This document shows positions 1 through 64,000 of a stretch of 64,000 nt of DNA, in pieces. Origin of the DNA: Halogranum gelatinilyticum. GTDB lineage: Archaea; Halobacteriota; Halobacteria; Halobacteriales; Haloferacaceae. A model generated the notes under the pieces. That model saw only the letters and a list, made by a program, of their open reading frames with translations, ran no database searches and was not told where the DNA came from. The translations under genes and the position numbers were made by a program. Within the stretch, counting starts at the first letter, position 1, and every line of letters begins with the position of its first letter. The stretch is taken from NCBI RefSeq assembly GCF_900103715.1, contig NZ_FNHL01000002.1, forward strand, positions 558,001 to 622,000. Reading direction: 5' to 3'.

Positions 1-134
1 TTGCGGCGGTCGTTCGGCGTGTTCTGGACCGGCGGGTCGACGCCGACGTCGCCGAACATCGGGTCGACGAGGACGGTCGTCTCGTCGAACTCGACGAGCA
101 GCGTTGCGTGACGGACGAGACGGAGGCTGGCCAT
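1..134 (-). CDS. MBL-fold metal-dependent hydrolase, N-terminal fragment
   Basis: Only the first 44 codons lie in the window; the gene runs off the left edge. The start ATG is at 134 on the minus strand. The residues read MASLRLVRHATLLVEF followed by a TVLVDPMFGDVGVDP stretch. This is the usual N-terminus of UlaG-like metallo-beta-lactamase-fold hydrolases: a beta hairpin with 'RHATLL', then 'VDPMF'. The HxHxDH metal site would come later and cannot be seen. It diverges from the metal transporter operon starting at 278. The family call rests on the N-terminal pattern only; the substrate is unknown. Confidence 0.7.
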   Translation of the reverse strand, partial: MASLRLVRHATLLVEFDETTVLVDPMFGDVGVDPPVQNTPNDRR

Positions 135-211
135 ATCCCGTGTTTCCGCCGCGAACCGATAAACGCACGTCTCACGGCGAACGGGACCGCCTCGCCGGGA
201 GCGGCCGAGAA

Positions 212-237
212 TTAGACTAATCTAAACTTAGACTTAG
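212..237. promoter_or_regulatory. Putative DtxR/SirR-type metal-repressor operator
   Basis: Positions 212-225 read TTAGACTAATCTAA, an inverted repeat (TTAGA-N4-TCTAA), followed at 228-237 by a half-site-like TTAGACTTAG. It is AT-rich in otherwise GC-rich DNA and lies about 50 bp before the transporter ATG at 278. TTAG..CTAA palindromes are typical of DtxR/IdeR/SirR family sites. Metal-dependent repression of the downstream ABC operon is inferred from position and motif only; no repressor gene is in the window. Confidence 0.55.
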
Positions 238-277
238 AGCGGCAGTATTATCAACCGGGGTCGCCCAAATACAGATA

Positions 278-1381
278 ATGACGAACGGTACCAACCAGCC
301 GGGCGATAGCCATCGGCTCTCACGTCGGCAGCTGTTGGCAGCGAGCGGGAGTCTCGCACTCGCCGGAACCGCGGGCTGTCTCGGCGGCAGTGCCGAGATG
401 GCCGGTGGCGGTGCGGACGGGTCGAACAGCGGATCGAACAGCGACGACTCCGGCGACGGGCCGGTCGCCGTCGCCTCCTTCTTCAGCTTCTACGACTTCG
501 CGCGGAAGGTCGCCGACGGGACGCCCGTCACGGTCCGGAACCTGATTCCGACCGGGCTGCACGGCCACGGCTGGGAGCCGAACGCGAGCGTCACGCGCGA
601 CATCATCGAGGCGGACGCGTTCATCCACGTCGGCAAGGACTTCCAGCCGTGGGCCGACCGGGCGATTCAGACGCTGAAAGACGACGACATCGACACGCAG
701 CTCATCAACGTCCGCGAGGGCATCGAACTCGTCGAACTGGCCGCCAGCCTGGATCGGGAAGAAGAAGGCGTCGGCGAGGGCCGCGGCAGAGACCCCCACT
801 TCTGGCTCGACCCCCAGCGCGCGAAGGTGAGCGTCGACAACATCACCGAAGGGCTCGTCGAACTCTCGCCCGAGCACGAGGAGACGTTCCGCGACAACGC
901 GGCGACGTACAAGACGGACGTGTTGGACCGCATCGACGCGGACTACCAGGACATCTTCGACCGCGCCGACCGCGACGTGGTCCAGCTGGCCGCCCACAAC
1001 GCCTTCCAGTACATCGGCGTCCGCTACGGCGTCCAGATGCGGCCGCTCGTGGTCAACCTCGCCGCCAGCGGCGACGTGAAGCCCTCCGACATCACGGAGG
1101 CCAAGCGCGTCATCGACGAGAACAACATCAAGTACGTCGGCGCGGGCGTCTTCGAGACGCGCAAGCCTGCCAAACAGCTCGTCGCCGAGACGGCCGTCGA
1201 GGCCTACTTCCCCGTGACGCCCTACGCGGGCGTCCGCGAGGACTGGGTCGAGAACGACTGGGGCTACGAGGAGATCGCCTACAACATCAATATGCCCACC
1301 TTCGAGGTCGTCCTCGGCAACAAAGCACCCGAGGAGGTCGGCCCCGACGGCTGGCACGAGCAGTGGAGAAACTTCGAATGA
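278..1381 (+). CDS. Metal ABC transporter substrate-binding lipoprotein (ZnuA/TroA family)
   Basis: Periplasmic-type metal-binding component of a Zn/Mn ABC importer. The N-terminus has a Tat motif (SRRQLLA, residues 15-21) and a lipobox ending at Cys34, then a Gly/Ser/Asp-rich linker, so the protein is probably lipid-anchored outside the membrane. The TroA fold is indicated by GLHGHGWEPN (His95/His97), DPHFWLDPQ (His174), AAHNAF (His240) and Glu293 in GVFETRKP, which are probable metal ligands. The charged loop before His174 has no histidines, unlike classical ZnuA, so Mn versus Zn specificity is open. Its TGA overlaps the next gene's ATG (ATGA), and a metal-repressor-like palindrome lies upstream. 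It is 367 aa, normal for the family. Confidence 0.9.
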   Translation: MTNGTNQPGDSHRLSRRQLLAASGSLALAGTAGCLGGSAEMAGGGADGSNSGSNSDDSGDGPVAVASFFSFYDFARKVADGTPVTVRNLIPTGLHGHGWEPNASVTRDIIEADAFIHVGKDFQPWADRAIQTLKDDDIDTQLINVREGIELVELAASLDREEEGVGEGRGRDPHFWLDPQRAKVSVDNITEGLVELSPEHEETFRDNAATYKTDVLDRIDADYQDIFDRADRDVVQLAAHNAFQYIGVRYGVQMRPLVVNLAASGDVKPSDITEAKRVIDENNIKYVGAGVFETRKPAKQLVAETAVEAYFPVTPYAGVREDWVENDWGYEEIAYNINMPTFEVVLGNKAPEEVGPDGWHEQWRNFE

Positions 1382-2160
1382 GTCGGCGCGAGGCACGCGC
1401 CAGAAACGGCGCGGCCGGCGGAACGAAGCCGGTCATCGAACTCTCCGACGTCGCGTTCGGCTACACGGCGAGCCCGGTCGTCGAAGACATCTCGCTGACC
1501 ATCGACGAGGGCGAGTACGTCGCCGTCGTCGGTCCCAACGGCTCGGGGAAGTCGACGCTGATGCGGCTCATGCTCGGCCTGCTGCGGCCCGACTCGGGGG
1601 TCGCCAAGCTGTTCGGCGAACCGTCGCACACGTTCGACGACGGCGCGCGCATCGGCTACGTCGCCCAACACGCCAGCGCGTCGAAGAAGATGCCCATCAC
1701 CGTCCGTGAGGTCGTGAAGATGGGCCGGTTTCCCCACGTCGGCTTCGGCCGCCTCTCGGCCGACGACTGGGCCATCGTCGACGACGCCCTGGAAACGGTC
1801 GGGATGTCGGCCTTCGCCGACCGCCGGGTGACGCAGCTCTCCGGCGGCCAGCGTCAACGGGCCTTCATCGCCCGCGCGCTCGCTGGTGAGGCCGACCTGC
1901 TCGTCCTCGACGAGCCGACCGTCGGCGTCGACGCCGAGTCGGTCGAGGCGTTCTACGACCTGTTGGAGTCGCTCAACGACGACGGAATCACCGTGCTGCT
2001 CATCGAACACGACCTGAGCGCGGTGACCGAACAGGCCGAGCGCGTCGTCTGTCTCAACCGCGAGATCTACTTCGACGGGCCGACGAGCGAGTTCGTCGAG
2101 AGCGACGCCCTCGCCCGCGCGTTCGGGACGGCTGCGAACTTCGTGGGAGGGAGCCGATGA
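1378..2160 (+). CDS. Metal ABC transporter ATP-binding protein (ZnuC family)
   Basis: Cytoplasmic ATPase of the metal importer, 260 aa. The Walker A is GPNGSGKS (about residues 52-59), the signature is LSGGQRQR, and the Walker B is LLVLDEPTVGVD followed by the H-loop IEHD. The start ATG at 1378 overlaps the TGA of the binding protein, which fixes this start over longer in-frame openings further upstream that lie inside the preceding gene. The end overlaps the permease start in the same way (ATGA at 2157-2160). The three genes therefore form a translationally coupled operon. Confidence 0.93.
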   Translation: MSRREARARNGAAGGTKPVIELSDVAFGYTASPVVEDISLTIDEGEYVAVVGPNGSGKSTLMRLMLGLLRPDSGVAKLFGEPSHTFDDGARIGYVAQHASASKKMPITVREVVKMGRFPHVGFGRLSADDWAIVDDALETVGMSAFADRRVTQLSGGQRQRAFIARALAGEADLLVLDEPTVGVDAESVEAFYDLLESLNDDGITVLLIEHDLSAVTEQAERVVCLNREIYFDGPTSEFVESDALARAFGTAANFVGGSR

Positions 2161-3182
2161 CGCTCCCGACCACCGTCTTCGGTCTCCCGACGCTGCCGCT
2201 TCAGTCCGGCAGTCCGCTCGACCCGGTGCTCGCGCCGTTCTACTGGTTCCTCGAACTCTGGTCGACGGTCATGTTCGCCGTCGCCGACGCGACCGGTCTC
2301 GAACTGCTCCAGTACGCCTTCATGCACCGCGCCATCCTCGTCGGACTCTGCATCGGCGTGATGGCCCCGCTCATCGGGACCTTCCTCGTCCACCGCCAGC
2401 TCGCGCTCATCGGCGACGCGCTGGCACACACCGCCTTCGCCGGGGTCGCCATCGGGCTGTTCCTCAACGGCGTCCTCGAACTCGGCGTCTCGCCGTATCT
2501 CTCGGCCGTCGTCGTCGCCGTCATCGCGGCGTTGCTCATCGAGGTCATCTCGGAGGCGACCGACGCCTACAACGACGTCTCGATGGCCATCGTCCTCTCG
2601 ACGGGCTTCGCGCTCGGGACGGTGCTCATCAGCCTCAACGCCGGGGGACTGGCCGTCGGCATCAACCAGTATCTCTTCGGCAACCTCTCGACGGTGTCGG
2701 CGGAGAACGCGGCCATCCTGCTCGTGCTCTTCGGCATCATCGTCGCCACGGTCGGCCTGACCCGGAACCAACTGCTCTACGTCACCTTCGACGAGACGGC
2801 CGCACAGGTCTCCGGTCTCTCGGTCAGCTGGTACAACCGTGTGATGGTCATGCTGACGGCACTCGTCGTCGTCGGCGCGATGCAGATCATGGGCGTCATC
2901 CTCGTCGCCGCGATGCTCGTCGTCCCCGTCGCGGGGGCCGCCCAGATTTCCAAGAGCTTCACCCAGTCGCTGTGGGCCTCGGTCGTCCTCGCCGAACTTG
3001 CCGTGCTGCTCGGCATCGGCGTCGCCTACTACGGCGAGGCGACCGCGGGGGGCGTCATCGTCCTCGTCGCGGTCGGCATCTACGTCCTCTCGGTCGTCGT
3101 CGGAAAGATTCAGACGAGCGTCGGCGAGGACAAGACGCCCGAACTCGGCAGTATCGACGCCAACGAGTCGAGCTCGGACTGA
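2157..3182 (+). CDS. Metal ABC transporter permease (ZnuB family)
   Basis: Integral membrane subunit of the metal importer, 341 aa with about eight or nine hydrophobic helices. Family hallmarks visible are LIGDALAHTAFAGVAIG near residue 85 and VVGAMQIMGVILVAAMLVVP in the C-terminal half, both typical of ABC-3 (ZnuB/MntB) permeases. The C-terminal tail is short and acidic. The start overlaps the ATPase stop by four bases (ATGA). It works with the lipoprotein at 278 and the ATPase at 1378; the exact metal (Zn or Mn) is not resolved by sequence. Confidence 0.93.
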   Translation: MTLPTTVFGLPTLPLQSGSPLDPVLAPFYWFLELWSTVMFAVADATGLELLQYAFMHRAILVGLCIGVMAPLIGTFLVHRQLALIGDALAHTAFAGVAIGLFLNGVLELGVSPYLSAVVVAVIAALLIEVISEATDAYNDVSMAIVLSTGFALGTVLISLNAGGLAVGINQYLFGNLSTVSAENAAILLVLFGIIVATVGLTRNQLLYVTFDETAAQVSGLSVSWYNRVMVMLTALVVVGAMQIMGVILVAAMLVVPVAGAAQISKSFTQSLWASVVLAELAVLLGIGVAYYGEATAGGVIVLVAVGIYVLSVVVGKIQTSVGEDKTPELGSIDANESSSD

Positions 3183-3230
3183 CTGCGATAGCCTCGCCGT
3201 GCAGTGGTGGCTGTTGTCTCATCAGACAGG

Positions 3231-3238
3231 TTTATATG
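3231..3238 (+). promoter_or_regulatory. TATA-like element before the sensor kinase
   Basis: TTTATATG stands out in the 3183-3504 spacer. A strong Shine-Dalgarno (GGAGG at 3336-3340) follows further down, placed 4 nt before an ATG at 3345. That ATG is not in the kinase frame, so the relation between this promoter, the SD and the kinase start is unclear. Confidence 0.4.
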
Positions 3239-3504
3239 CTCTTCTCTGGAGCATGTAGATAACAGACGAAGAGTTGTCGTTATTTCACATGATTTCCCAG
3301 TATACTAGTGAGTCGGACGTGCAGTTCCGAAGAAAGGAGGACGGATGTCCACTCGTGACTCTCCATGCATCGGTCTGAGCCGACGGCCGAGATGTCCGGG
3401 GAGACGGCCGGCCCGACGCAGTCCGAAGCCGACGACGGCGGCCGAGTCCGCGTCCGAGTCCACGTCCGACCGCAGCCGCGACCGCCCGCTCTCCGGGTCG
3501 TCCA

Positions 3505-4959
3505 GTGACGTTCGTCGTCGACGGCGAGGGACGGCTGTCGTCGGTCGGGACGACCTTCGCCACGTCGGTCGGGACCGACCCGGACGCGCTCGCGGGCGAG
3601 TCGCTCGCGAGTCTCGTCGACGACGACGACAGGCAAGCCGTCCGCGACGCGCTCGACGCGGTCGGCAGCGGTGAGTGCGAGCGACGACGCTGTCGCTGTC
3701 GGCTCCGAGGCCACGGGGACACTGTCGTCGAGGGCGACCTCGAACTCGTCGCGAACCCCGCGCTCGTTTTCGGCACGTTCACGGCGAGCGAGGCGACAGC
3801 GGCCGCCGCAGTCTCGGCGACACCGGACACTCCGAAGTCGTCGGCCGCGGAACCGATTGCGCCGACAGCGTCGGAGCCGACGCCACGGGCGACGGACCGG
3901 ACGGCGGCGAGCGTCGAGAGCGAACGAGAGCGGTTCGGACGGCTGTTCGAACTGATCAGAGATCCCGTCGTCGAGGTCGAGGTCGTCGACGGCGAGCCGG
4001 TCGTGCGGTCCGTCAACTCGCGGTTCGTCGACGTCTTCGGCTACGAGGCCGACCAAATCGTCGGCGAGTCGCTCAACGAGTTCATCGTCCCCGACGACTG
4101 CGACGGCGAGGCGACCGAGTTCGACCGCCGGACCGCCGGTGGCAGAGCGAACCGCGCCATCGTGACCCGCCGGACCGCGTGGGGTCGCCGGGAGTTCCTG
4201 TACCACGGCATCCCGTTCGAGGCGGCTCCGGGCGACCAACGCGGCTTCGCCATCTACTCCGACATCACCTCCGAGAAGCAGTCGCGCGAACATCTCCAGG
4301 TGCTCCACCGCGTGCTCCGGCACAACCTGCGAAACGAGCTGAACGTCGTGCTCGGGCGGGCCGACGAGATACGAGAGGCGGCGGCCGACCCGTCGGTCCA
4401 GCGGGCGGCCGCACAGATCGCGGACCACGCCGAACAGCTGTTGGCCGCGAGCGAGAAGGCCCGGTCGGCCGCGGACGTCGTCGAGTACGAGTCGCGACGG
4501 GAGAGCACGGACGTCGCCGCCCATCTCCGGGCTGTCGCTGACGCGGCCCGGCAGGCGGCTCCCGACGCGACCATCGAGACCGACCTGCCGTCGCGGCTCC
4601 CTGTCTCGGGCACTGCGACGGTCCGCGAGGCCGCCGCTAACCTCCTCGAGAACGCACTCGAACACACCGGGCCGTCGACGACGGTTCGGATTTCGGCCGT
4701 CGTCGACGGTCGCGACGCCGTCGTCACCGTCGCCGACGACGGGCGGGGGATTCCGCCCGCCGAGTGGGAGGCGATATTCGGCGACGGCCATCTCACACAG
4801 CTCGACCACAGCTCCGGGCTGGGCCTGTGGCTCGTGAAGTGGGTCGTCGAGTCCGCGGGTGGCCGCGTCGACTACGAGCGGGTCGACGGCTGGACCAAGG
4901 TCGTCCTGACGCTTCCGCGAGCGACAGGGCGGCTGTCGGCCGAGGAGCCGACCACCTGA
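3505..4959 (+). CDS. PAS-domain histidine kinase, start uncertain
   Basis: Two-component sensor kinase, 484 aa from GTG 3505, predicted cytoplasmic with no clear membrane helix. A short N-terminal PAS-like segment (about 1-55, FVVDGEGRLSSV) is followed by an Ala/Thr/Pro-rich linker, a second PAS (about 135-250, ending IYSDITSEKQ), the phosphoacceptor box VLRHNLRNELN with His273, and a HATPase domain with N-box NLLENALEH, DDGRGIP and GLGLWLV. Haloarchaeal kinases of this type lack a linked regulator. The start is problematic. GTG 3505 is the only start codon in frame after the stop at 3376-3378, yet good coding-type sequence continues upstream in another frame (ATG 3392, its TGA overlapping this GTG) and the best SD serves an ATG at 3345 in a third frame. 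An N-terminal frameshift is possible. Confidence 0.8.
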   Translation: MTFVVDGEGRLSSVGTTFATSVGTDPDALAGESLASLVDDDDRQAVRDALDAVGSGECERRRCRCRLRGHGDTVVEGDLELVANPALVFGTFTASEATAAAAVSATPDTPKSSAAEPIAPTASEPTPRATDRTAASVESERERFGRLFELIRDPVVEVEVVDGEPVVRSVNSRFVDVFGYEADQIVGESLNEFIVPDDCDGEATEFDRRTAGGRANRAIVTRRTAWGRREFLYHGIPFEAAPGDQRGFAIYSDITSEKQSREHLQVLHRVLRHNLRNELNVVLGRADEIREAAADPSVQRAAAQIADHAEQLLAASEKARSAADVVEYESRRESTDVAAHLRAVADAARQAAPDATIETDLPSRLPVSGTATVREAAANLLENALEHTGPSTTVRISAVVDGRDAVVTVADDGRGIPPAEWEAIFGDGHLTQLDHSSGLGLWLVKWVVESAGGRVDYERVDGWTKVVLTLPRATGRLSAEEPTT

Positions 4960-5142
4960 GTTCTGTTCCCCCAAAGCCGTCGCTCGGGGTGATGTCGTCG
5001 GTATCCGAACCGTCTGGTCTCGGGCGTCTCGAGTGTCTCGGACGTCCCGGTCGTCTCCGCCCGCACAGCGCGTCCGCTCACCGGGCGAGTTTTCGAAGAA
5101 TGAAAATCACACGTGTCGCCAAAGGCGACTATGCGAGATTAG

Positions 5143-5337
5143 TTACTGTCGAACGACGTTCTTCGCGCGCGGGCCCTTCGGGGCCTGTTCGATGTCGAAT
5201 TCGATCTCGGTCCCCTCGGTGAGGTCCTCGCCGCCAACGTCTTCCATGTGGAAGAACACGTCGTCGTCTGCGTCGTCCGTCGAGATGAAACCGTAGCCGC
5301 CTGTGTCGTTGAAGAAATCAACCTTACCGTTTGCCAT
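5143..5337 (-). CDS. Cold-shock domain protein (CspA family)
   Basis: Small nucleic-acid-binding protein, 64 aa, a single OB-fold cold-shock domain. RNP1-like GGYGFIST and RNP2-like DVFFHMED are both present, and the protein ends in KNVVRQ. The ATG at 5337 gives the canonical MANGKVDFFN start; an upstream in-frame start would add a hydrophobic, non-conserved segment. Expected role is RNA chaperone or single-stranded nucleic-acid binding. It is divergent from the gene at 5629, with about 290 bp between. Confidence 0.93.
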   Translation of the reverse strand: MANGKVDFFNDTGGYGFISTDDADDDVFFHMEDVGGEDLTEGTEIEFDIEQAPKGPRAKNVVRQ

Positions 5338-5389
5338 TGCAACTAAACACAGCCCGACCACACGGATAAGACTTGGGTATTCGTTTTCT

Positions 5390-5401
5390 AAATCCGGATT
5401 T
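5390..5401. promoter_or_regulatory. 12-bp perfect palindrome upstream of the cold-shock gene
   Basis: AAATCCGGATTT is a perfect dyad in an AT-rich stretch (about 5380-5410), 53 bp upstream of the csp start and in the divergent spacer. It could be an operator or the upstream part of the csp promoter; no protein partner can be named. Confidence 0.3.
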
Positions 5402-5628
5402 GAATTGACGAACGTCTACACTAGCTGCATAATAGAACAACTTTGTCTACTTCTCGTGTTCTGCGGCGAATCGCTGTCGGTCTCGGAACAACCAGCAAGG
5501 AATTCCGATGAATCCGCAGTTCGGTGTCGCCGCCGGTCACGGAGACTGCCCAGACGTCGTGGAACGAACACCGACTCACCGTCTGCCGCTACCAACAACG
5601 CCTGTGTCGTCGGGTCCCGAGTTCCGCC

Positions 5629-6372
5629 ATGGACGAGGACCTGTCGTACCGCGACACCGCCATCCGCGCGCTCGGTGCCGACCGCCACGACACCGCCGCC
5701 GACAGCTACGCCCGCGCTGCCTACGCCGAACTCGCCGGGCTGCAGGGTCGCCGCCGCGACGTCTACGACCCCGAGACGGCCACCTGGGTCGGCTACCCAC
5801 TCGGCGCGTTCTTCCTCGCGGCCGTCTGTCACCGCGTCGACGGCGCGGACGACCGTGCCCGCAACCGCGCCGGACAGGGTATCATGGTCGCGGGCGACCA
5901 CCGGGACCATCTCCTCGACGACCCGGTCGCCGAAGCCGCCTGCCACGAATGGGTCGGCGACTTTCGGACCGTCGCTGGCGACGACGACAAGGCGCGTGCC
6001 GCCTACGACCGCGCCGAGTCGGGTTACGAGGAGGCCGCACCCGACGACCCCGTCTCGTGGACGACGGAGCCGCTCCTGCAAGCTGGCACGGATACCGTCC
6101 TCCAGCTCTCGCGGCCCGACGACGTCCAGTGGGACGACCTCCACGGCTCCGCGCCCCAGCAGGCACTGACGCACCGCGTGCGGTTCAAGCGGAGCCGTCT
6201 CGCCTCGATGGTGGCGAAGCGGGTCGACGACGGCAAGCTCCACGCCCCCCGCGGGTCGACGGAGTACGGCGTCGGCCAGTTCAAGTGTCCCGACTGCGGC
6301 TCCTCGGACGTCAACTACGTCGCCGACACGGTGCTGTGTCTGCGGTGTGATACGCCCGTGGACGGACGCTGA
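5629..6372 (+). CDS. Haloarchaeal protein with TPR-like helices and C-terminal zinc ribbon
   Basis: Function not recognised. The 247-aa product from ATG 5629 (MDEDLSYRDT) is acidic and Ala-rich. Residues 1-150 look like TPR-type helical pairs (repeated 'A..AYDRAESGYEEA' style segments). The C-terminus has CPDCGSSDVNY...CLRCD, a four-cysteine zinc ribbon. There is no signal peptide or membrane segment, so it is probably cytoplasmic. The open frame extends upstream of 5629, but that stretch is not haloarchaeal-protein-like (basic, Cys- and Arg-rich). The zinc ribbon suggests nucleic-acid or protein contact; this is inference only. Confidence 0.75.
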   Translation: MDEDLSYRDTAIRALGADRHDTAADSYARAAYAELAGLQGRRRDVYDPETATWVGYPLGAFFLAAVCHRVDGADDRARNRAGQGIMVAGDHRDHLLDDPVAEAACHEWVGDFRTVAGDDDKARAAYDRAESGYEEAAPDDPVSWTTEPLLQAGTDTVLQLSRPDDVQWDDLHGSAPQQALTHRVRFKRSRLASMVAKRVDDGKLHAPRGSTEYGVGQFKCPDCGSSDVNYVADTVLCLRCDTPVDGR

Positions 6373-6459
6373 CCCCGTCGTGTCGTCTCGCTGTCCCCGG
6401 TCGGTCTCGCACCTTCCTCGGGTCAAAGGGTTATTGCGGTGCCGCCCTTTCGCCTCCCT

Positions 6460-8040
6460 ATGAGTACGACCCGTTCGCTGGACGCCCTCCGACTGACGAA
6501 GCCGGAGCTGGCGGTCTTCGTCTCCGGTGTCGCCAGCATGGGCCTGGAGATCCTCGCCGGGCGGATGATCGCCCCCCAGTTCGGCAGCAGTATCTACACT
6601 TGGGGGAGCATCATCGGCGTTTTCCTCGCCGCACTCAGCTACGGCTACCACCGCGGCGGGAAGCAGGCGGCGACACGCGCGACCAACGGCCGGATGGCCC
6701 GCGTCTTCCTCCTCACCGCGGCCTACGTCGCCGGTCTCATCTTCATGGGCGACCTCCTCCTCCGGGCGACCATCGGCTTCCCGCTCCCCAGTCGCTTCGC
6801 CTCGTTGCCGGCCATCATCCTGCTGTTCGGCCCGCCGACCTACTTCCTCGGCTACATCAGCCCCTACGCCGCCGAGCTGTCGTCGAAGGAGGGCATCGGC
6901 GAGGCCTCGGGCCACGTCTACATGCTCGGGACGGTCGGCAGCATCGTCGGCGCGTTCGCGACGACCTACTTCCTCATTCCCTCGCTCGGTATCGACCAGA
7001 TCGCGCTCGTCTTCGGCGTCATCTCCGTCGCGACGGCCATCGCGCTCGTCGGGCCGCGGCTGAACAAAGACCAGATCATCGTCAACGGCTTCGTCGCCCT
7101 GCTGCTCGTCGCAGCGGCCGGCAGCGGCGCGGCGGGGATCAGCGTCGAAGGTCGCGTCGTCTACGAGACCCAGACGCCCTACCAGGAACTCCAGGTGGTC
7201 GACCTCGGCGACACCCGGACCCTCTATCTCGACGGCCAACGCCACAGCGCGATGGATCTCGAAGACCCCCAGCGACACGTCTTCGGCTACACGCGCTACT
7301 TCCATCTCCCCCTCCTGATGACCGACGACGTCGACCGCGTACTGTTCGTCGGCGGCGGCGGCTTCACCGGTCCCAAACGCTTTGCCCACGACTACAACGT
7401 CACCGTCGACGTCGCCGAGATCGACCCCGAAGTCATCCGCGTCTCGAAGGAGTATTTCGGCGTCGAGGAGTCAGCGAAGCTCAACATCTACAACGAGGGA
7501 GGACGGCAGTTCCTCCGCGACACGAACGAGACGTACGACCTCATCGTCTTGGACGCCTACCGCAAGGACAAGGTTCCCTTCGAGTTGACGACGGAGGAGT
7601 TCATGGAACTCGCGAACGACCGCCTCTCCGACGATGGCGTCCTCTTTGCGAACCTCATCTCCGCGCCGAGCGGCCCGGCCTCGCAGTTCTACCGCGCCGA
7701 GTACAAGACCATCTCACAGGTGTATCCGCAGGTCTACAGCTTCCCGACGAGCGGCGGCGCGGTCGTCCAGAACATCGAGGTCATCGCCACGAAAAACGAG
7801 ACGCGGCTGACGGAAGAACAGCTGCTCGCGCGGAACGAAAAGCGGGATATCGGAATCGGTCTCGCGAGCGAGATCCGGACCTATCAGGAACCGCCGCGGA
7901 CCGAGGACGTGCCGCTCCTACGGGACGACCGCGCACCAGTGGACGCACTGTTAGACCCGATGGTCGGCCAGCGGTACGTCTTGGAGGAGACGAACGAGAC
8001 GGCGAGTAGTGACGTGAGTACCGTCAGAGTGGCTGGCTGA
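6460..8040 (+). CDS. Membrane-anchored spermidine synthase-like protein
   Basis: 526 aa. Residues 1-230 contain about seven hydrophobic helices (start AVFVSGVASMGLEILAGRMI). The C-terminal half is a SpeE-like Rossmann methyltransferase-fold domain: YQELQVVDLGDTRTLYLDG, then VLFVGGGGFTGPKRF, DVAEIDPEVIRVSKEYF, and DLIVLDAY. This is the 'fused MFS/spermidine synthase' family found in bacteria and archaea; actual aminopropyl transfer is unproven for most members. The motif GGGGFTGP replaces the GGGDG of true spermidine synthases, so the substrate-binding Asp is not obvious and polyamine activity is doubtful. ATG 6460 is preferred over GTG 6439 because MSTTRSLDAL is a typical start. Confidence 0.85.
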   Translation: MSTTRSLDALRLTKPELAVFVSGVASMGLEILAGRMIAPQFGSSIYTWGSIIGVFLAALSYGYHRGGKQAATRATNGRMARVFLLTAAYVAGLIFMGDLLLRATIGFPLPSRFASLPAIILLFGPPTYFLGYISPYAAELSSKEGIGEASGHVYMLGTVGSIVGAFATTYFLIPSLGIDQIALVFGVISVATAIALVGPRLNKDQIIVNGFVALLLVAAAGSGAAGISVEGRVVYETQTPYQELQVVDLGDTRTLYLDGQRHSAMDLEDPQRHVFGYTRYFHLPLLMTDDVDRVLFVGGGGFTGPKRFAHDYNVTVDVAEIDPEVIRVSKEYFGVEESAKLNIYNEGGRQFLRDTNETYDLIVLDAYRKDKVPFELTTEEFMELANDRLSDDGVLFANLISAPSGPASQFYRAEYKTISQVYPQVYSFPTSGGAVVQNIEVIATKNETRLTEEQLLARNEKRDIGIGLASEIRTYQEPPRTEDVPLLRDDRAPVDALLDPMVGQRYVLEETNETASSDVSTVRVAG

Positions 8041-8063
8041 CCTGTCGCTCCCTGCGTCGCTCG

Positions 8064-9590
8064 TCAGAGCTTGCCGCTCATCTCGGCGGTCACGTCGACC
8101 GTCCCGCCGGTCTCGGCGAGTTCGATGTCGGCGGCGTAGAACTGTCCGTCCGCGCTCGTCTTGGCGTACGAAACGTCCTCGATGCCGCCGCCGCGCCGTC
8201 CGAAGCTGAGCGTCGGCGGCTCGGTGAACCGAGTGTCGAAGTTGAACCGGACCTGCCCGCGGCCGTCGTCGGTGAGCGTCGCCTCGTTGAACGTCGGCTT
8301 CGAGTCGCCTTCGGTCCGAATCTGGTGAATCTCCGAGTCGAACACCGAGTTCGCGGCGATGTCGAGTTCGGCACCGTTCTGGAGTTCGAGAGACTCGATC
8401 TCCGAACCCGCCTGGAGACCGTCGACGACGAGGTCACCCGCCTGCGCCAGTACGTCGCCGATAGAGCCGTCGTACATCGAGAGACGGACGGCGGGACCCT
8501 GGTAGTCGATAGACGGCGGAACCGGCTCGCCGCCACGGCCGTATATGCGGTCGATCCGCCCGCCGAGGAGTTCGTCCACTTCGACGTCCGCCCCCTCGTT
8601 CACCTCGCCCATGATCCGATGGAAGACGGTGTCGGTCCCCTCCATCCCGAGATACACACCGCGGCCCTTCGCGAAGTTCGTGTATATCCGGTCGACGACG
8701 CTGAGTCCGATACCGTCGATTCGGACGCCGTCGCCGTCGCAGAACTTGGATCGGAGGAGGGAGAACGTGCTGAGTCCCGGGAAGCCGCCACCCTCGCCCA
8801 CGTTCAGCCAGATGCCGTGGCCGCCGGCCCCGAACGCCCGGAGGTCGCCGAACGTACAGTTGAAGATGCTCCCGACGAGTTCGATGCCCGCCTCGCTCCC
8901 GCCCTCGGTGACGATGTTGTGAAAGATCGAGTCCGCAAAGGGGCTGTACGTACTGCCGGCCGTCTCGCCGAACAGTCGGAACGCGACTGTCCCGCTCTCG
9001 GCGTGGACGAACAGGTCCTCGACGTGGACACCCCGGACGCCCTGTTCGCCGTTGTAGACCGCTACGGCGACGCCGCTGCCCGTGAACTTGAGGCCGACCG
9101 GGTCGACCGCGATAGCGTCGGCCCCTTGTTTCGAGAAGTTCGTGACCGCGCGCTCGCCGGTGAGCTTCATCGGTGTCGAGATGACGATGTTCTCGGAATA
9201 CTCGAACAGGTCGGTCAGGTGGAGATGCACGCCTCGCGGGAAGTCCTCCTGAACCTGGTTGACGATGGTCCCGATGTCGTCGCCGCTGTAGAGCACTTCT
9301 CGGGTGAGACCGTCGACGACGTACGCCGTCTCGCCGTCGCGATAGGCGACGAGTTCGAAGCCCGCGCCGACGTTCGGCGAGACCGAGTCGGTCGCGACGG
9401 TCTCGTTGTTCACCGGTGCGGTCAACGCTCCGTCCTCGTCGAAATACTGGCCGTCCTGCTGGGCAACTGCGTCCGAACTGCCGGCGTCGCCAGCCACACT
9501 GTTCCCGTCGTTCGAGCCACCGAGCGCGTTACAGCCTGCGAGCCCGGTTATGGCACCGAGCGACAACATCTTCCTCCGTGACAAGTCCAT
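8064..9590 (-). CDS. Tat lipoprotein with beta-helix-like repeats
   Basis: Unknown function, 508 aa, secreted. From ATG 9590 the N-terminus is MDLSRRKMLSLGAITGLAGC, a Tat signal with lipobox Cys20, then a Ser/Asp/Gly linker. Residues 75-150 resemble the N-terminal cap of right-handed beta-helix proteins (SGDDIGTIVNQV, GVHLHL). Residues 150-400 have short Gly/Asn/Asp-rich strand-turn units (for example GIWLNVGEGGGF) as in pectate-lyase-like folds. The C-terminus, about 90 residues, is a separate beta-rich module. It may bind or cleave a surface polysaccharide, but no catalytic signature is clear. It is divergent from the methyltransferase at 9779. Confidence 0.7.
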   Translation of the reverse strand: MDLSRRKMLSLGAITGLAGCNALGGSNDGNSVAGDAGSSDAVAQQDGQYFDEDGALTAPVNNETVATDSVSPNVGAGFELVAYRDGETAYVVDGLTREVLYSGDDIGTIVNQVQEDFPRGVHLHLTDLFEYSENIVISTPMKLTGERAVTNFSKQGADAIAVDPVGLKFTGSGVAVAVYNGEQGVRGVHVEDLFVHAESGTVAFRLFGETAGSTYSPFADSIFHNIVTEGGSEAGIELVGSIFNCTFGDLRAFGAGGHGIWLNVGEGGGFPGLSTFSLLRSKFCDGDGVRIDGIGLSVVDRIYTNFAKGRGVYLGMEGTDTVFHRIMGEVNEGADVEVDELLGGRIDRIYGRGGEPVPPSIDYQGPAVRLSMYDGSIGDVLAQAGDLVVDGLQAGSEIESLELQNGAELDIAANSVFDSEIHQIRTEGDSKPTFNEATLTDDGRGQVRFNFDTRFTEPPTLSFGRRGGGIEDVSYAKTSADGQFYAADIELAETGGTVDVTAEMSGKL

Positions 9591-9778
9591 GGTTGGCCCG
9601 GCGGTTCTGCGGTCATAAGTGCTGGGGTCGCAGAGGTCCTCGGGAGGAAGGGAACGGACGGAACGGGCGGGCCGTCGCACGTCGGTTCGCGACGTTCCAC
9701 GCGGCGAGACAACGCAGCAGACAGGTCCGCACAGCAAGATACAGGTAGCACCGTCACGGACATCGGTGCAAGGTAATA

Positions 9779-11677
9779 ATGGCTGGAGACTCGTATCAGG
9801 ACACTCTTTTCACGCCGTCTGCGGACGCTTCGCGGCACACACGCTCGGTGATTACATCGACGGATCTCTCTGCACTCATCAACGACTCTGCCGACAGTCG
9901 ACAGGAACCATACGCTGTCGACGTCGACGCCGGAAAGAACACGACTCTCTATCAGGCACACTCCTACTGGACGAAGGTTCCGCCCCAGGGGATTCGCCCC
10001 TACATCGACCACTTCACCGACCCCGGCGACCTGGTGCTCGACCCGTTCTGTGGCTCGGGGATGACCGGCATCGCCGCCCTGTCGGAGTCCCGGCGCGTCG
10101 TCTTGAACGACCTGGGGTCCGCGGCCACGCATATCGCGTACAACTACAACACGCCGATAGACCCGGACCGACTCGAACTCGCCGTCGACAAACTCGAGGC
10201 GGAAGTTGCGGACTTCTTCGAGTGGCTCTACACCACGGAGTGTACGGACTGTGGCGAGACACGGGAGATCAAGAACACGATCTGGTCCGAGATTCGAGAG
10301 TGTCCGCACTGCGGAGAGACGTTCAACCTCTGGGAGCCAGCGGTCATCGACGAGAAAGTCGAGGAGCGGAAAAACGGGTTCGTCCGCGACGAGTTCGACT
10401 GTCCTGCCTGCGAGACGAGTCTCACCAAGACCGACCCGGAGTACAGAGGCATCGAAGTCAGCCGAATCGAATACAAATGTACCCCCTGTTTCGGGCGGAA
10501 ATACGGGCTCAAAGAGCCGGACGAGGCCGACAGACAGCTCCTCGAGGACGTCAGCGACACGCTCGAGGAGACGGAGCTCTGGTATCCCACCGACGACTTC
10601 CCCGACGGATACAACACCCGACAGCCGATTCAGAAGGGGCTGACGTCCGTCGACAAGTTCTACGTCGACCGCGCGCTCCTGGCGATGGCGAAGCTCTGGG
10701 ACGAGATACAGCGGTGGGAGGAAGACGCCGTCCGCGAGAAGTTGGAGTTCGTCTTCACGGCAATCGCAAACCGGACGACACGGAAGCACGCGTTCCGTCC
10801 CTGGGGCGGAGCGGGAAACAGCGCGACGCTGTTCGTCCCGACGTTCCACCGCGAGCAGAACATCTGGGTGACGTACTCGCGGAAGGCGAACGACATCGTC
10901 AAAGCCCAGACGGAACTCTACGAGCAGTATCCCGAAGATCTCGACAACTACCTGCGTGTGCACAACGGCAGTGCCACCGATATGGGATTCCTCCCCGACA
11001 ACTCCGTGGACTACGTGTTCACCGACCCGCCGTTCGGAGCGAACATCAACTACAGCGAGATGAACTTCGTCTGGGAGTCGTGGCTGGGGCGGAAGACGGA
11101 CGTCGAACTGGAAGCCATCGTCAACTCGAAGCAGGACAAAGACGTCGCGGACTACGAGCTGTTGATGCGGGAGTCGTTCGCCGAGATCAAGCGGGTGCTG
11201 AAAGACGACCACTGGATGACGCTGGTGTTCAACAACTCGAAGGCCGAGGTCTGGAACGCACTCCAACAGTCGCTGCGCGACGCCGGATTCGTGATCGCAC
11301 AGTTCGCAACGTTCGACAAGCAGCAGCCGACGCTCCAACAGATCACGTCCGAGGGGGCAGTCGGACAGGACGTGATGGTCGCGTGTCTGAACGTGGACGA
11401 CCCGACGGAGATCGGCGAGAGCCTCACGGAAGACGAGATCGTTCGCCACGTCAGACAGCTCCTGCCGGAACTGGCGGAGAAGACCGACAGGCGGACGGCG
11501 CGGGGAATCTACAGCAGTGTCGTCGGCTTCGCGCTGAACAACCGGCGGTCGGTCGACAACCTGGACTTCGAGACGCTGGTCGAGACGCTCGAACGACACT
11601 TCGAAGCGAAGACACTGGAGTACGAACGGCCGTACAAGGACGTCGTCGTCGAGCAGACGCTGTGGTACGTAGAATGA
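9779..11677 (+). CDS. DNA amino-methyltransferase with inserted zinc ribbons
   Basis: 632 aa, S-adenosylmethionine-dependent N6-adenine or N4-cytosine DNA methyltransferase. SAM-binding motif I is VLDPFCGSGMTGIAAL (about residues 86-101), preceded by a motif-X-like segment. Catalytic motif IV is FTDPPFG (about 414-419). Between them are CxxC pairs at Cys155/158 with Cys175/178 and Cys208/211 with Cys234/237, consistent with two zinc ribbons. This resembles the Zn-ribbon-containing adenine-specific methylases (COG1743-like). It is convergent with the HaeII-type endonuclease (11 bp between stops), so it sits beside a type II system but is not the obvious cognate enzyme, which is the m5C methyltransferase at 12795. 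The recognition sequence is unknown. Confidence 0.82.
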   Translation: MAGDSYQDTLFTPSADASRHTRSVITSTDLSALINDSADSRQEPYAVDVDAGKNTTLYQAHSYWTKVPPQGIRPYIDHFTDPGDLVLDPFCGSGMTGIAALSESRRVVLNDLGSAATHIAYNYNTPIDPDRLELAVDKLEAEVADFFEWLYTTECTDCGETREIKNTIWSEIRECPHCGETFNLWEPAVIDEKVEERKNGFVRDEFDCPACETSLTKTDPEYRGIEVSRIEYKCTPCFGRKYGLKEPDEADRQLLEDVSDTLEETELWYPTDDFPDGYNTRQPIQKGLTSVDKFYVDRALLAMAKLWDEIQRWEEDAVREKLEFVFTAIANRTTRKHAFRPWGGAGNSATLFVPTFHREQNIWVTYSRKANDIVKAQTELYEQYPEDLDNYLRVHNGSATDMGFLPDNSVDYVFTDPPFGANINYSEMNFVWESWLGRKTDVELEAIVNSKQDKDVADYELLMRESFAEIKRVLKDDHWMTLVFNNSKAEVWNALQQSLRDAGFVIAQFATFDKQQPTLQQITSEGAVGQDVMVACLNVDDPTEIGESLTEDEIVRHVRQLLPELAEKTDRRTARGIYSSVVGFALNNRRSVDNLDFETLVETLERHFEAKTLEYERPYKDVVVEQTLWYVE

Positions 11678-11688
11678 AGACCCGACAG

Positions 11689-12798
11689 TTACGAGCTATC
11701 GCTCCAGATGCCGGTCAGCTGTGACTCGTCGTAGCCGCGTTCGTCCAGCAGCTCGTCGACGTTCGGCACTCTCCAGTCGCCGCTCTGGAACTCCTTTTTG
11801 AACGCACGGCGGAGGTCGCTGAGTATCTTGGAGCCGACGGCCGATTGGAACGTCTCGAACGCTCGGTCGTACCAGCCGTTCAGTTCCTCGATGGTGACGA
11901 TGCCGCTGACCCGCTCGTAGCCGAGTTGGTCGGTGACGTTCCGAATGACGTCTCGCTCGGCCTCTCGGCACACGACGACGACTCTGTTCACGTACGCGGT
12001 GTCTTCGATCTCTTTGGCCTTCTTCTCGTTGAGCGAGATGTGCTTGACCTGGACCATCGTCCCGAAGTTCGTCCCGATATCGATCCCTTTGTCGGCTGCG
12101 TACGTCCCCTTGCCAGCGCGGTGGATGTCGACTAGCGTCTCGAACGACGTCTCACCGGGGCTCAAGCCCAAGAACGTGTGTACGAAGCTGTCGAACTCGT
12201 GGAGTATCTCGTCGTTCGGGTTTCCGAGTTCGAGTGTGGCTTTCGCGTCGAGTTCGCGCGTGATCGCCTTGAAAAGCGCGTAGACCGCAATCTCCAGCAT
12301 CGCGTCCTCTTCGAGTCCGCTCTCCTTCGTGAGCCCCATATACTCGCTGAAGCTGAACTCGTCGACGGCCGTCGACGTGACGTACTCCTGGGCAGCGATC
12401 AGCCCGTTCCACTTCTTGGATTTCAGTTGGCGATAGATGTAGTTCTCGACGATGCCGTCGTTGGCGGAGTTGACGTCGTCGAGTGTCTGCAGCTTGTCCG
12501 CACTGATGAGATTGCTGAAGTCCTTCTGATAGGACTGTGAGGAGGTAGAGCCCTTGCCAGTCAGTCTCCGCGACATCTCGTCGCGCCAGTTGTTGCTCGC
12601 GACGCGGTAGCTTTCGGGGTTGGTGATGGTGATATCCGACTGGGTTCGAGATTTATAGAGAACCTCCGCGACACGGATCGGACGGTAGCATCGAAACCGA
12701 GCGTCACTAATGAGAGAATCGAGTTCTGCTTTGGCCGCTTGTTCGCTCACGGAAACGTAGCGACACCCTGATACGTTAACTGTTCCGGGTATGCTCAC
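11689..12798 (-). CDS. HaeII-family type II restriction endonuclease
   Basis: 369 aa. Overall sequence and length fit the HaeII restriction endonuclease family, whose prototype cuts RGCGCY. A PD-(D/E)xK-like site can be placed at residues 240-252: D240IGTNFGTMVQ250VK252, i.e. Asp, ten residues, then Q-x-K. This variant with Gln in place of Glu is my assignment by inspection. The start GTG at 12798 overlaps the methyltransferase TGA (GTGA), so translation is coupled and the methylase is made first. Codon use appears less GC-extreme than the flanks, as often seen for mobile restriction-modification genes. The family call is fairly firm; the site specificity is inferred from family only. Confidence 0.8.
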   Translation of the reverse strand: MSIPGTVNVSGCRYVSVSEQAAKAELDSLISDARFRCYRPIRVAEVLYKSRTQSDITITNPESYRVASNNWRDEMSRRLTGKGSTSSQSYQKDFSNLISADKLQTLDDVNSANDGIVENYIYRQLKSKKWNGLIAAQEYVTSTAVDEFSFSEYMGLTKESGLEEDAMLEIAVYALFKAITRELDAKATLELGNPNDEILHEFDSFVHTFLGLSPGETSFETLVDIHRAGKGTYAADKGIDIGTNFGTMVQVKHISLNEKKAKEIEDTAYVNRVVVVCREAERDVIRNVTDQLGYERVSGIVTIEELNGWYDRAFETFQSAVGSKILSDLRRAFKKEFQSGDWRVPNVDELLDERGYDESQLTGIWSDSS

Positions 12799-13763
12799 TC
12801 CCCAGTCGGGAGCGTCGCCTGCTGGGTATCGTCCTTTATCTCGCCGCGACGGATCGTCCGGATCATCTCTTTCGCAACTGCTTCGATCATCGGAACCGGC
12901 ACCGAGTTACCGACCTGCTCTCGGATTCTCGTGTACGCGCCAGTGACCTCGAAATCCTCGGGGAATCCCTGGAGTCGGAGCATCTCTCGCGGCGTGAAAT
13001 GCCGTTTGCCGTTGACGAGCAAGTAGTTGTGTGATGCATTGGCACGGAGGGCACACGAGTATGGCAGCATCGAGATGTTGCCGGAGCGGTTCTCGTGCCA
13101 GACCGAGGGGGAGAAGACGTGCTCGTCTTTCACCGCGTCCTGTCGCTTCTCTTTGATGTAATCCGTCGCTTCGTACTCTTCGTCGACGTCCGCATCGTCG
13201 AGTAAAACGTCGTCTAAGTCCCGCGATTCACCGTTCCGTTCGGGGATGCGGAACTTGTAATTCTCTTTGAAGCCGACGATTATCGTTCGCTCTCGCTTCT
13301 GCGGCAGTCCGAAATCCAGCGCGTTCAACACCTTCGAAGAGACGTGGTATCCCGCGTCCTCCAGTCGGGACTCGATGAACTCGTACACCTCGCCACCGTC
13401 GATCCCTTTGAGATGCTTCACGTTCTCCAGCATGAACGCGTGGGGCTGTTTCTCTTTCAGGATGCGTTCGATCTCGAAGAACAACGCGCCACGTTCGTCG
13501 TCCATCCCCTCTTTGTCTCCCATGATACTGAACGACGGGCAGGGCCAGCCGCCGACGAGGATGTCGTGATCCGGAACCTCGCTTGCAGGAATCTCTTTGA
13601 TGTCGCCGTGGGGGACCTCACCGAAGGCCTCTTCGTACGTCTGACGGGCCATGTCGTCGATCTCGGACGAGAAGACACACTCGCCACCAGCGCGCTCGAA
13701 GGCTATCCGAATGCCGCCAATACCCGCAAAGAGGTCGATGAAGGTGAAGTCGTCTGGGTCCAT
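12795..13763 (-). CDS. DNA (cytosine-5)-methyltransferase, cognate of the HaeII-type enzyme
   Basis: 322 aa C5-cytosine methyltransferase. Motifs in order: FIDLFAGIGGIRIAF (I, about 8-22), SSEID (II), GGWPCPSFSIMG with catalytic Cys75 (IV, Pro in place of the common Gln after Cys), LENVKHL (VI, 113-119), LPQKRER (VIII), then the target-recognition region, and VGNSVPVP (X). ATG 13763 is chosen; a TTG at 13787 would add eight residues. It is upstream of and overlapping the endonuclease, so the pair makes a complete type II restriction-modification operon in which methylation protects host DNA from the nuclease. Confidence 0.93.
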   Translation of the reverse strand: MDPDDFTFIDLFAGIGGIRIAFERAGGECVFSSEIDDMARQTYEEAFGEVPHGDIKEIPASEVPDHDILVGGWPCPSFSIMGDKEGMDDERGALFFEIERILKEKQPHAFMLENVKHLKGIDGGEVYEFIESRLEDAGYHVSSKVLNALDFGLPQKRERTIIVGFKENYKFRIPERNGESRDLDDVLLDDADVDEEYEATDYIKEKRQDAVKDEHVFSPSVWHENRSGNISMLPYSCALRANASHNYLLVNGKRHFTPREMLRLQGFPEDFEVTGAYTRIREQVGNSVPVPMIEAVAKEMIRTIRRGEIKDDTQQATLPTGE

Positions 13764-13812
13764 ATGTGAGTGCTGCTGTGGTGGCAATTTCGTTCGCTAA
13801 TGTGTCCAGTGA

Positions 13813-13822
13813 GGTATAAAAA
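13813..13822 (-). promoter_or_regulatory. TATA box for the restriction-modification operon
   Basis: On the minus strand this reads GTTTTTATAC-like sequence, an AT-rich block in the GC-rich spacer, about 50 bp before ATG 13763 and about 30 bp before the TTG at 13787. Spacing fits a TBP/TFB promoter giving a short leader. Confidence 0.5.
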
Positions 13823-14323
13823 CATCGTGTAATCGACGGGGGGTCACCTGCGGTCTCCCGCGTCAGCGGCACGCCGAACGTGTGCTCGTGGCTCGTGGCT
13901 GTGGAAGAGCAGGACCGGTGCCTTCGCTTCCGTCGCGAGCCACGACTGCTCGTATCCACCCGTCATCGGTCGTGACCGCTCGTCCGTCCGACGACGGACG
14001 CGTCGTCTGCCCGGACTGTCGCCTCAGAGATAAAATTCAACTCCGATATGAAGGGATTTTTGCCATCGGCAGGATTGGATACCAACGCAGACGGTCGTGA
14101 GATTAACACGGCGGTCCCCGCTGGCGCCGTCTCCGACCCTGTCTGCCCTCCCGCTTCGTCTTTCGGCTGCGTTGCCAGCGTCGCAACCGCCAGCACCGAG
14201 CGACAGGCCCGCGCTGGCGACGCACGGGCGGCCGTCGATGTCCGGGCCGGTGTGGATGAGTCGGCCCAACCCGCCGCGGTGGAGGGGGCAGAGCTTTGCG
14301 CGGCCCCGCCGAACCCCGGAGCG
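13823..14323. other. Intergenic stretch with no convincing gene
   Basis: About 500 bp between the divergent methyltransferase and the lipoprotein at 14324. A less GC-rich patch lies at about 14030-14110. The lipoprotein frame is open back to 14048, but that stretch lacks haloarchaeal protein character and would bury the Tat signal. I see no RNA gene or transposon end. Confidence 0.5.
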
Positions 14324-15529
14324 ATGCACCGCCGTCGCCTCCTCACTGCCGTGACGGGTCTCTCCGGACTCGCCACGCTCTCGGGCTGTTCGCTCTTCGG
14401 GTCGGGCGAGGAGGCGGTGTCGACGGAGACGACCGAGGGGCGTGCGCCGACGGTCGAACCCTACACCGAGCCGCAGGTCGACCGGCCCACTGACGGAGAC
14501 GAGACACCGGGAGCCACCGCGCCTCGGGACTGTCGCCCGCGCGGCGTACACGTCGTCAACACCGCTGCTGCCGACCAGTACGTCACAGTCGCGCTCGACG
14601 CCGTCGACAGCGGGGCGAGTGCGGTCGAGAGCGCGTCCGTCCCGGCCGGTGAGACGGTCGTCCACGAAGCGTTGGCAGCCGGACGCGGCCGCTACCGCGT
14701 CACCGTCGACACCGCCGACGGCCGGGTCAGCTCCGGCGAGTTCGTCGTGAGCGAGGGCACCTCCGACCTTGTCGTCTTCGCCGGGACGGACCGGGTTCGC
14801 CTCCGCCAGCGGGCGACCGGCTGGCCCGACTGCCCGCTCGTCTCGACCGGGAGCGAGACGCGCCCGCCGCCGTCGCCACCGGTCGCCGAGGCACTCAGGC
14901 GGTACGGTCTCCAGCGCGTCGTAGTCGACAACGTGGGGACGGAGCCGACGACGGCCCGGCTCGGCGTCGTCGCCGTCGACGGCTCCCGGACCCTCCTCGA
15001 CCACGGCTACCGGCTGCCGCCGGGGATGCGACTCGATCTCCCGCTTCTGCCGCTCGCCGCGAGCTACGACCTGACCGTTGCGACGGACGAGGGTCGCGAG
15101 CGGCGACGCTGGGACGTCGAGCGAGAGCCGGTCGTCCGTGTCGCGCTCGACGGCGGAGCTGTCGCGTTCCCGGCCAGCCCATCGGTGCGGGAGCCAGCGA
15201 CGCCCCAGTCGGCACTCGACGCCGAACTCAACCATCTCGTCAACGGCGACAACCGGCCGCACGCCGTCACGCTGACGCTCCGTCGGGGCGACAGACTCCT
15301 GGTCGCCGAGGGCTACAACCTCGCTATCGACGAGCAGATCGGGCTCGGCGTGTCGCTGCCCGAGGCCGCCGACGGGCAGTCCGTCGAACTGGCCGTCTCG
15401 ACCGCCGACGGTGCCGCGGCGAGCGTGACGTGGGACGGCTGTCCGCCCCGCGGAACCGTCGTCGTCGCCCTCGACGACCGCGGCGAGTTTCGGATTTACA
15501 GCAGTCGCACCGGGAGTCTCACCGACTGA
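14324..15529 (+). CDS. Tat lipoprotein with three Ig-like repeats (paralogue 1)
   Basis: Unknown function, 401 aa. The ATG at 14324 gives MHRRRLLTAVTGLSGLATLSGC, a Tat signal with lipobox Cys22. The mature part has three weakly similar units of about 110 residues. Each contains strands of the type 'V.V.N......TV.L...D......G..L..G......L......Y.V.V.T.DG', as in YRVTVDTADGRVSS, YDLTVATDEG and VELAVSTADG. The last ends with a TWDGCPPRG motif. It is followed 60 bp later by a paralogue of the same plan, so this is a tandem duplication. It is probably surface-exposed; there is no catalytic motif. Confidence 0.75.
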   Translation: MHRRRLLTAVTGLSGLATLSGCSLFGSGEEAVSTETTEGRAPTVEPYTEPQVDRPTDGDETPGATAPRDCRPRGVHVVNTAAADQYVTVALDAVDSGASAVESASVPAGETVVHEALAAGRGRYRVTVDTADGRVSSGEFVVSEGTSDLVVFAGTDRVRLRQRATGWPDCPLVSTGSETRPPPSPPVAEALRRYGLQRVVVDNVGTEPTTARLGVVAVDGSRTLLDHGYRLPPGMRLDLPLLPLAASYDLTVATDEGRERRRWDVEREPVVRVALDGGAVAFPASPSVREPATPQSALDAELNHLVNGDNRPHAVTLTLRRGDRLLVAEGYNLAIDEQIGLGVSLPEAADGQSVELAVSTADGAAASVTWDGCPPRGTVVVALDDRGEFRIYSSRTGSLTD

Positions 15530-15589
15530 GTCCGAGGGGTCAGCGGAACCGACGGGAGCCTTTTGTCGACGGGGACCGACGGGACTGCC

Positions 15590-16663
15590 ATGCGACGCCG
15601 TCGGCTGCTCGCTTCGCTCTCCACCGCCGGGCTGAGCGGTCTCGCCGGATGTGGGGGCCGCCTGCCGTTCGGGCCGAGCGACGCCGCCACCTCGACGCCG
15701 ACCCCGTCGACGACGCCGACGGCGGAACCCGAAGCCGAGGACGCACAGTGGCTCGCGGTGAAGAACACGCGGGCGGTCTCGACCTACGTCACCGTCGTCG
15801 TCGAGGCGGTGGACGGGTCGGATTCCTTTTTCGACAGTGCGGACCTCTTCTCCGGCGAGCAGGTCCGCTTTCGGGCCGCCGCCGCTCCGGACTCGGAGTA
15901 CGAGGTCATCCTGGAGACGGCGGATGGCGAACGGATCACGTCCCGCTGGGAGACGGCGAGAGAACTCGATGGTCTCACGGCTTATCTGACCGACGACGGC
16001 GTCGACTTCTGGCGGTCGGTCCGCTGTCGTCCCGGCTGTGCGGTCTCGGACGCCGTCGAGGCGGACGACCTCCCGCTCATCGGCGACGGGACGGGTCGGT
16101 GGTACGCACCGGCCAGTCTCGTCCTCCAGAATCCGACGGACAGCGAGCGGCCGGTCGAAACCAGCGTCTCGTTGCGCGGGTCGACCGTGCTCGACGCCGC
16201 GTACCGGCTGCCCGCACGGACGGAACTCTGGGTTCCCATCAGCTACCGGACGGGGACCTACACCGTCGCCGTCGACAGCGACGACCGCTCGACGGAGACC
16301 GAGTGGCCCGTGCCCGCAGTGCCCCAGCGACACGTCCGCCTGGACGAGTCGGTCGCCGTCGGCTGTGGCCCGGCGACGCCACAGCTCGCCGTGTCGAACA
16401 ACGACTCCATCGAACAGGAGTTGACCGTGAGTCTCCACCGCGACGACGAGCTGCAGTTCTCCCGGCGGCTCACGCTCGACCCGGAGGAGACCGTCGAGTT
16501 CACGCCCGTCATGGACTCGGGTCCCTACGAGGTCCGCGTCGAGCGCGACGGCGAGACCTTCTCGACGACGTGGTGGGCCTGCCCGCCGCGGGAGGTGGCG
16601 ACGCTCCTCGTCGACGCCGCGGGCGGCGTGAGTCTCCAGCAGGGCGGTCCGCAGCCGGGATGA
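15590..16663 (+). CDS. Tat lipoprotein with three Ig-like repeats (paralogue 2)
   Basis: Unknown function, 357 aa from ATG 15590 (MRRRRLLASLSTAGLSGLAGC, Tat signal and lipobox Cys21), then a Thr/Pro-rich linker. It shares with the preceding gene the order of three beta-rich units and signature segments: STYVTVVVEAVDGSDSFFDS matches the first unit of paralogue 1 (QYVTVALDAVDSGASAVES), and the final unit ends TWWACPPRE against TWDGCPPRG. Additional Cys pairs (CRPGC, CGPA) are unique to this copy. It is convergent with the VanZ gene, four bases apart. Confidence 0.75.
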   Translation: MRRRRLLASLSTAGLSGLAGCGGRLPFGPSDAATSTPTPSTTPTAEPEAEDAQWLAVKNTRAVSTYVTVVVEAVDGSDSFFDSADLFSGEQVRFRAAAAPDSEYEVILETADGERITSRWETARELDGLTAYLTDDGVDFWRSVRCRPGCAVSDAVEADDLPLIGDGTGRWYAPASLVLQNPTDSERPVETSVSLRGSTVLDAAYRLPARTELWVPISYRTGTYTVAVDSDDRSTETEWPVPAVPQRHVRLDESVAVGCGPATPQLAVSNNDSIEQELTVSLHRDDELQFSRRLTLDPEETVEFTPVMDSGPYEVRVERDGETFSTTWWACPPREVATLLVDAAGGVSLQQGGPQPG

Positions 16664-16667
16664 GCGG

Positions 16668-17093
16668 CTACTCCAGCGTATACTGCGTCGGCCGGACGGC
16701 CAGTTTCAACAGCCGTCGCGCGACGATGCCAGCCGCGCCGCCGACCAGCGCGCCGAAGGCGTTGGCCAGTGCGTCGGCGGCGTCGAGACTGCGCTCCGGG
16801 AGCGGTCCCTGCACGAGTTCGATGCCGACACCGTAGACGGCGGCGGCGACGACGGCGGCGACGAGCGCGCGTTCGGGATGGCGCGGCGGGACGAGCGCGA
16901 CGAAGAGGACGAAGCCGAGACCGGCGTAGGCGAACGTGTGGAGCCACTTGTCGAAGCCGACGAGACCGAGCGGGCCGAGGCTGGGGACGCCACTGCTCGG
17001 CGGGTCGAGCACCGAGGCGGCGAAGATTCCTCCGGCGACGAAAGCGACGACAGCCCACCGGAGCCACCGCGGTGGGGTCGGGAGACGGGTCAT
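16668..17093 (-). CDS. VanZ-like membrane protein
   Basis: 141 aa from ATG 17093. It has four hydrophobic helices and the VanZ-family pattern: FDKWLHTFAYAGLGF (D-K-x2-H), GVGIELVQGPLPERSLDAADALANAFGALVG (E-x2-Q, then R-x4-D-x3-N-x2-G; motif positions about 85-115). The family is widespread and its role in archaea is not established; teicoplanin resistance is known only for the enterococcal prototype. The frame extends upstream of 17093, but that stretch has no membrane-protein character. Confidence 0.85.
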   Translation of the reverse strand: MTRLPTPPRWLRWAVVAFVAGGIFAASVLDPPSSGVPSLGPLGLVGFDKWLHTFAYAGLGFVLFVALVPPRHPERALVAAVVAAAVYGVGIELVQGPLPERSLDAADALANAFGALVGGAAGIVARRLLKLAVRPTQYTLE

Positions 17094-17263
17094 ATGTGGC
17101 GTGACACGACCGACTCGGATAAACGACCCGACGAGGCCAGTGGTGCGACCGGGAGAACCGTGTCGGATATCGCCCGACAGAACCGAGATGTAACCGTTTG
17201 TGGTTGCGTACTTGTGCCAACGACTAACGGGGTACGGCACCAACATAATCAACGTACATTACA

Positions 17264-19192
17264 ATGACTGAACTTGGCGGCTATCAGGACCACGTGGCAC
17301 GCGTCGATCTCTCGGGAGGGGACGTCGCGTACGAGGGTATCGACGACGAGGACGCGAAGAAGTATATCGGGGCACGCGGTCTCGGCGTAAAATACGTCTT
17401 CGAGCAGGGGGCGGACGTCGACCCGCTCGGCCCGGACAACATGTTGGCGTTCATGACCGGGCCGCTGACGGGGACACAGGTGACGATGAGCGGTCGTATC
17501 GCGCTCGTCACCAAGTCGCCACTGACCGGTACGGTCACCGACTCCCACCACGGCGGGTGGAGCGGAGCACGACTGAAGTGGTCCGGTTTCGACGGCCTGC
17601 TGTTCACGGGGAAGGCCGAAAAACCGGTCTACGCGTTCGTCGAGGACGGTAAAGTCGAACTCCGCGACGCCTCCCACGTCTGGGGGAAGGGCGTCCACGA
17701 GACCATCGACACGCTCGCCGGGGAAGTCGAGGGGTCGCTCGGCAAGAACCTCAGCGTCATGGCCATCGGCGAGGCTGGCGAGAACCAGGTCCGCTACGCC
17801 TGCGTCGTCAACGAGGACGACCGTGCCTCGGGCCGCGGCGGCACCGGCTGTGTCATGGGGTCGAAGAACCTCAAGGCCGTCGTCGTCAAGTCCGGAACGC
17901 GGATGCCGAAGCCGAAGGACGCCGAGACGTTCAAAGAGGGCTACCAGCAGGCACTGCAGGTCATCCGCGAGTCCGACGTGACGGCCCCGAACGAGGGCGG
18001 GCTGTCGCTCTACGGGACGAACGTCCTCATGAACATCGGCGAAGAGATGGACGGCCTGCCGACGAAGAACGGCAAGTACACGAGTACGGAGGCGTACCGC
18101 GACGCCGAGGGCGTCGACATCGACTCCGAGCGTGTCTCCGGCGAGAACGTCCGCGAGAACATCCTCGTCGACGAGCCGACCTGTCACTCCTGCCCCGTCG
18201 CCTGTAAGAAGGAAGTCGAGGTCAAGTACACCCACAAGGGCGAGGAGATGAACGTCCGGACGGAGTCCTACGAGTACGAGTCGGCCTACGCGCTCGGCCC
18301 GAACTCCGGCAACACCGACCGCGACGCCATCGCCGTGATGCTCGAACAGTGCAACGACCACGGCATCGACACCATCGAGGTCGGCAACGTGATGGCCATG
18401 GCGATGGAGATGACCGAAGAGGGCAAACTCGACGGTCTCGGTGACGGTCTGGAGTGGGGTGACGTCGAGACGATGATCGACATGATCCCGAAGATCGCCA
18501 CCCGCGACGGCGAGCTCGCCGACCATCTCGCTGGCGGCCCGAACCACCTCATCGAGGAGTTCGACGCCGAGGAGAACTCCCTGGCCGTCAAGGGCCAGAC
18601 CATCGCGGCCTACGACCCGCGCTGCATGAAGGGCATGGGCATCGCCTACGCCACCTCGAACCGCGGGGCGTGCCATCTGCGGGCCTACACGCCGTCGGCC
18701 GAGATCCTCGGCTTCCCGATGAAAGTCGATCCGTACGAGTGGGAGGGCAAGGGCGAACTGACCGCCACCTTCCAGGATATGCACGCCATCTCGGACTCCT
18801 TCGACATCTGCAAGTTCAGCGCGTTCGCAGAGGGCATCGAGGAGTACGTCCTGCAGTACAACGGGATGACCGGTCTCGACGTGAGCGAGGACGAACTGCT
18901 GGAGACGGGCGAGCGCATCTACACGCTCGAACGCTACTACAACAACCTCGCAGGCTTCGACGGCGACGACGACTCGCTGCCGGCACGCTTCCTCGAAGGC
19001 GGTATCCCCGGCCAGGGTGCCTCCGAGGGCGAGTACTGTGAGCTGCCGGAGATGAAAGCCGAATACTACAGCCACCGCGGCTGGGTCGACGGCGTCGTCC
19101 CCGACGAGAAGCTCGACGAACTCGGCATCGACCTCGGTCCCGGCACCGGCGTCTCCGCCGGTGGCGACTCGACCGCACCGGCCGACGACTGA
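17264..19192 (+). CDS. Aldehyde:ferredoxin oxidoreductase (tungstopterin family)
   Basis: 642 aa cytoplasmic tungsten/molybdenum bis-pterin oxidoreductase converting aldehydes to acids with ferredoxin. The N-terminal domain has YIGARGLGVKYVF, MTGPLTGTQVTMSGR and the pterin-binding RGGTGCVMGSKNLKAVVV. The [4Fe-4S] ligands are Cys307, Cys310 and Cys314 (CHSCPVACKK) with the fourth Cys470 in RGACHLRAY. Length and motif order are normal for the AOR family; the exact subfamily (AOR, FOR, GAPOR-like) cannot be told. No MoaD-like subunit gene is adjacent, though a SAMP3-type protein lies at 38772. It is monocistronic by spacing. Confidence 0.92.
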   Translation: MTELGGYQDHVARVDLSGGDVAYEGIDDEDAKKYIGARGLGVKYVFEQGADVDPLGPDNMLAFMTGPLTGTQVTMSGRIALVTKSPLTGTVTDSHHGGWSGARLKWSGFDGLLFTGKAEKPVYAFVEDGKVELRDASHVWGKGVHETIDTLAGEVEGSLGKNLSVMAIGEAGENQVRYACVVNEDDRASGRGGTGCVMGSKNLKAVVVKSGTRMPKPKDAETFKEGYQQALQVIRESDVTAPNEGGLSLYGTNVLMNIGEEMDGLPTKNGKYTSTEAYRDAEGVDIDSERVSGENVRENILVDEPTCHSCPVACKKEVEVKYTHKGEEMNVRTESYEYESAYALGPNSGNTDRDAIAVMLEQCNDHGIDTIEVGNVMAMAMEMTEEGKLDGLGDGLEWGDVETMIDMIPKIATRDGELADHLAGGPNHLIEEFDAEENSLAVKGQTIAAYDPRCMKGMGIAYATSNRGACHLRAYTPSAEILGFPMKVDPYEWEGKGELTATFQDMHAISDSFDICKFSAFAEGIEEYVLQYNGMTGLDVSEDELLETGERIYTLERYYNNLAGFDGDDDSLPARFLEGGIPGQGASEGEYCELPEMKAEYYSHRGWVDGVVPDEKLDELGIDLGPGTGVSAGGDSTAPADD

Positions 19193-19419
19193 GCGTCCAC
19201 CGACCGTTCCGACTTTTTGATGTGACCGGAAGCCCGCGAGCGACGTGGCTCGTCCGCAAGCGACTCAGCCGCAGCGACTCAGCCGCCAACGACGCAAGCG
19301 ACGCAGCTCACCTCTCGGAAGAGACGACAGCAGACAGTCGATAGAAATCCGACAGTAGGAGGGCCATACCGTCGGCAGACGGAACATACCTTTTCCCCGG
19401 ACTGTCGTCTGAGCCGCAC

Positions 19420-21099
19420 ATGAGTCACAGCCGACAGCCAAACGAACATCCCGCTCGTCCGGGCGTCGGCCGCCGGGCCGTCCTTCGCGGACTCGGCACG
19501 CTCTCCGCGCTCTCCGCACTCGGCACCGGCAGCGTGGCGGCCCGTCACGTGCCGTCGACGCCGGCGGCACCCCCGTCGCACCACCGCGGCGGCCGGCGGC
19601 TGGTAGACGCCTACCACCACCGCCGCCGGGCGGCGCGCTTCCACACCGACCACCGACCGCCGGAGCACCGCGCCAACGGCGACGAGTCCCTCGACGGCTA
19701 TCTCGCCTCCTTCACGAAGGGGCTACCACACGATGAACTGGGGATGGTCGACGCCGCGGCCTACGAGACACTCCTCGCCGCGCTGGACGGCCGCGGTTCG
19801 TTCGACGACGTCCCGTTGGGTGGCGACCGGAAGCTCGTCAACCCGCAGGCGGCACTGTCGTTCGTCATCACCGGGCCGGACCCCCACGACGTGACGATGC
19901 CGCCCGCCCCGCGGTTCGACAGCCCCGAGTCGGCCGCCGAGATGGTCGAACTCTACTGGCAGGCACTCCTGCGCGACGTTCCCTTCGACGCCTACGAGGG
20001 CAACCCGGTCGCCGAGGCGGCCGCCGCCAACCTCTCGGGGCTCTCGGGATACGCCGGTCCCCGTGACGACGAGGGACGGGTGACGCCCGAACTGCTGTTC
20101 CGCGGACCGAGCGACGGCGACCGGACCGGCCCGTATCTGTCGCAGTTCTTCTACTACCCCATCCCCCGCGGCGACGTGGTCGAACAGCCACAGCTGTGCC
20201 GCGTCTACGAGCCGGGTGTCGACTATCTGACCGACTTTGAGACGTGGCTCGACTGTGCCGCCGGTGCCGCCCCCGGCCACGGCGACGTCTACGACCCGAT
20301 GGCGCGCTACCTCCACAGCGGCCGCGACCTCTCGACGTACGTCCACCGCGACTACGCGATTCAGTCCTACCTCGACGCCGCGCTCGTCCTCCTCGGGCTG
20401 GGCGCGCCAGCCAACCCCGGTATTCCATCGACGGAGGGCCAGTCGCTGTTCGTCGACTTCGGTCCCCACGACGTGCTCGACGCGGTTCCGGGTGTCCTGA
20501 AGGCGGTCCAAGGGGCCAACTGGGCACAGAAGTGGCTCGTCCACCGTCGGCTCCGCCCCGAGGCGTTCGGCGCGCACGTCCACAGCCAGCTGACCGACGT
20601 CCGTGAGTCGCCGATTCACCCCGACCTGCTGGACTCGCCCGTGCTGGACGAGATACAGGCGGCGTACGGGAGCTACCTCCTGCCGCAAGCATATCCCGAG
20701 GGGTCGCCGTTGCATCCGTCGTATCCGGCAGGGCACGCCGGTATCGCCGGAGCCTGCGTCACCGTCCTGAAGGCGTTCTTCGACGAGTCGTGGCTCCTGC
20801 CGAACCCGGTCGCCCCCTCGGCGGACGGGACCGCCCTCGTCGCCGTCGACGACGCGTTGACCGTCGGCGACGAACTGGACAAGCTTGCCTCGAACATGTC
20901 CATCGGCCGCAACTGGGCGGGTATCCACTACCGCAGCGACGCCGACGCCGGTATCCGGATGGGCGAACAGGTCGCCATCGGCTTCCTCGCCGACCGCGCA
21001 CGGCTATACGATGCGGCCTACGGCTTCGAGGGCTTCCGCCTCACCACGTTCGACGGCGAGCGTATCCGCATCACCGCCGACGGCGCGGTTCCGGCCTGA
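19420..21099 (+). CDS. Secreted vanadium-dependent haloperoxidase/acid phosphatase-fold protein
   Basis: 559 aa. Residues 1-41 form a Tat signal (GRRAVLRGLGTLSALSALG, ending VAA). The C-terminal half holds the vanadate/phosphate site of the PAP2/VHPO superfamily: KWLVHRRLRPEAFG (Lys and Arg), YPAGHAGIAGACV (P-x-G-H), and GRNWAGIHYRSDADAG (Arg and the axial His, with Asp four residues on). Domain size and the bacterial-type KW..HRRLRPE pattern fit vanadium haloperoxidase homologues rather than small PAP2 lipid phosphatases. Halide oxidation is chemically attractive in a brine organism, but phosphatase activity is equally possible from sequence. Confidence 0.82.
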   Translation: MSHSRQPNEHPARPGVGRRAVLRGLGTLSALSALGTGSVAARHVPSTPAAPPSHHRGGRRLVDAYHHRRRAARFHTDHRPPEHRANGDESLDGYLASFTKGLPHDELGMVDAAAYETLLAALDGRGSFDDVPLGGDRKLVNPQAALSFVITGPDPHDVTMPPAPRFDSPESAAEMVELYWQALLRDVPFDAYEGNPVAEAAAANLSGLSGYAGPRDDEGRVTPELLFRGPSDGDRTGPYLSQFFYYPIPRGDVVEQPQLCRVYEPGVDYLTDFETWLDCAAGAAPGHGDVYDPMARYLHSGRDLSTYVHRDYAIQSYLDAALVLLGLGAPANPGIPSTEGQSLFVDFGPHDVLDAVPGVLKAVQGANWAQKWLVHRRLRPEAFGAHVHSQLTDVRESPIHPDLLDSPVLDEIQAAYGSYLLPQAYPEGSPLHPSYPAGHAGIAGACVTVLKAFFDESWLLPNPVAPSADGTALVAVDDALTVGDELDKLASNMSIGRNWAGIHYRSDADAGIRMGEQVAIGFLADRARLYDAAYGFEGFRLTTFDGERIRITADGAVPA

Positions 21100-21100
21100 G

Positions 21101-21451
21101 CTAGGCCACGAGCGGGAGACCGAAGCGGATCGCCCACAGCACGAGCATCCCGACGGCGATGGTCGCAAAGACGTTCTCCGTCCGCCAGGCGACGGCGGCG
21201 GCGACGAGACCGGCGACGAGTCGGTCGTCGGCCACAGTGTCGACGAGCGACGGTTCGATGGTCACGAGTGCCGGGACGACCAGTGCCGCGAGCACCGCCG
21301 CCGGGACGTACGACAGTGCCCGTTCGACCCACTCGGGGATGTCGTCGACGCGGCCGAACAGTGCGATAAAGGAGAGGCGGATGGCGTAGGTGACGACGCC
21401 GAGAGCGAGAATGACGGCCCACAGCGTCGCCGGGCCGTAGCTGGTCGTCAT
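21101..21451 (-). CDS. azlD: AzlD family branched-chain amino acid export subunit
   Basis: 116 aa small membrane protein with four hydrophobic helices, including VTYAIRLSFIALFGRVDDIP and LSYVPAAVLAALVVPAL, both typical of AzlD (the first contains the conserved R-x-S/L-P region). It is the second gene of a coupled pair: its start overlaps the AzlC TGA by four bases (21448-21451). AzlCD complexes export branched-chain amino acids or related compounds; in archaea the substrate is untested. Confidence 0.88.
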   Translation of the reverse strand: MTTSYGPATLWAVILALGVVTYAIRLSFIALFGRVDDIPEWVERALSYVPAAVLAALVVPALVTIEPSLVDTVADDRLVAGLVAAAVAWRTENVFATIAVGMLVLWAIRFGLPLVA

Positions 21452-22125
21452 CGCCGTCCCTCCACGAACATCCCGGCCGCGACGCCGACGAGCGCGGCGA
21501 CGATCAGTCCGAGATTGAACGGGAGTCCCGCACCGACGACGGCGACGATGCCTGCGGCGGCCCCTGCGGCGAGCGATTCACGGTTTTTCAACGCCGGCAC
21601 GAGCAAGGCGAGGAAGACGAGCGGGACGGCGAACTCGAGGCCCCACGACTCGGGGACGCCCGCGCCGACGACGACGCCGACGACGGTGCCGACCTGCCAG
21701 ACGCCCCACAGCGCGAGCGACACGCCGAGATAGTACCACCGCTGGCCCGAGTCGTCGGCGTCGTAGCGGGCGACGGTGAGCGCGAACGCCTGGTCGGTGA
21801 GGAAGTACGCGAGCAGCGCGCGGATACGGGCCGTCGCGGCCCGGAAGTGCGGCGCGATAGAGGCCGAGTACATCAGCATCCGGAGGTTGATGACGGCGGC
21901 CGTGAGAACGACGACGGCGAGCGAGGCGTCGTTCCCGAGCAGTTCGAGTGCGGCCAGCTGCGACGCACCTGCGAAGACGAAGACGGACATTCCGACCGCC
22001 TGAAGGAGCGAGAGACCGGTTTCGGCGGCGGCGACGCCCGCGACGAGCGCGAAGGGGAGGATACCGAGGAGGAGGGGAAGCGCGTCACGGATCCCTGCGG
22101 AGAAGTGAGTCGAGACTCGGTCCAT
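21448..22125 (-). CDS. azlC: AzlC family branched-chain amino acid permease
   Basis: 225 aa membrane protein with about six or seven helices. Diagnostic stretches are FSAGIRDALPLLLGILPFALVAG near the N-terminus and VFVFAGASQLAALELLG followed by LRMLMYSASIAPH, all characteristic of AzlC. ATG 22125 gives the usual length. It forms an operon with the overlapping azlD. The spacer to the divergent peptidase at 22234 is about 110 bp and would hold both promoters. Confidence 0.9.
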   Translation of the reverse strand: MDRVSTHFSAGIRDALPLLLGILPFALVAGVAAAETGLSLLQAVGMSVFVFAGASQLAALELLGNDASLAVVVLTAAVINLRMLMYSASIAPHFRAATARIRALLAYFLTDQAFALTVARYDADDSGQRWYYLGVSLALWGVWQVGTVVGVVVGAGVPESWGLEFAVPLVFLALLVPALKNRESLAAGAAAGIVAVVGAGLPFNLGLIVAALVGVAAGMFVEGRR

Positions 22126-22233
22126 ACAGTGGAAGAAATGTGGAGCTATGAAACCCCTGTCTATTCGGCAACGCGTCCTGTCGATTCCGCATACCCAACC
22201 GTTATCACGCGACGCGCGGAGAGTCGAACAGAT

Positions 22234-24069
22234 ATGTCAGCCGAGAGTGACAGCGACGCCTTCAGCCCGGAAGACCTCGCACGCCTCCCCGAGTTCTACC
22301 ATCCGAGCGTTTCGCCGGACGGCTCGACGGTCGCGCTCTACTACGACGGCACCGGCCGCAACGAACTCTTTCTCCTCGACCCGGTGACCGGCGAGCGGAC
22401 GCAGGTCAGCGACGGCGACGTCCCGCGCAACGCCCGCTGGCCGATTCTGTGGCGCGGCGACGGCGAGGCGGTCTACTTCCACCGCGACGAGGGCGGCGAC
22501 GAACAGAACGACGTCTACAGCATCGACCGCGAGGGACGCGTCGAGCAGGTCGTCGCCGTCGACGGGCAGGCCATCGCCATGGACAGCAGTTCCGACGGCC
22601 GCTATCTGCTCTACGCCAGCGACGAGGGCACGCAGATGAACCTCTATCACTACGACACCGACGCCGACGAGCGCGAGCAGCTCACCGCCTCAGAGAAGCC
22701 GGTCTACCAGGGACTGTTCTCCCCGGACGACGACCGTATCGCCTACGCCGCCAACGAGACAGACGACCTCGAAAACACCGACACGTACGTCATGCGCGCC
22801 GACGGGAGCGAGAAGCGGAAGCTCGCCGTCGGCACGGCGGGCACCGAGGTCCAGCCGGTCGACTGGCATCCTGCGGGCGACCGTCTCCTCGTCGCCGACA
22901 ACAGCGCGGACCTCGGCCGAGCCGGAATCTACTATCTCGACGACGACACGGTCGAATGGCTCGGCAACGGCCAACACGAGGAGTCTCCGGCGGCGTTCTC
23001 GCCGGACGGGAGTCAGGTCGTCGTCACTCGCCAGCGCGAGGCGGCGTCGATGCCCGTCGTCTACGACCTCGACGGCCGCGAAGTCGCGGAGTTCGACCTC
23101 CCGGAGGGCGTCACCAGCGTCGCCGGACGGAGTGGCTTCCTCGACGACGAGACGCTCGTCCTCGGCCACAGTACCCCGAGCGAGCGGTCGACGCTCTACG
23201 CCTACGACCTGGGGATGCACACGACGACGACGCTCTTGGCTCCGGACTACGGCGACGTCGACCCCGACCGCTTCGTCGACGCCGAGTACGTGACCTACGA
23301 GTCGACCGACGGTCTCGGCATCGGCGCGCTGTTGTTCGACGCCCGCCAGCGGCCCGGCGTCGACGCCGACGCAACGGAGCAGCCAGCGGTCGTGATGGTC
23401 CACGGCGGGCCGCACGGCCAGTCGACGAAGGCGTTCAACCTCTACGCGCAGTTCCTCGTCAACAAGGGCTACACGGTCCTCCAGCCGAACTACCGCGGGT
23501 CGACCGGCCGTGGCCGCGAGTTCAAGAACCGCATCCACGGCGACTGGGGCGGCATGGAGCAGGCCGACGTCGCCGAGGGCGGCCGCTGGCTGATGGGTCG
23601 CGACTGGGTCGACGAGGAGCGCGTCGCCGTCTTCGGCGGCTCCTACGGTGGCTATTCCGTCTACATGCAGCTCGTGCAGTATCCCGAGCTGTGGGCGACG
23701 GGTATCGCCTGGATCGGCATCACCGACCTCCACCGGCTCTACGAGGACTCGATGCCGCATTTCCAGACGATGCTCGAACAGCAGCTGGGCGACCCGGAGG
23801 AGAACGACGAGCTGTGGCGCGACCGCAGTGCCATCACCCACGTCGACGCCATCGAACGGCCGATATTCATGGTCCACGGCGTCAACGACCCGCGCTGTCC
23901 GGTCTCGCAGGCACGAATCTTCCGCGACGCGCTCGAAGAACGGGGCTGGACCGAGGGGGAGGAGTTCGAGTACGAGGAACTCGGCGAGGAGGGCCACGGC
24001 TCGACCGACACCGACCAGAAGCTCCGGACGTTCTCGCTGTTGGGTGACTATCTCGACCGGCGGCTCTGA
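22234..24069 (+). CDS. S9 family prolyl oligopeptidase / acylaminoacyl peptidase
   Basis: 611 aa. Residues 1-360 are a WD-like beta-propeller with repeated 'SPDG/SPDD' blade motifs (YHPSVSPDGSTVALY, GLFSPDDDRIAYA, PAAFSPDGSQVVV). Residues 380-611 are the alpha/beta-hydrolase catalytic domain with oxyanion HGGPHG, nucleophile Ser470 in GGSYGG, Asp552 in GVNDPRCP, and His588 in EEGHGS. No signal peptide is seen, so it is probably cytoplasmic and trims small or N-acylated peptides. ATG 22234 (MSAESDSDAF) is preferred because upstream in-frame codons overlap the divergent promoter region of azlC. Confidence 0.92.
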   Translation: MSAESDSDAFSPEDLARLPEFYHPSVSPDGSTVALYYDGTGRNELFLLDPVTGERTQVSDGDVPRNARWPILWRGDGEAVYFHRDEGGDEQNDVYSIDREGRVEQVVAVDGQAIAMDSSSDGRYLLYASDEGTQMNLYHYDTDADEREQLTASEKPVYQGLFSPDDDRIAYAANETDDLENTDTYVMRADGSEKRKLAVGTAGTEVQPVDWHPAGDRLLVADNSADLGRAGIYYLDDDTVEWLGNGQHEESPAAFSPDGSQVVVTRQREAASMPVVYDLDGREVAEFDLPEGVTSVAGRSGFLDDETLVLGHSTPSERSTLYAYDLGMHTTTTLLAPDYGDVDPDRFVDAEYVTYESTDGLGIGALLFDARQRPGVDADATEQPAVVMVHGGPHGQSTKAFNLYAQFLVNKGYTVLQPNYRGSTGRGREFKNRIHGDWGGMEQADVAEGGRWLMGRDWVDEERVAVFGGSYGGYSVYMQLVQYPELWATGIAWIGITDLHRLYEDSMPHFQTMLEQQLGDPEENDELWRDRSAITHVDAIERPIFMVHGVNDPRCPVSQARIFRDALEERGWTEGEEFEYEELGEEGHGSTDTDQKLRTFSLLGDYLDRRL

Positions 24070-24161
24070 CGGCGCGACATTAGAGGTGATGGTAAGACGA
24101 GCGGCCCTGAAAGAAAGAGCGTTCAGTACCGTGCGATCCGTCTTCGGACGGTCGCCGGTCG

Positions 24162-27100
24162 CTAGTCTGCTCGGTCGTCGAACTGTGCGTGGTAGCGGTT
24201 CTGCACTTCGACGACGTGGTCGCGGTTCTCGAGGTCGTAGTAGTGCATCCCGTACAGTCGCTCGGCGATCTCCTCGCGCGTCTCGATGTCGGCGGGAGTG
24301 TCACCGGCCGGGAAGGGCTGGCGGTTGTAGATGGCCTGCACCTGTCCCGTCGTCTCGGTGCTCAGATCGGCGAACGCTACCCCGTACTTCGCCTGTGAGA
24401 TCTCCTCACGGCTGTATTCGGGGTCGGTCGGCAGTGGGCCGAACTGTGCGTCGTAGGCGTTCTGGACCTCGATCAGCTGTTCTGCCGTCAGTTTGGCTGC
24501 GAGCGTCGACTCCTGCGCTCGCATATCGTACAGCCGCTCGGCGATCTCTTCGCGCGTCTCGATGTCACCCGGGGTGGCACCGTCGGCGAAGGGCTGGCGG
24601 TTGTAGATGTCCTGCACCTGTCCCGCCGTCTCGTAACTGACCTCGGCGAAGTCGTAGCCGTACTTCGCCTGCGTGATCTCGTCACGGGTGTACGTCTTGT
24701 CGCCGTCACCGTCGCCACCAGTGGGCTCGGTCACGGTGAGAGTGGCGGTCTGAGCGTCGTCGTCGGTGTAGACACCGTGGGTGTACTCACCGGCTGCGAG
24801 ACCGCTCGTGTCGATATCTTCGAAGGTCACCGTCTGGCTCTCACCGCCAGCGAGGGTGACGTCCTGACTGGAGAGGACCGTCCCGTCGACTTGGAAGGAG
24901 ACCGATTGGGTCCCTTCCTCGTCACCGGTGTTCTCGACGGTCGCACTGACGTCGATGACGTCACCTTGCGTGACGGTCACGTCCATCGGATTCAGGTCCG
25001 ACACCTCGAAGTTCGCCGGGTCGCTGGGTGCGGCCGGTGCGTCGACGGTCAACGTCGCAGTCTGTGAGTCGTCGTCGGTGTAGATGCCGTGGGTGTAGTC
25101 ACCCGGTGCGAGACCGCTCGTGTCGATGTCCTCGAAGGTCACCGTCTGGCTCTCACCGCCAGCGAGGGTGACATCCTGACTGGAGAGGACAGTCCCGTCG
25201 ACCTGGAAGGAGACCGATTGGGTCCCTTCCTCGTCACCAGTGTTCTCGACGGTCGCGCTGACGTCGATGACGTCACCCTGCGTGACCGTCACGTAGGTCG
25301 GGTTCAGGTCAGACACCTGGAAGTCCGCTGGGTCGCTGGGCGTCGCTGGTGCATCGACGGTCAACGTCGCAGTCTGTGAGTCGTCATCGGTGTAGATGCC
25401 ATGGGTGTAGTCACCTGGAGCGAGGCCACTGGTGCCGATGTCTTCGAACGTCACCGTCTGGCTCTCGCCACCAGCGAGGGTCACATCTTCGCTCGCGATA
25501 GCCGTACTACCGACGCGGAACTCGACACGCTGCGTGTCCGAGTCGTCGCCGGTGTTCTCGACGGTCGCGCTGACGTCGATGACGTCACCCTGGGTGACAG
25601 TCACGTCCGTCGGATTCAGGTCCGACACCTGGAAGTTCGCCGGGTCGCTGGGCGTCGCTGGTGCTTCGACCGTCAACGTCGCGGTCTGGGAGTCGTCATC
25701 GGTGTAGACACCGTGGGTGTACTCACCGGCTGCGAGACCGCTGGTATCGATGTCCTCGAAGGTCACCGTCCGGCTCTCACCGCCAGCGAGGGTGACATCC
25801 TGACCAGTGAGTGCCGTCCCGTCGACACGGAACTCGACGCGCTGCGTGTCCGAGTCGTCGCCGGTGTTCTCGACGGTCGCGCTGACGTCGATGACGTCAC
25901 CCTGCGTGACCGTCACGTCGGTCGGGTTCAGGTTCGACACCTGGAAGTTCGCCGGGTCGCTCGGGGAACTGCCGCTGTCGACGGTCAGTGTGGCCCCACT
26001 CATGTCGGTGACCGTGTAACTGTGCCCCGCCTCGGTGCCGAGCGCCGTGACGCTCAGGCCGAGGTCGGTCGTGCCGGCATCGTCGCCTTCGACGGTGACC
26101 GTCGCGATGACGACGCTGCCGGTGTTGTCGGTGTCCGCCAACGCCGCGACAGCCCGCGCCGACGAGCCGTCGGCCGCGATGGTGACGTCGGACGTCTGGT
26201 CGGACGGTGAGCCATGCAACTCGACGTCGGTGATAGAGGCGACCGACGGGGTCGCGACCGTCACCTCGAAGTCGTAGGCACCGACACCGCCGTCGGCACT
26301 CTCGACGACGACGTCGAAGGTCGTCGAGGAGCCCTCGTCGATTCCGTCACTCGCCGGATTCATCGAGACGGTCGTCTCGGGGTCGGGCTGCGGTTCCGGG
26401 TCCGGGTCCGGGTCAGGGTCCGGGTCCGGGTCAGGGTCCGGGTCCGGGTCAGGGTCCGGGTCCGGGTTCTGGTTGTTCGTGTCCGTGTTCTGGACGGTGA
26501 CGACGACGGTATCGGTGTCGCTCGCCTCGCCGTCACTGACATCGACCTCGAAGGTCAATGCCGTGTCGCTGTCGACGTCTGGTGCCTCGAAGGTCGCCGT
26601 GCTGGTGTCGTCACCGGTGAGCGACACGTCGGGGCCGTCCGTCTGGCTCCAGGCGTAGGTCAACGCGTCGCCGTCGGGGTCGCTGGACCCCGTCGCGTCG
26701 AGCGTGACCGTCGTCTCTTCGTCGACCGTCTGGTCGGCACCGGCGTCAGCCGTGGGTGGCCGGTTGGCCGGTGTCGGGTCCGTGACGGTCAGCGTCGCGC
26801 CGTTCGCCTCGGTGACGGTGTAGCTCTGACCGCTCTCGGTACCGAGCGCCTCGACAGACAGGCCGAGGTCGGTCGTCCCGGCCGCGTCACCTTCGACGGT
26901 GACCGTCGCGATGACGACGCTCCCGGTGTCGTCGGTATCCGCCAGTGCGGCGACTACCGAGACGGCGGAGCCGTCGTTCGCGAGGGTGACGTCCGAGGTC
27001 TGTGCCGGCGGTCCGCCACCCAGGGAGATGTCAGTGATCGATGCGACGGTCGAATCGGCGACTGTCACGTCGAAGTCGTAGGCACCGACACCACCGTCGG

Positions 27101-27344
27101 CGGTGTCGACGACGACATCGTACGTCGTCGTGTCTCCGGGGTCGATCGTTGTACTCTGCGGTGCGAGGCTCACGGCGGAACTGGGCTGTGCTTGTTGGGC
27201 AGCGACAGCTGGTGCCGTCACACTTCCTCCGAGAACCCCGAACGGAGCCGCGTTTACCGCGACCGCACCGACGACGAGTGCCGTCAGTGCGAGCGCGATG
27301 AGGCTCTTCGTGGTGAGGACGTTCTGTCCGGTTCGTGTACTCAT
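24162..27344 (-). CDS. Secreted cohesin-repeat protein with CARDB array and novel helical C-terminus
   Basis: 1060 aa. The order is: signal peptide (1-about 50); cohesin-like domain (52-190, with GGVGAYDFDVTV and GSVVIATVTVEG); PKD/REJ Ig domain (195-288, RPPTADAGADQTVDE); Asp-Pro repeat linker (293-322); second cohesin-like domain (323-457); four near-identical CARDB-like repeats of 104 aa (461-564, 565-668, 669-772, 773-874); and a C-terminal domain (885-1060) of two similar units, each made of two half-units with 'TREEI' and 'Q..YN/QN.Y..QF'. It has no PGF-CTERM or membrane anchor. It has cohesins but no dockerin, so I infer a scaffold that receives dockerin partners encoded upstream. It is the last gene of the four-gene set, 61 bp after its neighbour. 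Confidence 0.8.
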   Translation of the reverse strand: MSTRTGQNVLTTKSLIALALTALVVGAVAVNAAPFGVLGGSVTAPAVAAQQAQPSSAVSLAPQSTTIDPGDTTTYDVVVDTADGGVGAYDFDVTVADSTVASITDISLGGGPPAQTSDVTLANDGSAVSVVAALADTDDTGSVVIATVTVEGDAAGTTDLGLSVEALGTESGQSYTVTEANGATLTVTDPTPANRPPTADAGADQTVDEETTVTLDATGSSDPDGDALTYAWSQTDGPDVSLTGDDTSTATFEAPDVDSDTALTFEVDVSDGEASDTDTVVVTVQNTDTNNQNPDPDPDPDPDPDPDPDPDPDPDPEPQPDPETTVSMNPASDGIDEGSSTTFDVVVESADGGVGAYDFEVTVATPSVASITDVELHGSPSDQTSDVTIAADGSSARAVAALADTDNTGSVVIATVTVEGDDAGTTDLGLSVTALGTEAGHSYTVTDMSGATLTVDSGSSPSDPANFQVSNLNPTDVTVTQGDVIDVSATVENTGDDSDTQRVEFRVDGTALTGQDVTLAGGESRTVTFEDIDTSGLAAGEYTHGVYTDDDSQTATLTVEAPATPSDPANFQVSDLNPTDVTVTQGDVIDVSATVENTGDDSDTQRVEFRVGSTAIASEDVTLAGGESQTVTFEDIGTSGLAPGDYTHGIYTDDDSQTATLTVDAPATPSDPADFQVSDLNPTYVTVTQGDVIDVSATVENTGDEEGTQSVSFQVDGTVLSSQDVTLAGGESQTVTFEDIDTSGLAPGDYTHGIYTDDDSQTATLTVDAPAAPSDPANFEVSDLNPMDVTVTQGDVIDVSATVENTGDEEGTQSVSFQVDGTVLSSQDVTLAGGESQTVTFEDIDTSGLAAGEYTHGVYTDDDAQTATLTVTEPTGGDGDGDKTYTRDEITQAKYGYDFAEVSYETAGQVQDIYNRQPFADGATPGDIETREEIAERLYDMRAQESTLAAKLTAEQLIEVQNAYDAQFGPLPTDPEYSREEISQAKYGVAFADLSTETTGQVQAIYNRQPFPAGDTPADIETREEIAERLYGMHYYDLENRDHVVEVQNRYHAQFDDRAD
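24723..25964 (-). repeat. Four tandem 312-bp coding repeats
   Basis: Equivalent sequence recurs every 312 bp, for example the 'gtgac.gtcacgt' core near 24973, 25285, 25597 and 25909. Each unit encodes one 104-residue CARDB-like domain of the scaffold protein. High nucleotide similarity suggests recent duplication or gene conversion. A related unit lies in the adjacent gene (about 28050-28360). Confidence 0.9.
26379..26468 (-). repeat. Asp-Pro linker microsatellite
   Basis: GGGTCC/GGGTCA hexamers with an 18-bp higher period encode about thirty residues of alternating Asp and Pro, a rigid acidic linker between the PKD domain and the second cohesin-like domain. Copy number is likely to vary by slippage. 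Confidence 0.9.
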
Positions 27345-27405
27345 AGTATCCCTTTCGCTGCTGTTACCGCTGTTCTCGCCACTCGCGTGCTACTGGGTGA
27401 GCGCA

Positions 27406-28845
27406 TCAGGCACCACCGTTTATTAGGAGGTAGTACTGCGCCTGGACGTCGACGATGTCGAACGTCGCGTCGCCGTTGTAGTTGAACTTCTCAGGATTGT
27501 TCTGGATGACCGGGTCGTTGATGTTCGCGAACGTAGCCTGGATGTCGACGATGTTGAAGACACCGTCGCCGTTCGTGTCTTCGTACAGTCCGTCACCGTT
27601 GAGGTCGTTCGGGGAGTTCTGGAAGTTGCCGATCGGTGCGAGGTCGACGGCGGTCACGGTCGCACCACTGGTGCTGTCGACCGTGTAGCTGTTGCCGTTC
27701 TCGTCACCGAGTGCAGCGACGTCGAGACCGAGATTTGCCGTCCCTTCACCCTGACCCGTCACCTCGATGGTCGCGATGGTGACGCTGCCGGTGTTCGCCG
27801 TGTCCGCGAGTGCAGCGTTGATGGTGACCGACGAGTTGTCGCTCGCGTAGTCGGTCTCCAGCAAGCCGGGGCTTCCCTGCACCTCGACGTCCGTGATAAT
27901 CGCGACGGACGGGTCATCGACGGTCACGGTCGCGGTGAAGGCACCGACACCACCGTCGGTGTTCTCGACGACGATGTCGTACGTCCCGGTGTTTCCGAGC
28001 GTGATCTCGGCGTCCGTCGGCGACAGGCTCACGTCGGTCGACTTGACCGCCGGGGCCGGGTCGACGCTGAGGGTGGCAGTCTGTGAGTCGTCGCTGGTGT
28101 AGACGCCGTGGGTGTAGTCGCCCGGTGCGAGCGTTGAGGTGTCGATGTCCTCGAAGGTCACCGTCTGGCTGGCACCCGCGGCGAGCGTCACGTCCTGGCT
28201 GGTGAGAGCGGTGCCGTCGACCTGGAAGGAGACCGATTGCGTCCCGGCTTCGTCGCCGGTGTTCTCGACAGTCGCGCTGACGTCGATGACGTCACCCTGC
28301 GTGACCGTCACGTCGGTCGGGTTCAGGTTCGACACCTGGAAGTTCGCCGGGTTGACGACCGGTTCCTCGACGGTGATGGTCGTCGAGTCGGTGCTCGTGA
28401 GACGGTTACTGGTCGCAGGCTCGATGACCGAGCCCTCCGACGTCACCGTGTAGTCACCCGGTGCCGCGTCGCTGGGGACGAGGACGGTGTAGGTGTGGGT
28501 GTACGTACCGGTCACCCCGTCCATGTCGGACAGCGTGATTCCACCGAGGAAGGTCGTCTGTGCGGCGACGTAGTCCCAGCCGTTGGCTGCGGTCGTCGCG
28601 GTGATCGTCCACCCGTCGGGGAGACTCGGCACCATCGCAGGCGCGTTCGCCTCTGTCTGTGTGAACTCCACCGTGATCTGGACCTCGTCGCCGGGAGCGG
28701 CGGTGACGCTGTTTTGGGCGTGTGAGACCGTGACGCCGGGTGCTGCGACGACCACGCCTACCGGTCCGAGGACCGAGAGGACGAGGGCGAGTGCGACGAG
28801 TGCGGCCGTTGTTTGTCTGAGTCGCTGCTGGATTTTGTTCGTCAT
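27406..28845 (-). CDS. Secreted protein with CARDB, cohesin-like and dockerin domains
   Basis: 479 aa from ATG 28845; further upstream the frame is basic and non-secretory. Order: Sec signal peptide (1-35); beta-sandwich domain with alpha-galactosidase NEW3-like character (36-162, ending TTITVEEP); CARDB-like repeat nearly identical to those of the next gene (163-265); cohesin-like domain (268-400); dockerin (404-479) with loops D423TNGDGVFNIVD434 and N455YNGDATFDIVD466 plus a preceding DLNGDGLYED. The second loop starts with Asn instead of Asp. Having both cohesin and dockerin, it could bridge or polymerise within the complex. It is 61 bp upstream of the 1060-aa scaffold gene and shares its module sequences. 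Confidence 0.82.
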   Translation of the reverse strand: MTNKIQQRLRQTTAALVALALVLSVLGPVGVVVAAPGVTVSHAQNSVTAAPGDEVQITVEFTQTEANAPAMVPSLPDGWTITATTAANGWDYVAAQTTFLGGITLSDMDGVTGTYTHTYTVLVPSDAAPGDYTVTSEGSVIEPATSNRLTSTDSTTITVEEPVVNPANFQVSNLNPTDVTVTQGDVIDVSATVENTGDEAGTQSVSFQVDGTALTSQDVTLAAGASQTVTFEDIDTSTLAPGDYTHGVYTSDDSQTATLSVDPAPAVKSTDVSLSPTDAEITLGNTGTYDIVVENTDGGVGAFTATVTVDDPSVAIITDVEVQGSPGLLETDYASDNSSVTINAALADTANTGSVTIATIEVTGQGEGTANLGLDVAALGDENGNSYTVDSTSGATVTAVDLAPIGNFQNSPNDLNGDGLYEDTNGDGVFNIVDIQATFANINDPVIQNNPEKFNYNGDATFDIVDVQAQYYLLINGGA

Positions 28846-29072
28846 TGGTTGGATACTGTCAGTTGTCGTTCTGTTGGTCGGTGTGCGGTTCGCGTCTCGG
28901 AGCCAGTCGGCTCCGCCCCGTTTGACCGACGAGAGAGGGTGCCTCGGGAGGCGTGGCGTCGACGCAGTCGGTGTGGTTACCCCCGATGGACACCGGTCGC
29001 CGACGGATGCCGTACCAGACCGGTTCTGGTCCGTCATCGGTCCGACTCCGAGCGTCGCCACTGCCGTAGCAG

Positions 29073-29095
29073 GACTCGTCCCCGCTGGACGAGTC
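29073..29095 (-). terminator. Stem-loop in the 309-bp spacer between two cohesin genes
   Basis: GACTCGTCC, five-base loop, GGACGAGTC: a perfect 9-bp stem about 60 bp past the stop of the 1282-aa gene (29155). Archaeal terminators depend mainly on T-tracts, and none follows closely, so this may be an mRNA 3'-end or processing structure instead. The rest of spacer 28846-29154 holds no gene I can see; it probably also carries the start region for the 479-aa gene. Confidence 0.4.
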
Positions 29096-29154
29096 GCGAT
29101 GGCGACCGACGACGCGTGCGGAGTGTCTCGTCATTGGTCGGTCGAGCGCCCGCT

Positions 29155-32100
29155 CTACGCGCTGCCCTCCGATTCGATGATTTCGATTGCTCTGATCTCC
29201 GGGTTCTCGAACGCACCTTGCTCGAAGACGACCGTGATGGTGCCGTCGCCATCGTCGGTCGCAGTAAAGCTCTTCAGAACCCCAGTCGCGTGGCCGACGT
29301 CGGCCACGGGGTCGTACTGTTCGAGTACCTGTTGGCCCTCGATGGAGACGTTGAACTGTCGCTGGCCGGGCTCGCTCGCACCGGGGTACGAGTTGCCGAA
29401 GTAGAGTCGGACGTCGACCGTCTGCCCGGAGTCCACCGAGAACGCCCAGGTCATCTCGCCGTAGCGTTCACAGTCGAACACGGCGTCCGGTGTCGACGAG
29501 GGGACGGTGCTCCCGGCCGTGATGGCGTCGCCAGCGCAGTAGTTCCCCGCACCGGTGCTCGCGACAGAGACGAGATACGGCGAACTGGTGTCCCCGACGC
29601 CCGTCCAGTCGGGGCCGTCGCCGGTTGCCGCGACGGTCGTCGCCTCACCCGCGTTCACGCGGTGGAGAATCTGCGGTTCGGTGCTTCCGACTTCCAGGAT
29701 GACCGTGTTCGAGGCCACCCCGGTATCACCGCTGCCGTCCTGGACGGCCGCGACGAAGTAGTTCAGGTTCGTGTCCGAGAGCGTCACCGAGACGGTTGCC
29801 TCGCCGTTCGCGTCGAGCGAGACGGACTGAGTGTTGACCGCCTGAGCGTTGTCGCCCTCGTAGGCGTCGATGTCGTAACCATCGGACGGCGGCGTGCTGA
29901 GTTCCATCTGGATCAGCTGGACCGTTCCGTCCGCCGGACCGCTGAGCGTCAGTGTCTGTGCCGTGTCGCCCACGGTGGCCGCCTCGTGGCCAGGGAAGTC
30001 CGTCGCGGCCAGCGTGACGTCCTGCACGCCGAGCGTAGGTGCGCTCGGGACGACGGACTTCGCGGTGGCCTGCGCGCCACCCGCGCTGCCGTCGCCGAAG
30101 AGGTCGGTCGTCTGGGTCGCCCCGTCACCGTACGAGACGCTCACGGCACTGCCCGCGAGTTCCAGCCCCGAAACGGACCCGGCACCACCGGTCGTGGAGG
30201 CACCTTGGATGGTCGTCGGGTCGATGTCCGTCGAGAAGGTCACGACCTCGCCAGGCTCGAAGTCCCCGAACTCGATGGTCAGGACGTCGTAGCCGTCGGT
30301 GCCGTCGACGCCGTTGTGTGGTTGACTGAACACGTCGGCGTCGGCGGTACTGACGACACCCACGCCGTCACCGGACTCGCTGTCGATGACGAGTCCCTTC
30401 GCGGTCGCGTCACCAGCCGTGCCGGTGGGGTCGAAGACCGCATCCGGGACCGCGCTCTCACTCAGGTCGAACGAGACCGAGGAGATGGGCTGGTCGCCGG
30501 TGTTCTCGATGCTGAACGAACCGCCGTTGAAGGTACTCGCGTCGATGCCCCCGTTGGCGTTGACTGCGATGTCGGCCGAGCCGGGACCGGTGCTACCGTC
30601 GGACGGTGCGATGCCGATCGCCGAGACCTTTGCCTGGTCCACCTCAGCGGTGAACTGGATGTTCAGTTCGCCGTCGGTCACGTCGGCCGTGTAGGTCTTC
30701 GTCGTCGCCGTCGCGGAACCGGCGTCGGCGATGATGTCGTAGTTGTCGAGGACCTGCTGGCCTTCGATTGCGACGTCGAATTCGCGTGCGCCGACGCCGT
30801 TACCGTTCTGCACACCGTGGTAGATTTCGGCGAAGTGGAGCGTGACGTCGTACGCCCCGTTGGCGAGCGGGATGGCGTACTCGAACGTGCCGTACCGCTC
30901 GGTCTGGTAGAGCGTGTCGTCGTCAGTGCCTGCGATCTCGAGACCGTCGCTGGCGAACGGCGTGCCACCGACGAAGTTCACGTCAGCCGCGTAGGTCGTG
31001 CTGTCCGTCGCCGTGTACTCTGCCCCACCCGAGTTCACGTAGAACTCGGTCGGGCCGCTCGACTGTTCGTACTTCAGGACGACGACGTTCGAGGCGTCGC
31101 CCATGTCGCCGGAGGCGACCCCGTGGGCCGCCACGAAGTAGTTGAAGCCGGCTTCGTCACTGTCGTCGGGGCCATTGGTCAGGGTGACCGGCACCGACGC
31201 CTCACCGTTGCCGTCGAGCGTGACGCTGATGTACTCGACGTTCACTGCGTTGTTCGCTTCCAGTGCTTCGATGTCGTAGCCGCCGTTCGGGACGTCGCTC
31301 AGCGAGAGTTCGCCCTCGACGCGCACGAGCGTGACAGTCTCTCCGGGTTCGCCGGTGACCGTCACGGTCTGGGCGGCCTCGGAGACGACCGCGCCGCTGT
31401 GGTAGCCGTCGAGGACGCTGCCGTCGAGGCTGACACCGTCGACACCGATGGTCGGTGCCGGGGCTTCCTCGCCGTCGAGGACGGCGGTCGAGCCACCGAC
31501 GGAGCCGTCACCCATCAGGTTGGCCGTCTGGGACGTGCCGTCCGCGTAGGTGACCGTCACCGTCGAACGGGCGAGTTCCAGTCCGGAGACGGGACCGGCC
31601 TCCTGGGAGCTGACCGTCGCGCCCTTGATGCTGGTCGGGTCGTTGTCGGCCCAGAAGGTCGCCGTCTCGCCGGGCTGGAAGTCGCCGAACTCGACGGTCA
31701 TGACGTCGTAGCCGTCGGCACCGTCGACGCCGTTGTGCGGCTGGGAGAACGCCTCGTCCGAGCCGCCGCCGGCCGTCGTGATTCCCGTTCCACCGTCGCT
31801 GACGATGTTGAGGCCCTCACCGGTCGGGTCGCCGGCCGTCCCGTCCGGGTCGAAGACCATATCCGGCATACTCGCCGTACTCAGGTCGAACGAGACGGAC
31901 ACGATGTCGGTCTCACCGGTGTTCGTCACCTGGTAGGAGCCGAAGCCGTAGGTCGTCTGGTCGATGTTCGTGCTGTCCGGCGTCACCTCGACCAGCGACG
32001 AGCTGGTGAGGCTGGGGGCGACCGTGACGGTCGCCGTGTCGGTCGCTTCGGGGTTCGTGTACTCCGTGTGCACCATGTCCGCCACGGTGACGGTGACGGT

Positions 32101-33003
32101 GTGTTCGCCCGCCGCGACGTTCTCGAACGTGTACGAGCCGTCGATGGGCTGGCCGCCGACGTAGTCGTTGTCGTCGAGTTGGACGTGGACGTGGTCGGTG
32201 TCCATCGCCTTCGTCCCGTCCCACGTGACGGTGACGTTCGACCCGTCGACGGAGGTGCTGGTAATCTGCATCGACGCCGGAGTGCTCACGGTCGCACCGG
32301 TCGCCCACATGTTGGTGAGCTGTTGGAGCATCGAGAGGTCGATCGTCTCGCCGCCGGTGTTCGGGACGGCGGTCTCGGTCGCCCACCAGTTGGTAGCGAG
32401 CTGCAGCTCCGAGATCTCGATGACCGTGTCGTCGCCGGTCGAGTCGGCACTGGCGACCGCCTGTTCGATGGACAGGTCGTCGGTCGCCCCGACGGTCACC
32501 GTGGCGTCGCTCGTGCCGGTGATGTCGTAGTCCTCTGCGGCGTCCGTGCCGATGTTCACCGACTGGTCGTCGACCGAGAACGTCGCCGTTCCGGCCGCGT
32601 CGGCTGCCACCGTGACCGTGGCGAGGACGACCTCGCCGGTTCCGGTCGTGTCGGACGCGAAGACGGCGACTGTCGCCGACGAGCCGTCGGCAGCGATGGT
32701 AATGTCACTGACGCTCTCGTCGGGGTCGCCGGCCAGATCGACGTCGGTGATGGACGCGACCGTCGGGTCGTCCACCGAGATGGTGAACTCGTAGGAGCCG
32801 ACGCCCTCCGTCGCCTGTGTGGCGACGACGTCGACTGTCGTCGTGCTCCCGGTGCCGACCGACTGACTGGCCGGAGCGATCGCTACCTGCGTACTCGCCG
32901 CGAGCACGACGCTGGTGGCTCCCGCCGAGACGACGAGAAGCACCGCCATCGTGAGCACGAGGAGTGTTCTGAGTGTTGGTGTATGGGTTGGTTTGCGTTT
33001 CAT
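29155..33003 (-). CDS. Secreted cohesin/dockerin-like protein with two malectin modules
   Basis: 1282 aa. Order: signal peptide (1-35); cohesin-like domain (37-172, GVGSYEFTISV); a compact dockerin-like duplicated helix-loop segment (176-238: VIEISELQLATNWWA and IDLSMLQQLTNMWA, Ca ligands partly lost); Fn3-like domain (about 243-328); then a unit of about 470 residues present twice: a beta-rich region (about 335-650 and 808-1106, each with FSQPHNGVDG and an EFGDF segment) followed by a malectin domain (652-799 and 1110-1282). Malectins bind glucosyl sugars. The duplicated segment diverges enough to be old. No anchor or catalytic domain is visible. It is predicted to be a carbohydrate-binding, cohesin-bearing partner of the dockerin proteins. 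Confidence 0.8.
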   Translation of the reverse strand: MKRKPTHTPTLRTLLVLTMAVLLVVSAGATSVVLAASTQVAIAPASQSVGTGSTTTVDVVATQATEGVGSYEFTISVDDPTVASITDVDLAGDPDESVSDITIAADGSSATVAVFASDTTGTGEVVLATVTVAADAAGTATFSVDDQSVNIGTDAAEDYDITGTSDATVTVGATDDLSIEQAVASADSTGDDTVIEISELQLATNWWATETAVPNTGGETIDLSMLQQLTNMWATGATVSTPASMQITSTSVDGSNVTVTWDGTKAMDTDHVHVQLDDNDYVGGQPIDGSYTFENVAAGEHTVTVTVADMVHTEYTNPEATDTATVTVAPSLTSSSLVEVTPDSTNIDQTTYGFGSYQVTNTGETDIVSVSFDLSTASMPDMVFDPDGTAGDPTGEGLNIVSDGGTGITTAGGGSDEAFSQPHNGVDGADGYDVMTVEFGDFQPGETATFWADNDPTSIKGATVSSQEAGPVSGLELARSTVTVTYADGTSQTANLMGDGSVGGSTAVLDGEEAPAPTIGVDGVSLDGSVLDGYHSGAVVSEAAQTVTVTGEPGETVTLVRVEGELSLSDVPNGGYDIEALEANNAVNVEYISVTLDGNGEASVPVTLTNGPDDSDEAGFNYFVAAHGVASGDMGDASNVVVLKYEQSSGPTEFYVNSGGAEYTATDSTTYAADVNFVGGTPFASDGLEIAGTDDDTLYQTERYGTFEYAIPLANGAYDVTLHFAEIYHGVQNGNGVGAREFDVAIEGQQVLDNYDIIADAGSATATTKTYTADVTDGELNIQFTAEVDQAKVSAIGIAPSDGSTGPGSADIAVNANGGIDASTFNGGSFSIENTGDQPISSVSFDLSESAVPDAVFDPTGTAGDATAKGLVIDSESGDGVGVVSTADADVFSQPHNGVDGTDGYDVLTIEFGDFEPGEVVTFSTDIDPTTIQGASTTGGAGSVSGLELAGSAVSVSYGDGATQTTDLFGDGSAGGAQATAKSVVPSAPTLGVQDVTLAATDFPGHEAATVGDTAQTLTLSGPADGTVQLIQMELSTPPSDGYDIDAYEGDNAQAVNTQSVSLDANGEATVSVTLSDTNLNYFVAAVQDGSGDTGVASNTVILEVGSTEPQILHRVNAGEATTVAATGDGPDWTGVGDTSSPYLVSVASTGAGNYCAGDAITAGSTVPSSTPDAVFDCERYGEMTWAFSVDSGQTVDVRLYFGNSYPGASEPGQRQFNVSIEGQQVLEQYDPVADVGHATGVLKSFTATDDGDGTITVVFEQGAFENPEIRAIEIIESEGSA

Positions 33004-33141
33004 TTCGTGTCCTGCGATTGTGGGTTGGTTCTGTGGGGTTCTGTGCTGGATTCGGTCGGCTGTGTCCGACCCGAGTGGCTGCCGTGGGCCTCTGGAGTGA
33101 GCGTACCCGTGGCTCCTCGTGTCCGAAACCGAGAGCGGGAA

Positions 33142-36100
33142 TCAGCCGCTCCCGGACGTCGTCGTGTCGTCGAGCGATTCGATGAACAGTGCCTGCACGT
33201 CGACGACGTTGACTTCGCCGTTGCCGTTGAAGTCGAACGCCTCCGAGTAGTTCTGGACCTCGTCGCTCTGGTAGTTCTGGAAGAACGCCTGCACGTCGAC
33301 GATGTTGAACTCACCGTTGCCGTTGACGTCCTCGTAGAGGCCGTCGCCGTCCGTGTCGGTCGGTGGGTTCTCGAAGCTCCCGACGGGGCCGGGGGCACTC
33401 TCGACCGCGACGATCTCGATGGCGTTGAGCTGGGGGTTCTCGACGTCGTGGATGAACACGATGTCGAGGTCACCGTCGGACCCGGCAGTCACGGTGAACG
33501 ACTCCATGCCAGCGTTCTGGTCGCCGTAGGCGGCGATGGGGTCGAATCCGGACGCTTGGGTCGTGCCTTCGATGACGATGTCGAAGACGCGGTCACCGGG
33601 ATCAGCCGTCCCCGAGTAGCCGTCGTAGAAGTACAGGCGGACCTCGTAGGTCTGGCCTGCCTCGATGCCGTCGGCGAACTGCCACGCCATCTCCGGGTCG
33701 GCAGGTGGGTCCCACCGCTCGCTGTTCCAGAGCTCCGACGGCGTGTCGGCGGGGACGGACGAGTCGACGCTGTTCAGTCCACCGCCGTACGCGCCAGTGT
33801 TGTCGCCACCGGCGACGAGATACTGACTCGGTGCCGCTTCGGTGTCGGTGCTCCACGCTGGACCGCCGTCGGCCGCAGCGACTTCGGCGCCGCCCGCGTT
33901 CACGCGGTAGAGGACGTCACCCTGCGCGAGCGTCGTGTCCTGCACCGTCACGTCGACCGTGTCGGTGTCGGAGAGGTCGCCGTCGGAGACGCTCAACTCG
34001 AAGGTGAGCGTCGTGTCGCCGTCGACCTCGGGTGCCGTGAACGACACCTGTTCGCTGTCGCTCACGTCGAGCAGTCCGTCGGGCGTGCCCGCCGTCTGCG
34101 TCCACGTGTAGCCGAGTTGCGCTCCCTCGGGATCCGAGGAGCCCGAGCCGTCGAGCGTGACGGTCTGTCCCTCGTCGACGACGATGTCCGCACCGGCGTC
34201 AGCCACGGGCGGCTGGTTCGCGGGTGGGGTGACGTACTCGACGTTGAGGTCGGTCCACGTCGCGTCGAAGGTCGAACTGGCTTGGTAGGACGTTGCGATG
34301 ACGCCGACCGCCATCGCGCTACCGTCGCTGCTGTCGAGCCAACTTGCTGGAATCGCCGTGGTCTCGACGACCGTCTTTGCGCCACCGTCGATACCGTACT
34401 CGGCGGTGACTGCGACGTCGTCGCTGCCGTCGTTCGGCGTCGGGTCGGTCGTCGGGTCGACCGTTAGGTACAGGTCGGTGTTCGTCGATGGCCCGGTGAC
34501 TCCGCTGTCGTCGGGCTGCGCGACGCTCGAGAAGCTGCCACCGACTTCCTTCGCGAACTGCACACCACCCGTGCCGCCGTTCGCGGCGACGACGAGCTTG
34601 GCGTAGTTGTCCTGGTCGCCGTTCCCGACGTAGATGCCCATCGCCTGGTAGTTCTCCGGGTTGTCGGGGAACCCGTTGACCGTCGTCGAGACCGTGAAGG
34701 GCTCGCTCGGTGCGTCGATACCGCGCTGGAAGGCGAACTGCTGGCTGTTCTGCGCGTTGACCGCGTCACCAGCCGGGACGCTCTCGACTGTCAGCACCTG
34801 TGCCGCGCCACCGACAGTCATCTGCTCGGTATCGTAGAGGATGAGGTAGTCGTCGCCGTTGGTCATGAGACCCGTCCAGCCCTGTCCGGAGTCACCGAAG
34901 AGTGCCGTCTCCGAGAAGTCCATCTGGACCGGGAGGGCCGTGCCGACGCCGTTGGTCGCGTCGAGTGCGAACGGGTCCTCGGTGTCGACGATGCCGTCAC
35001 CGTCGTCGTCGGGGTCGTTCAGGTTAGACGTGCCGTCGTCGTCGAAATCGGCGGGCGTCGACGCGGCCGAACACGGGTTCGTGTCGTTGTCGATCTCGTC
35101 GGCGTTGTCGTAGCCGTCGCCGTCCTCGTCGAGAGACGCGTCGTCAGCACCCGTACACTGCGGGCCGGTCGTGCTGTCGTAGTCGTTCGGTTCGAAGACG
35201 TTGATTCCACCGCGGGCGGTCCAGACGGTGCCCGGGAAGGGACCGCCGTCGCCCACGGTGGTGATGCCGAGCGCGTCGATGTCACTGAAGAAGTTGCCTT
35301 CCTGGTTCGTGACGTCGTCACCGGCAGCGTTGAGTTCGACGCGCTCGACGGAGCCGCCGTTCTCGACGACGAGCAGGTCACCCTGCATCCCACCGCCGAA
35401 GTTCGAGGCGGTGTACTCGTCGATACCGCCGGTCCAGCCGAAGGTGTTCCCGATGGAGTTGTCCTGGGTCGGATCCTGGTAGTCACACTCGATCGGGTTC
35501 ACGAACGAGGCTGGAACCGGACTGTTCTCTTCGGTGATGTCCAGCACCACGTTGCCGGCACTGTCGTAGATGTCCGCACCGGTCGGGTTACCCCGAATCG
35601 GCGCGGCGTGTCCACCGTACGAACCTTGGGTCGCGAGGTGGAGCTGGTCGCCGGTGCTGTAGCTTTCGTCCTCGTTAGGCTCGTTGGTACAGATACCCGT
35701 CGGCCCCTCGTCAACCGGGATGCCACCCCAGCCACCGTTCGGTCCGTTGTCGATGACGTAGAGTTGGTCGTCCTCCGAGAGGACGAGGTCGTACGGGTTG
35801 CGGTAGCCGGAGGAGTAGACTTGGACCGGGCCGTTCTCTACCCACTTCGCCTGGTTGACCCCGTCGTCGCCGCCGAACGGCAGGTCGTCGCCGTCCGTGG
35901 CGTCGTCGTTCTGGATGGTCGGGATGCCGTAGTAGAACGTCAGGTCAGGGTAGTTGGCGTTGTAGTCCTGGAGGTTCTTCGCGCCGAAGCTCTCGACCTG
36001 CGCGAGGTCGATAGTGAGCACGGCAGCCGACAGCGCGTACTCGGGGGTGTAGCCGAAGTTGTTGCTCGGTGCACCCTTGTTCGCGTGGCCACCCGATGCG

Positions 36101-37536
36101 ACGTACAGCGTGTTGCCGTCGTCGCTCAGGTCGAGCCCGTTCGTCGCGTGGTTCTCCTCGGAGCGTGGCAGGCCGAGGACCAACACTTCGTGCGTGATCT
36201 CGCTGTCGGCGAGGACGCCGTCGCCACCCCAGTCGAGGGTGAGCCGCGAGACCGCGCCGGAGTTGGTGTCGACGCTGTCGTCGTCGGTACCGACCTTGAT
36301 GGTCGGGTCGCTCGACGAGACGTAGAGGATGGGTTGACTGGCCGTCCCACCCACCGTGATGCCCGTAATCTGTCGAGTCCCCTCGCCAGCGTTGAGGACC
36401 CCGTTATCATCGTGGTTCGGGATGTCCTGAATCAGTGCGATCTCCTTCTCGTAGACGACCGAGTAGGAGTTCGCTCCGTTGCGCTCGATCTCGAGCGCGT
36501 AGACCATCCCGTTCTGCTTGGTGACGTAGAGTCGGTCGTCGGGACCGAACTCGAGGGCCGTGAGCGACCCGTCGCCGAAGCCCTGGAGACTGCTCTTGCC
36601 GAAGCCGATTTCGGCCGTGCTCGTCCCCTCACCGGAGAGGTCCACCGCCAGCGGCGAGTTCGTCCCGGTGTGGGTGATCTCGAGCGTTCCAGCCTTGGCC
36701 TGGGCGTCCTGTGGTGCGAACGACACCGGGATGTCAGCGGAGTCGCCCGGCGCGAGCGACGTCTGCGAGGGCGACCCCACAGTGAACGCGCTGTCGCCGG
36801 ACGTCGAGACGCCGGTGATGTCGATGCTCGGGTCGGTCGTACCACCGAGGTTGGTCACGGTGACCGTCTCCGTCTCGGTGTTTCCGACGAGGACGCTTCC
36901 GAAGTCGAGGCTCGACTGTGCACCGAGCGTGTCGGACTGCGGCTCGGCCGCGATGATCTCGATCGCAGAGACCTTCGCGTTGTCCGTCACCGTGGTGAAG
37001 TCGATGTCGAGCGTGCTGTCGGTCGGCGTGACGGTGTAGGACTTCATCGTCCCGACGTCGTGGCCGACCTCGGCGTGGATGTCGTAGGCACTGAGGACCT
37101 GTTTGCCCTCGATGGCCACGTCGAACTCGCGAGCACCGTCGCTGGTCGCGAAGATCTCAGCGAAGTAGAGTCGAACCTGATACTGCTGGCCGGCCGCCAC
37201 CGAGAAGCTCCACTGTGTGTTGCCGTAGCGCTCGGTCTGGAAGACGGCTGCCGGTGTACTGCTCGGCACCGAACTGTCGGTCGTAATCGAGTCCTGAGTG
37301 GAGTACGTGTTCGTACTGCCACCGACGGTCACCCCAGTTGTCGACCCGGGTGCCGTCCAGTCGTCGCCACCGTCTGTCGCGGCGACGGTGTTTGTCCCCC
37401 CGTTCACGCGGTACTCGACTGTCCCTGCCGTCTGTGCGAACGCCGGACCTGCGACGAGTGCCACGGTCCCGGCGAACATCGACGTAACCAGCAGGAAGGA
37501 GACCACCACCACGGCCGCCCGTCTCACTCGCGTCAT
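33142..37536 (-). CDS. Secreted glucose/sorbosone-dehydrogenase-type propeller with malectins and dockerin
   Basis: 1464 aa, first gene of the set. Order: signal peptide (1-35); malectin (39-196); choice-of-anchor-D/ASPM-type Ig domain (205-305); six-blade propeller of the glucose/sorbosone dehydrogenase (PQQ-sugar dehydrogenase-like) family (312-790) with HATNGLDLSDDG (His463, candidate catalytic base), SGYRNPYDLVLSEDDQLY; calcium-rich thrombospondin-3-like segment (798-857); LamG-like beta sandwich (868-1102); PKD/REJ domain (1108-1199); second malectin (1207-1379); dockerin (1390-1455) with loops D1403VNGNGEFNIVD1414 and D1435FNGNGEVNVVD1446. It probably oxidises or binds sugars outside the cell and docks onto the cohesins encoded downstream. 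Cofactor use (PQQ) is unproven. The stop is 138 bp from the next start. Confidence 0.84.
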   Translation of the reverse strand: MTRVRRAAVVVVSFLLVTSMFAGTVALVAGPAFAQTAGTVEYRVNGGTNTVAATDGGDDWTAPGSTTGVTVGGSTNTYSTQDSITTDSSVPSSTPAAVFQTERYGNTQWSFSVAAGQQYQVRLYFAEIFATSDGAREFDVAIEGKQVLSAYDIHAEVGHDVGTMKSYTVTPTDSTLDIDFTTVTDNAKVSAIEIIAAEPQSDTLGAQSSLDFGSVLVGNTETETVTVTNLGGTTDPSIDITGVSTSGDSAFTVGSPSQTSLAPGDSADIPVSFAPQDAQAKAGTLEITHTGTNSPLAVDLSGEGTSTAEIGFGKSSLQGFGDGSLTALEFGPDDRLYVTKQNGMVYALEIERNGANSYSVVYEKEIALIQDIPNHDDNGVLNAGEGTRQITGITVGGTASQPILYVSSSDPTIKVGTDDDSVDTNSGAVSRLTLDWGGDGVLADSEITHEVLVLGLPRSEENHATNGLDLSDDGNTLYVASGGHANKGAPSNNFGYTPEYALSAAVLTIDLAQVESFGAKNLQDYNANYPDLTFYYGIPTIQNDDATDGDDLPFGGDDGVNQAKWVENGPVQVYSSGYRNPYDLVLSEDDQLYVIDNGPNGGWGGIPVDEGPTGICTNEPNEDESYSTGDQLHLATQGSYGGHAAPIRGNPTGADIYDSAGNVVLDITEENSPVPASFVNPIECDYQDPTQDNSIGNTFGWTGGIDEYTASNFGGGMQGDLLVVENGGSVERVELNAAGDDVTNQEGNFFSDIDALGITTVGDGGPFPGTVWTARGGINVFEPNDYDSTTGPQCTGADDASLDEDGDGYDNADEIDNDTNPCSAASTPADFDDDGTSNLNDPDDDGDGIVDTEDPFALDATNGVGTALPVQMDFSETALFGDSGQGWTGLMTNGDDYLILYDTEQMTVGGAAQVLTVESVPAGDAVNAQNSQQFAFQRGIDAPSEPFTVSTTVNGFPDNPENYQAMGIYVGNGDQDNYAKLVVAANGGTGGVQFAKEVGGSFSSVAQPDDSGVTGPSTNTDLYLTVDPTTDPTPNDGSDDVAVTAEYGIDGGAKTVVETTAIPASWLDSSDGSAMAVGVIATSYQASSTFDATWTDLNVEYVTPPANQPPVADAGADIVVDEGQTVTLDGSGSSDPEGAQLGYTWTQTAGTPDGLLDVSDSEQVSFTAPEVDGDTTLTFELSVSDGDLSDTDTVDVTVQDTTLAQGDVLYRVNAGGAEVAAADGGPAWSTDTEAAPSQYLVAGGDNTGAYGGGLNSVDSSVPADTPSELWNSERWDPPADPEMAWQFADGIEAGQTYEVRLYFYDGYSGTADPGDRVFDIVIEGTTQASGFDPIAAYGDQNAGMESFTVTAGSDGDLDIVFIHDVENPQLNAIEIVAVESAPGPVGSFENPPTDTDGDGLYEDVNGNGEFNIVDVQAFFQNYQSDEVQNYSEAFDFNGNGEVNVVDVQALFIESLDDTTTSGSG

Positions 37537-38129
37537 GGCCCCCTCAGCCGGTACCGTCTCCGTAGACAGCCGCGTTCGAGTCGTGTGCCGGAGGGTGGGG
37601 CGCCCAACGGTGACTCGGTCTGTGCACCAGTTTCAATCCCCAATCGTGTCATAGTGTGTCAACCCCCCGATGGTTCGGCGAGCTCACTCTTGAAATAATG
37701 TTATCTATATGTAAGTATCCACAATATAACATGAACGGCTGGCGGCCGAGTGCGAATTAATTCACAATTAATCCAGGATTAATTCACAGGCAAGTAGCCG
37801 TTGTCGAACCGAATGTCAAACTGTCAGGTTTGCACAAAACCCAGAGACAGAGTGCTGGTCGAAGACAAAACATTCCCGACACTAGTACCAACCATGACAT
37901 CGCACCTATTCCATTCCCGAATGACATATTCGTAAGATAGACGGTCTGTAAAAGACCCCACTTCGAGCCCGATCCGGTGTGCGTATCGGTCGGTTCAGGT
38001 GCCAAACCGCCCCGTCCGTCGAGCGTATCACTCGGATTTCTGTCGAAACCGACGCCGCTAGAATAACCGACGAGTCGGCTTGCAAGAACGACGATGATAT
38101 CGGAACGGGAGACTTGTCGTTCGCCCAGG
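37537..38129. other. Long AT-richer upstream region of the cohesin-dockerin genes
   Basis: No credible gene in 593 bp. AT-rich TATA-like sequence lies at about 37695-37730 (minus strand TTATATTG and CATATAGATAAC), which would give a 5' leader of roughly 140 nt before ATG 37536. Upstream of it is the palindrome cluster at 37756-37788. The GC content is visibly lower than in the flanking genes, in keeping with a regulatory region. Confidence 0.6.
37756..37788. promoter_or_regulatory. Palindrome plus direct repeats, candidate operator
   Basis: The 17-bp dyad ATTAATCC-A-GGATTAAT (37767-37783) is perfect. It is framed by two copies of ATTAATTCACA at 37756-37766 and 37778-37788, spaced 22 bp, about two helical turns. 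It lies some 50-80 bp upstream of the TATA-like sequence of the secreted-protein gene set, a typical activator or repressor location. The binding protein is unknown. Confidence 0.6.
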
Positions 38130-38486
38130 TCAGACGCCGACCACGACCGCTTCCCGGATCTCCAGTGCCGTCTCGAACTCGTCGCGGCGGCCGAGCCGCG
38201 AGCCGAGTCGGCGCAGCTGTTCTGTGTGTGCCCGGCGGACGGCGTCGGTCTCGCGGCGGTTGCAGCCGAGTCGGTCGCCGACGGTCGTCCAGTGGTCGCT
38301 CGGGACGAGAAACGTCACGCGCTCGTCGTCCTCGGCGACGCACTCGAACTCCCGGCGGTAGTCGTCGAGGCGAGGACCGAGGTCGGCCTGGACGCGAGAG
38401 AGCAGTTCGGGCAGTGCGTTCGGCGCGACGCTGGCCTTCGCTGCGGCCAAGACGAGGACCTGTCCCTCGATAGGGAACTCGGTCAT
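38130..38486 (-). CDS. Conserved haloarchaeal small protein in the SAMP operon
   Basis: Function not recognised. 118 aa, acidic, soluble, no signal peptide. It has a central YRREFECVAEDDERVTFLVPSD segment (residues about 43-64) and a basic C-terminal third (RRAHTEQLRRLGSRLGRRDEF). It is third in a tight operon: one base separates it from the stop of the 94-aa protein, which itself overlaps the SAMP3-like gene. The predicted alpha/beta composition with helical C-terminus gives no catalytic clue. A link to sampylation or sulfur transfer is suggested by context only. Confidence 0.75.
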   Translation of the reverse strand: MTEFPIEGQVLVLAAAKASVAPNALPELLSRVQADLGPRLDDYRREFECVAEDDERVTFLVPSDHWTTVGDRLGCNRRETDAVRRAHTEQLRRLGSRLGRRDEFETALEIREAVVVGV

Positions 38487-38487
38487 G

Positions 38488-38772
38488 TCAGCCTCCGGCG
38501 CGCATCGCCTTCTGCGAGAAGTCGTCGACGAGCGGGGCGAGCGTCGCCTCGTCGCCCTCGAAGACGATCCGCACTTCCGTCAGCGAGACCGTCGGCCCGA
38601 CGCCGACCTTCTCGCTCGTGAGCGTCGCCCGCCAGCCGTCGGCCTCGACGGTGCCTTCGGTATCGCCTGTCTCGACCGGCTCGACGGCCTCGCCGCCGAG
38701 GTTCTCCAGATAGTGGACGGCGAGGCGGACAGAGATGCCGCGGAACGCCTTCTCGCGTGTGACTGTGGCCAT
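38488..38772 (-). CDS. Conserved haloarchaeal small protein following SAMP3
   Basis: Function not recognised. 94 aa: MATVTREKAFRGISVRLAVH then YLENLGGEAV, a GWRATL strand, and VGPTVSLTEVRIVFEGDE, ending with acidic residues and KAMRAGG. It looks like a single alpha/beta domain of molybdopterin-synthase-partner size but has no MoaE motif. Its ATG shares a base with the SAMP3-like TGA (TGATG), so the two are translated together. The Gly-Gly C-terminus resembles that of ubiquitin-like modifiers, though the fold is not beta-grasp by eye. Confidence 0.75.
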   Translation of the reverse strand: MATVTREKAFRGISVRLAVHYLENLGGEAVEPVETGDTEGTVEADGWRATLTSEKVGVGPTVSLTEVRIVFEGDEATLAPLVDDFSQKAMRAGG

Positions 38773-39050
38773 CAGCCACCTGCTACGGGCGGGAAGACAC
38801 TCAACGTGTCGCCGTCGTCGAGACTCGTGTCGATACCCTCCATGTGCAGCACCTCGCGGCCGTTCTTCAGGACGTTTATCTGTGGCCTGAGGTCGCCGTC
38901 TTCGATTATCTGCCCTGCCAGCCCATCGAACTCGGCTTCGAGTGCCCGGAGGACGTCGCCGACGACCATTCCGTCGTCGTACTCCCGTTCGATGGTCTTC
39001 GTCCCGACCGCCTCACGGAAGGTGGCGAAAAACCGAAGTTGGAGTTGCAT
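38772..39050 (-). CDS. samp3: SAMP3-like ubiquitin-fold modifier (MoaD/ThiS family)
   Basis: 92 aa beta-grasp protein from ATG 39050. The sequence MQLQLRFFATFREAVG, VGDVLRALEAEFDGLAG, INVLKNGREV and LSVFPPVAGG closely matches my memory of Haloferax SAMP3. The C-terminal Gly-Gly is the site adenylated by the E1-like UbaA and conjugated to lysines, or thiocarboxylated for sulfur transfer. SAMP3 in Haloferax modifies MoaE (molybdopterin synthase). It leads a three-gene operon. A tungstopterin enzyme occurs at 17264, a possible indirect client of the pathway. No UbaA or MoaE gene is in the window. Confidence 0.88.
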   Translation of the reverse strand: MQLQLRFFATFREAVGTKTIEREYDDGMVVGDVLRALEAEFDGLAGQIIEDGDLRPQINVLKNGREVLHMEGIDTSLDDGDTLSVFPPVAGG

Positions 39051-39071
39051 ACCGTCCGATGCGTTCGCGCG

Positions 39072-39081
39072 GGTAAAAAGG
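39072..39081 (-). promoter_or_regulatory. TATA box for a leaderless SAMP3 transcript
   Basis: Minus strand CCTTTTTACC, centred about 27 bp before ATG 39050, the spacing expected for leaderless haloarchaeal mRNAs. Confidence 0.5.
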
Positions 39082-39090
39082 TGTACGGGG

Positions 39091-40017
39091 TCACCGGGTT
39101 CGGCGCACAGCCGCGGCGGTCGCGACGAGCGCGAGACCGACGACGCCACCGACGGCACCGCCGACGCCGAAGCCGGGACTGGTCGTCGTCGTCGGTGAGC
39201 GGCTGGTGGATGGCCGCGTTGTCGTCGACGGCTCTCGGGTCGTCGTCTCCGTCGTGACACCGCCGACGACGCCCTCGCGTCGGGTCAGTTCCGACCCGTC
39301 GAGCGAGAGCGTGATACTCACCGGCGCGCCGTAGCGCGTCCCGGTGAGGTCGACCGTCTCGTTGAACCGGCCGTCGGGACCGAGGTCGGTCTCCAGATAC
39401 AGGAGGAAGGGTCGAGCACCCTCGCCGTGGATACGGAGGACGATCTCCGTCCCCTGCGGGAGGTCGGTCTCCCCGGAGACCACGGTCGACGACCGCTGGC
39501 CGAGGACGACCGTCCCGTTCTCGGTGGTCCGGTCGAAGCTGCCGGTCACGTTGGCGGTGTCGTCGGTCACCGTCCAGCTACAGGCACTGAGATCTCCCCC
39601 GGAGACGCCGATTCGGAGCGACCCCTCTCCGTCGTCGACGGCGACCGCCCGCTCGTCGTAGGTGAGGACGTACCGGCCGTCGAGTCGGGCCGTCGAGACG
39701 ACAGCGACTCCGCTCCGGTTGACGGTGATCGTCCGGACGCTCCGGCCGACGGTGTTGTCGTCGTGAAGTCGGCGCAGGGAGAACTCGCGTTGGCTCTCGT
39801 TGAGCTGACTCGGATACTCGCCGGTCGTCTGGCTGACGACTCGGGAGCCGTCGAAGTACAGCTGTTGGCCTTGCCAGGCCGTCGACCCGGAGTCGAGCAT
39901 CGCGTCGGCACTGGACAGTTCCTGCCCGCTGGCGGGACCGGCCAGCCCGAGCCCGCCGAGCGCGAGGAGGACGACGAGTGCGACTGCCAGTGTTCGATGG
40001 GGGTGGAGAGCTACCAT
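39091..40017 (-). CDS. Surface protein with PGF-CTERM-type C-terminal anchor
   Basis: 308 aa from ATG 40017. Sec signal peptide (1-about 30, LAVALVVLLALGGLGLAGPASG). A BGTF-type haloarchaeal surface domain follows: early segment SADAMLDSGSTAWQGQQLYF, then a beta-rich middle. The C-terminus is a Thr/Ser/Pro stretch (about 260-282), SPGFGVGG, a hydrophobic helix and basic RRTR, the architecture of PGF-CTERM proteins processed by archaeosortase A and lipid-linked. Several N-x-S/T sequons suggest glycosylation. It resembles the N-terminal segment of S-layer glycoproteins but is much shorter; the role is unknown. Confidence 0.82.
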   Translation of the reverse strand: MVALHPHRTLAVALVVLLALGGLGLAGPASGQELSSADAMLDSGSTAWQGQQLYFDGSRVVSQTTGEYPSQLNESQREFSLRRLHDDNTVGRSVRTITVNRSGVAVVSTARLDGRYVLTYDERAVAVDDGEGSLRIGVSGGDLSACSWTVTDDTANVTGSFDRTTENGTVVLGQRSSTVVSGETDLPQGTEIVLRIHGEGARPFLLYLETDLGPDGRFNETVDLTGTRYGAPVSITLSLDGSELTRREGVVGGVTTETTTREPSTTTRPSTSRSPTTTTSPGFGVGGAVGGVVGLALVATAAAVRRTR

Positions 40018-40226
40018 AGGGACCACGTTCGCCGCACTCAGCCGTGTGCGGCCGTGAACGATAATGACTGATTAGTCATCCCACATATAGCTGTTGTTCC
40101 CACAGCAGACACGTCACAAAGAAAACGGGTGTTCGAACCGCTGGAGCGCGACACACCGCTCGTTGGAGAAAGTCCGTCCTGTCGAGAGAGCGGCAGTTCG
40201 AAAGTGACAGTTCGAGAGCGACGGGT

Positions 40227-40613
40227 TCAGCGTTTGCCGAAGCGAATGCCGTCCTCGACGAGACGGGCGTTGCGCTCGCGGTCGAGACGTTCGGCGAGCC
40301 ACTCGACTTCGTAGAGCTGGGCGACGAGGTCCGCCTGGAGGTTGCGCCACGCGATGGCGTAGATGGGCGACTGGCCCCACGCGCGGAGTTCCGGAACGAA
40401 CTCGTCGTAGGTCTCGTAGTTGTCTTCGAGATGTTCGATGGCGTCGGCGACGGCCGAGACGGCCTCCTTCTCGTCTTCGGCGGCGTCGACGGCGCGGTTG
40501 ATGCTCGACTCGATCCCCTCGACCGCTCGCTGCATATCCTGTGCGGCCGACTCGCTGCCCTCGGGCAGGGCGTCCAGAATCGGGCGCGGCACGCCGAGTT
40601 CGATGTCGTCCAT
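40227..40613 (-). CDS. Conserved haloarchaeal helical protein
   Basis: Function not recognised. 128 aa from ATG 40613 (MDDIELGVPRPILD); GTG 40619 is an alternative adding two residues. It is almost entirely helical and acidic: ESAAQDMQRAVEGIESSINR, then DAIEHLEDNYETYDEF, then WRNLQADLVAQLYEVEWLAE. There are no cysteines or membrane segments. Downstream spacing to the gene at 39091 is about 200 bp, and the MFS carrier stop is 48 bp upstream, so it may be read through from the arcS operon. Confidence 0.75.
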   Translation of the reverse strand: MDDIELGVPRPILDALPEGSESAAQDMQRAVEGIESSINRAVDAAEDEKEAVSAVADAIEHLEDNYETYDEFVPELRAWGQSPIYAIAWRNLQADLVAQLYEVEWLAERLDRERNARLVEDGIRFGKR

Positions 40614-40661
40614 ATCCACGGGGTGGGTCCCGCCCCGTAAAAAGCCGTGGGGGGAGACGCG

Positions 40662-41843
40662 TCAGGCGCTCGTCTCGGCCCCGCGACGGCCGGGAACCGC
40701 GAGCAGTCCCACGCCGACGACGGCGAGGAGGTTCAGCACCGCGAGAACGGCGAAGCCGCCGACGTAACTGCCCATGGCGTCGCGTAGGTAGCCGGTCACT
40801 GCGGGCACGACGAGCGAGGCGACGTTGCCGACGGCGACCATCGTCGCGATGGCGGTGCCCTCGCGCCCCGTCGCGTCGGCCGCCAGCGAGTACGAGGCTC
40901 CGAACGGCAACGACACCGCGACCATCGCTACGAGCGGCAGGACGAGCACGGCGACTCCCGAGGGGCCGAGTGCGAGCGCCCCGAAACCGAGCGCGCCGAG
41001 CGCGGCCGACCCGCCGATGAGACCGGTGTCGCTCACGGGCCACCGCCAGACGGCGGTCCCGCCCACCGCTCGTCCGAGCGTCGCCATCAGCAGGACCGCG
41101 GCGTTGAGCGGCCCGAGCACGTCGAGCTCGCTGTAGTACGACGTGATGAACGTTGAGAGGGTGATGTACGAGGCGATGATGGCGACGTAGGCCAGCGAGG
41201 CCACGACGACGGCAGGGTGGGTGACGACGCTGCGGACGCTCGGCTGGGTCGCCGTCGCCGAGTCAGCGGACGTGGAGACGGTCGCCGGTGCCGTCAGTCC
41301 CGTCTTCCGGTGTCGCCACAGGAGAACGAGGCCGGGGAGCGCGAGCACCCCACCGAGGGCGTTCAGGCCGACGGGGAGCGAGACGAGCGTCGGCGCGGCG
41401 AGGAAGCCGACCGCGCCACCGAGCGTCAGCATCCCGCCGTAGACTCCCTGTTCGCGGGTGGCCGCGCCGCCGGAGACCAGCCGCGAGATGCCGGTCGCCC
41501 CCGCGCTCAGGACGAAGCCGCCCGTGAGCCCCCAGAGGAAGCGCAGCGCGAGCAACGCCTCGAACGAGGGCGCGAGGTCGAGTGCGACGGCGAGCAGTGC
41601 GTGGGCCGCGGTGCCGACGAGCAGTAACCGAGTCGCCGAGTGGCGGTCGACCAGCCGACTCGTCGGGGCCTGCGCGACGACGAAGGCGGCGAGTGCGGCA
41701 CTCATCAAGAGGCCGAAGGCGGCGAACCCGACCTCCAGTTCGCGCATCAGGGTATCGGGGACGGCCGCGTAGGCGAAGACGACGTAGCCGACGCTGGCGA
41801 CGACGAGATGCGGCGCGAGTCGGAGGCCGCGCGGCGCGCTCAC
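40662..41843 (-). CDS. MFS transporter
   Basis: 393 aa, twelve hydrophobic segments, GTG start at 41843 one base after the arcS stop. The MFS motif A region is visible as TSRLVDRHSATRLLLVGTAA after helix 2 (residues about 60-80). Central Ala/Thr-rich loop (about 195-212) between the two six-helix halves. The substrate is unknown. Coupling to archaeosine synthase may be accidental. Confidence 0.87.
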   Translation of the reverse strand: MSAPRGLRLAPHLVVASVGYVVFAYAAVPDTLMRELEVGFAAFGLLMSAALAAFVVAQAPTSRLVDRHSATRLLLVGTAAHALLAVALDLAPSFEALLALRFLWGLTGGFVLSAGATGISRLVSGGAATREQGVYGGMLTLGGAVGFLAAPTLVSLPVGLNALGGVLALPGLVLLWRHRKTGLTAPATVSTSADSATATQPSVRSVVTHPAVVVASLAYVAIIASYITLSTFITSYYSELDVLGPLNAAVLLMATLGRAVGGTAVWRWPVSDTGLIGGSAALGALGFGALALGPSGVAVLVLPLVAMVAVSLPFGASYSLAADATGREGTAIATMVAVGNVASLVVPAVTGYLRDAMGSYVGGFAVLAVLNLLAVVGVGLLAVPGRRGAETSA

Positions 41844-41844
41844 G

Positions 41845-43602
41845 TTACTTCTCTTCGACGTGGCGCACTTCCGCGGCGATTCCCCTCGTGGACTCGGCCA
41901 TCTCCGGGCCGGACATCTCCGCGCGGCCGACGGCGAACGCCTTCGGTCCCTCGACGACGACCTCGTCGCCGGGGCGGATGTCGTCGTCCGCGTCGACGAC
42001 GCCGGGCGCGAGCACCGAGCCGTGTGGCGCGAAGTTGTCGATCTCGACGCGCTTCGTCGGGGCGTCGCTCTCGACCCAGTGTTTCGCGCCCTTCAGCGTG
42101 AACGAGAGCACGCCGTACTGCGGGACCATCGCCGCGAGCTGTTCGCCGTCTTCGTCTCTCACCTGGAGTTTCGGATACCGGCTCGTCATCTGGATGTCCG
42201 CGTCGCCCCAGAGCGCGTCGCCCGCGCCGTCGCCGAACTGGTAGTCGGCGAGCGCCTTGATGGTGTTGTGCTCGCGCTCGCGCTTCGAGAACTTCAGTTC
42301 GCCTTCGAGGGTGCGCATGAGGTTGCCGATGGACTCGGTCGTCGTCGGGTGGTCTTCGACGGTGTACTCGAAGTCCATCCCCAGTTCTTCCTCGACGCGC
42401 TCGCAGATGTCGCGGTAGCCGTGTTCCGGGACGTGCGCGATGACGCGGGGATACTCGTTGCGCTGGAGGTAGCGTTTGAGGACCTCGGCGACGAAGTCCT
42501 TCTCGTCCTCCGACCAGCGGCCCGTGACGACGGAGTCGTAGTGCTGGGCCGGGTAGGTGAGTTCGAGTTCTTGGGGCACGACGCCGATGGGCGAGGTCAT
42601 CGAGACGGTGTGCGCCCGGAACTGGATGGCGTCCTGATACTGGCCGTGGCTCTGGGACTCGCTGTAGGGCTTCTTGGCCGAACAGGGCACGAGGACGAGC
42701 GGGTTCTGGAAGCGGTTCTGGTACCGCGTGGTCACGCGCTCGGCGAAGCGCTGAATCTCGACGCGGCGAATCGAATCACTCGTCGCCGCTGCGAGTTCCG
42801 AGTCGCGGATGACGGGCGTGCGCTCTTCGAGGTAATTGTACTGCTGGTCGAGTTCGCGGAAGGCGGCAGTGAGCCACTGGTCGTGGCGGGTCTGTCCCTC
42901 GATGTAGTCGCGGAGACGACCGTCGCGAATCCGGCGACGGACGACAGCGAGTTCCGTCCGCAGGGCGTTGACGTTGTGCTCGGCGCAGTCCTGGCGGGTG
43001 AACTCCTCGCGCGGGGTCTGACACGCCGCACAGGCGCAGGGAAGCTCGTCGAGGTCTTCGAGGAAGTACTCGTTCTCGCTCGTGAGATACTTGCCTTCGA
43101 GTCCTTTCACCATCGAGAGTTTGGCGTCCACGAGGTCGACACCGGCGTAGACGAGCGTCGCGGCGTTGAGCGGCGTCGCCACGCCTGAGAGGTAGAGCGC
43201 GGTGTCGGCGGGCAGCGTGTTCTTGGCTTCGATGATGGCGTCTTTGAACGCCGAGGCGTGGCCGACGAAGCCCTGTGCGTCCGAGAGGATGTAGGCGTCC
43301 GTCCCGGCGTCGTAGGCGTCGTCGCTGGCGACGACGGCGGCACTCGGATAGTCCACCTCGGGGTAGTCGACGCGGAACGACTCTTTCACCTCGTCGGCAG
43401 TGCCAGCGGGGAAGGCGCGGTGCGGGAGGACAGTGAGGACGGAGTCGTCGCCCTCGGGCACCTCACGCTCCTCGCTCCAGAGGCTGCCAGCGTCCTCGAC
43501 GTAGTCGTCGACGAGTGCCGGTGTCGTCACCGGCGTCGAGAGGCGGAGTTCGCCGATGCGGGCCGCCCCGTCCCGCGAGAGAACCTCGAAATAATCGGTC
43601 AT
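41845..43602 (-). CDS. arcS: Archaeosine synthase ArcS
   Basis: 585 aa. ArcS converts preQ0 at position 15 of archaeal tRNAs toward archaeosine (G+), after TgtA inserts preQ0. The N-terminal TGT-like domain lacks the transglycosylase catalytic DSGS. CACAACQ (about 193-199) marks the zinc site. The ArcS-specific PCSAKKPYS (about residue 303) contains the lysine that forms the preQ0 adduct. A C-terminal PUA domain (about 500-585, VEIDNFAPHGSVLAPGV) binds tRNA. Length is full for haloarchaea. It is followed by an MFS gene one base away; tgtA is about 3 kb further on the same strand. Confidence 0.95.
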   Translation of the reverse strand: MTDYFEVLSRDGAARIGELRLSTPVTTPALVDDYVEDAGSLWSEEREVPEGDDSVLTVLPHRAFPAGTADEVKESFRVDYPEVDYPSAAVVASDDAYDAGTDAYILSDAQGFVGHASAFKDAIIEAKNTLPADTALYLSGVATPLNAATLVYAGVDLVDAKLSMVKGLEGKYLTSENEYFLEDLDELPCACAACQTPREEFTRQDCAEHNVNALRTELAVVRRRIRDGRLRDYIEGQTRHDQWLTAAFRELDQQYNYLEERTPVIRDSELAAATSDSIRRVEIQRFAERVTTRYQNRFQNPLVLVPCSAKKPYSESQSHGQYQDAIQFRAHTVSMTSPIGVVPQELELTYPAQHYDSVVTGRWSEDEKDFVAEVLKRYLQRNEYPRVIAHVPEHGYRDICERVEEELGMDFEYTVEDHPTTTESIGNLMRTLEGELKFSKREREHNTIKALADYQFGDGAGDALWGDADIQMTSRYPKLQVRDEDGEQLAAMVPQYGVLSFTLKGAKHWVESDAPTKRVEIDNFAPHGSVLAPGVVDADDDIRPGDEVVVEGPKAFAVGRAEMSGPEMAESTRGIAAEVRHVEEK

Positions 43603-43718
43603 GCCTTGGTCTGTGCGACGGAGGGTGAATTATCTTCCTTTGTCGCGTCGGCCGTGTGGGAGTTCGTACCGCGGGAGCCTCCCTAGGCAGTTTTCCACCT
43701 GCTCCGCGTAGGACGGCT

Positions 43719-44189
43719 ATGGAACAACAGAGCACGGCCAAGTTCTCGGGCGTCTGGTCCCCCGAGGAGGTCGCCGACTTCCTCACCGAGACGACCGTGC
43801 CGATCCGCATCTCCTGCCGAACCCCACGCGACGACCTCTGGATGCTCTCGCTGTGGTACGAGTACGTCGACGGCGAGTTCCGGTGTGCGACGGGCAAAGA
43901 CGCCGACATCGTCGAGTTCCTCCAGTCGACCGAGGAGGTCGCCTTCGAGGTGTCGACCAACGACCCGCCCTACCGCGGCGTCCGCGGCCGCGGCACCGCC
44001 TCGCTCGGTCCCGACGAGGACAAACAGCAGCTTCGGGCACTGCTCGAACGCTATCTCGGCGGGACCGACAGCTCGCTCGCCCGGTCGCTGCTCGCGCCCG
44101 AGCGCGAGGAGGTCCGCATCCGCATCACGCCCGAGAAACTCTACAGCTGGGACTTCTCCGAGCGGATGGGCGAGAGCAACGACGCCTGA
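43719..44189 (+). CDS. Pyridoxamine-5'-phosphate-oxidase-fold flavin protein
   Basis: 156 aa, split-barrel FMN-binding family. The segment IRISCRTPRDDLWMLSLWYEYVDG (strands 1-3) and the DADIVEFLQSTEEVAFEVS helix-strand unit are typical, followed by YRGVRGRGTASL. The ending KLYSWDFSERM (Tyr-Ser-Trp-Asp) is common to haloarchaeal members. It probably binds FMN or F420-like cofactor; substrate unknown. ATG 43719 is preferred to upstream in-frame codons. It is divergent from arcS. Confidence 0.82.
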   Translation: MEQQSTAKFSGVWSPEEVADFLTETTVPIRISCRTPRDDLWMLSLWYEYVDGEFRCATGKDADIVEFLQSTEEVAFEVSTNDPPYRGVRGRGTASLGPDEDKQQLRALLERYLGGTDSSLARSLLAPEREEVRIRITPEKLYSWDFSERMGESNDA

Positions 44190-44232
44190 GCGAGGCAGAA
44201 CACTTACCGGGAGCGGTCGCCGACCGCCACAT

Positions 44233-45210
44233 ATGGCCCTCCCTCGCCCGCTCGCTCGACTCGTCGCGCCCCATCGGGCGTTCGGCGACGACGAGAACCG
44301 GACGTCCCTCCCGGTCGCGCTCGGTCTCGTCCTCCTCGTCGCCGTCGTCAGTACGGTGAGTTTCTCGATGGCGGCGACGCCCATCGCCGCCGCGGTCGAC
44401 GGCACGGTGACCGTCGACAATCCGAACCGCCCCGCCGACTTTGTCTGCCAGTCACAGACCGACGACGGGAGCGGCTGGAACAGCGACACGCCCGAGGCCT
44501 GCACCGAACCCGAACAGCTCACCCGGTCGCTCGCGGGCTACGCACAGAGCGCGGTCGGTGGGCTGCTCGGTCCCGCGTTCCTCACCGTCGTCGTCGGCTG
44601 GCTCCTCGCCACGGCGTGGCTCTACACTCTGACCGGCAGCGGCGACGAGGGGTTGGTGACGACGCTGCTCGGCGACACCGCCTGGGCCGGACTCCCGTTT
44701 CTGTTACCGGCTGTCGCCCGTCCGCTCGTCCTCGGGCGGACCGCCGAGACCTACCGCTACGGCGCGACTATCGAGAGCGTCGAGACGACGGCGGTCGCCG
44801 TCGCCTCGGGTGCCGACTCGACGGTCCTGTTCGCCGTCTCCGTCGCCGCGCTGCTCTGGAGCGGTGCCGTCCTCGTCGGGGTCGCCCACCGGCGGCGCGA
44901 CCTGCCGCTCCGGGGTGCTGGCAGCCTCGTCGCGGTCCCGGTCGGGATTCTCGTCTTCGCGGCGTCGGCCCAGCAGACACCGGGGGCGAGTCAGCGGGCG
45001 TTCGTCGTCGGCGGAATCATGCTCGCGTTCGGCCTGCCGTACGCGCTCTTCCCGGTCGCCCTCATCAGGCTGAGCAAGCGCCTCGAACTCATCGGCTTCC
45101 GGGGCGACGTCGAACCGGAGGAGTGGTACGTCAACCTCCACCGGTACGGCGGGTTGGCCGCGGCGTGTCTCGGGTTCCTTCTCGTCGGCGCGCCACCGCT
45201 CGTTATCTGA
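44233..45210 (+). CDS. Multi-pass membrane protein, Yip1-like
   Basis: 325 aa with about six to eight hydrophobic helices. It begins MALPRPLARLVAPHRAF, with a conserved haloarchaeal Yip1-type N-terminus, an external loop containing two Cys (QSQTDDGSGW... and EACTEPEQL), then GYAQSAVGGLLGPAF and GDTAWAGLPFLLPAVARPLVL, and a cytosolic tail EEWYVNLHRYGGL before the last helix. Function unknown. It starts 43 bp after the flavin protein. Its last codons and stop lie within a 42-bp tandem duplication. Confidence 0.75.
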   Translation: MALPRPLARLVAPHRAFGDDENRTSLPVALGLVLLVAVVSTVSFSMAATPIAAAVDGTVTVDNPNRPADFVCQSQTDDGSGWNSDTPEACTEPEQLTRSLAGYAQSAVGGLLGPAFLTVVVGWLLATAWLYTLTGSGDEGLVTTLLGDTAWAGLPFLLPAVARPLVLGRTAETYRYGATIESVETTAVAVASGADSTVLFAVSVAALLWSGAVLVGVAHRRRDLPLRGAGSLVAVPVGILVFAASAQQTPGASQRAFVVGGIMLAFGLPYALFPVALIRLSKRLELIGFRGDVEPEEWYVNLHRYGGLAAACLGFLLVGAPPLVI

Positions 45211-45276
45211 GTCGTGTCGGCGACGACGCCAGTGCCACCGCTCGTAATCTGAGCCGCGTCGGCGACGACGCCAGTG
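45193..45276. repeat. 42-bp tandem duplication over the end of the membrane-protein gene
   Basis: Two copies (45193-45234 and 45235-45276) starting ccaccgctcgt and ending gacgccagtg, with three mismatches. The first copy carries the last codons and the TGA of the gene ending at 45210; the second abuts the stop of the convergent kinase at 45277. It looks like a slippage event in the convergent spacer. Confidence 0.85.
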
Positions 45277-46722
45277 TCACTCGTCCGTGTCGACGCCGCT
45301 GAACCGCAGCCGCGCTCCGCCGTCCGGACTCGCTTCGAGTGCCAGCGTCCAGCCGTGGGCCTCGGCGACTTCCTCGACGATGGAGAGCCCGAGTCCTGTG
45401 CTGTCGCCGCCGGAGACGCCGACGTCGAGAAGTTGCCGTGGCTCCGGGGGGAACCCCGGGCCGTCGTCGTCGACGGCGAAGCCGTCGTCGGTGTCGCGGA
45501 CGGTCACGGCCACCATCTCGCCGCCGTGTGTGACGGCGTTTCTGACGACGTTCTCGAACAGCCGTAGCAACGAGCCTTCGTTGGCCTCGACGTCCCGGTC
45601 GCTCTCGACGGTGAGGGTGGCGTCGGCGGTGTCGACGCTCGTCCAAGCCCGCTCGGCGACCGACGCGAGCGACAGCCGCGTCCGGTCGAGGTCGCTGGCG
45701 TCGCGGGTCGTCAGAAACAGCAGGTCGTCGACGAGGCGGTCCATCCGCGAGAGCGCGGTGTCGAGCTTGTCGAAGTGCTCGGAGTCACCCGTCTCGCGGG
45801 CCAGGGTGGCGTAGCCGCTCGCGACGTTCAGCGGGTTCCGGAGGTCGTGCGAGAAGAAGCGTGCGAGGTTCGCGAGCCGCCGGTTTCGGGTCTCCAACTC
45901 CCGTTCGGTCGCGACGCGGTCCGTCACGTCGCGTGTCGTGGCGGCGACACCGCGCAGGTCGTCGGTGTCGAGGCGCGTCAGTCGCGTCTCGGTCGTCCGG
46001 TTCCCGATGTCCGGTAGCTGGAGGTCCATCTCGACGCGGGCCGACTCCCGCTCGCCGTCGAGCAACTGCTGGACGACGGCGTCGTACGATTCGAGGTCGG
46101 CCGCGTCCATGATGCCCTCCTCGACGAATATCTCCGGTGCCTCCCGCTGGAGCCGTTCGGTGTCGATGCCGTGGACGTCGGCACTCCGTCCGTTGAAGAA
46201 GACGCGCTCGCCGTCCTCGTCGATGATGTGCGCGCCGTCCATGACCCCCTCGACGAGCGCGCGGTAGTAGGCGAACTCCTGCCCGTTGGCGTCGCCCGCC
46301 CCGCCTTCCGGCCGTTTCTCTCGGGCGTCGGCGACAGAGTCGCGGACGCGCTCGACGAGCGTCTCGTGGCTCGCTTCGGATTCTCGGTTCGGGACGTAGC
46401 CTGCGGCACCGGCGGCGAACGCCTCGCCAGCGAGCGTCTCGCTGCCGTCTCGCGGATAGAACACGACAGGAGTCCGGTTCCCGTGGTGGGCGAGTTCGGC
46501 GAGAAGTGCGAAGCCGTCGACGTCGGGTGGCTGGTGGCTCGTCACGAGACAGTCGACAGCGGTCTCGTCGGTGTCATCGACGCGCTCGAAGCGAGCGAGC
46601 GCGGCCTCCGTGGAGTCGACGGCCGTGGCCGTCACTCCGCCGTCCCGACTCAGTGCCGTCGCCGTCCGCGTGCGTGATTCGGGGTCGCCGTCGACGACGA
46701 GCACCCGAACATCCAGAGCCAT
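45277..46722 (-). CDS. Hybrid sensor kinase: receiver-like domain, PAS, histidine kinase
   Basis: 481 aa cytoplasmic. Residues 1-125 are a receiver fold (VRVLVVDGDPES and DCLVTSHQPPDVDGFALL), but the phosphoacceptor Asp is replaced by Ser62; the late Lys region is also altered. PAS (about 148-270, ATTRDVTDRVATE). HisKA FFSHDLRNPLN with His292. HATPase with NVVRNAVTHG, DDDGPGFPPE and GLGLSIVEEVAEAHG. This order is frequent in haloarchaea. The receiver probably serves as a dimerisation or sensory module rather than a phosphoacceptor. The stimulus is unknown. Confidence 0.9.
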   Translation of the reverse strand: MALDVRVLVVDGDPESRTRTATALSRDGGVTATAVDSTEAALARFERVDDTDETAVDCLVTSHQPPDVDGFALLAELAHHGNRTPVVFYPRDGSETLAGEAFAAGAAGYVPNRESEASHETLVERVRDSVADAREKRPEGGAGDANGQEFAYYRALVEGVMDGAHIIDEDGERVFFNGRSADVHGIDTERLQREAPEIFVEEGIMDAADLESYDAVVQQLLDGERESARVEMDLQLPDIGNRTTETRLTRLDTDDLRGVAATTRDVTDRVATERELETRNRRLANLARFFSHDLRNPLNVASGYATLARETGDSEHFDKLDTALSRMDRLVDDLLFLTTRDASDLDRTRLSLASVAERAWTSVDTADATLTVESDRDVEANEGSLLRLFENVVRNAVTHGGEMVAVTVRDTDDGFAVDDDGPGFPPEPRQLLDVGVSGGDSTGLGLSIVEEVAEAHGWTLALEASPDGGARLRFSGVDTDE

Positions 46723-46818
46723 CTGCTCTTAAAATATGCGGGGTCTGGTAAAAATAGCCCGGACAGTTACGAACGCAAACTATTCACCCAGTTGTCACCA
46801 CGGCACGGCGACAGCAGG

Positions 46819-48336
46819 TTATTGGCCTGTCTCGCCGTCCGCGCTGTCGCTGTCCGCGTAGTGGCTCCGGACGAGGTTCTCCCGGTGGACCCGCTCGGGC
46901 AGCGCGTCGAGTGCGGCGTCGGGCCAGTCGTCGTGGGCGAGTGTGACCGAGACCTCGGGATTCGCCTCGGCCAGCCGGCTCACGCCGTCGGCAGCCGCCA
47001 GATAGGCGTCGTCGTCGAACCGCTCGGGGACCTCGGCGGTCAGGGGGTAAGTCTCCGAGAGCGCGCGCGGGAACGGGCCGAGCGGCGGGACGACCCGCCA
47101 GACGGCGTCGAAGTCGTGCTCCTTCGGCGTACCGCCCTGCGTGAGCAACACGTCGCCCGAGAGGTCGAAGCGGTCGAGTCGCTCGTGGTGACGGAGAACC
47201 TCGGGACGGCGGGCACTCTCGTTGGAGAGATAGAAGAACGACCCCTTCGAGACAGGGTCCTCGCGTTCGAGTTGCTCGGCGTGTTCGAGGAGCGCGCGGT
47301 AGCCGTCGAGCATCGCCGGATGGCCGCGGGCACGCGTCTCGACGAGTTCCAGCAGGTTGCCAGAGCGGATGGCCTGCTTGATGCGGCGGATCTCCTCGAA
47401 CGTGACGTGGAGGTTGTGCTCGGCGAGCAGCCGCTCTTGGGTGTCCTCGTCGAAGCCGCGGACGTCCGCGGGGTCGTGTTCGGCACAGACGGGACAGGAG
47501 CAGGGGAAGTAGTCGAGTTCCTCCAGATGCTCGGTTCCGCGGACGGTCAGATAGCGGCCGTCGCGGGCGTAGAGCGCGTAGGCGGCGGAGTCGAACAGGT
47601 CACAGCCCATGGCGACGGCGAGCGCGAACATCATCGGATGGCCCGCGCCGAAGAGATGGACCGGGCAGTCCGCGCCCAGTCCGCGCTTCGCCCCGGCGAC
47701 GACGTCGACCATGTCGTCGTAGCGGTAGGCGTTCATCAGCGGGACGACGGCCCCGACGGGGAACACGTCGAGGTCCGTCGCTTCGGCGTGGCTGCCCGCA
47801 CGTTCGCGCAGGTCGGAGTACGTCGACCCCTGGACGGGCGCGTTGACGAGCATCTCGCCGGTGTCGATGGCTTCGGCGTCGGCGAGGGCGGTCTGCGTGA
47901 TTTCGAGTTCTTCTTCCGCTTGCTCGCGGGAGACGTCCGGCGGCGTCGGGATGTCGACGGGCGTGCCGATGTCGGAGCCGATGTCCAGCTGGAACTGGAT
48001 GATCTCCTCGGTCGTGACCTCGATCTCGCCGTATTCGGCGAGCTGGAAGGAGCCGGAGTCGGTCATGATGGCCCCGTCGAAGTCGAGCAGTTCGTGGAGT
48101 CCGACGTCGAGTGCCTGCTCGCGCAGGCGGTCGGTCTGGCGGATGATGTAGGAGTTCGTGATGAGAATCTCCGCGCCGAACTCCGATTCGAGCCGGGCGG
48201 GAGAGATGGTCTGGAGATTGGGGTTGACGACGGGCAGGAGTGCCGGTGTCTCGACGGTGACGCCCGCTCGCGGCACCGTGAGCTGGCCGATGCGGCCACC
48301 GGCGTCGCCGTCGCGAATCTCGAAACAGTCGCGCAT
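46819..48336 (-). CDS. tgtA: Archaeal tRNA-guanine(15) transglycosylase
   Basis: 505 aa. Exchanges guanine at tRNA position 15 for preQ0, the first tRNA-bound step of archaeosine synthesis. Key motifs are [16 protein letters not shown] (Asp93 region, base recognition), [39 protein letters not shown] (motif about 228-253), and the zinc site Cys279/Cys281/Cys284 (CSCPVC) with a later His in [11 protein letters not shown]. The C-terminal extension (about 370-505) corresponds to the domain C1/C2 region of arcTGT. It is on the same strand as arcS about 3.2 kb away. The product is full length. Confidence 0.95.
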
Positions 48337-48438
48337 GGGTCGGAGTTTCCGGTCGCTGGCGGTAAGAGTTGCGTTCGGCCGGTACCGGAGTCAGCTGGTC
48401 GAGTGCTGTCGTTCGATGGCGTGGATAGGGCTGGGTCA

Positions 48439-48544
48439 TGGCGCGTGGCTTCGCGCCGCTCCGTCGGCGCGTCACACTCGTGCGAGGGATGAGTGAACGA
48501 GCGATAGCGAGTGAGCGAATCGGCTGGGGAGGGTGTGGCTGTGC
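48439..48544 (+). repeat. 106-bp inverted repeat, left copy
   Basis: Matches the reverse complement of 49711-49816 with five mismatches by eye. The two copies bracket the alpha/beta-hydrolase gene. The 320-bp spacer 48337-48656 contains this repeat and no gene. The sequence holds short GAGCGA/GAGTGA-type runs. Confidence 0.9.
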
Positions 48545-48656
48545 GGAGTGCGGGGCTTTCGGGTTGTTACGGAACTCGTGATGAGAGACAGCCAATCAAT
48601 TCCTGAACTGCCCTCTGGGTCCAGCCGTGCTCGACAACCGACAGAGTGGAATCACT

Positions 48657-49472
48657 CTACGCGCCGATTTCGTCCAAGAACCCAGCTACCACGTCGTTGA
48701 ACACCTCGGCGTTGTCGAGATTCGACAGATGCCCCGCCGCCGGAATCTCCTGCATCTCGGCGTCCAACGCCGTCGCCAACTTCCGGTTCTGTGCGACCAC
48801 CGCACGGGCCTCGTGGTCGCCGTAGAGCAAGAGCGAGGGCGCGTCGACGGACGACACGTCCACCCCGTCGGCCTCGTAGAGCGCGTCGAACACCTTCACG
48901 AACTCCCGCGAAGAGAAGGCGTCGACCTCCCCCAGGGCGTACTCGCGGACGTCGTCGTTGAGCGCGAGCCACCGCTTGCCCTCGACGGCACGGACGCTCT
49001 GGAGTAGCATCCGGAAGGCCGTGCCGGAGCCGAGCAGTCTGAACGTCGGATAGAGCGACGGCTTGGGGAAGAGGAACTGTTTTTGAAGTCCTGTCATCGG
49101 CACCGGCGGCAGCGACTCGACGGTATCGGCGAGCACGAGGCCCGAAACGTCGTAGTCGGCGGCGTAGGTCTGCGCCACCAGCCCGCCGAGCGAGAGCCCG
49201 CAGAGAATCGGGTCGTCGACAGCGAGGTCGCGCAGGGTCGCCCGCAGGTCGGCGGCGAAGAGGTCGACGGTGTAGGTCCGTGCGTCGGTCGCGCCCGTCT
49301 CACCGTGGCCGCGGATGTCGACCGTGATGACCCGGTATTCGTCGGCGAAGCGGTCGACCTGTGGCCGCCACATCTCGCCGGAGAGCCAGCCGCCGTGGAC
49401 GAAGACGAGCGGCTGGCCGGTTCCCGTCGACTCGGTGTGGAGGACTCGCGCGTCCGACTGTCTCGTCGTCAC
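48657..49472 (-). CDS. Alpha/beta-fold hydrolase
   Basis: 271 aa, GTG start at 49472. Oxyanion motif VFVHGGWLSGEMW, nucleophile elbow GLSLGG (Ser about 94), acid Asp in LLLYGDHEARAVV, and His in AAGHLSNLDN. This is the common esterase / 3-oxoadipate-enol-lactonase-like branch; the substrate cannot be inferred. It is flanked by 106-bp inverted repeats (48439-48544 and 49711-49816), which raises the possibility that the unit was acquired or inverted as a block. Confidence 0.88.
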   Translation of the reverse strand: MTTRQSDARVLHTESTGTGQPLVFVHGGWLSGEMWRPQVDRFADEYRVITVDIRGHGETGATDARTYTVDLFAADLRATLRDLAVDDPILCGLSLGGLVAQTYAADYDVSGLVLADTVESLPPVPMTGLQKQFLFPKPSLYPTFRLLGSGTAFRMLLQSVRAVEGKRWLALNDDVREYALGEVDAFSSREFVKVFDALYEADGVDVSSVDAPSLLLYGDHEARAVVAQNRKLATALDAEMQEIPAAGHLSNLDNAEVFNDVVAGFLDEIGA

Positions 49473-49710
49473 AGGTTGTGGCTAGGGATGGTGGGTCCTG
49501 AACCGTTCGATTCCGGCTAGATGGGATTGTCGGGAAATTCTAGAGAGTTGGTCTGGTGTGCAGTGCTGTGTCTCTGACCGTCTCGAAAGCCCACGCGCTG
49601 TCGACTCGGGGGCCTCGTCGCGCTCCTCGTCGCTCACTTCGTTCGCTCCTGCGGTGCTTACGTCGTCCGCCGTCGTCGACAACGCGTCCCCTTTCAGTCC
49701 CACCCGAACG

Positions 49711-49816
49711 GCACGGCCACAGCCTCCCCAGCCGATTCACTCACTCGCTGTCGCTCGTTCGCTCATCCCTCGCACGAGTGTGACGCGCCGACGGAGCGGC
49801 GCGAAGCCACGCGCCA
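49711..49816 (-). repeat. 106-bp inverted repeat, right copy
   Basis: Partner of 48439-48544 in opposite orientation. It lies in the 401-bp spacer 49473-49873, in which I see no gene. The left part of this spacer (about 49560-49680) also contains biased CGTCG/CTCGTC-type sequence. Confidence 0.9.
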
Positions 49817-49873
49817 CGGCGGACAGAGAGCAGTCGCTCTCAACCGAAGAATACGAGAAAAGCGTCCCCAGCC

Positions 49874-50629
49874 TCAGAGCAGTGCCGTCTGGAGGTTCGG
49901 ATTCGTTGCGACGAAGTAGAGAATGCTGAACAGCGTCGCGTTGTAGGCACCGTGAATCAGCGACGGGACGACGAGGTTGTCGGTCAGTTCGTAGACCGTC
50001 CCGAAGACCAGACTCGGGAAGAAGAGAATACTGATGGAGACGAGTCGCGCGCCAGCCGCGCCCGAGAGTGCCGAGAAGTGAATCGAGGCGAAGATAATCG
50101 CCCCGAGGATGATGCTCGCGGGCGCGCCGAACGACTCGCGGATGCGGTTCTGGACGACGCCACGGAAGAGCAGCTCCTCGCCCGGCCCGATGAGGAGGAA
50201 GGAGGCCGGGATGAGAAGCAAGAGCACCTCGGGGTTCTCCAGGCCGATCTCGGCCGCCTGGTTCGCGCCGGCTTCGACGCCGGTGGTCGCGACGACGACG
50301 GAGCCTGCGATGGCGAGACCGAACGCGAGGACGTAGCCGCCGCCGACGAACAGCAGTTCGCGGATGCTGGGGAGTCGGACACCGATGTAGTCGCGGCCGA
50401 GACCGCGATAGCGGAGATAGCCGAGACCGATGCCACCGAAGGCGACGCCCTGTACGAGGACGAGCGAGATGACGATGAGCGAGACGGGCGTGAGCGAGAC
50501 ACCAGCGAACTGGAGGCCGAGTGCGGCCCCGAAGACCAGCACCGTCCCGCCAACCAGCCCGAGTATCGCGATACCGAGGGCGGCGAGAATGGCGACGGCC
50601 GAACGCACGACGGGGGAGGCGGAGTCCAT
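49874..50629 (-). CDS. CPBP family intramembrane metalloprotease
   Basis: 251 aa with about seven or eight helices. CAAX-protease/bacteriocin-processing (Abi) motifs: GPGEELLFRG with Glu151, Glu152 and Arg156; FASIHFSAL with His184; and IHGAYNA with His226 and Asn230. All predicted catalytic and metal residues are present. Substrates are unknown in haloarchaea; the family acts in prenyl-protein or peptide processing elsewhere. Confidence 0.9.
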   Translation of the reverse strand: MDSASPVVRSAVAILAALGIAILGLVGGTVLVFGAALGLQFAGVSLTPVSLIVISLVLVQGVAFGGIGLGYLRYRGLGRDYIGVRLPSIRELLFVGGGYVLAFGLAIAGSVVVATTGVEAGANQAAEIGLENPEVLLLLIPASFLLIGPGEELLFRGVVQNRIRESFGAPASIILGAIIFASIHFSALSGAAGARLVSISILFFPSLVFGTVYELTDNLVVPSLIHGAYNATLFSILYFVATNPNLQTALL

Positions 50630-50728
50630 GTCCCTTTCTCAGGCTCCCGTGGTGAAAACAGTTCCCGCTCCCGTCGCCCGAAAACCCCCGCTCCCACGAG
50701 GATTCGCGCCGTGAGTCCAGTTCGCCGG

Positions 50729-51286
50729 TTACCGCTGGGTCAGTTCGTAGTTGAGCACGGCGATGGCCGTCCGGCCGTCGACGACGTCTTCGCCCGTGCC
50801 GCTGTCGACGACGGCCGCGAGCAGGTCGTCGTAGTCCGCGACGTCGACGCGGATGCTCTCGTTGAAGTCGAGTTCCTGTTCCGCGGTCGGCTCACATCCC
50901 CGTGCGACGAAGTAGTGGTGGACGGAGTTGGCGATGCCGTTGGCTGGCTCGGCGGTGGTCAGATGGATCAACTCGTCGGCCTCGTAGCCCGTCTCCTCGG
51001 CGAGTTCACGCTCGGCCGCGGCCGCGAGGTCGTCGTCGTCGGGTTCGGTGCCGCCCGCGGGCAGCCCGCGGTTGACCCGTCCTACGGCCTGTCGCCACTC
51101 CTCGATGAGCACGACGTCGCCGTCGGGCGTGAACGGGAGAATCACGACCGCCGGTGGCTCGTCGACGTAGTGGTAGTCCGTCTCGGTGCCGTCGGGCAGC
51201 CGGACGTCGTCTCTCCGAATGTCGAAGCCGGGGCAGCTGTAGTCGATATCCGTCGCCGTCGTCTCCCACGCGAGCGGGTCGTCCAT
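50729..51286 (-). CDS. NUDIX hydrolase (ADP-ribose pyrophosphatase-like)
   Basis: 185 aa from ATG 51286. The Nudix box spans about residues 78-100: GG...AAAERELAEETGYEA (R-E-x2-E-E). The preceding strand VVILPFTPDGDVVLIEEWRQAVG and GLPAGG fit the ADP-sugar pyrophosphatase subgroup (VRQYR-like EEWRQ). Expected to hydrolyse ADP-ribose or nucleotide sugars. An in-frame upstream start exists, but the added 30 residues are atypical. Confidence 0.9.
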   Translation of the reverse strand: MDDPLAWETTATDIDYSCPGFDIRRDDVRLPDGTETDYHYVDEPPAVVILPFTPDGDVVLIEEWRQAVGRVNRGLPAGGTEPDDDDLAAAAERELAEETGYEADELIHLTTAEPANGIANSVHHYFVARGCEPTAEQELDFNESIRVDVADYDDLLAAVVDSGTGEDVVDGRTAIAVLNYELTQR

Positions 51287-51422
51287 GCGACAGCCTGCGG
51301 CTGGAGAGACCAAAACCGCCACGGTCGGAACGTCGGCGTCGACCAAATCGCCGTCGACCACACTGCCGTCGACCACGTCGCTGGCGAGGAGACTCTCGTG
51401 AAAATTCGAAGACGAAAACGGG

Positions 51423-52700
51423 TTACCGCAGCCGACGGCTGAGCCGGCTGCCGGCGACGGTGCCGGTTCCGGTCAGGACCAGCCCGAACGAGACGAGCGT
51501 CAGGAGGACGTGAATCTCCGAGAGCCACACCGGAAGCGGATAGCTGCTCTTTGCCGCCCGGAGCAGCAGCGAGAGCACGGGAACCTCCGCCGACTCGACG
51601 TCGACGTCTCCAGTCTCGTACCGCTGGGCCCCGACCGTCTCACCCTCGGGGAGCCGTTCGGCCTCGTAGGGGACGAGCGGTGTCTGGGCGCGCCAGATCG
51701 TCGCGCCGGACTCGTTGACCTCGACGACGCGCTTCCCCAGCGAGTCGGTGATGAGCGTGTTGCCGTTTTCCAGCCGGTCGGCGTCGCGCGGCCACGCGAA
51801 GCCCTGGTCGTCGGCCTCGGTGAGCACCCACGCGATCTCCCACTCGTCGGTCTCGTCGTTCCGGTGGAGTTCGACGACGCGGTCGTTCTCGCTGTCGGCG
51901 ACGAGGACCGCGCCGTCACCGAGCCACTGCGGGTTGTGCTGCTTCTCGAGGACGTCGGTGTCGCCGCGACGCGGACCCTCGTTCGGCGTCGGATCCTTGT
52001 TGATGACCTCGACGACCTCGGCGTCGTACTTCTCCTCGCCGCGCTCGACGACGAGGAGCTGGTGGGCGTTACGGACGGAGACGAGATACCGGCCGTCGCC
52101 GATGCGGTCGACGTCGTTGATGTGGAGCCAGTCGGTCCGCGTCGGATCCGGCGGTGCCTCGTAGAAGCTGCTGGCGTTCCACTGCCAGGTCACCTCGCCG
52201 TTCCGGACCGTGAAGACACGCTCGGCGTCCATATCCGTCATGAGAAACTCGCCGGACGGCAGTTTCTCGACGTCGTGGACCTCGCTGTTCGACCGCGTGC
52301 GCACCGGGAAGCTAAACTCGCTGACGATGCGCGGTTCGGGCTCGGGTTCGATGATACGGTATCCGGTGTGGACGCACGGCGACTCGTATGGACCACACTG
52401 CTCGTAGCCGCTCTGCATGAACCCGGCCATGACGCTGCCGTTGTCGAGTCGGGTCACGTCGAAGTAGCTCTCCGCGCTGCCCTCCTTCCACACCGTCTCC
52501 GTCCCGTTGAGCAGGTAGACGCTGCCGTCTTCGTGGAGTCCCGCACCGCCACCCTGCGAGCCGACGAGCGTCTTGACCCCGCTGTCGCCGACGGCGGTTC
52601 CGAGACTCGGTGCCAACGCTGCACTGACCAGTAACATCACGACGAAGAGCGCGACACCGCCCCCGGCGAGTGCCGCTCCGGTTCTCTCTCTTTCGACCAT
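51423..52700 (-). CDS. Membrane-anchored arylsulfotransferase-like beta-propeller
   Basis: 425 aa from ATG 52700. N-terminal signal-anchor helix (about 10-32) and C-terminal helix (about 393-415, VLLTLVSFGLVLTGTG) before basic RLSRRLR. Between them is a six-blade propeller with ASST-family signatures: EVHDVEKLPSGEFLMTDMD, WLHINDVDRIGDGRYLVSVRN, KQHNPQWLGDGAVLVADSEN, and WPRDADRLENGNTLITDS. His residues in the 'HINDV' and 'QHNPQ' blades match the ASST active-site His positions. Sulfotransferase activity is unproven; the domain faces outside. It is divergent from the UbiA gene. Confidence 0.82.
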   Translation of the reverse strand: MVERERTGAALAGGGVALFVVMLLVSAALAPSLGTAVGDSGVKTLVGSQGGGAGLHEDGSVYLLNGTETVWKEGSAESYFDVTRLDNGSVMAGFMQSGYEQCGPYESPCVHTGYRIIEPEPEPRIVSEFSFPVRTRSNSEVHDVEKLPSGEFLMTDMDAERVFTVRNGEVTWQWNASSFYEAPPDPTRTDWLHINDVDRIGDGRYLVSVRNAHQLLVVERGEEKYDAEVVEVINKDPTPNEGPRRGDTDVLEKQHNPQWLGDGAVLVADSENDRVVELHRNDETDEWEIAWVLTEADDQGFAWPRDADRLENGNTLITDSLGKRVVEVNESGATIWRAQTPLVPYEAERLPEGETVGAQRYETGDVDVESAEVPVLSLLLRAAKSSYPLPVWLSEIHVLLTLVSFGLVLTGTGTVAGSRLSRRLR

Positions 52701-52814
52701 TAGCTGATGGCTGAGTGGTACCGCGTACCGTGAATAAGCCTTCGGAAAGCGAACCTCTCGCCCCCGTCCCCCCGCCGAACAGTGATGTGGCTGAAGAACG
52801 TTACCACACCACAC

Positions 52815-53666
52815 ATGAGGATCGCACGACACGACGCCGGGCTCGCTGGCTCGCTTCGGGCACTGGCCTCGCAGGTCCATCCGGTGTTCATGCTGCCGCC
52901 GCTGGCCGCCTCGGGCTTCGGCGCGGCACTCGCGGGACTCGACGCGCCGGGGCTGGCACTGCTCCACGTCGCGACGGCGTTCACCGCGCTCTACACGGCC
53001 CACGTCAAGGACGGCTACGTCGACTTCTACCACCGCGGCGAGGACGACGACCATCCGTTGACGGCGGCGGGCTGTCGGCTCGCGCTCGCGGCGTCGACGC
53101 TGCTGTTCGCCGTCGGCACGGTCGCCATCGGTCTCCTCGTCGGTCCCGTCGCCGCGCTCCTCACGCTTCCCGGCTGGCTCGTCGGCTATCTCCACGCGCC
53201 ACATCTCGACACCAACCCCGTGACGACGACGCTCGGCTACCCGACCGGCATCGGCTTCGCGCTCGTCGGCGGCTACTACGTCCAGGCGGGGTCGCTTTCG
53301 ACGACCGCCGTCGGCTTCGCCGCCGTCTTCGTCACGGTGCTTGCGGGCATCAAGATCATCGACGACGCCAAGGACTACGACTACGACCGCTCTATCGACA
53401 AACGGACCGTCGCCGTCGCCCTCGGCCACAGCCGTGCGCGGACGGTCGCCTTCGGGGTGATGACGCTCGGCCTGCTCGCCGTCGTCGGTCTCGCAGCCGT
53501 CGGAACGTTCCCGCCGAGTACGGTCGCCGCACCCGCCGTCTTCGGTCTCGTCGCCGCCGTCTCTTTCCGCGCCGACGACGAACTGGCGACGATGCTGCTC
53601 GTCCGCGGCTCGTATCTCTTCCTCGCGACGCTCGTCGTCGCGGTGTGGTTCCGGCCGCTATCGTGA
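52815..53666 (+). CDS. UbiA-family prenyltransferase
   Basis: 283 aa from ATG 52815; ATG 52785 and GTG 52782 are alternatives. About eight or nine helices. The first Asp motif is KDGYVDFYHRGEDDDHP (Asp66 and Asp70) and the second DDAKDYDYDRSIDK (about 185-198), the Mg-diphosphate sites of the family. Transfers a prenyl chain to an aromatic or lipid acceptor; the haloarchaeal subfamily (menaquinone, bacterioruberin LyeJ, archaeol lipids) cannot be decided. A lycopene-cyclase-type domain protein is about 650 bp downstream, weakly suggesting isoprenoid or carotenoid context. Confidence 0.87.
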   Translation: MRIARHDAGLAGSLRALASQVHPVFMLPPLAASGFGAALAGLDAPGLALLHVATAFTALYTAHVKDGYVDFYHRGEDDDHPLTAAGCRLALAASTLLFAVGTVAIGLLVGPVAALLTLPGWLVGYLHAPHLDTNPVTTTLGYPTGIGFALVGGYYVQAGSLSTTAVGFAAVFVTVLAGIKIIDDAKDYDYDRSIDKRTVAVALGHSRARTVAFGVMTLGLLAVVGLAAVGTFPPSTVAAPAVFGLVAAVSFRADDELATMLLVRGSYLFLATLVVAVWFRPLS

Positions 53667-53675
53667 CGGTCGCGA

Positions 53676-54224
53676 CTACGATTTCTCCGCCGCTGTCGCC
53701 CGTCGCCGGACGACCGAGTCCTCGTCGAGGAGATACGTGTACACCTGCGTGAAGTAGTCCGCGTGGACCATCGTCGCCGTCGTGTTGCCGTCCGACTCGC
53801 CACCGCCGCCGGTGTTCGAGTAGCCGGTACAACTGACGACGACCTTGTAGCCGACGTCGACCTCGCGAGCGTCGACGACCTCACAGCTGAGGGTGACCTC
53901 CGTCGACTCGCTGTACCAGAGGCTGTTGTAGACGTACCCGTACTCGAACTTCCGGGCGTACGTCCGCGCCGTCTCCAGCGTCAGCGAGTCGGGGTGGTCG
54001 GGCCGTGTTTTCGGGCCGTCCGGAAGGGCGACGGTACGGTCGGGCAGCGGTGTCGCGGTCGCCGACTCCGATGACTGTGCAGCCGATGGTGAGCGGTCCG
54101 AAGTCGTCCGGTTTTCCGTCGATGCGTCGGCAGTCCCGCCGCCGTCGCGGGCGACACAGCCGCCGAGGACGCCGACCGCGAAACTGGCAGTCGCTGCGAG
54201 GAGGGAGCGTCGCGTGCGGGGCAT
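53676..54224 (-). CDS. Tat lipoprotein of unknown function
   Basis: 182 aa from ATG 54224. MPRTRRSLLAATASFAVGVLGGC gives twin Arg and lipobox Cys23, then a Ser/Thr-rich linker to about residue 65. The mature domain has YARKFEYGYVYNSLWYSES, two Cys (TLSCEVV and VVSCTGYS), and ends in a helix-strand unit around YFTQVYTYLLDEDSVVRR. It is convergent with the UbiA gene (9 bp between stops). Similar small lipoproteins with a GYSN...GG motif occur in haloarchaea. Confidence 0.78.
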   Translation of the reverse strand: MPRTRRSLLAATASFAVGVLGGCVARDGGGTADASTENRTTSDRSPSAAQSSESATATPLPDRTVALPDGPKTRPDHPDSLTLETARTYARKFEYGYVYNSLWYSESTEVTLSCEVVDAREVDVGYKVVVSCTGYSNTGGGGESDGNTTATMVHADYFTQVYTYLLDEDSVVRRRATAAEKS

Positions 54225-54308
54225 ATCCGGCTGGTCGAAAGCCGCCGGTAAGTGCTTTCTCCCGCCGAGCCGCTGACTCTTTTTGTCGCCGCCGCCCGAA
54301 CTCGTTGT

Positions 54309-54623
54309 ATGCTCCCCGACATCGGCGTCTTCGGGCCGTACACCTACCTCGTGACCGAACTGCTCTGGGGGACCGTCGCGCTCGCCCTCTTGGCCTACGC
54401 CGACGCCTTCCGGACGGCCGCCCGGACAACCCTGGTGCTCTACCCCTTCGCCTACGTCTGGGACTGGTATACCCTCGAAGTCGGCGTCTTCGCCATCCCG
54501 CTGCGGACCGGCGTCGACCTGCTCGGTATCCCCATCGAGGAGCACATCTTCATGCTCGTCGTCCCCGCGATGGTCGTCGGGACCCACGAGACGCTCCGGA
54601 CGCTCGACGACCGGGACGATTGA
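54309..54623 (+). CDS. Single lycopene-cyclase-type domain membrane protein (CrtYc/d-like)
   Basis: 104 aa from ATG 54309. Three helices. The domain signature TYLVTELLWGTVAL, the D-W-Y turn in VWDWYTLEVGVFAI and the diagnostic GIPIEEHIFM (P-x-E-E-x2-F) are those of the heterodimeric CrtYc/CrtYd lycopene cyclase family. Archaeal and fungal enzymes carry two such domains fused; this protein has one, so it would need to dimerise or have a different role. No partner half is in the window. It is divergent from the lipoprotein at 54224. Confidence 0.82.
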   Translation: MLPDIGVFGPYTYLVTELLWGTVALALLAYADAFRTAARTTLVLYPFAYVWDWYTLEVGVFAIPLRTGVDLLGIPIEEHIFMLVVPAMVVGTHETLRTLDDRDD

Positions 54624-54789
54624 CCGACGAAACGGCTGACCGACGACACAATTGACCGACACGCGAGACGAACCGCCGGACGGCGAGCGGCGACGCGAGA
54701 CAACACGACCCACGATATGAAATCGCATGACGAAGGTCGGGTCGAAGGGAAAGAAGGTTATCGCTCGAGCGACTACTAGCGCGCAACGA

Positions 54790-55128
54790 ATGGCCACGAC
54801 GACAACGCTGACCAAGCCCGATCCCGATCCGTACGACCTCGGTGTTCCGAGCAACTGGACTGTCTCGGTCGATGGCGGCTGCGTCATCTACGAGAACGCC
54901 GCGTCGACCGTCCGCATCCGCCTCACCGAGTTCGCGCGCCACCTCCGCGTCTACTGGTGGGTCGACCTCTACACCCGCGACTGTGGCGGCGAGTGGACGA
55001 AGCGTGAGGCCGGTCTCGGCGACTCCTTCCGCGACCCCGAGGAGGCCGCCCGCGTCGCCGACGTCCTCATCGAATCGGTCGAAGCTGGCGACGACTTCAG
55101 CCAACTGCCCGTCATCGACACCGAGTAA
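54790..55128 (+). CDS. Conserved haloarchaeal protein, about 110 aa
   Basis: Function not recognised. 112 aa from ATG 54790 (MATTTTLTKPDPDPYDLGVP). Rich in aromatic residues in the middle: NWTVSVDGGCVIYENAAST, FARHLRVYWWVDLYTRDCGG, ending in a helical DPEEAARVADVLIESVEAGD segment. There is no signal peptide. Two Cys are spaced apart and not in a ribbon. Confidence 0.78.
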   Translation: MATTTTLTKPDPDPYDLGVPSNWTVSVDGGCVIYENAASTVRIRLTEFARHLRVYWWVDLYTRDCGGEWTKREAGLGDSFRDPEEAARVADVLIESVEAGDDFSQLPVIDTE

Positions 55129-55246
55129 CCCTCTAAGCCCCCGCGGTCTCTCGTCTCTGGTCACGCGCGTCCCTCGCACCCCTCGTCCCTCGTCTTTCGT
55201 CTCTCCCCACTCTCGTTCCCGTCACTCCACTCTCTCCACGCTCCCG

Positions 55247-55282
55247 GCCGACTCAGCCGACTCAGCCGACTCAGCCGACTCA
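55247..55282. repeat. Four tandem GCCGACTCA units
   Basis: A 9-bp unit repeated perfectly four times in the 290-bp spacer before the GH32 gene. The wider stretch 55140-55300 is C/T-biased (CTCCC/CTCTC runs). Slippage-prone; no function seen. Confidence 0.85.
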
Positions 55283-55412
55283 CCCAATTCGACTCCTGCA
55301 CCGAACCGTCCACAAGCCGACTGTCCTTCTAACGCGTTCGACGTGGGGCTGCGGGCCGTCTCGGAGCGGGTCCACGAGAACGATGTTCCTTTACCGTCGG
55401 CCTCTGTGGTAG

Positions 55413-57554
<2,142 letters not shown>

Positions 57555-58136
57555 TCACGCTTCGGGAAAGTCGACGAATTCGGGACCTGCCTGCACGAGC
57601 GACCCGTTGAAGAGACACGGGTCGTCGATGCCACGTTCGAACGCCTCACTGTTGTTCGTGTCACGGTAGGCGACGACTTGGACGGTGTGGGTGCCGTCGA
57701 ACGAGCGGCCCAATCTCAGCGTCGCTCCATCGGACTGATACCCACCAGCGTCGGAGTTGTTCAGATACGTCGAGCCAGCGACGTCGCCGTCGACGTACGT
57801 CACGAACAGCACGCTCGTATTCTCGGGGACGAAGTAGCCGACACGGACAGTACTGGGGCTCCAGAACTCGTCGTAGCCGAGATACCAGAAGGAGACGGTG
57901 AGGTAGTCTCCACAGGAGACACCGGACCGGAGAGTTGCGGTGGTCGGTTCCGGGGTCGGTGCCGTGGTTGACTGTGTCGTCGGGGAAACCGGCGTCGAAG
58001 TCACACCCGACTGTGCTGTGGAGGGGGTCGCCGTCGGCGACGACGGGGCCGCCGTCGTCGATGCTCCCGGCGCGTCAGCGACACAGCCAGCACTGAGAAC
58101 GAGCACGACGAGTACGAGGTGGAGGGCGAAACGCAT
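57555..58136 (-). CDS. Sec-type lipoprotein with Thr/Ser/Pro stalk
   Basis: 193 aa. Signal MRFALHLVLVVLVLSAGC with lipobox Cys18, a Thr/Ser/Pro-rich stalk (about 20-70), then a C-terminal beta domain (about 72-193) with YLTVSFWYLGYDEFWSP, VRVGYFVPENTSVLFVTYVD and a paired Cys (CGDY and DPCLF). Unknown function. It is the neighbour of GH68 downstream on the same strand, 60 bp after that gene's stop, so it may be part of the sucrose/fructan locus. Several sequons are present. Confidence 0.78.
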   Translation of the reverse strand: MRFALHLVLVVLVLSAGCVADAPGASTTAAPSSPTATPSTAQSGVTSTPVSPTTQSTTAPTPEPTTATLRSGVSCGDYLTVSFWYLGYDEFWSPSTVRVGYFVPENTSVLFVTYVDGDVAGSTYLNNSDAGGYQSDGATLRLGRSFDGTHTVQVVAYRDTNNSEAFERGIDDPCLFNGSLVQAGPEFVDFPEA

Positions 58137-58196
58137 CGCCTCAGCGCAGACAGCGCGTCGACAAGTGCTTTGTCGTCGCTGACGTCCCGACTCAGG

Positions 58197-59495
58197 TCAG
58201 TAGCCGCCCGTCGGCCGCTCGCGCTCGGGTTCGAACGGGTCCTCAAGCTCTTCGTCCTCGGTCGGGATGTGGCCGTAGTCCAGCACGCCGCGGACCCACG
58301 TCTCGTCGCCGTCGACGCCCAGCCTCACGGTCGGCGCGAAGTTACCGCCGAAGCGACGCTGCTGCTCGGACTCCGGGAGGTCGGCCACGTCGTCGAGCGA
58401 GCGGCCGCGGAGGTCGTAGTAGTTGAAGAAGCTGTGAACCAGTATCTCCTCGCGGTGGCGGAAGGCCAGCCACGAGTACGCCTGGAAGGGCGCGTTCGCT
58501 GGGTTGGCGAGGACGAGTCCCGAGTCGTTGAGCGGGCGGTACTCGCCCTCCAGTTCGTCGGCGACGAAACCGTAGAGCGCGTCGAAGCCGTGCAGACCGG
58601 GCGCGAACGTGTGCTCGTGACTCGGCGTGAAGAGGTAGTACTGGCCGTCGCGGACGACGACGTGGGGCCGTTCGAGTTCCTGATTGACGCAGACGCCTTC
58701 GACGAGCGGCGGCTGCATCTCCCAGTCGGTCGGGTCGCCACTCTCGGAGGTCGCGAGCCCGATGCAGCCGTTGAACTCCTGTTGGGCCGCGTCGCCGCCA
58801 CAGGCGTCCGAACCTTCGGGGACGGGCGTGTTGCCCTCGAACAGCAGATGGGTCTTCCCGGTCTCGGGGTCCTCGAAGAACCACGGGTCGCGGAAGGTGT
58901 AGATCATCCCGCGGGACTGGTCTTCGGTCTCGTAGTAGTCGCCGTCGGGAGTGAGCAGAATCTCGTGCTCGAACGGTCCCGAGAACTCGACGCCCTCGTC
59001 GTCGGCGACGACGCTCCCGCCGTGGCCGACGGCGAGCCGCTGCTGGTAGGTGAGTTCCTCCTCACCCTTCTGGCCGGAGGCCGTGTAGTAGAAGTAGAGG
59101 TCACCGTCATCGTAGAGTGCCGACCCGGCCCACTGCCGCGAGCCGAAGGCCTCGCTCTCCTCGAAGACGCGGCCGCCGCGGTGCCACTCCTTCCCATCCG
59201 CGGAGTAGAAATACCGCAGCGTGGCGACGTCGTGGCGCTTGCCCGGCAGGAGTTCCGCGGGCGCGGTCAGCGAGACGGCGACGCGCCAGCCGTTCAGGTC
59301 CGCGAGCGAGCCGTCGCGGGTGCGGAGGAACCACGTGTCCCAGATGTGGAGTTCGGGGAAGGGGTCGTTCTCCGGCGGATAGATGATCGGTGCGACGTTG
59401 TCTCCGCGACGCTCGATTCGCTCGGCCTGCTCGCGCGTCCACGACGAGGTGCCGCGCTGGCCCCCGTCGGCGACGGGCGTGCGTGTCGGATTCAT
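58197..59495 (-). CDS. GH68 levansucrase/inulosucrase-type fructosyltransferase
   Basis: 432 aa. Catalytic triad of GH68: nucleophile Asp53 in LHIWDTWFLR, transition-state stabiliser Asp203 in TFRDPWFFED, acid/base Glu275 in QELERPHVV (with Glu273). QWAGSA and FNGCIGLA are also conserved. Fructosyl transfer from sucrose to growing levan or inulin, or hydrolysis. Haloarchaeal GH68 enzymes (levan- and inulin-type) are known. There is no recognisable signal peptide (MNPTRTPVADGGQRG), so export would need an atypical route or the enzyme acts inside the cell. It pairs with the GH32 gene. Confidence 0.93.
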   Translation of the reverse strand: MNPTRTPVADGGQRGTSSWTREQAERIERRGDNVAPIIYPPENDPFPELHIWDTWFLRTRDGSLADLNGWRVAVSLTAPAELLPGKRHDVATLRYFYSADGKEWHRGGRVFEESEAFGSRQWAGSALYDDGDLYFYYTASGQKGEEELTYQQRLAVGHGGSVVADDEGVEFSGPFEHEILLTPDGDYYETEDQSRGMIYTFRDPWFFEDPETGKTHLLFEGNTPVPEGSDACGGDAAQQEFNGCIGLATSESGDPTDWEMQPPLVEGVCVNQELERPHVVVRDGQYYLFTPSHEHTFAPGLHGFDALYGFVADELEGEYRPLNDSGLVLANPANAPFQAYSWLAFRHREEILVHSFFNYYDLRGRSLDDVADLPESEQQRRFGGNFAPTVRLGVDGDETWVRGVLDYGHIPTEDEELEDPFEPERERPTGGY

Positions 59496-59583
59496 ACCAC
59501 CGAGTTCTCGGCGGCCGCTGAAAAGTCCTCGATACGTCGCCGCCGACCGGGCGGCGTCCTGTCACCCTCCGCGATACCCCGCG

Positions 59584-60468
59584 TCAGCGGTTCGCGCCGA
59601 CGTGCGCGAGCAGTTCCTCGCTCACTCGGTCGGCTGCATCGAGTTGGACCCAGTGGCTCGCGTCGGGGATCCGCCGGACGGTGAGGTCCGGTACCCACTC
59701 GTCCACCGCGGTCAACTCGGGGACGAGCGCGAGGTCGTCCTCACCCCACAAGAGCAGCGTCGGCACGTCGACCTCGCCGCTGGCGACGTCGCCGGAGACG
59801 AAGGGGATGCGCGCTTTGACTTCCTCGCGCAGGATCGAGCGGTAGTAGTTGACCGCGGCCGTCGCAGCACCGGGCGTCGCAAAGGCCTCCTTGTACCGGT
59901 CGAGGTCGGCGTCGCTGAGCGCGTCGGTCGAGGTCTCGAAGACCTCGTCGAGGGCGGCGCAGTTCCGGCGGGTCAGCCCCCACTCCGGCAGCTTCGGTAG
60001 CTGGAAGAAGGCCATATACCACGACTTGCGGCGCTGTTCGGGGTTGCGCCGGATCTCCTCGCGGAAGGCCTCCGGATGCGGCGCGTTGAGCACGGAGAGC
60101 GTCTTCACGACGTCAGCGTGGCGGGCGGCGACGTTCCACGCGATGCCGCCGCCCCAGTCGTGGCCGACGAGATGGGCGTCGTCGCCGAACTCCTGAATCA
60201 GTTCGACGACGTCGGCGGTGAGTTCCGACATCCGGTAGGCGTCGACGCCGATGGGTTTCTCCGAGCGGTTGTAGCCCCGGAGGTCGGGCACGACCACGTG
60301 ATACTCGTCGGCGAGCGCGGGAATCTGTTCGTGCCACGAGTACCAGAACTCGGGGAAGCCGTGCAGCAGCACGACCGTCTCGTCGTGCTCCTCGCCGGCT
60401 TCGACGTAGTGGAGGCGCACGTCGTTGACGACAGTCTGACGGTGGACCATCCGCGTGTAGTCTGCCAT
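59584..60468 (-). CDS. Epoxide hydrolase/haloalkane dehalogenase-like alpha/beta hydrolase
   Basis: 294 aa from ATG 60468. HGFPEFWYSWHEQIP (oxyanion), DLRGYNRSEKP, nucleophile Asp in GHDWGGGIAW (Asp about 104), and His in DASHWVQLDA. The Asp nucleophile and the HGFPEFWYSW sequence favour soluble epoxide hydrolases over dehalogenases. The cap domain includes two Tyr-containing segments (KSWYMAFFQLP and NYYRSILREE), plausible epoxide-binding tyrosines. Physiological substrate unknown. It lies about 90 bp beyond the GH68 start on the same strand. Confidence 0.9.
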   Translation of the reverse strand: MADYTRMVHRQTVVNDVRLHYVEAGEEHDETVVLLHGFPEFWYSWHEQIPALADEYHVVVPDLRGYNRSEKPIGVDAYRMSELTADVVELIQEFGDDAHLVGHDWGGGIAWNVAARHADVVKTLSVLNAPHPEAFREEIRRNPEQRRKSWYMAFFQLPKLPEWGLTRRNCAALDEVFETSTDALSDADLDRYKEAFATPGAATAAVNYYRSILREEVKARIPFVSGDVASGEVDVPTLLLWGEDDLALVPELTAVDEWVPDLTVRRIPDASHWVQLDAADRVSEELLAHVGANR

Positions 60469-60646
60469 GGCTCGCCCTTGGGTCGCCGCCCACTAAACGC
60501 CGTCCGTCGCGGCTATCTGGTGGTGAAGACGAGTCGGTCGATATCCCCACACGACGCAAGCCAGCACAGTATAGTCACTCGGTGACACACCTCACTGGAC
60601 TGGGTGAACCCCGACGTTGACATAGGATGACGATGACGTGTTGCGC

Positions 60647-61462
60647 ATGAGCCGCCACGAATCCAGATTTGCCGGTGACGCGCGGCTCCTCCACCGGCAA
60701 GCGATTCGGCTCCCACTGTTGGACGCGGACGACGAGCGGCAGTTCCACCGGACGATGTCGGCCGTCGCCGACGCCCAAGAGAGGAAGGCCGCGCTCCTCC
60801 GGGACCCGGAGACCTCGGTTCTCGACGCCTACGAACGGCAGCTCGACGGGCTCGAAGCGAGCTACCGGCAGGCCGCCGAGGTCTACACCGACGGTCCCTA
60901 CGAGGCCGCCGCACAGGCGTACTCGGCCGGCGAACGCGACGACGGCACGGCCGCCTTCGCCGCCTACCTGCTCGAAGCCGTCTGGCGACTCCAACAGATG
61001 TTCACCATCCACGACATGGCCTTCTTCCCGCTCATCCTCCGCTATCCGCGCTCGCGGACGGTCAACGTCCGATTCGTCCGCGGCGGGCTGACCGACAAGG
61101 TCCACTGGTACGAGTCACCCGAGCACTCGACGGAAGAGCTCGCCGACGAGTACGCCGACGTCTACCGCAACGAGAGCCTGTGGTCCCAGAAAGAGGCCGC
61201 GAACGAGATGGAGTCCACCGCACGGCTGATCCGCGAGGAGTTTCCCGACCCTGAGGAGACATCGCCCGACGAACGCCGAACCGGCGGCATCGTCTCCGTG
61301 GTTGGCCGCCGCGGCTCAGCGTTCTGCACCGGCTTGGAAACCGTCGCCCCGAACCCCGACCGCTTCGACGACGCGGTGACCGAACCGACGGTGGTCGAGG
61401 AGAGCCCGGTCGCCCGCCGGACGGCGGCCGAGTGGCTCGCCGACGACGCCGTGCTGTTGTGA
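60647..61462 (+). CDS. Conserved haloarchaeal protein of unknown function
   Basis: 271 aa from ATG 60647 (MSRHESRFAG). Helical N-terminal half (RQFHRTMSAVADAQERKAAL, LDAYERQLDGLEASYRQAAE), a hydrophobic aromatic centre MFTIHDMAFFPLILRYPRSR (about 125-144), then VRFVRGGLTDKVHWYESPEH. It is acidic and lacks a signal peptide and cysteine clusters. No family recognised. Its 3' end is followed within 30 bp by the partial tRNA-Pro repeat, so it lies next to an integration scar. Confidence 0.7.
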   Translation: MSRHESRFAGDARLLHRQAIRLPLLDADDERQFHRTMSAVADAQERKAALLRDPETSVLDAYERQLDGLEASYRQAAEVYTDGPYEAAAQAYSAGERDDGTAAFAAYLLEAVWRLQQMFTIHDMAFFPLILRYPRSRTVNVRFVRGGLTDKVHWYESPEHSTEELADEYADVYRNESLWSQKEAANEMESTARLIREEFPDPEETSPDERRTGGIVSVVGRRGSAFCTGLETVAPNPDRFDDAVTEPTVVEESPVARRTAAEWLADDAVLL

Positions 61463-61491
61463 GCGGGCGCGACGCGGCGACGTCCGAGAGC

Positions 61492-61512
61492 GGGCCGTCC
61501 CGGATTTGAACC
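61492..61512. repeat. Partial copy of the tRNA-Pro 3' end (att-like direct repeat)
   Basis: GGGCCGTCCCGGATTTGAACC here is identical to 61664-61684, the T-arm and acceptor end of tRNA-Pro. The copies are 172 bp apart in direct orientation. This is what an attL/attR pair of a tRNA-integrating element would leave. An inverted 10-bp echo (cggatttgaa/ttcaaatccg at 61501-61510 and 61564-61573) is nearby. Confidence 0.8.
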
Positions 61513-61662
61513 ACGGTCGCTCCCGTTCGCTCGCTGACGCTCGCTCACCTTCCGCTCCCTGATTCAAATCCGTGAGTAGTCCATGCACTCGCGAATCAGG
61601 TCGTAACTCGCACACGCCTCGCTATCGCTCGGCGGTGCTCAAGGTGTTGATTTCGAGAGAAG

Positions 61663-61735
61663 TGGGCCGTCCCGGATTTGAACCGAGGTTCCGAGCACCC
61701 GATGCTCGAAGGATACCAAGCTACCCCAACGGCCC
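61663..61735 (-). tRNA. tRNA-Pro (anticodon CGG)
   Basis: 73 nt. The minus strand starts GGGCCGTTGGGGTAGCTTGG. The acceptor stem GGGCCGT pairs with ACGGCCC, and the anticodon stem CGAGC/GCTCG encloses loop ATCGGGT with T33 and anticodon CGG. The T-loop is TTCAAAT within stem CTCGG/CCGGG. Discriminator base A73, no encoded CCA. No intron. Its 3' end is duplicated at 61492. Confidence 0.93.
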
Positions 61736-61831
61736 GCATTCTATCCGATGGCAGGGTAGTGTTTAAGGGTTGTGATACGTCGGACGCGAGCCACCCATTA
61801 GCGTGGTTCCACCCCGTCGCAGTCGGCCGAT

Positions 61832-62428
61832 TCAGTAGCGGCTGTAGCCCTCGGTATCGAGGTAGTTGTGGGCCACTGTAATCGAGTGGTCTGCGTGGAG
61901 AATCTCCGGGCCGAGCCGGACGCGCTCGTCGGCCGCCTCGGCGAGCAGTTCGGCCTCCTCGTCGGTGAAGTCGTTGTGGTCCGAGAGGACGAACAGCGGA
62001 TTCTCCGGCGGGTCGACGTCAACGACGGGGTCACCCTCCTCGTGGAGTTCGACGACCGTCGCGTCGCGCGATGCGTGCTCCAGCGTCGCCTCGAAGTCCA
62101 TCCGGTAGACCGAGACGCCGGGCGAGGATTCGGCGGGCATGTGGCCGATGGCCTCGTCTTTCTTCTCCAGTGCCTTCCGAATCAGGGCCGACGTGCTGCG
62201 TTCGTCGGGGTTCAGTCTTCGAAGGTCGCTCCCTTCGAAGCGGACGGTGAGTTCGTCGCCGAGGACGAGATGGACGCGGACGTCCTCGCGGATGGCGTGT
62301 GAGAGGAAGAACGCGGAGTTGACACACCGACAGAGGACGTCGAGGCGACCCGCGCCGCCCGCGATGTCGTCGAGCGAGAAATCCGGCTCCGTAGGCACGT
62401 CGTGGCCGAGCACGATGAACTGACGCAT
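61832..62428 (-). CDS. trmY: tRNA (pseudouridine-54-N1)-methyltransferase TrmY
   Basis: 198 aa SPOUT-class SAM enzyme that makes m1-pseudouridine at position 54 of archaeal tRNAs. [67 protein letters not shown] and [13 protein letters not shown] are characteristic; the knotted C-terminal domain ends [12 protein letters not shown]. Length is normal. It is next to a tRNA-Pro gene, though not obviously co-transcribed. Confidence 0.94.
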
Positions 62429-62565
62429 ACCGGGAGTCGGCGGGTGAGCGTAATGGCTCTGTTCACTCGCGGCCGTGTCTCCCGGTTCGCCCCCGCCGAC
62501 CGCCGAGAGCCAGAACGGACCACCGACAGCACCACCGATATACGCTAGCCGCCCTTGGAGAGACT

Positions 62566-64000
62566 ATGAAACGGGTCTTCGTGGCACTCCTGGTTCTCCT
62601 CTCCGTGACGACCGTCGCCGGTGCGGTCCCCGACGCTCGCCTGACGGTCTCAGACGTCACCGTCGCACCCGAGGCCCCGCTCGTCGACGAGCGGTTCACC
62701 GTCACCGCGACCGTCCAGAACTCCGCGGGCAGTGCCTCCGCCGTCGACGTCGACCGCGTGGTCCTCCGCGGTCCGGACGGCCAACTCGACACGGCCGAGA
62801 ACGTCGGCGCGCTCTCTGCGGGCGACTCGGTCACGGTCCCGCTGACGGCTCGGTTCGACACTCCCGGCGTCAGAACGCTCGAACTGCTCGTCGTCGGCAG
62901 CGACGAGAACAACAACGACGTGCGTATCACCCGGCCCGTCCCCGTCGCCGTCGAGCGCGCGGCCCCGCAGATCGAACTCGACGTAGCCGACCCCGCCGTC
63001 GACGCGGAGACACAGGTGCAGCTCACCGTCTCGAACCCCGCGAAGACGCCCGTCAGGAACCTCGTGGCGACGTTCACCGACGAGGGGAGCCTCGGCGAGC
63101 CGGTCGTCGGCCGCGCGACGGTCCCGCTGCTCGATGCGGGCGAGACGACGACGCTCAACCTCACGACCGTCCCCACCGCCGCCGGGCTTCGCGAAGTCGG
63201 CGTCAGCCTCGACTACACCACCGACGCCGGGACGGAGAACACGACTACCTTCGCGCGGAGCGTCCGGGTCGACCGCTACGTCGCCGACGCTGGCATCGAA
63301 ATCCGGCCGTACGTCCCCGAGACCGACAGCGGGGAGGCGAACGTCGGCGACCTCCAGGGACTCTTGACCGGCGGTGGCGGCATCGGCGGCGGCGTCGGTG
63401 GCGGCGTCACCGAAGGCAGCCAAGACGGCCAGAGCGGCCAGGCCGACCCGAGCCGTATCGAAGTGGTCGTGACCAACTTCGGAAGCGTCCCGCTCGACGA
63501 CGTCGTCGTCGCCCCGTCGGCGGGCAACACGAGCCTCCCCCGGCAGTCGATTTCGGGTCCGATCCTCCCCGGTGAGGAGGCGACGGCCGTCGTCGACCTC
63601 CGGGATATCCGTACGACCGAACAGGTGACCGTCGGCGTCAGCTACACGGCCGGCGTCCGCACCGAGCGGTCGGAGACAACCTACACCTACCGCCCCGAGG
63701 TCGGCGACATCCGCATCACCGACGTCGATCTCGTGCGCGACGACGACGGCGTCGTCACGGTCTCGGCCAACGCGGTCAACGTCGGCCGCGCGGAAGTGAC
63801 GGGTCTCGTCGTCGAGGTCGTCGACACCGACGGCGTCGAGCCGAGATATCCACAGCGTGACTACTTCGTCGGCACTGTCGGCGGCAGCGACTTCGCCCCC
63901 TTCGACCTCACTGCCACGGTCAATTCGACCGCCGAGACCGTCCCGGTCCGCGTGACGTACCAGGTCGACGGCGTGCCGTACGACCGCGTCTACGACCTGC
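62566..64000 (+). CDS. Secreted CARDB-type protein, cut by the window end
   Basis: At least 478 codons from ATG 62566. Signal peptide MKRVFVALLVLLSVTTVAG (cleavage about residue 20). Three or more CARDB/S-layer-like beta domains: PDARLTVSDVTVAPEAPLVD (about 22-125), APQIELDVADPAVDAETQVQ (about 127-240), a Gly-rich linker (about 265-290, GGGGIGGGVGG) and further domains with GDIRITDVDLVRDDDG. This is the architecture of COG1361-type haloarchaeal secreted proteins often found before MacB-like ABC transporter genes; whether such genes follow is outside the window. The stop is not seen. Confidence 0.8.
   Translation, partial: MKRVFVALLVLLSVTTVAGAVPDARLTVSDVTVAPEAPLVDERFTVTATVQNSAGSASAVDVDRVVLRGPDGQLDTAENVGALSAGDSVTVPLTARFDTPGVRTLELLVVGSDENNNDVRITRPVPVAVERAAPQIELDVADPAVDAETQVQLTVSNPAKTPVRNLVATFTDEGSLGEPVVGRATVPLLDAGETTTLNLTTVPTAAGLREVGVSLDYTTDAGTENTTTFARSVRVDRYVADAGIEIRPYVPETDSGEANVGDLQGLLTGGGGIGGGVGGGVTEGSQDGQSGQADPSRIEVVVTNFGSVPLDDVVVAPSAGNTSLPRQSISGPILPGEEATAVVDLRDIRTTEQVTVGVSYTAGVRTERSETTYTYRPEVGDIRITDVDLVRDDDGVVTVSANAVNVGRAEVTGLVVEVVDTDGVEPRYPQRDYFVGTVGGSDFAPFDLTATVNSTAETVPVRVTYQVDGVPYDRVYDL

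Follow-up and report, generated by a model that had tools for sequence, protein, structure and literature searches.

Organization of the locus

The window analyzed here is a 64,000-nucleotide stretch of the Halogranum gelatinilyticum genome (contig NZ_FNHL01000002.1, positions 558,001 to 622,000). Four minus-strand ORFs spanning window positions 24162-37536 code for proteins of 1464, 1282, 551 (or 479) and 1060 aa, which we call p1464, p1282, p551 and p1060 in their order on that strand. Each protein has a Sec-type hydrophobic N-terminus, as read from the sequence. In p551 this N-terminus coincides with the start of the 479-aa version, which uses an ATG at 28845. An earlier note on this DNA had described four adjacent, same-strand secreted proteins, and the ORFs and their N-termini bear this out. 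Pfam recognized malectin, PKD, CARDB and dockerin domains in the window proteins. In total, the locus holds four cohesin-fold modules, two dockerins, four malectins and a beta-propeller resembling glucose/sorbosone dehydrogenase (GSDH). p1464 and p1282 each contain two malectins (E 1.8e-34 and 6.3e-42 with Pfam), matching the number given earlier. The features are as follows.

33142..37536, minus strand: p1464, secreted; malectin, choice-of-anchor D, GSDH-like propeller, TSP3-like acidic stretch, lectin-like, PKD, malectin, C-terminal dockerin (Pfam)
35176..36594, minus strand: GSDH-like beta-propeller of p1464, aa 315-787 (GSDH match in relatives)
33172..33360, minus strand: dockerin of p1464, aa 1393-1455 (PF00404)
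29155..33003, minus strand: p1282; signal peptide, cohesin, ancestral segments, malectin, malectin (Pfam and comparison)
32485..32892, minus strand: cohesin of p1282, aa 38-173, at the new N-terminus from the split (own-genome profile)
27406..29061, minus strand: p551 (479 aa from the ATG at 28845); signal peptide, NEW3-like, CARDB, cohesin, dockerin
27643..28038, minus strand: cohesin of p551, aa 342-473 (AlphaFold and Foldseek)
27421..27609, minus strand: dockerin of p551, aa 485-547 (haloarchaeal dockerin model; below the PF00404 cut-off)
24162..27344, minus strand: p1060; signal peptide, cohesin, PKD, cohesin, four CARDB, helical repeat
26778..27179, minus strand: cohesin 1 of p1060, aa 56-189 (profile, 148 bits)
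25974..26375, minus strand: cohesin 2 of p1060, aa 324-457 (profile, 149 bits)
24165..24692, minus strand: all-helical C-terminal repeat of p1060, aa 885-1060 (AlphaFold)

We regard p551 as adaptor-like and p1060 as scaffold-like. In p1060, a (PD)n simple-repeat linker at 26375-26490 connects the PKD domain to the second cohesin. Large plus-strand ORFs also run across the locus (e.g. 28813-34467, 1884 aa), and we took these to be high-GC shadow frames of the real genes.

Assignment of the cohesin and dockerin modules

Cohesin-like domains had been proposed at four places, two in p1060 and one each in p551 and p1282. The Pfam Cohesin model (PF00963) gave no match at E<=1 in the four window proteins and none at the window in a whole-genome scan. 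NCBIfam was likewise negative for cohesin in these proteins, and we therefore relied on profiles and fold comparison. The cohesin-dockerin segment of p551 was modeled by AlphaFold with a mean pLDDT of 96.4 and a pTM of 0.87 (29 sequences). The earlier note had allowed that the proposed segments might match other Ig-like families; the top 50 Foldseek matches of the p551 module in the PDB are all cohesins (E 3e-9 to 3e-6). The Archaeoglobus fulgidus cohesin 2xdh is among the top matches, at 22% identity.

Profile searches extended these assignments to relatives. A profile of the seven cohesin-like domains in this genome matched 57 of the 119 family genomes, and a 63-row cohesin profile matched 96 of the 243 genomes of the order. 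The p1282 cohesin scored 6.3e-46 with the own-genome model, which already includes that domain. When the 63 related domains were scanned singly, PF00963 was the commonest family match, found by seven of them (best 1.3e-6), and a cohesin elsewhere in the same genome (C2:848516) exceeds its cut-off. Searching the PDB with phmmer, using single proteins or modules, returned no cohesin, and the best PDB match of the 63-row profile was a Ruminococcus flavefaciens cohesin at only E 0.017. Taking the predicted fold together with transitive homology, we assign the window modules as cohesins, even though they fall below the Pfam cut-off. All four proposed cohesins are upheld in this way, with the p551 module as the one modeled.

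Dockerins had been noted in the 1464-aa and 479-aa proteins, and both assignments held. The p1464 dockerin passes PF00404 (26.6 bits against a cut-off of 22.9) and reads as two near-identical calcium-loop/helix halves, NGNGEFNIVDVQAFF and NGNGEVNVVDVQALF. The p551 dockerin is below that cut-off (12.7 bits in the protein scan and 19.2 bits in the whole-genome scan) but scores 82 bits with a haloarchaeal dockerin model. Its second loop is partly degenerate (NYNGDATFDIVD). It is folded in the p551 model, and the dockerin half of the segment has its PDB matches among dockerins and EF-hand proteins. Two more dockerin genes lie elsewhere in the genome. A degenerate dockerin proposed for p1282 was rejected. 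The segment scores about 0.5 bits with the haloarchaeal model and is also present inside an undivided relative of the protein, so we assign it to the ancestral chain rather than to a coupling module. At aa 170-250 of p1282 (32254-32496) there are paired Trp-rich segments, ISELQLATNWWATETAVPNTGGETIDLSMLQQLTNMWATGATV, which are shared with the undivided L199 protein and are not a dockerin by score.

p1464 and p1282 correspond to halves of one exoprotein

We compared p1464 and p1282 to proteins encoded elsewhere in the family. In 15 further genomes the p1464 relative is one uninterrupted chain of roughly 2,000-3,000 aa, and most of these chains run on, in the same order, into sequence that aligns with p1282. 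For example, a 2336-aa protein (L205, putatively from Candidatus Halobonum tyrrellensis) aligns at residues 86-1292 with p1464 2-1200 (66% identity) and at 1370-2336 with p1282 335-1282 (68% identity). In L190, putatively Halobellus captivus, p1464 5-1378 aligns with residues 82-1455 and p1282 aligns from its residue 334 with 1537 onwards. In L199, p1464 1-1382 and p1282 176-800 abut at residues 1444/1447 of the undivided protein. At the junction the window carries additional sequence: a linker and dockerin closing p1464 (~80 aa), a stop codon, a 138-bp spacer and, opening p1282, a signal peptide with a cohesin (~175 aa). Neither the dockerin end nor the cohesin start is found at that place in the undivided relatives. 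These alignments indicate that p1464 and p1282 represent a single exoprotein of ~2,300 aa divided in two.

The chain is single in 15 of 17 genomes and split only in two Halogranum genomes. H. rubrum has the same split, and its copies of the p1464 dockerin and p1282 cohesin are 87% and 71% identical to those of the window. In a tree of the propellers, the two split genomes form a clade nested inside the single-chain relatives. This nesting favors fission over fusion without proving it, since support for some inner branches is moderate (82/84). Other genera mostly have a single chain without a dockerin, followed by a cohesin-dockerin protein and an anchored cohesin. In L201, a dockerin stands at the C-terminus of the undivided chain.

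The note had also identified a sugar-dehydrogenase propeller. Of 17 relatives, 16 match PF07995 (GSDH; best E 1.3e-7); the window copy itself reaches only 21.1 bits, under the 25-bit cut-off, and is embedded in a 1464-aa lectin protein. The His in EENHATNG and the Arg-Asn in GYRNPYD are invariant across the 17 sequences. These residues may correspond to the catalytic His and the PQQ-binding Arg/Asn of s-GDH. In the PDB, every match of the propeller profile was a designed propeller and rested on a short motif of the blade, so this search was uninformative. We describe the p1464 propeller as GSDH-like and as a putative sugar oxidoreductase.

p1060 occupies the position of the anchored cohesin

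The last gene of the Halogranum cluster is p1060, in place of the usual small anchored cohesin. We found no C-terminal membrane helix or recognizable anchor in p1060. Cluster-end proteins with two or three cohesins also occur in Halorubrum, Haloarcula pellucida and Halomicroarcula rubra, and p1060-like proteins in L084 and L086 have three cohesins to the two of p1060. The C-terminal repeat consists of four ~42-aa units (TREEIA..YG..F.ELS.ET...VQ..Y..Q) and is modeled with a pLDDT of 95.3. It has no Pfam match and no fold match in the PDB (best E 2.8). Since no fold relative is available, a role for the repeat as an anchor is a guess. A further suggestion from the TREEIA motifs, that the repeat is an SLH-like wall-binding domain, found no support in the PDB fold search and was set aside. 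Repeats of this type are found in 18 of 119 family genomes, at the C-termini of haloarchaeal secreted or membrane proteins with malectin, CARDB or N-terminal transmembrane segments (e.g. L207-L209, L172).

A two-gene cohesin-dockerin module is widespread in haloarchaea

Haloarchaeal genomes contain a recurrent two-gene module, of which we counted 46 distinct cases. The first gene codes for an exoprotein ending in a cohesin and a dockerin. The second, on the same strand, codes for a small protein in which a single cohesin lies between a signal peptide and an anchor at the C-terminus, either transmembrane or PGF-CTERM-like. Among the 94 dockerin genes that had enough flank to be counted, 52 have a cohesin gene within 400 bp downstream on the same strand, and 27 of these 52 cohesin genes code for a membrane-like C-terminus. 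Cohesins and dockerins also occur together across the 119 family genomes: 45 have both, 12 cohesin only, 3 dockerin only and 59 neither (Fisher p 6e-18, counting the genomes as independent despite their relatedness). Dockerin distances correlate with anchor-cohesin distances (r 0.87), also once the cis cohesin is accounted for (partial r 0.52), a relationship confounded by the shared history of the modules. Fold, profile, gene linkage and comparative genomics together support the existence of a haloarchaeal extracellular cohesin-dockerin system.

The cargo of these modules is varied. PhoX is matched by 15 of 48 dockerin proteins, and others match 5'-nucleotidase, subtilase, PQQ-type propeller or solute-binding protein domains. 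The H. gelatinilyticum genome has two further cohesin-dockerin loci. At one (L007:4356-7288; G000:C2:847355-850287), a Tat-type calcineurin-like phosphoesterase with a C-terminal dockerin is directly followed by a cohesin protein with a TP-rich linker, a CARDB-like domain and a PGF-CTERM-like anchor; the gene before the phosphoesterase codes for a membrane protein ending in the helical repeat. At the other (L008:4353-7787; G000:C3), a PhoX-like protein with a cohesin and dockerin is followed by a 262-aa anchored cohesin, a pair that recurs across many haloarchaea. Some dockerin gene clusters have no adjoining cohesin gene (L117, L125, L126, L137 and L145 from the MAG QS_4_69_34; L087; L093), and these may use a distant scaffold. 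In QS_4_69_34, several dockerin proteins lie on a few contigs. Related cohesin-dockerin proteins are also found in MAGs assigned to Methanofollis, Methanomicrobiales, Methanoregulaceae, Geoglobus, Thermoproteaceae and Acetothermia (L119, L135, L138, L139, L146, L147, L152).

Comparison with known cohesin-dockerin systems

Archaeal cohesin-dockerin pairs are already known. In A. fulgidus, the dockerin Doc75 (ORF2375) and the cohesin Coh76 (ORF2376) bind strongly and specifically (PMC9705933). The haloarchaeal two-gene module, known here from its sequence, resembles this biochemically proven pair: both are archaeal and non-cellulosomal, with the dockerin and cohesin on separate proteins, from consecutive ORF numbers in A. 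fulgidus. The haloarchaeal modules differ in that the cohesin protein usually bears a clear membrane anchor. We know of no split ancestral protein and no malectin or GSDH cargo for the Archaeoglobus pair. According to the passages of PMC9012536 that cite Peer et al. 2009, archaea lack large multi-cohesin scaffoldins, except for the ANME cases added there. The ANME proteins (PMC9012536, PMC5244752) are likewise archaeal and extracellular, include scaffold-like multi-cohesin proteins and have no use in cellulose degradation. As these sources present them in the parts on cohesins and dockerins, their common dockerin cargo is ABC-transporter substrate-binding proteins and some carry S-layer domains, and those parts describe neither a two-gene anchor module nor gene fission.

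The clostridial cellulosome (type I/II) shares with the Halogranum locus dockerin-bearing secreted cargo, a cohesin-bearing scaffold (at the locus, the candidate p1060), the cohesin fold and the two-fold dockerin motif. The Halogranum locus lacks cellulases, as the earlier note had remarked; we found no glycoside hydrolase or lyase catalytic domain in the four proteins. There are only two cohesins on the scaffold candidate, we found neither CBM3 nor SLH, and malectin lectins and a GSDH-like propeller are present instead. The label "cellulosome-like" is therefore only weakly apt: the modules stand as cohesins and dockerins, but the locus does not stand as a cellulosome, given a single scaffold with two cohesins and no polymer-degrading enzyme. 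The open-license papers covered by our search treat haloarchaeal dockerins solely as modules by which polysaccharide-degrading enzymes bind their substrate (PMC10963439, PMC13260240). None of the papers found in that search pairs them with haloarchaeal cohesins.

A model for assembly at the cell surface

We consider it likely that the locus encodes a non-cellulosomal extracellular assembly in which a split protein is rejoined by docking and linked through p551 to p1060. The comparison with single-chain relatives suggests that an ancestral chain, running from a malectin and GSDH-like propeller to a further malectin, was split into two genes. The ancestral gene would have stood upstream of a cohesin-dockerin adaptor and a cohesin with a membrane anchor. 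In the present proteins, p1464 has a terminal dockerin and p1282 an initial signal peptide and cohesin. Outside the cell, the p1464 dockerin would bind the p1282 cohesin with calcium and so rejoin the halves. The p551 dockerin would plug into one of the two p1060 cohesins. p1060 would act as a small scaffold that replaces the membrane-anchored cohesin, and its helical repeat would retain it at the envelope. The assembly would then hold the malectins, which bind sugars, and the sugar-oxidoreductase-like propeller at or near the cell surface. On present sequence comparisons, these are the most likely pairings, with the p551 and p1060 cohesins as candidate competitors for the p1464 dockerin.

The main alternative accepts true cohesins and dockerins and gives them other partners. 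The p1464 dockerin would sit on a cohesin of p1060 or p551, leaving the p1282 cohesin for the dockerin of p551 or one encoded elsewhere. The result would be a small scaffold-type complex in which the two halves of the split protein meet only by way of the scaffold. Such exchange is made plausible by the close relationship between the p1464 and p551 dockerins, which belong to the same haloarchaeal set, as well as by the excess of cohesins at the locus (four, to two dockerins) and the additional dockerin genes elsewhere in the genome. We nevertheless think it improbable, because a dockerin and a cohesin sit exactly at both ends made by the split and are conserved there in two species.

Docking in cis seems still more doubtful. 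Here the dockerin of p551 or of the PhoX proteins would bind the cohesin of its own chain, masking or stabilizing the C-terminus, and the downstream anchored cohesin would be a paralogue with another role. The cohesin does directly precede the dockerin in the 46 modules, and the p551 pair folds as one confident unit. However, the p1464 dockerin has no cohesin in cis, nor does the calcineurin-type dockerin protein elsewhere in the genome, and the Archaeoglobus pair binds in trans. Dockerin distances also show a stronger partial correlation with the trans anchor (0.52) than with the cohesin in cis (0.41), though both values are confounded. That no docking occurs, the cohesin-like modules being plain beta-sandwich spacers and the dockerin-like ones calcium-stabilized C-termini or substrate-binding modules, would agree with the Pfam misses, with the frequent likeness of beta-sandwich families at low identity and with the published assignment of haloarchaeal type I dockerins to substrate binding (PMC10963439, PMC13260240), but the gene linkage and the binding of the analogous Archaeoglobus pair make it unlikely, and the cohesin-specific fold matches, co-occurrence and correlated divergence also stand against it.

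Returning to docking between p1464 and p1282, the chances appear to us evenly balanced that Halogranum has a natural split protein, a giant secreted lectin-oxidoreductase broken into two genes whose lost peptide bond was replaced by cohesin and dockerin ends. To our knowledge, a natural split rejoined in this way is undescribed.

The role of cohesins and dockerins outside cellulosomes has been an open question since their discovery in archaea, and haloarchaea offer a large set in which to test it. Dozens of haloarchaeal dockerin genes, whose cargo includes PhoX phosphatases, lie beside a cohesin gene that is probably their anchored partner, and many are in cultivable genera. Genetic tools exist for Haloferax and Haloarcula. 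The split in Halogranum predicts one particular pair, the p1464 dockerin and the p1282 cohesin, from evolution alone. If the prediction is true, a covalent link would have been exchanged for a docking joint in nature, and salt-stable docking modules would be gained. In effect, evolution would then have applied the "designer cellulosome" strategy to one polypeptide.
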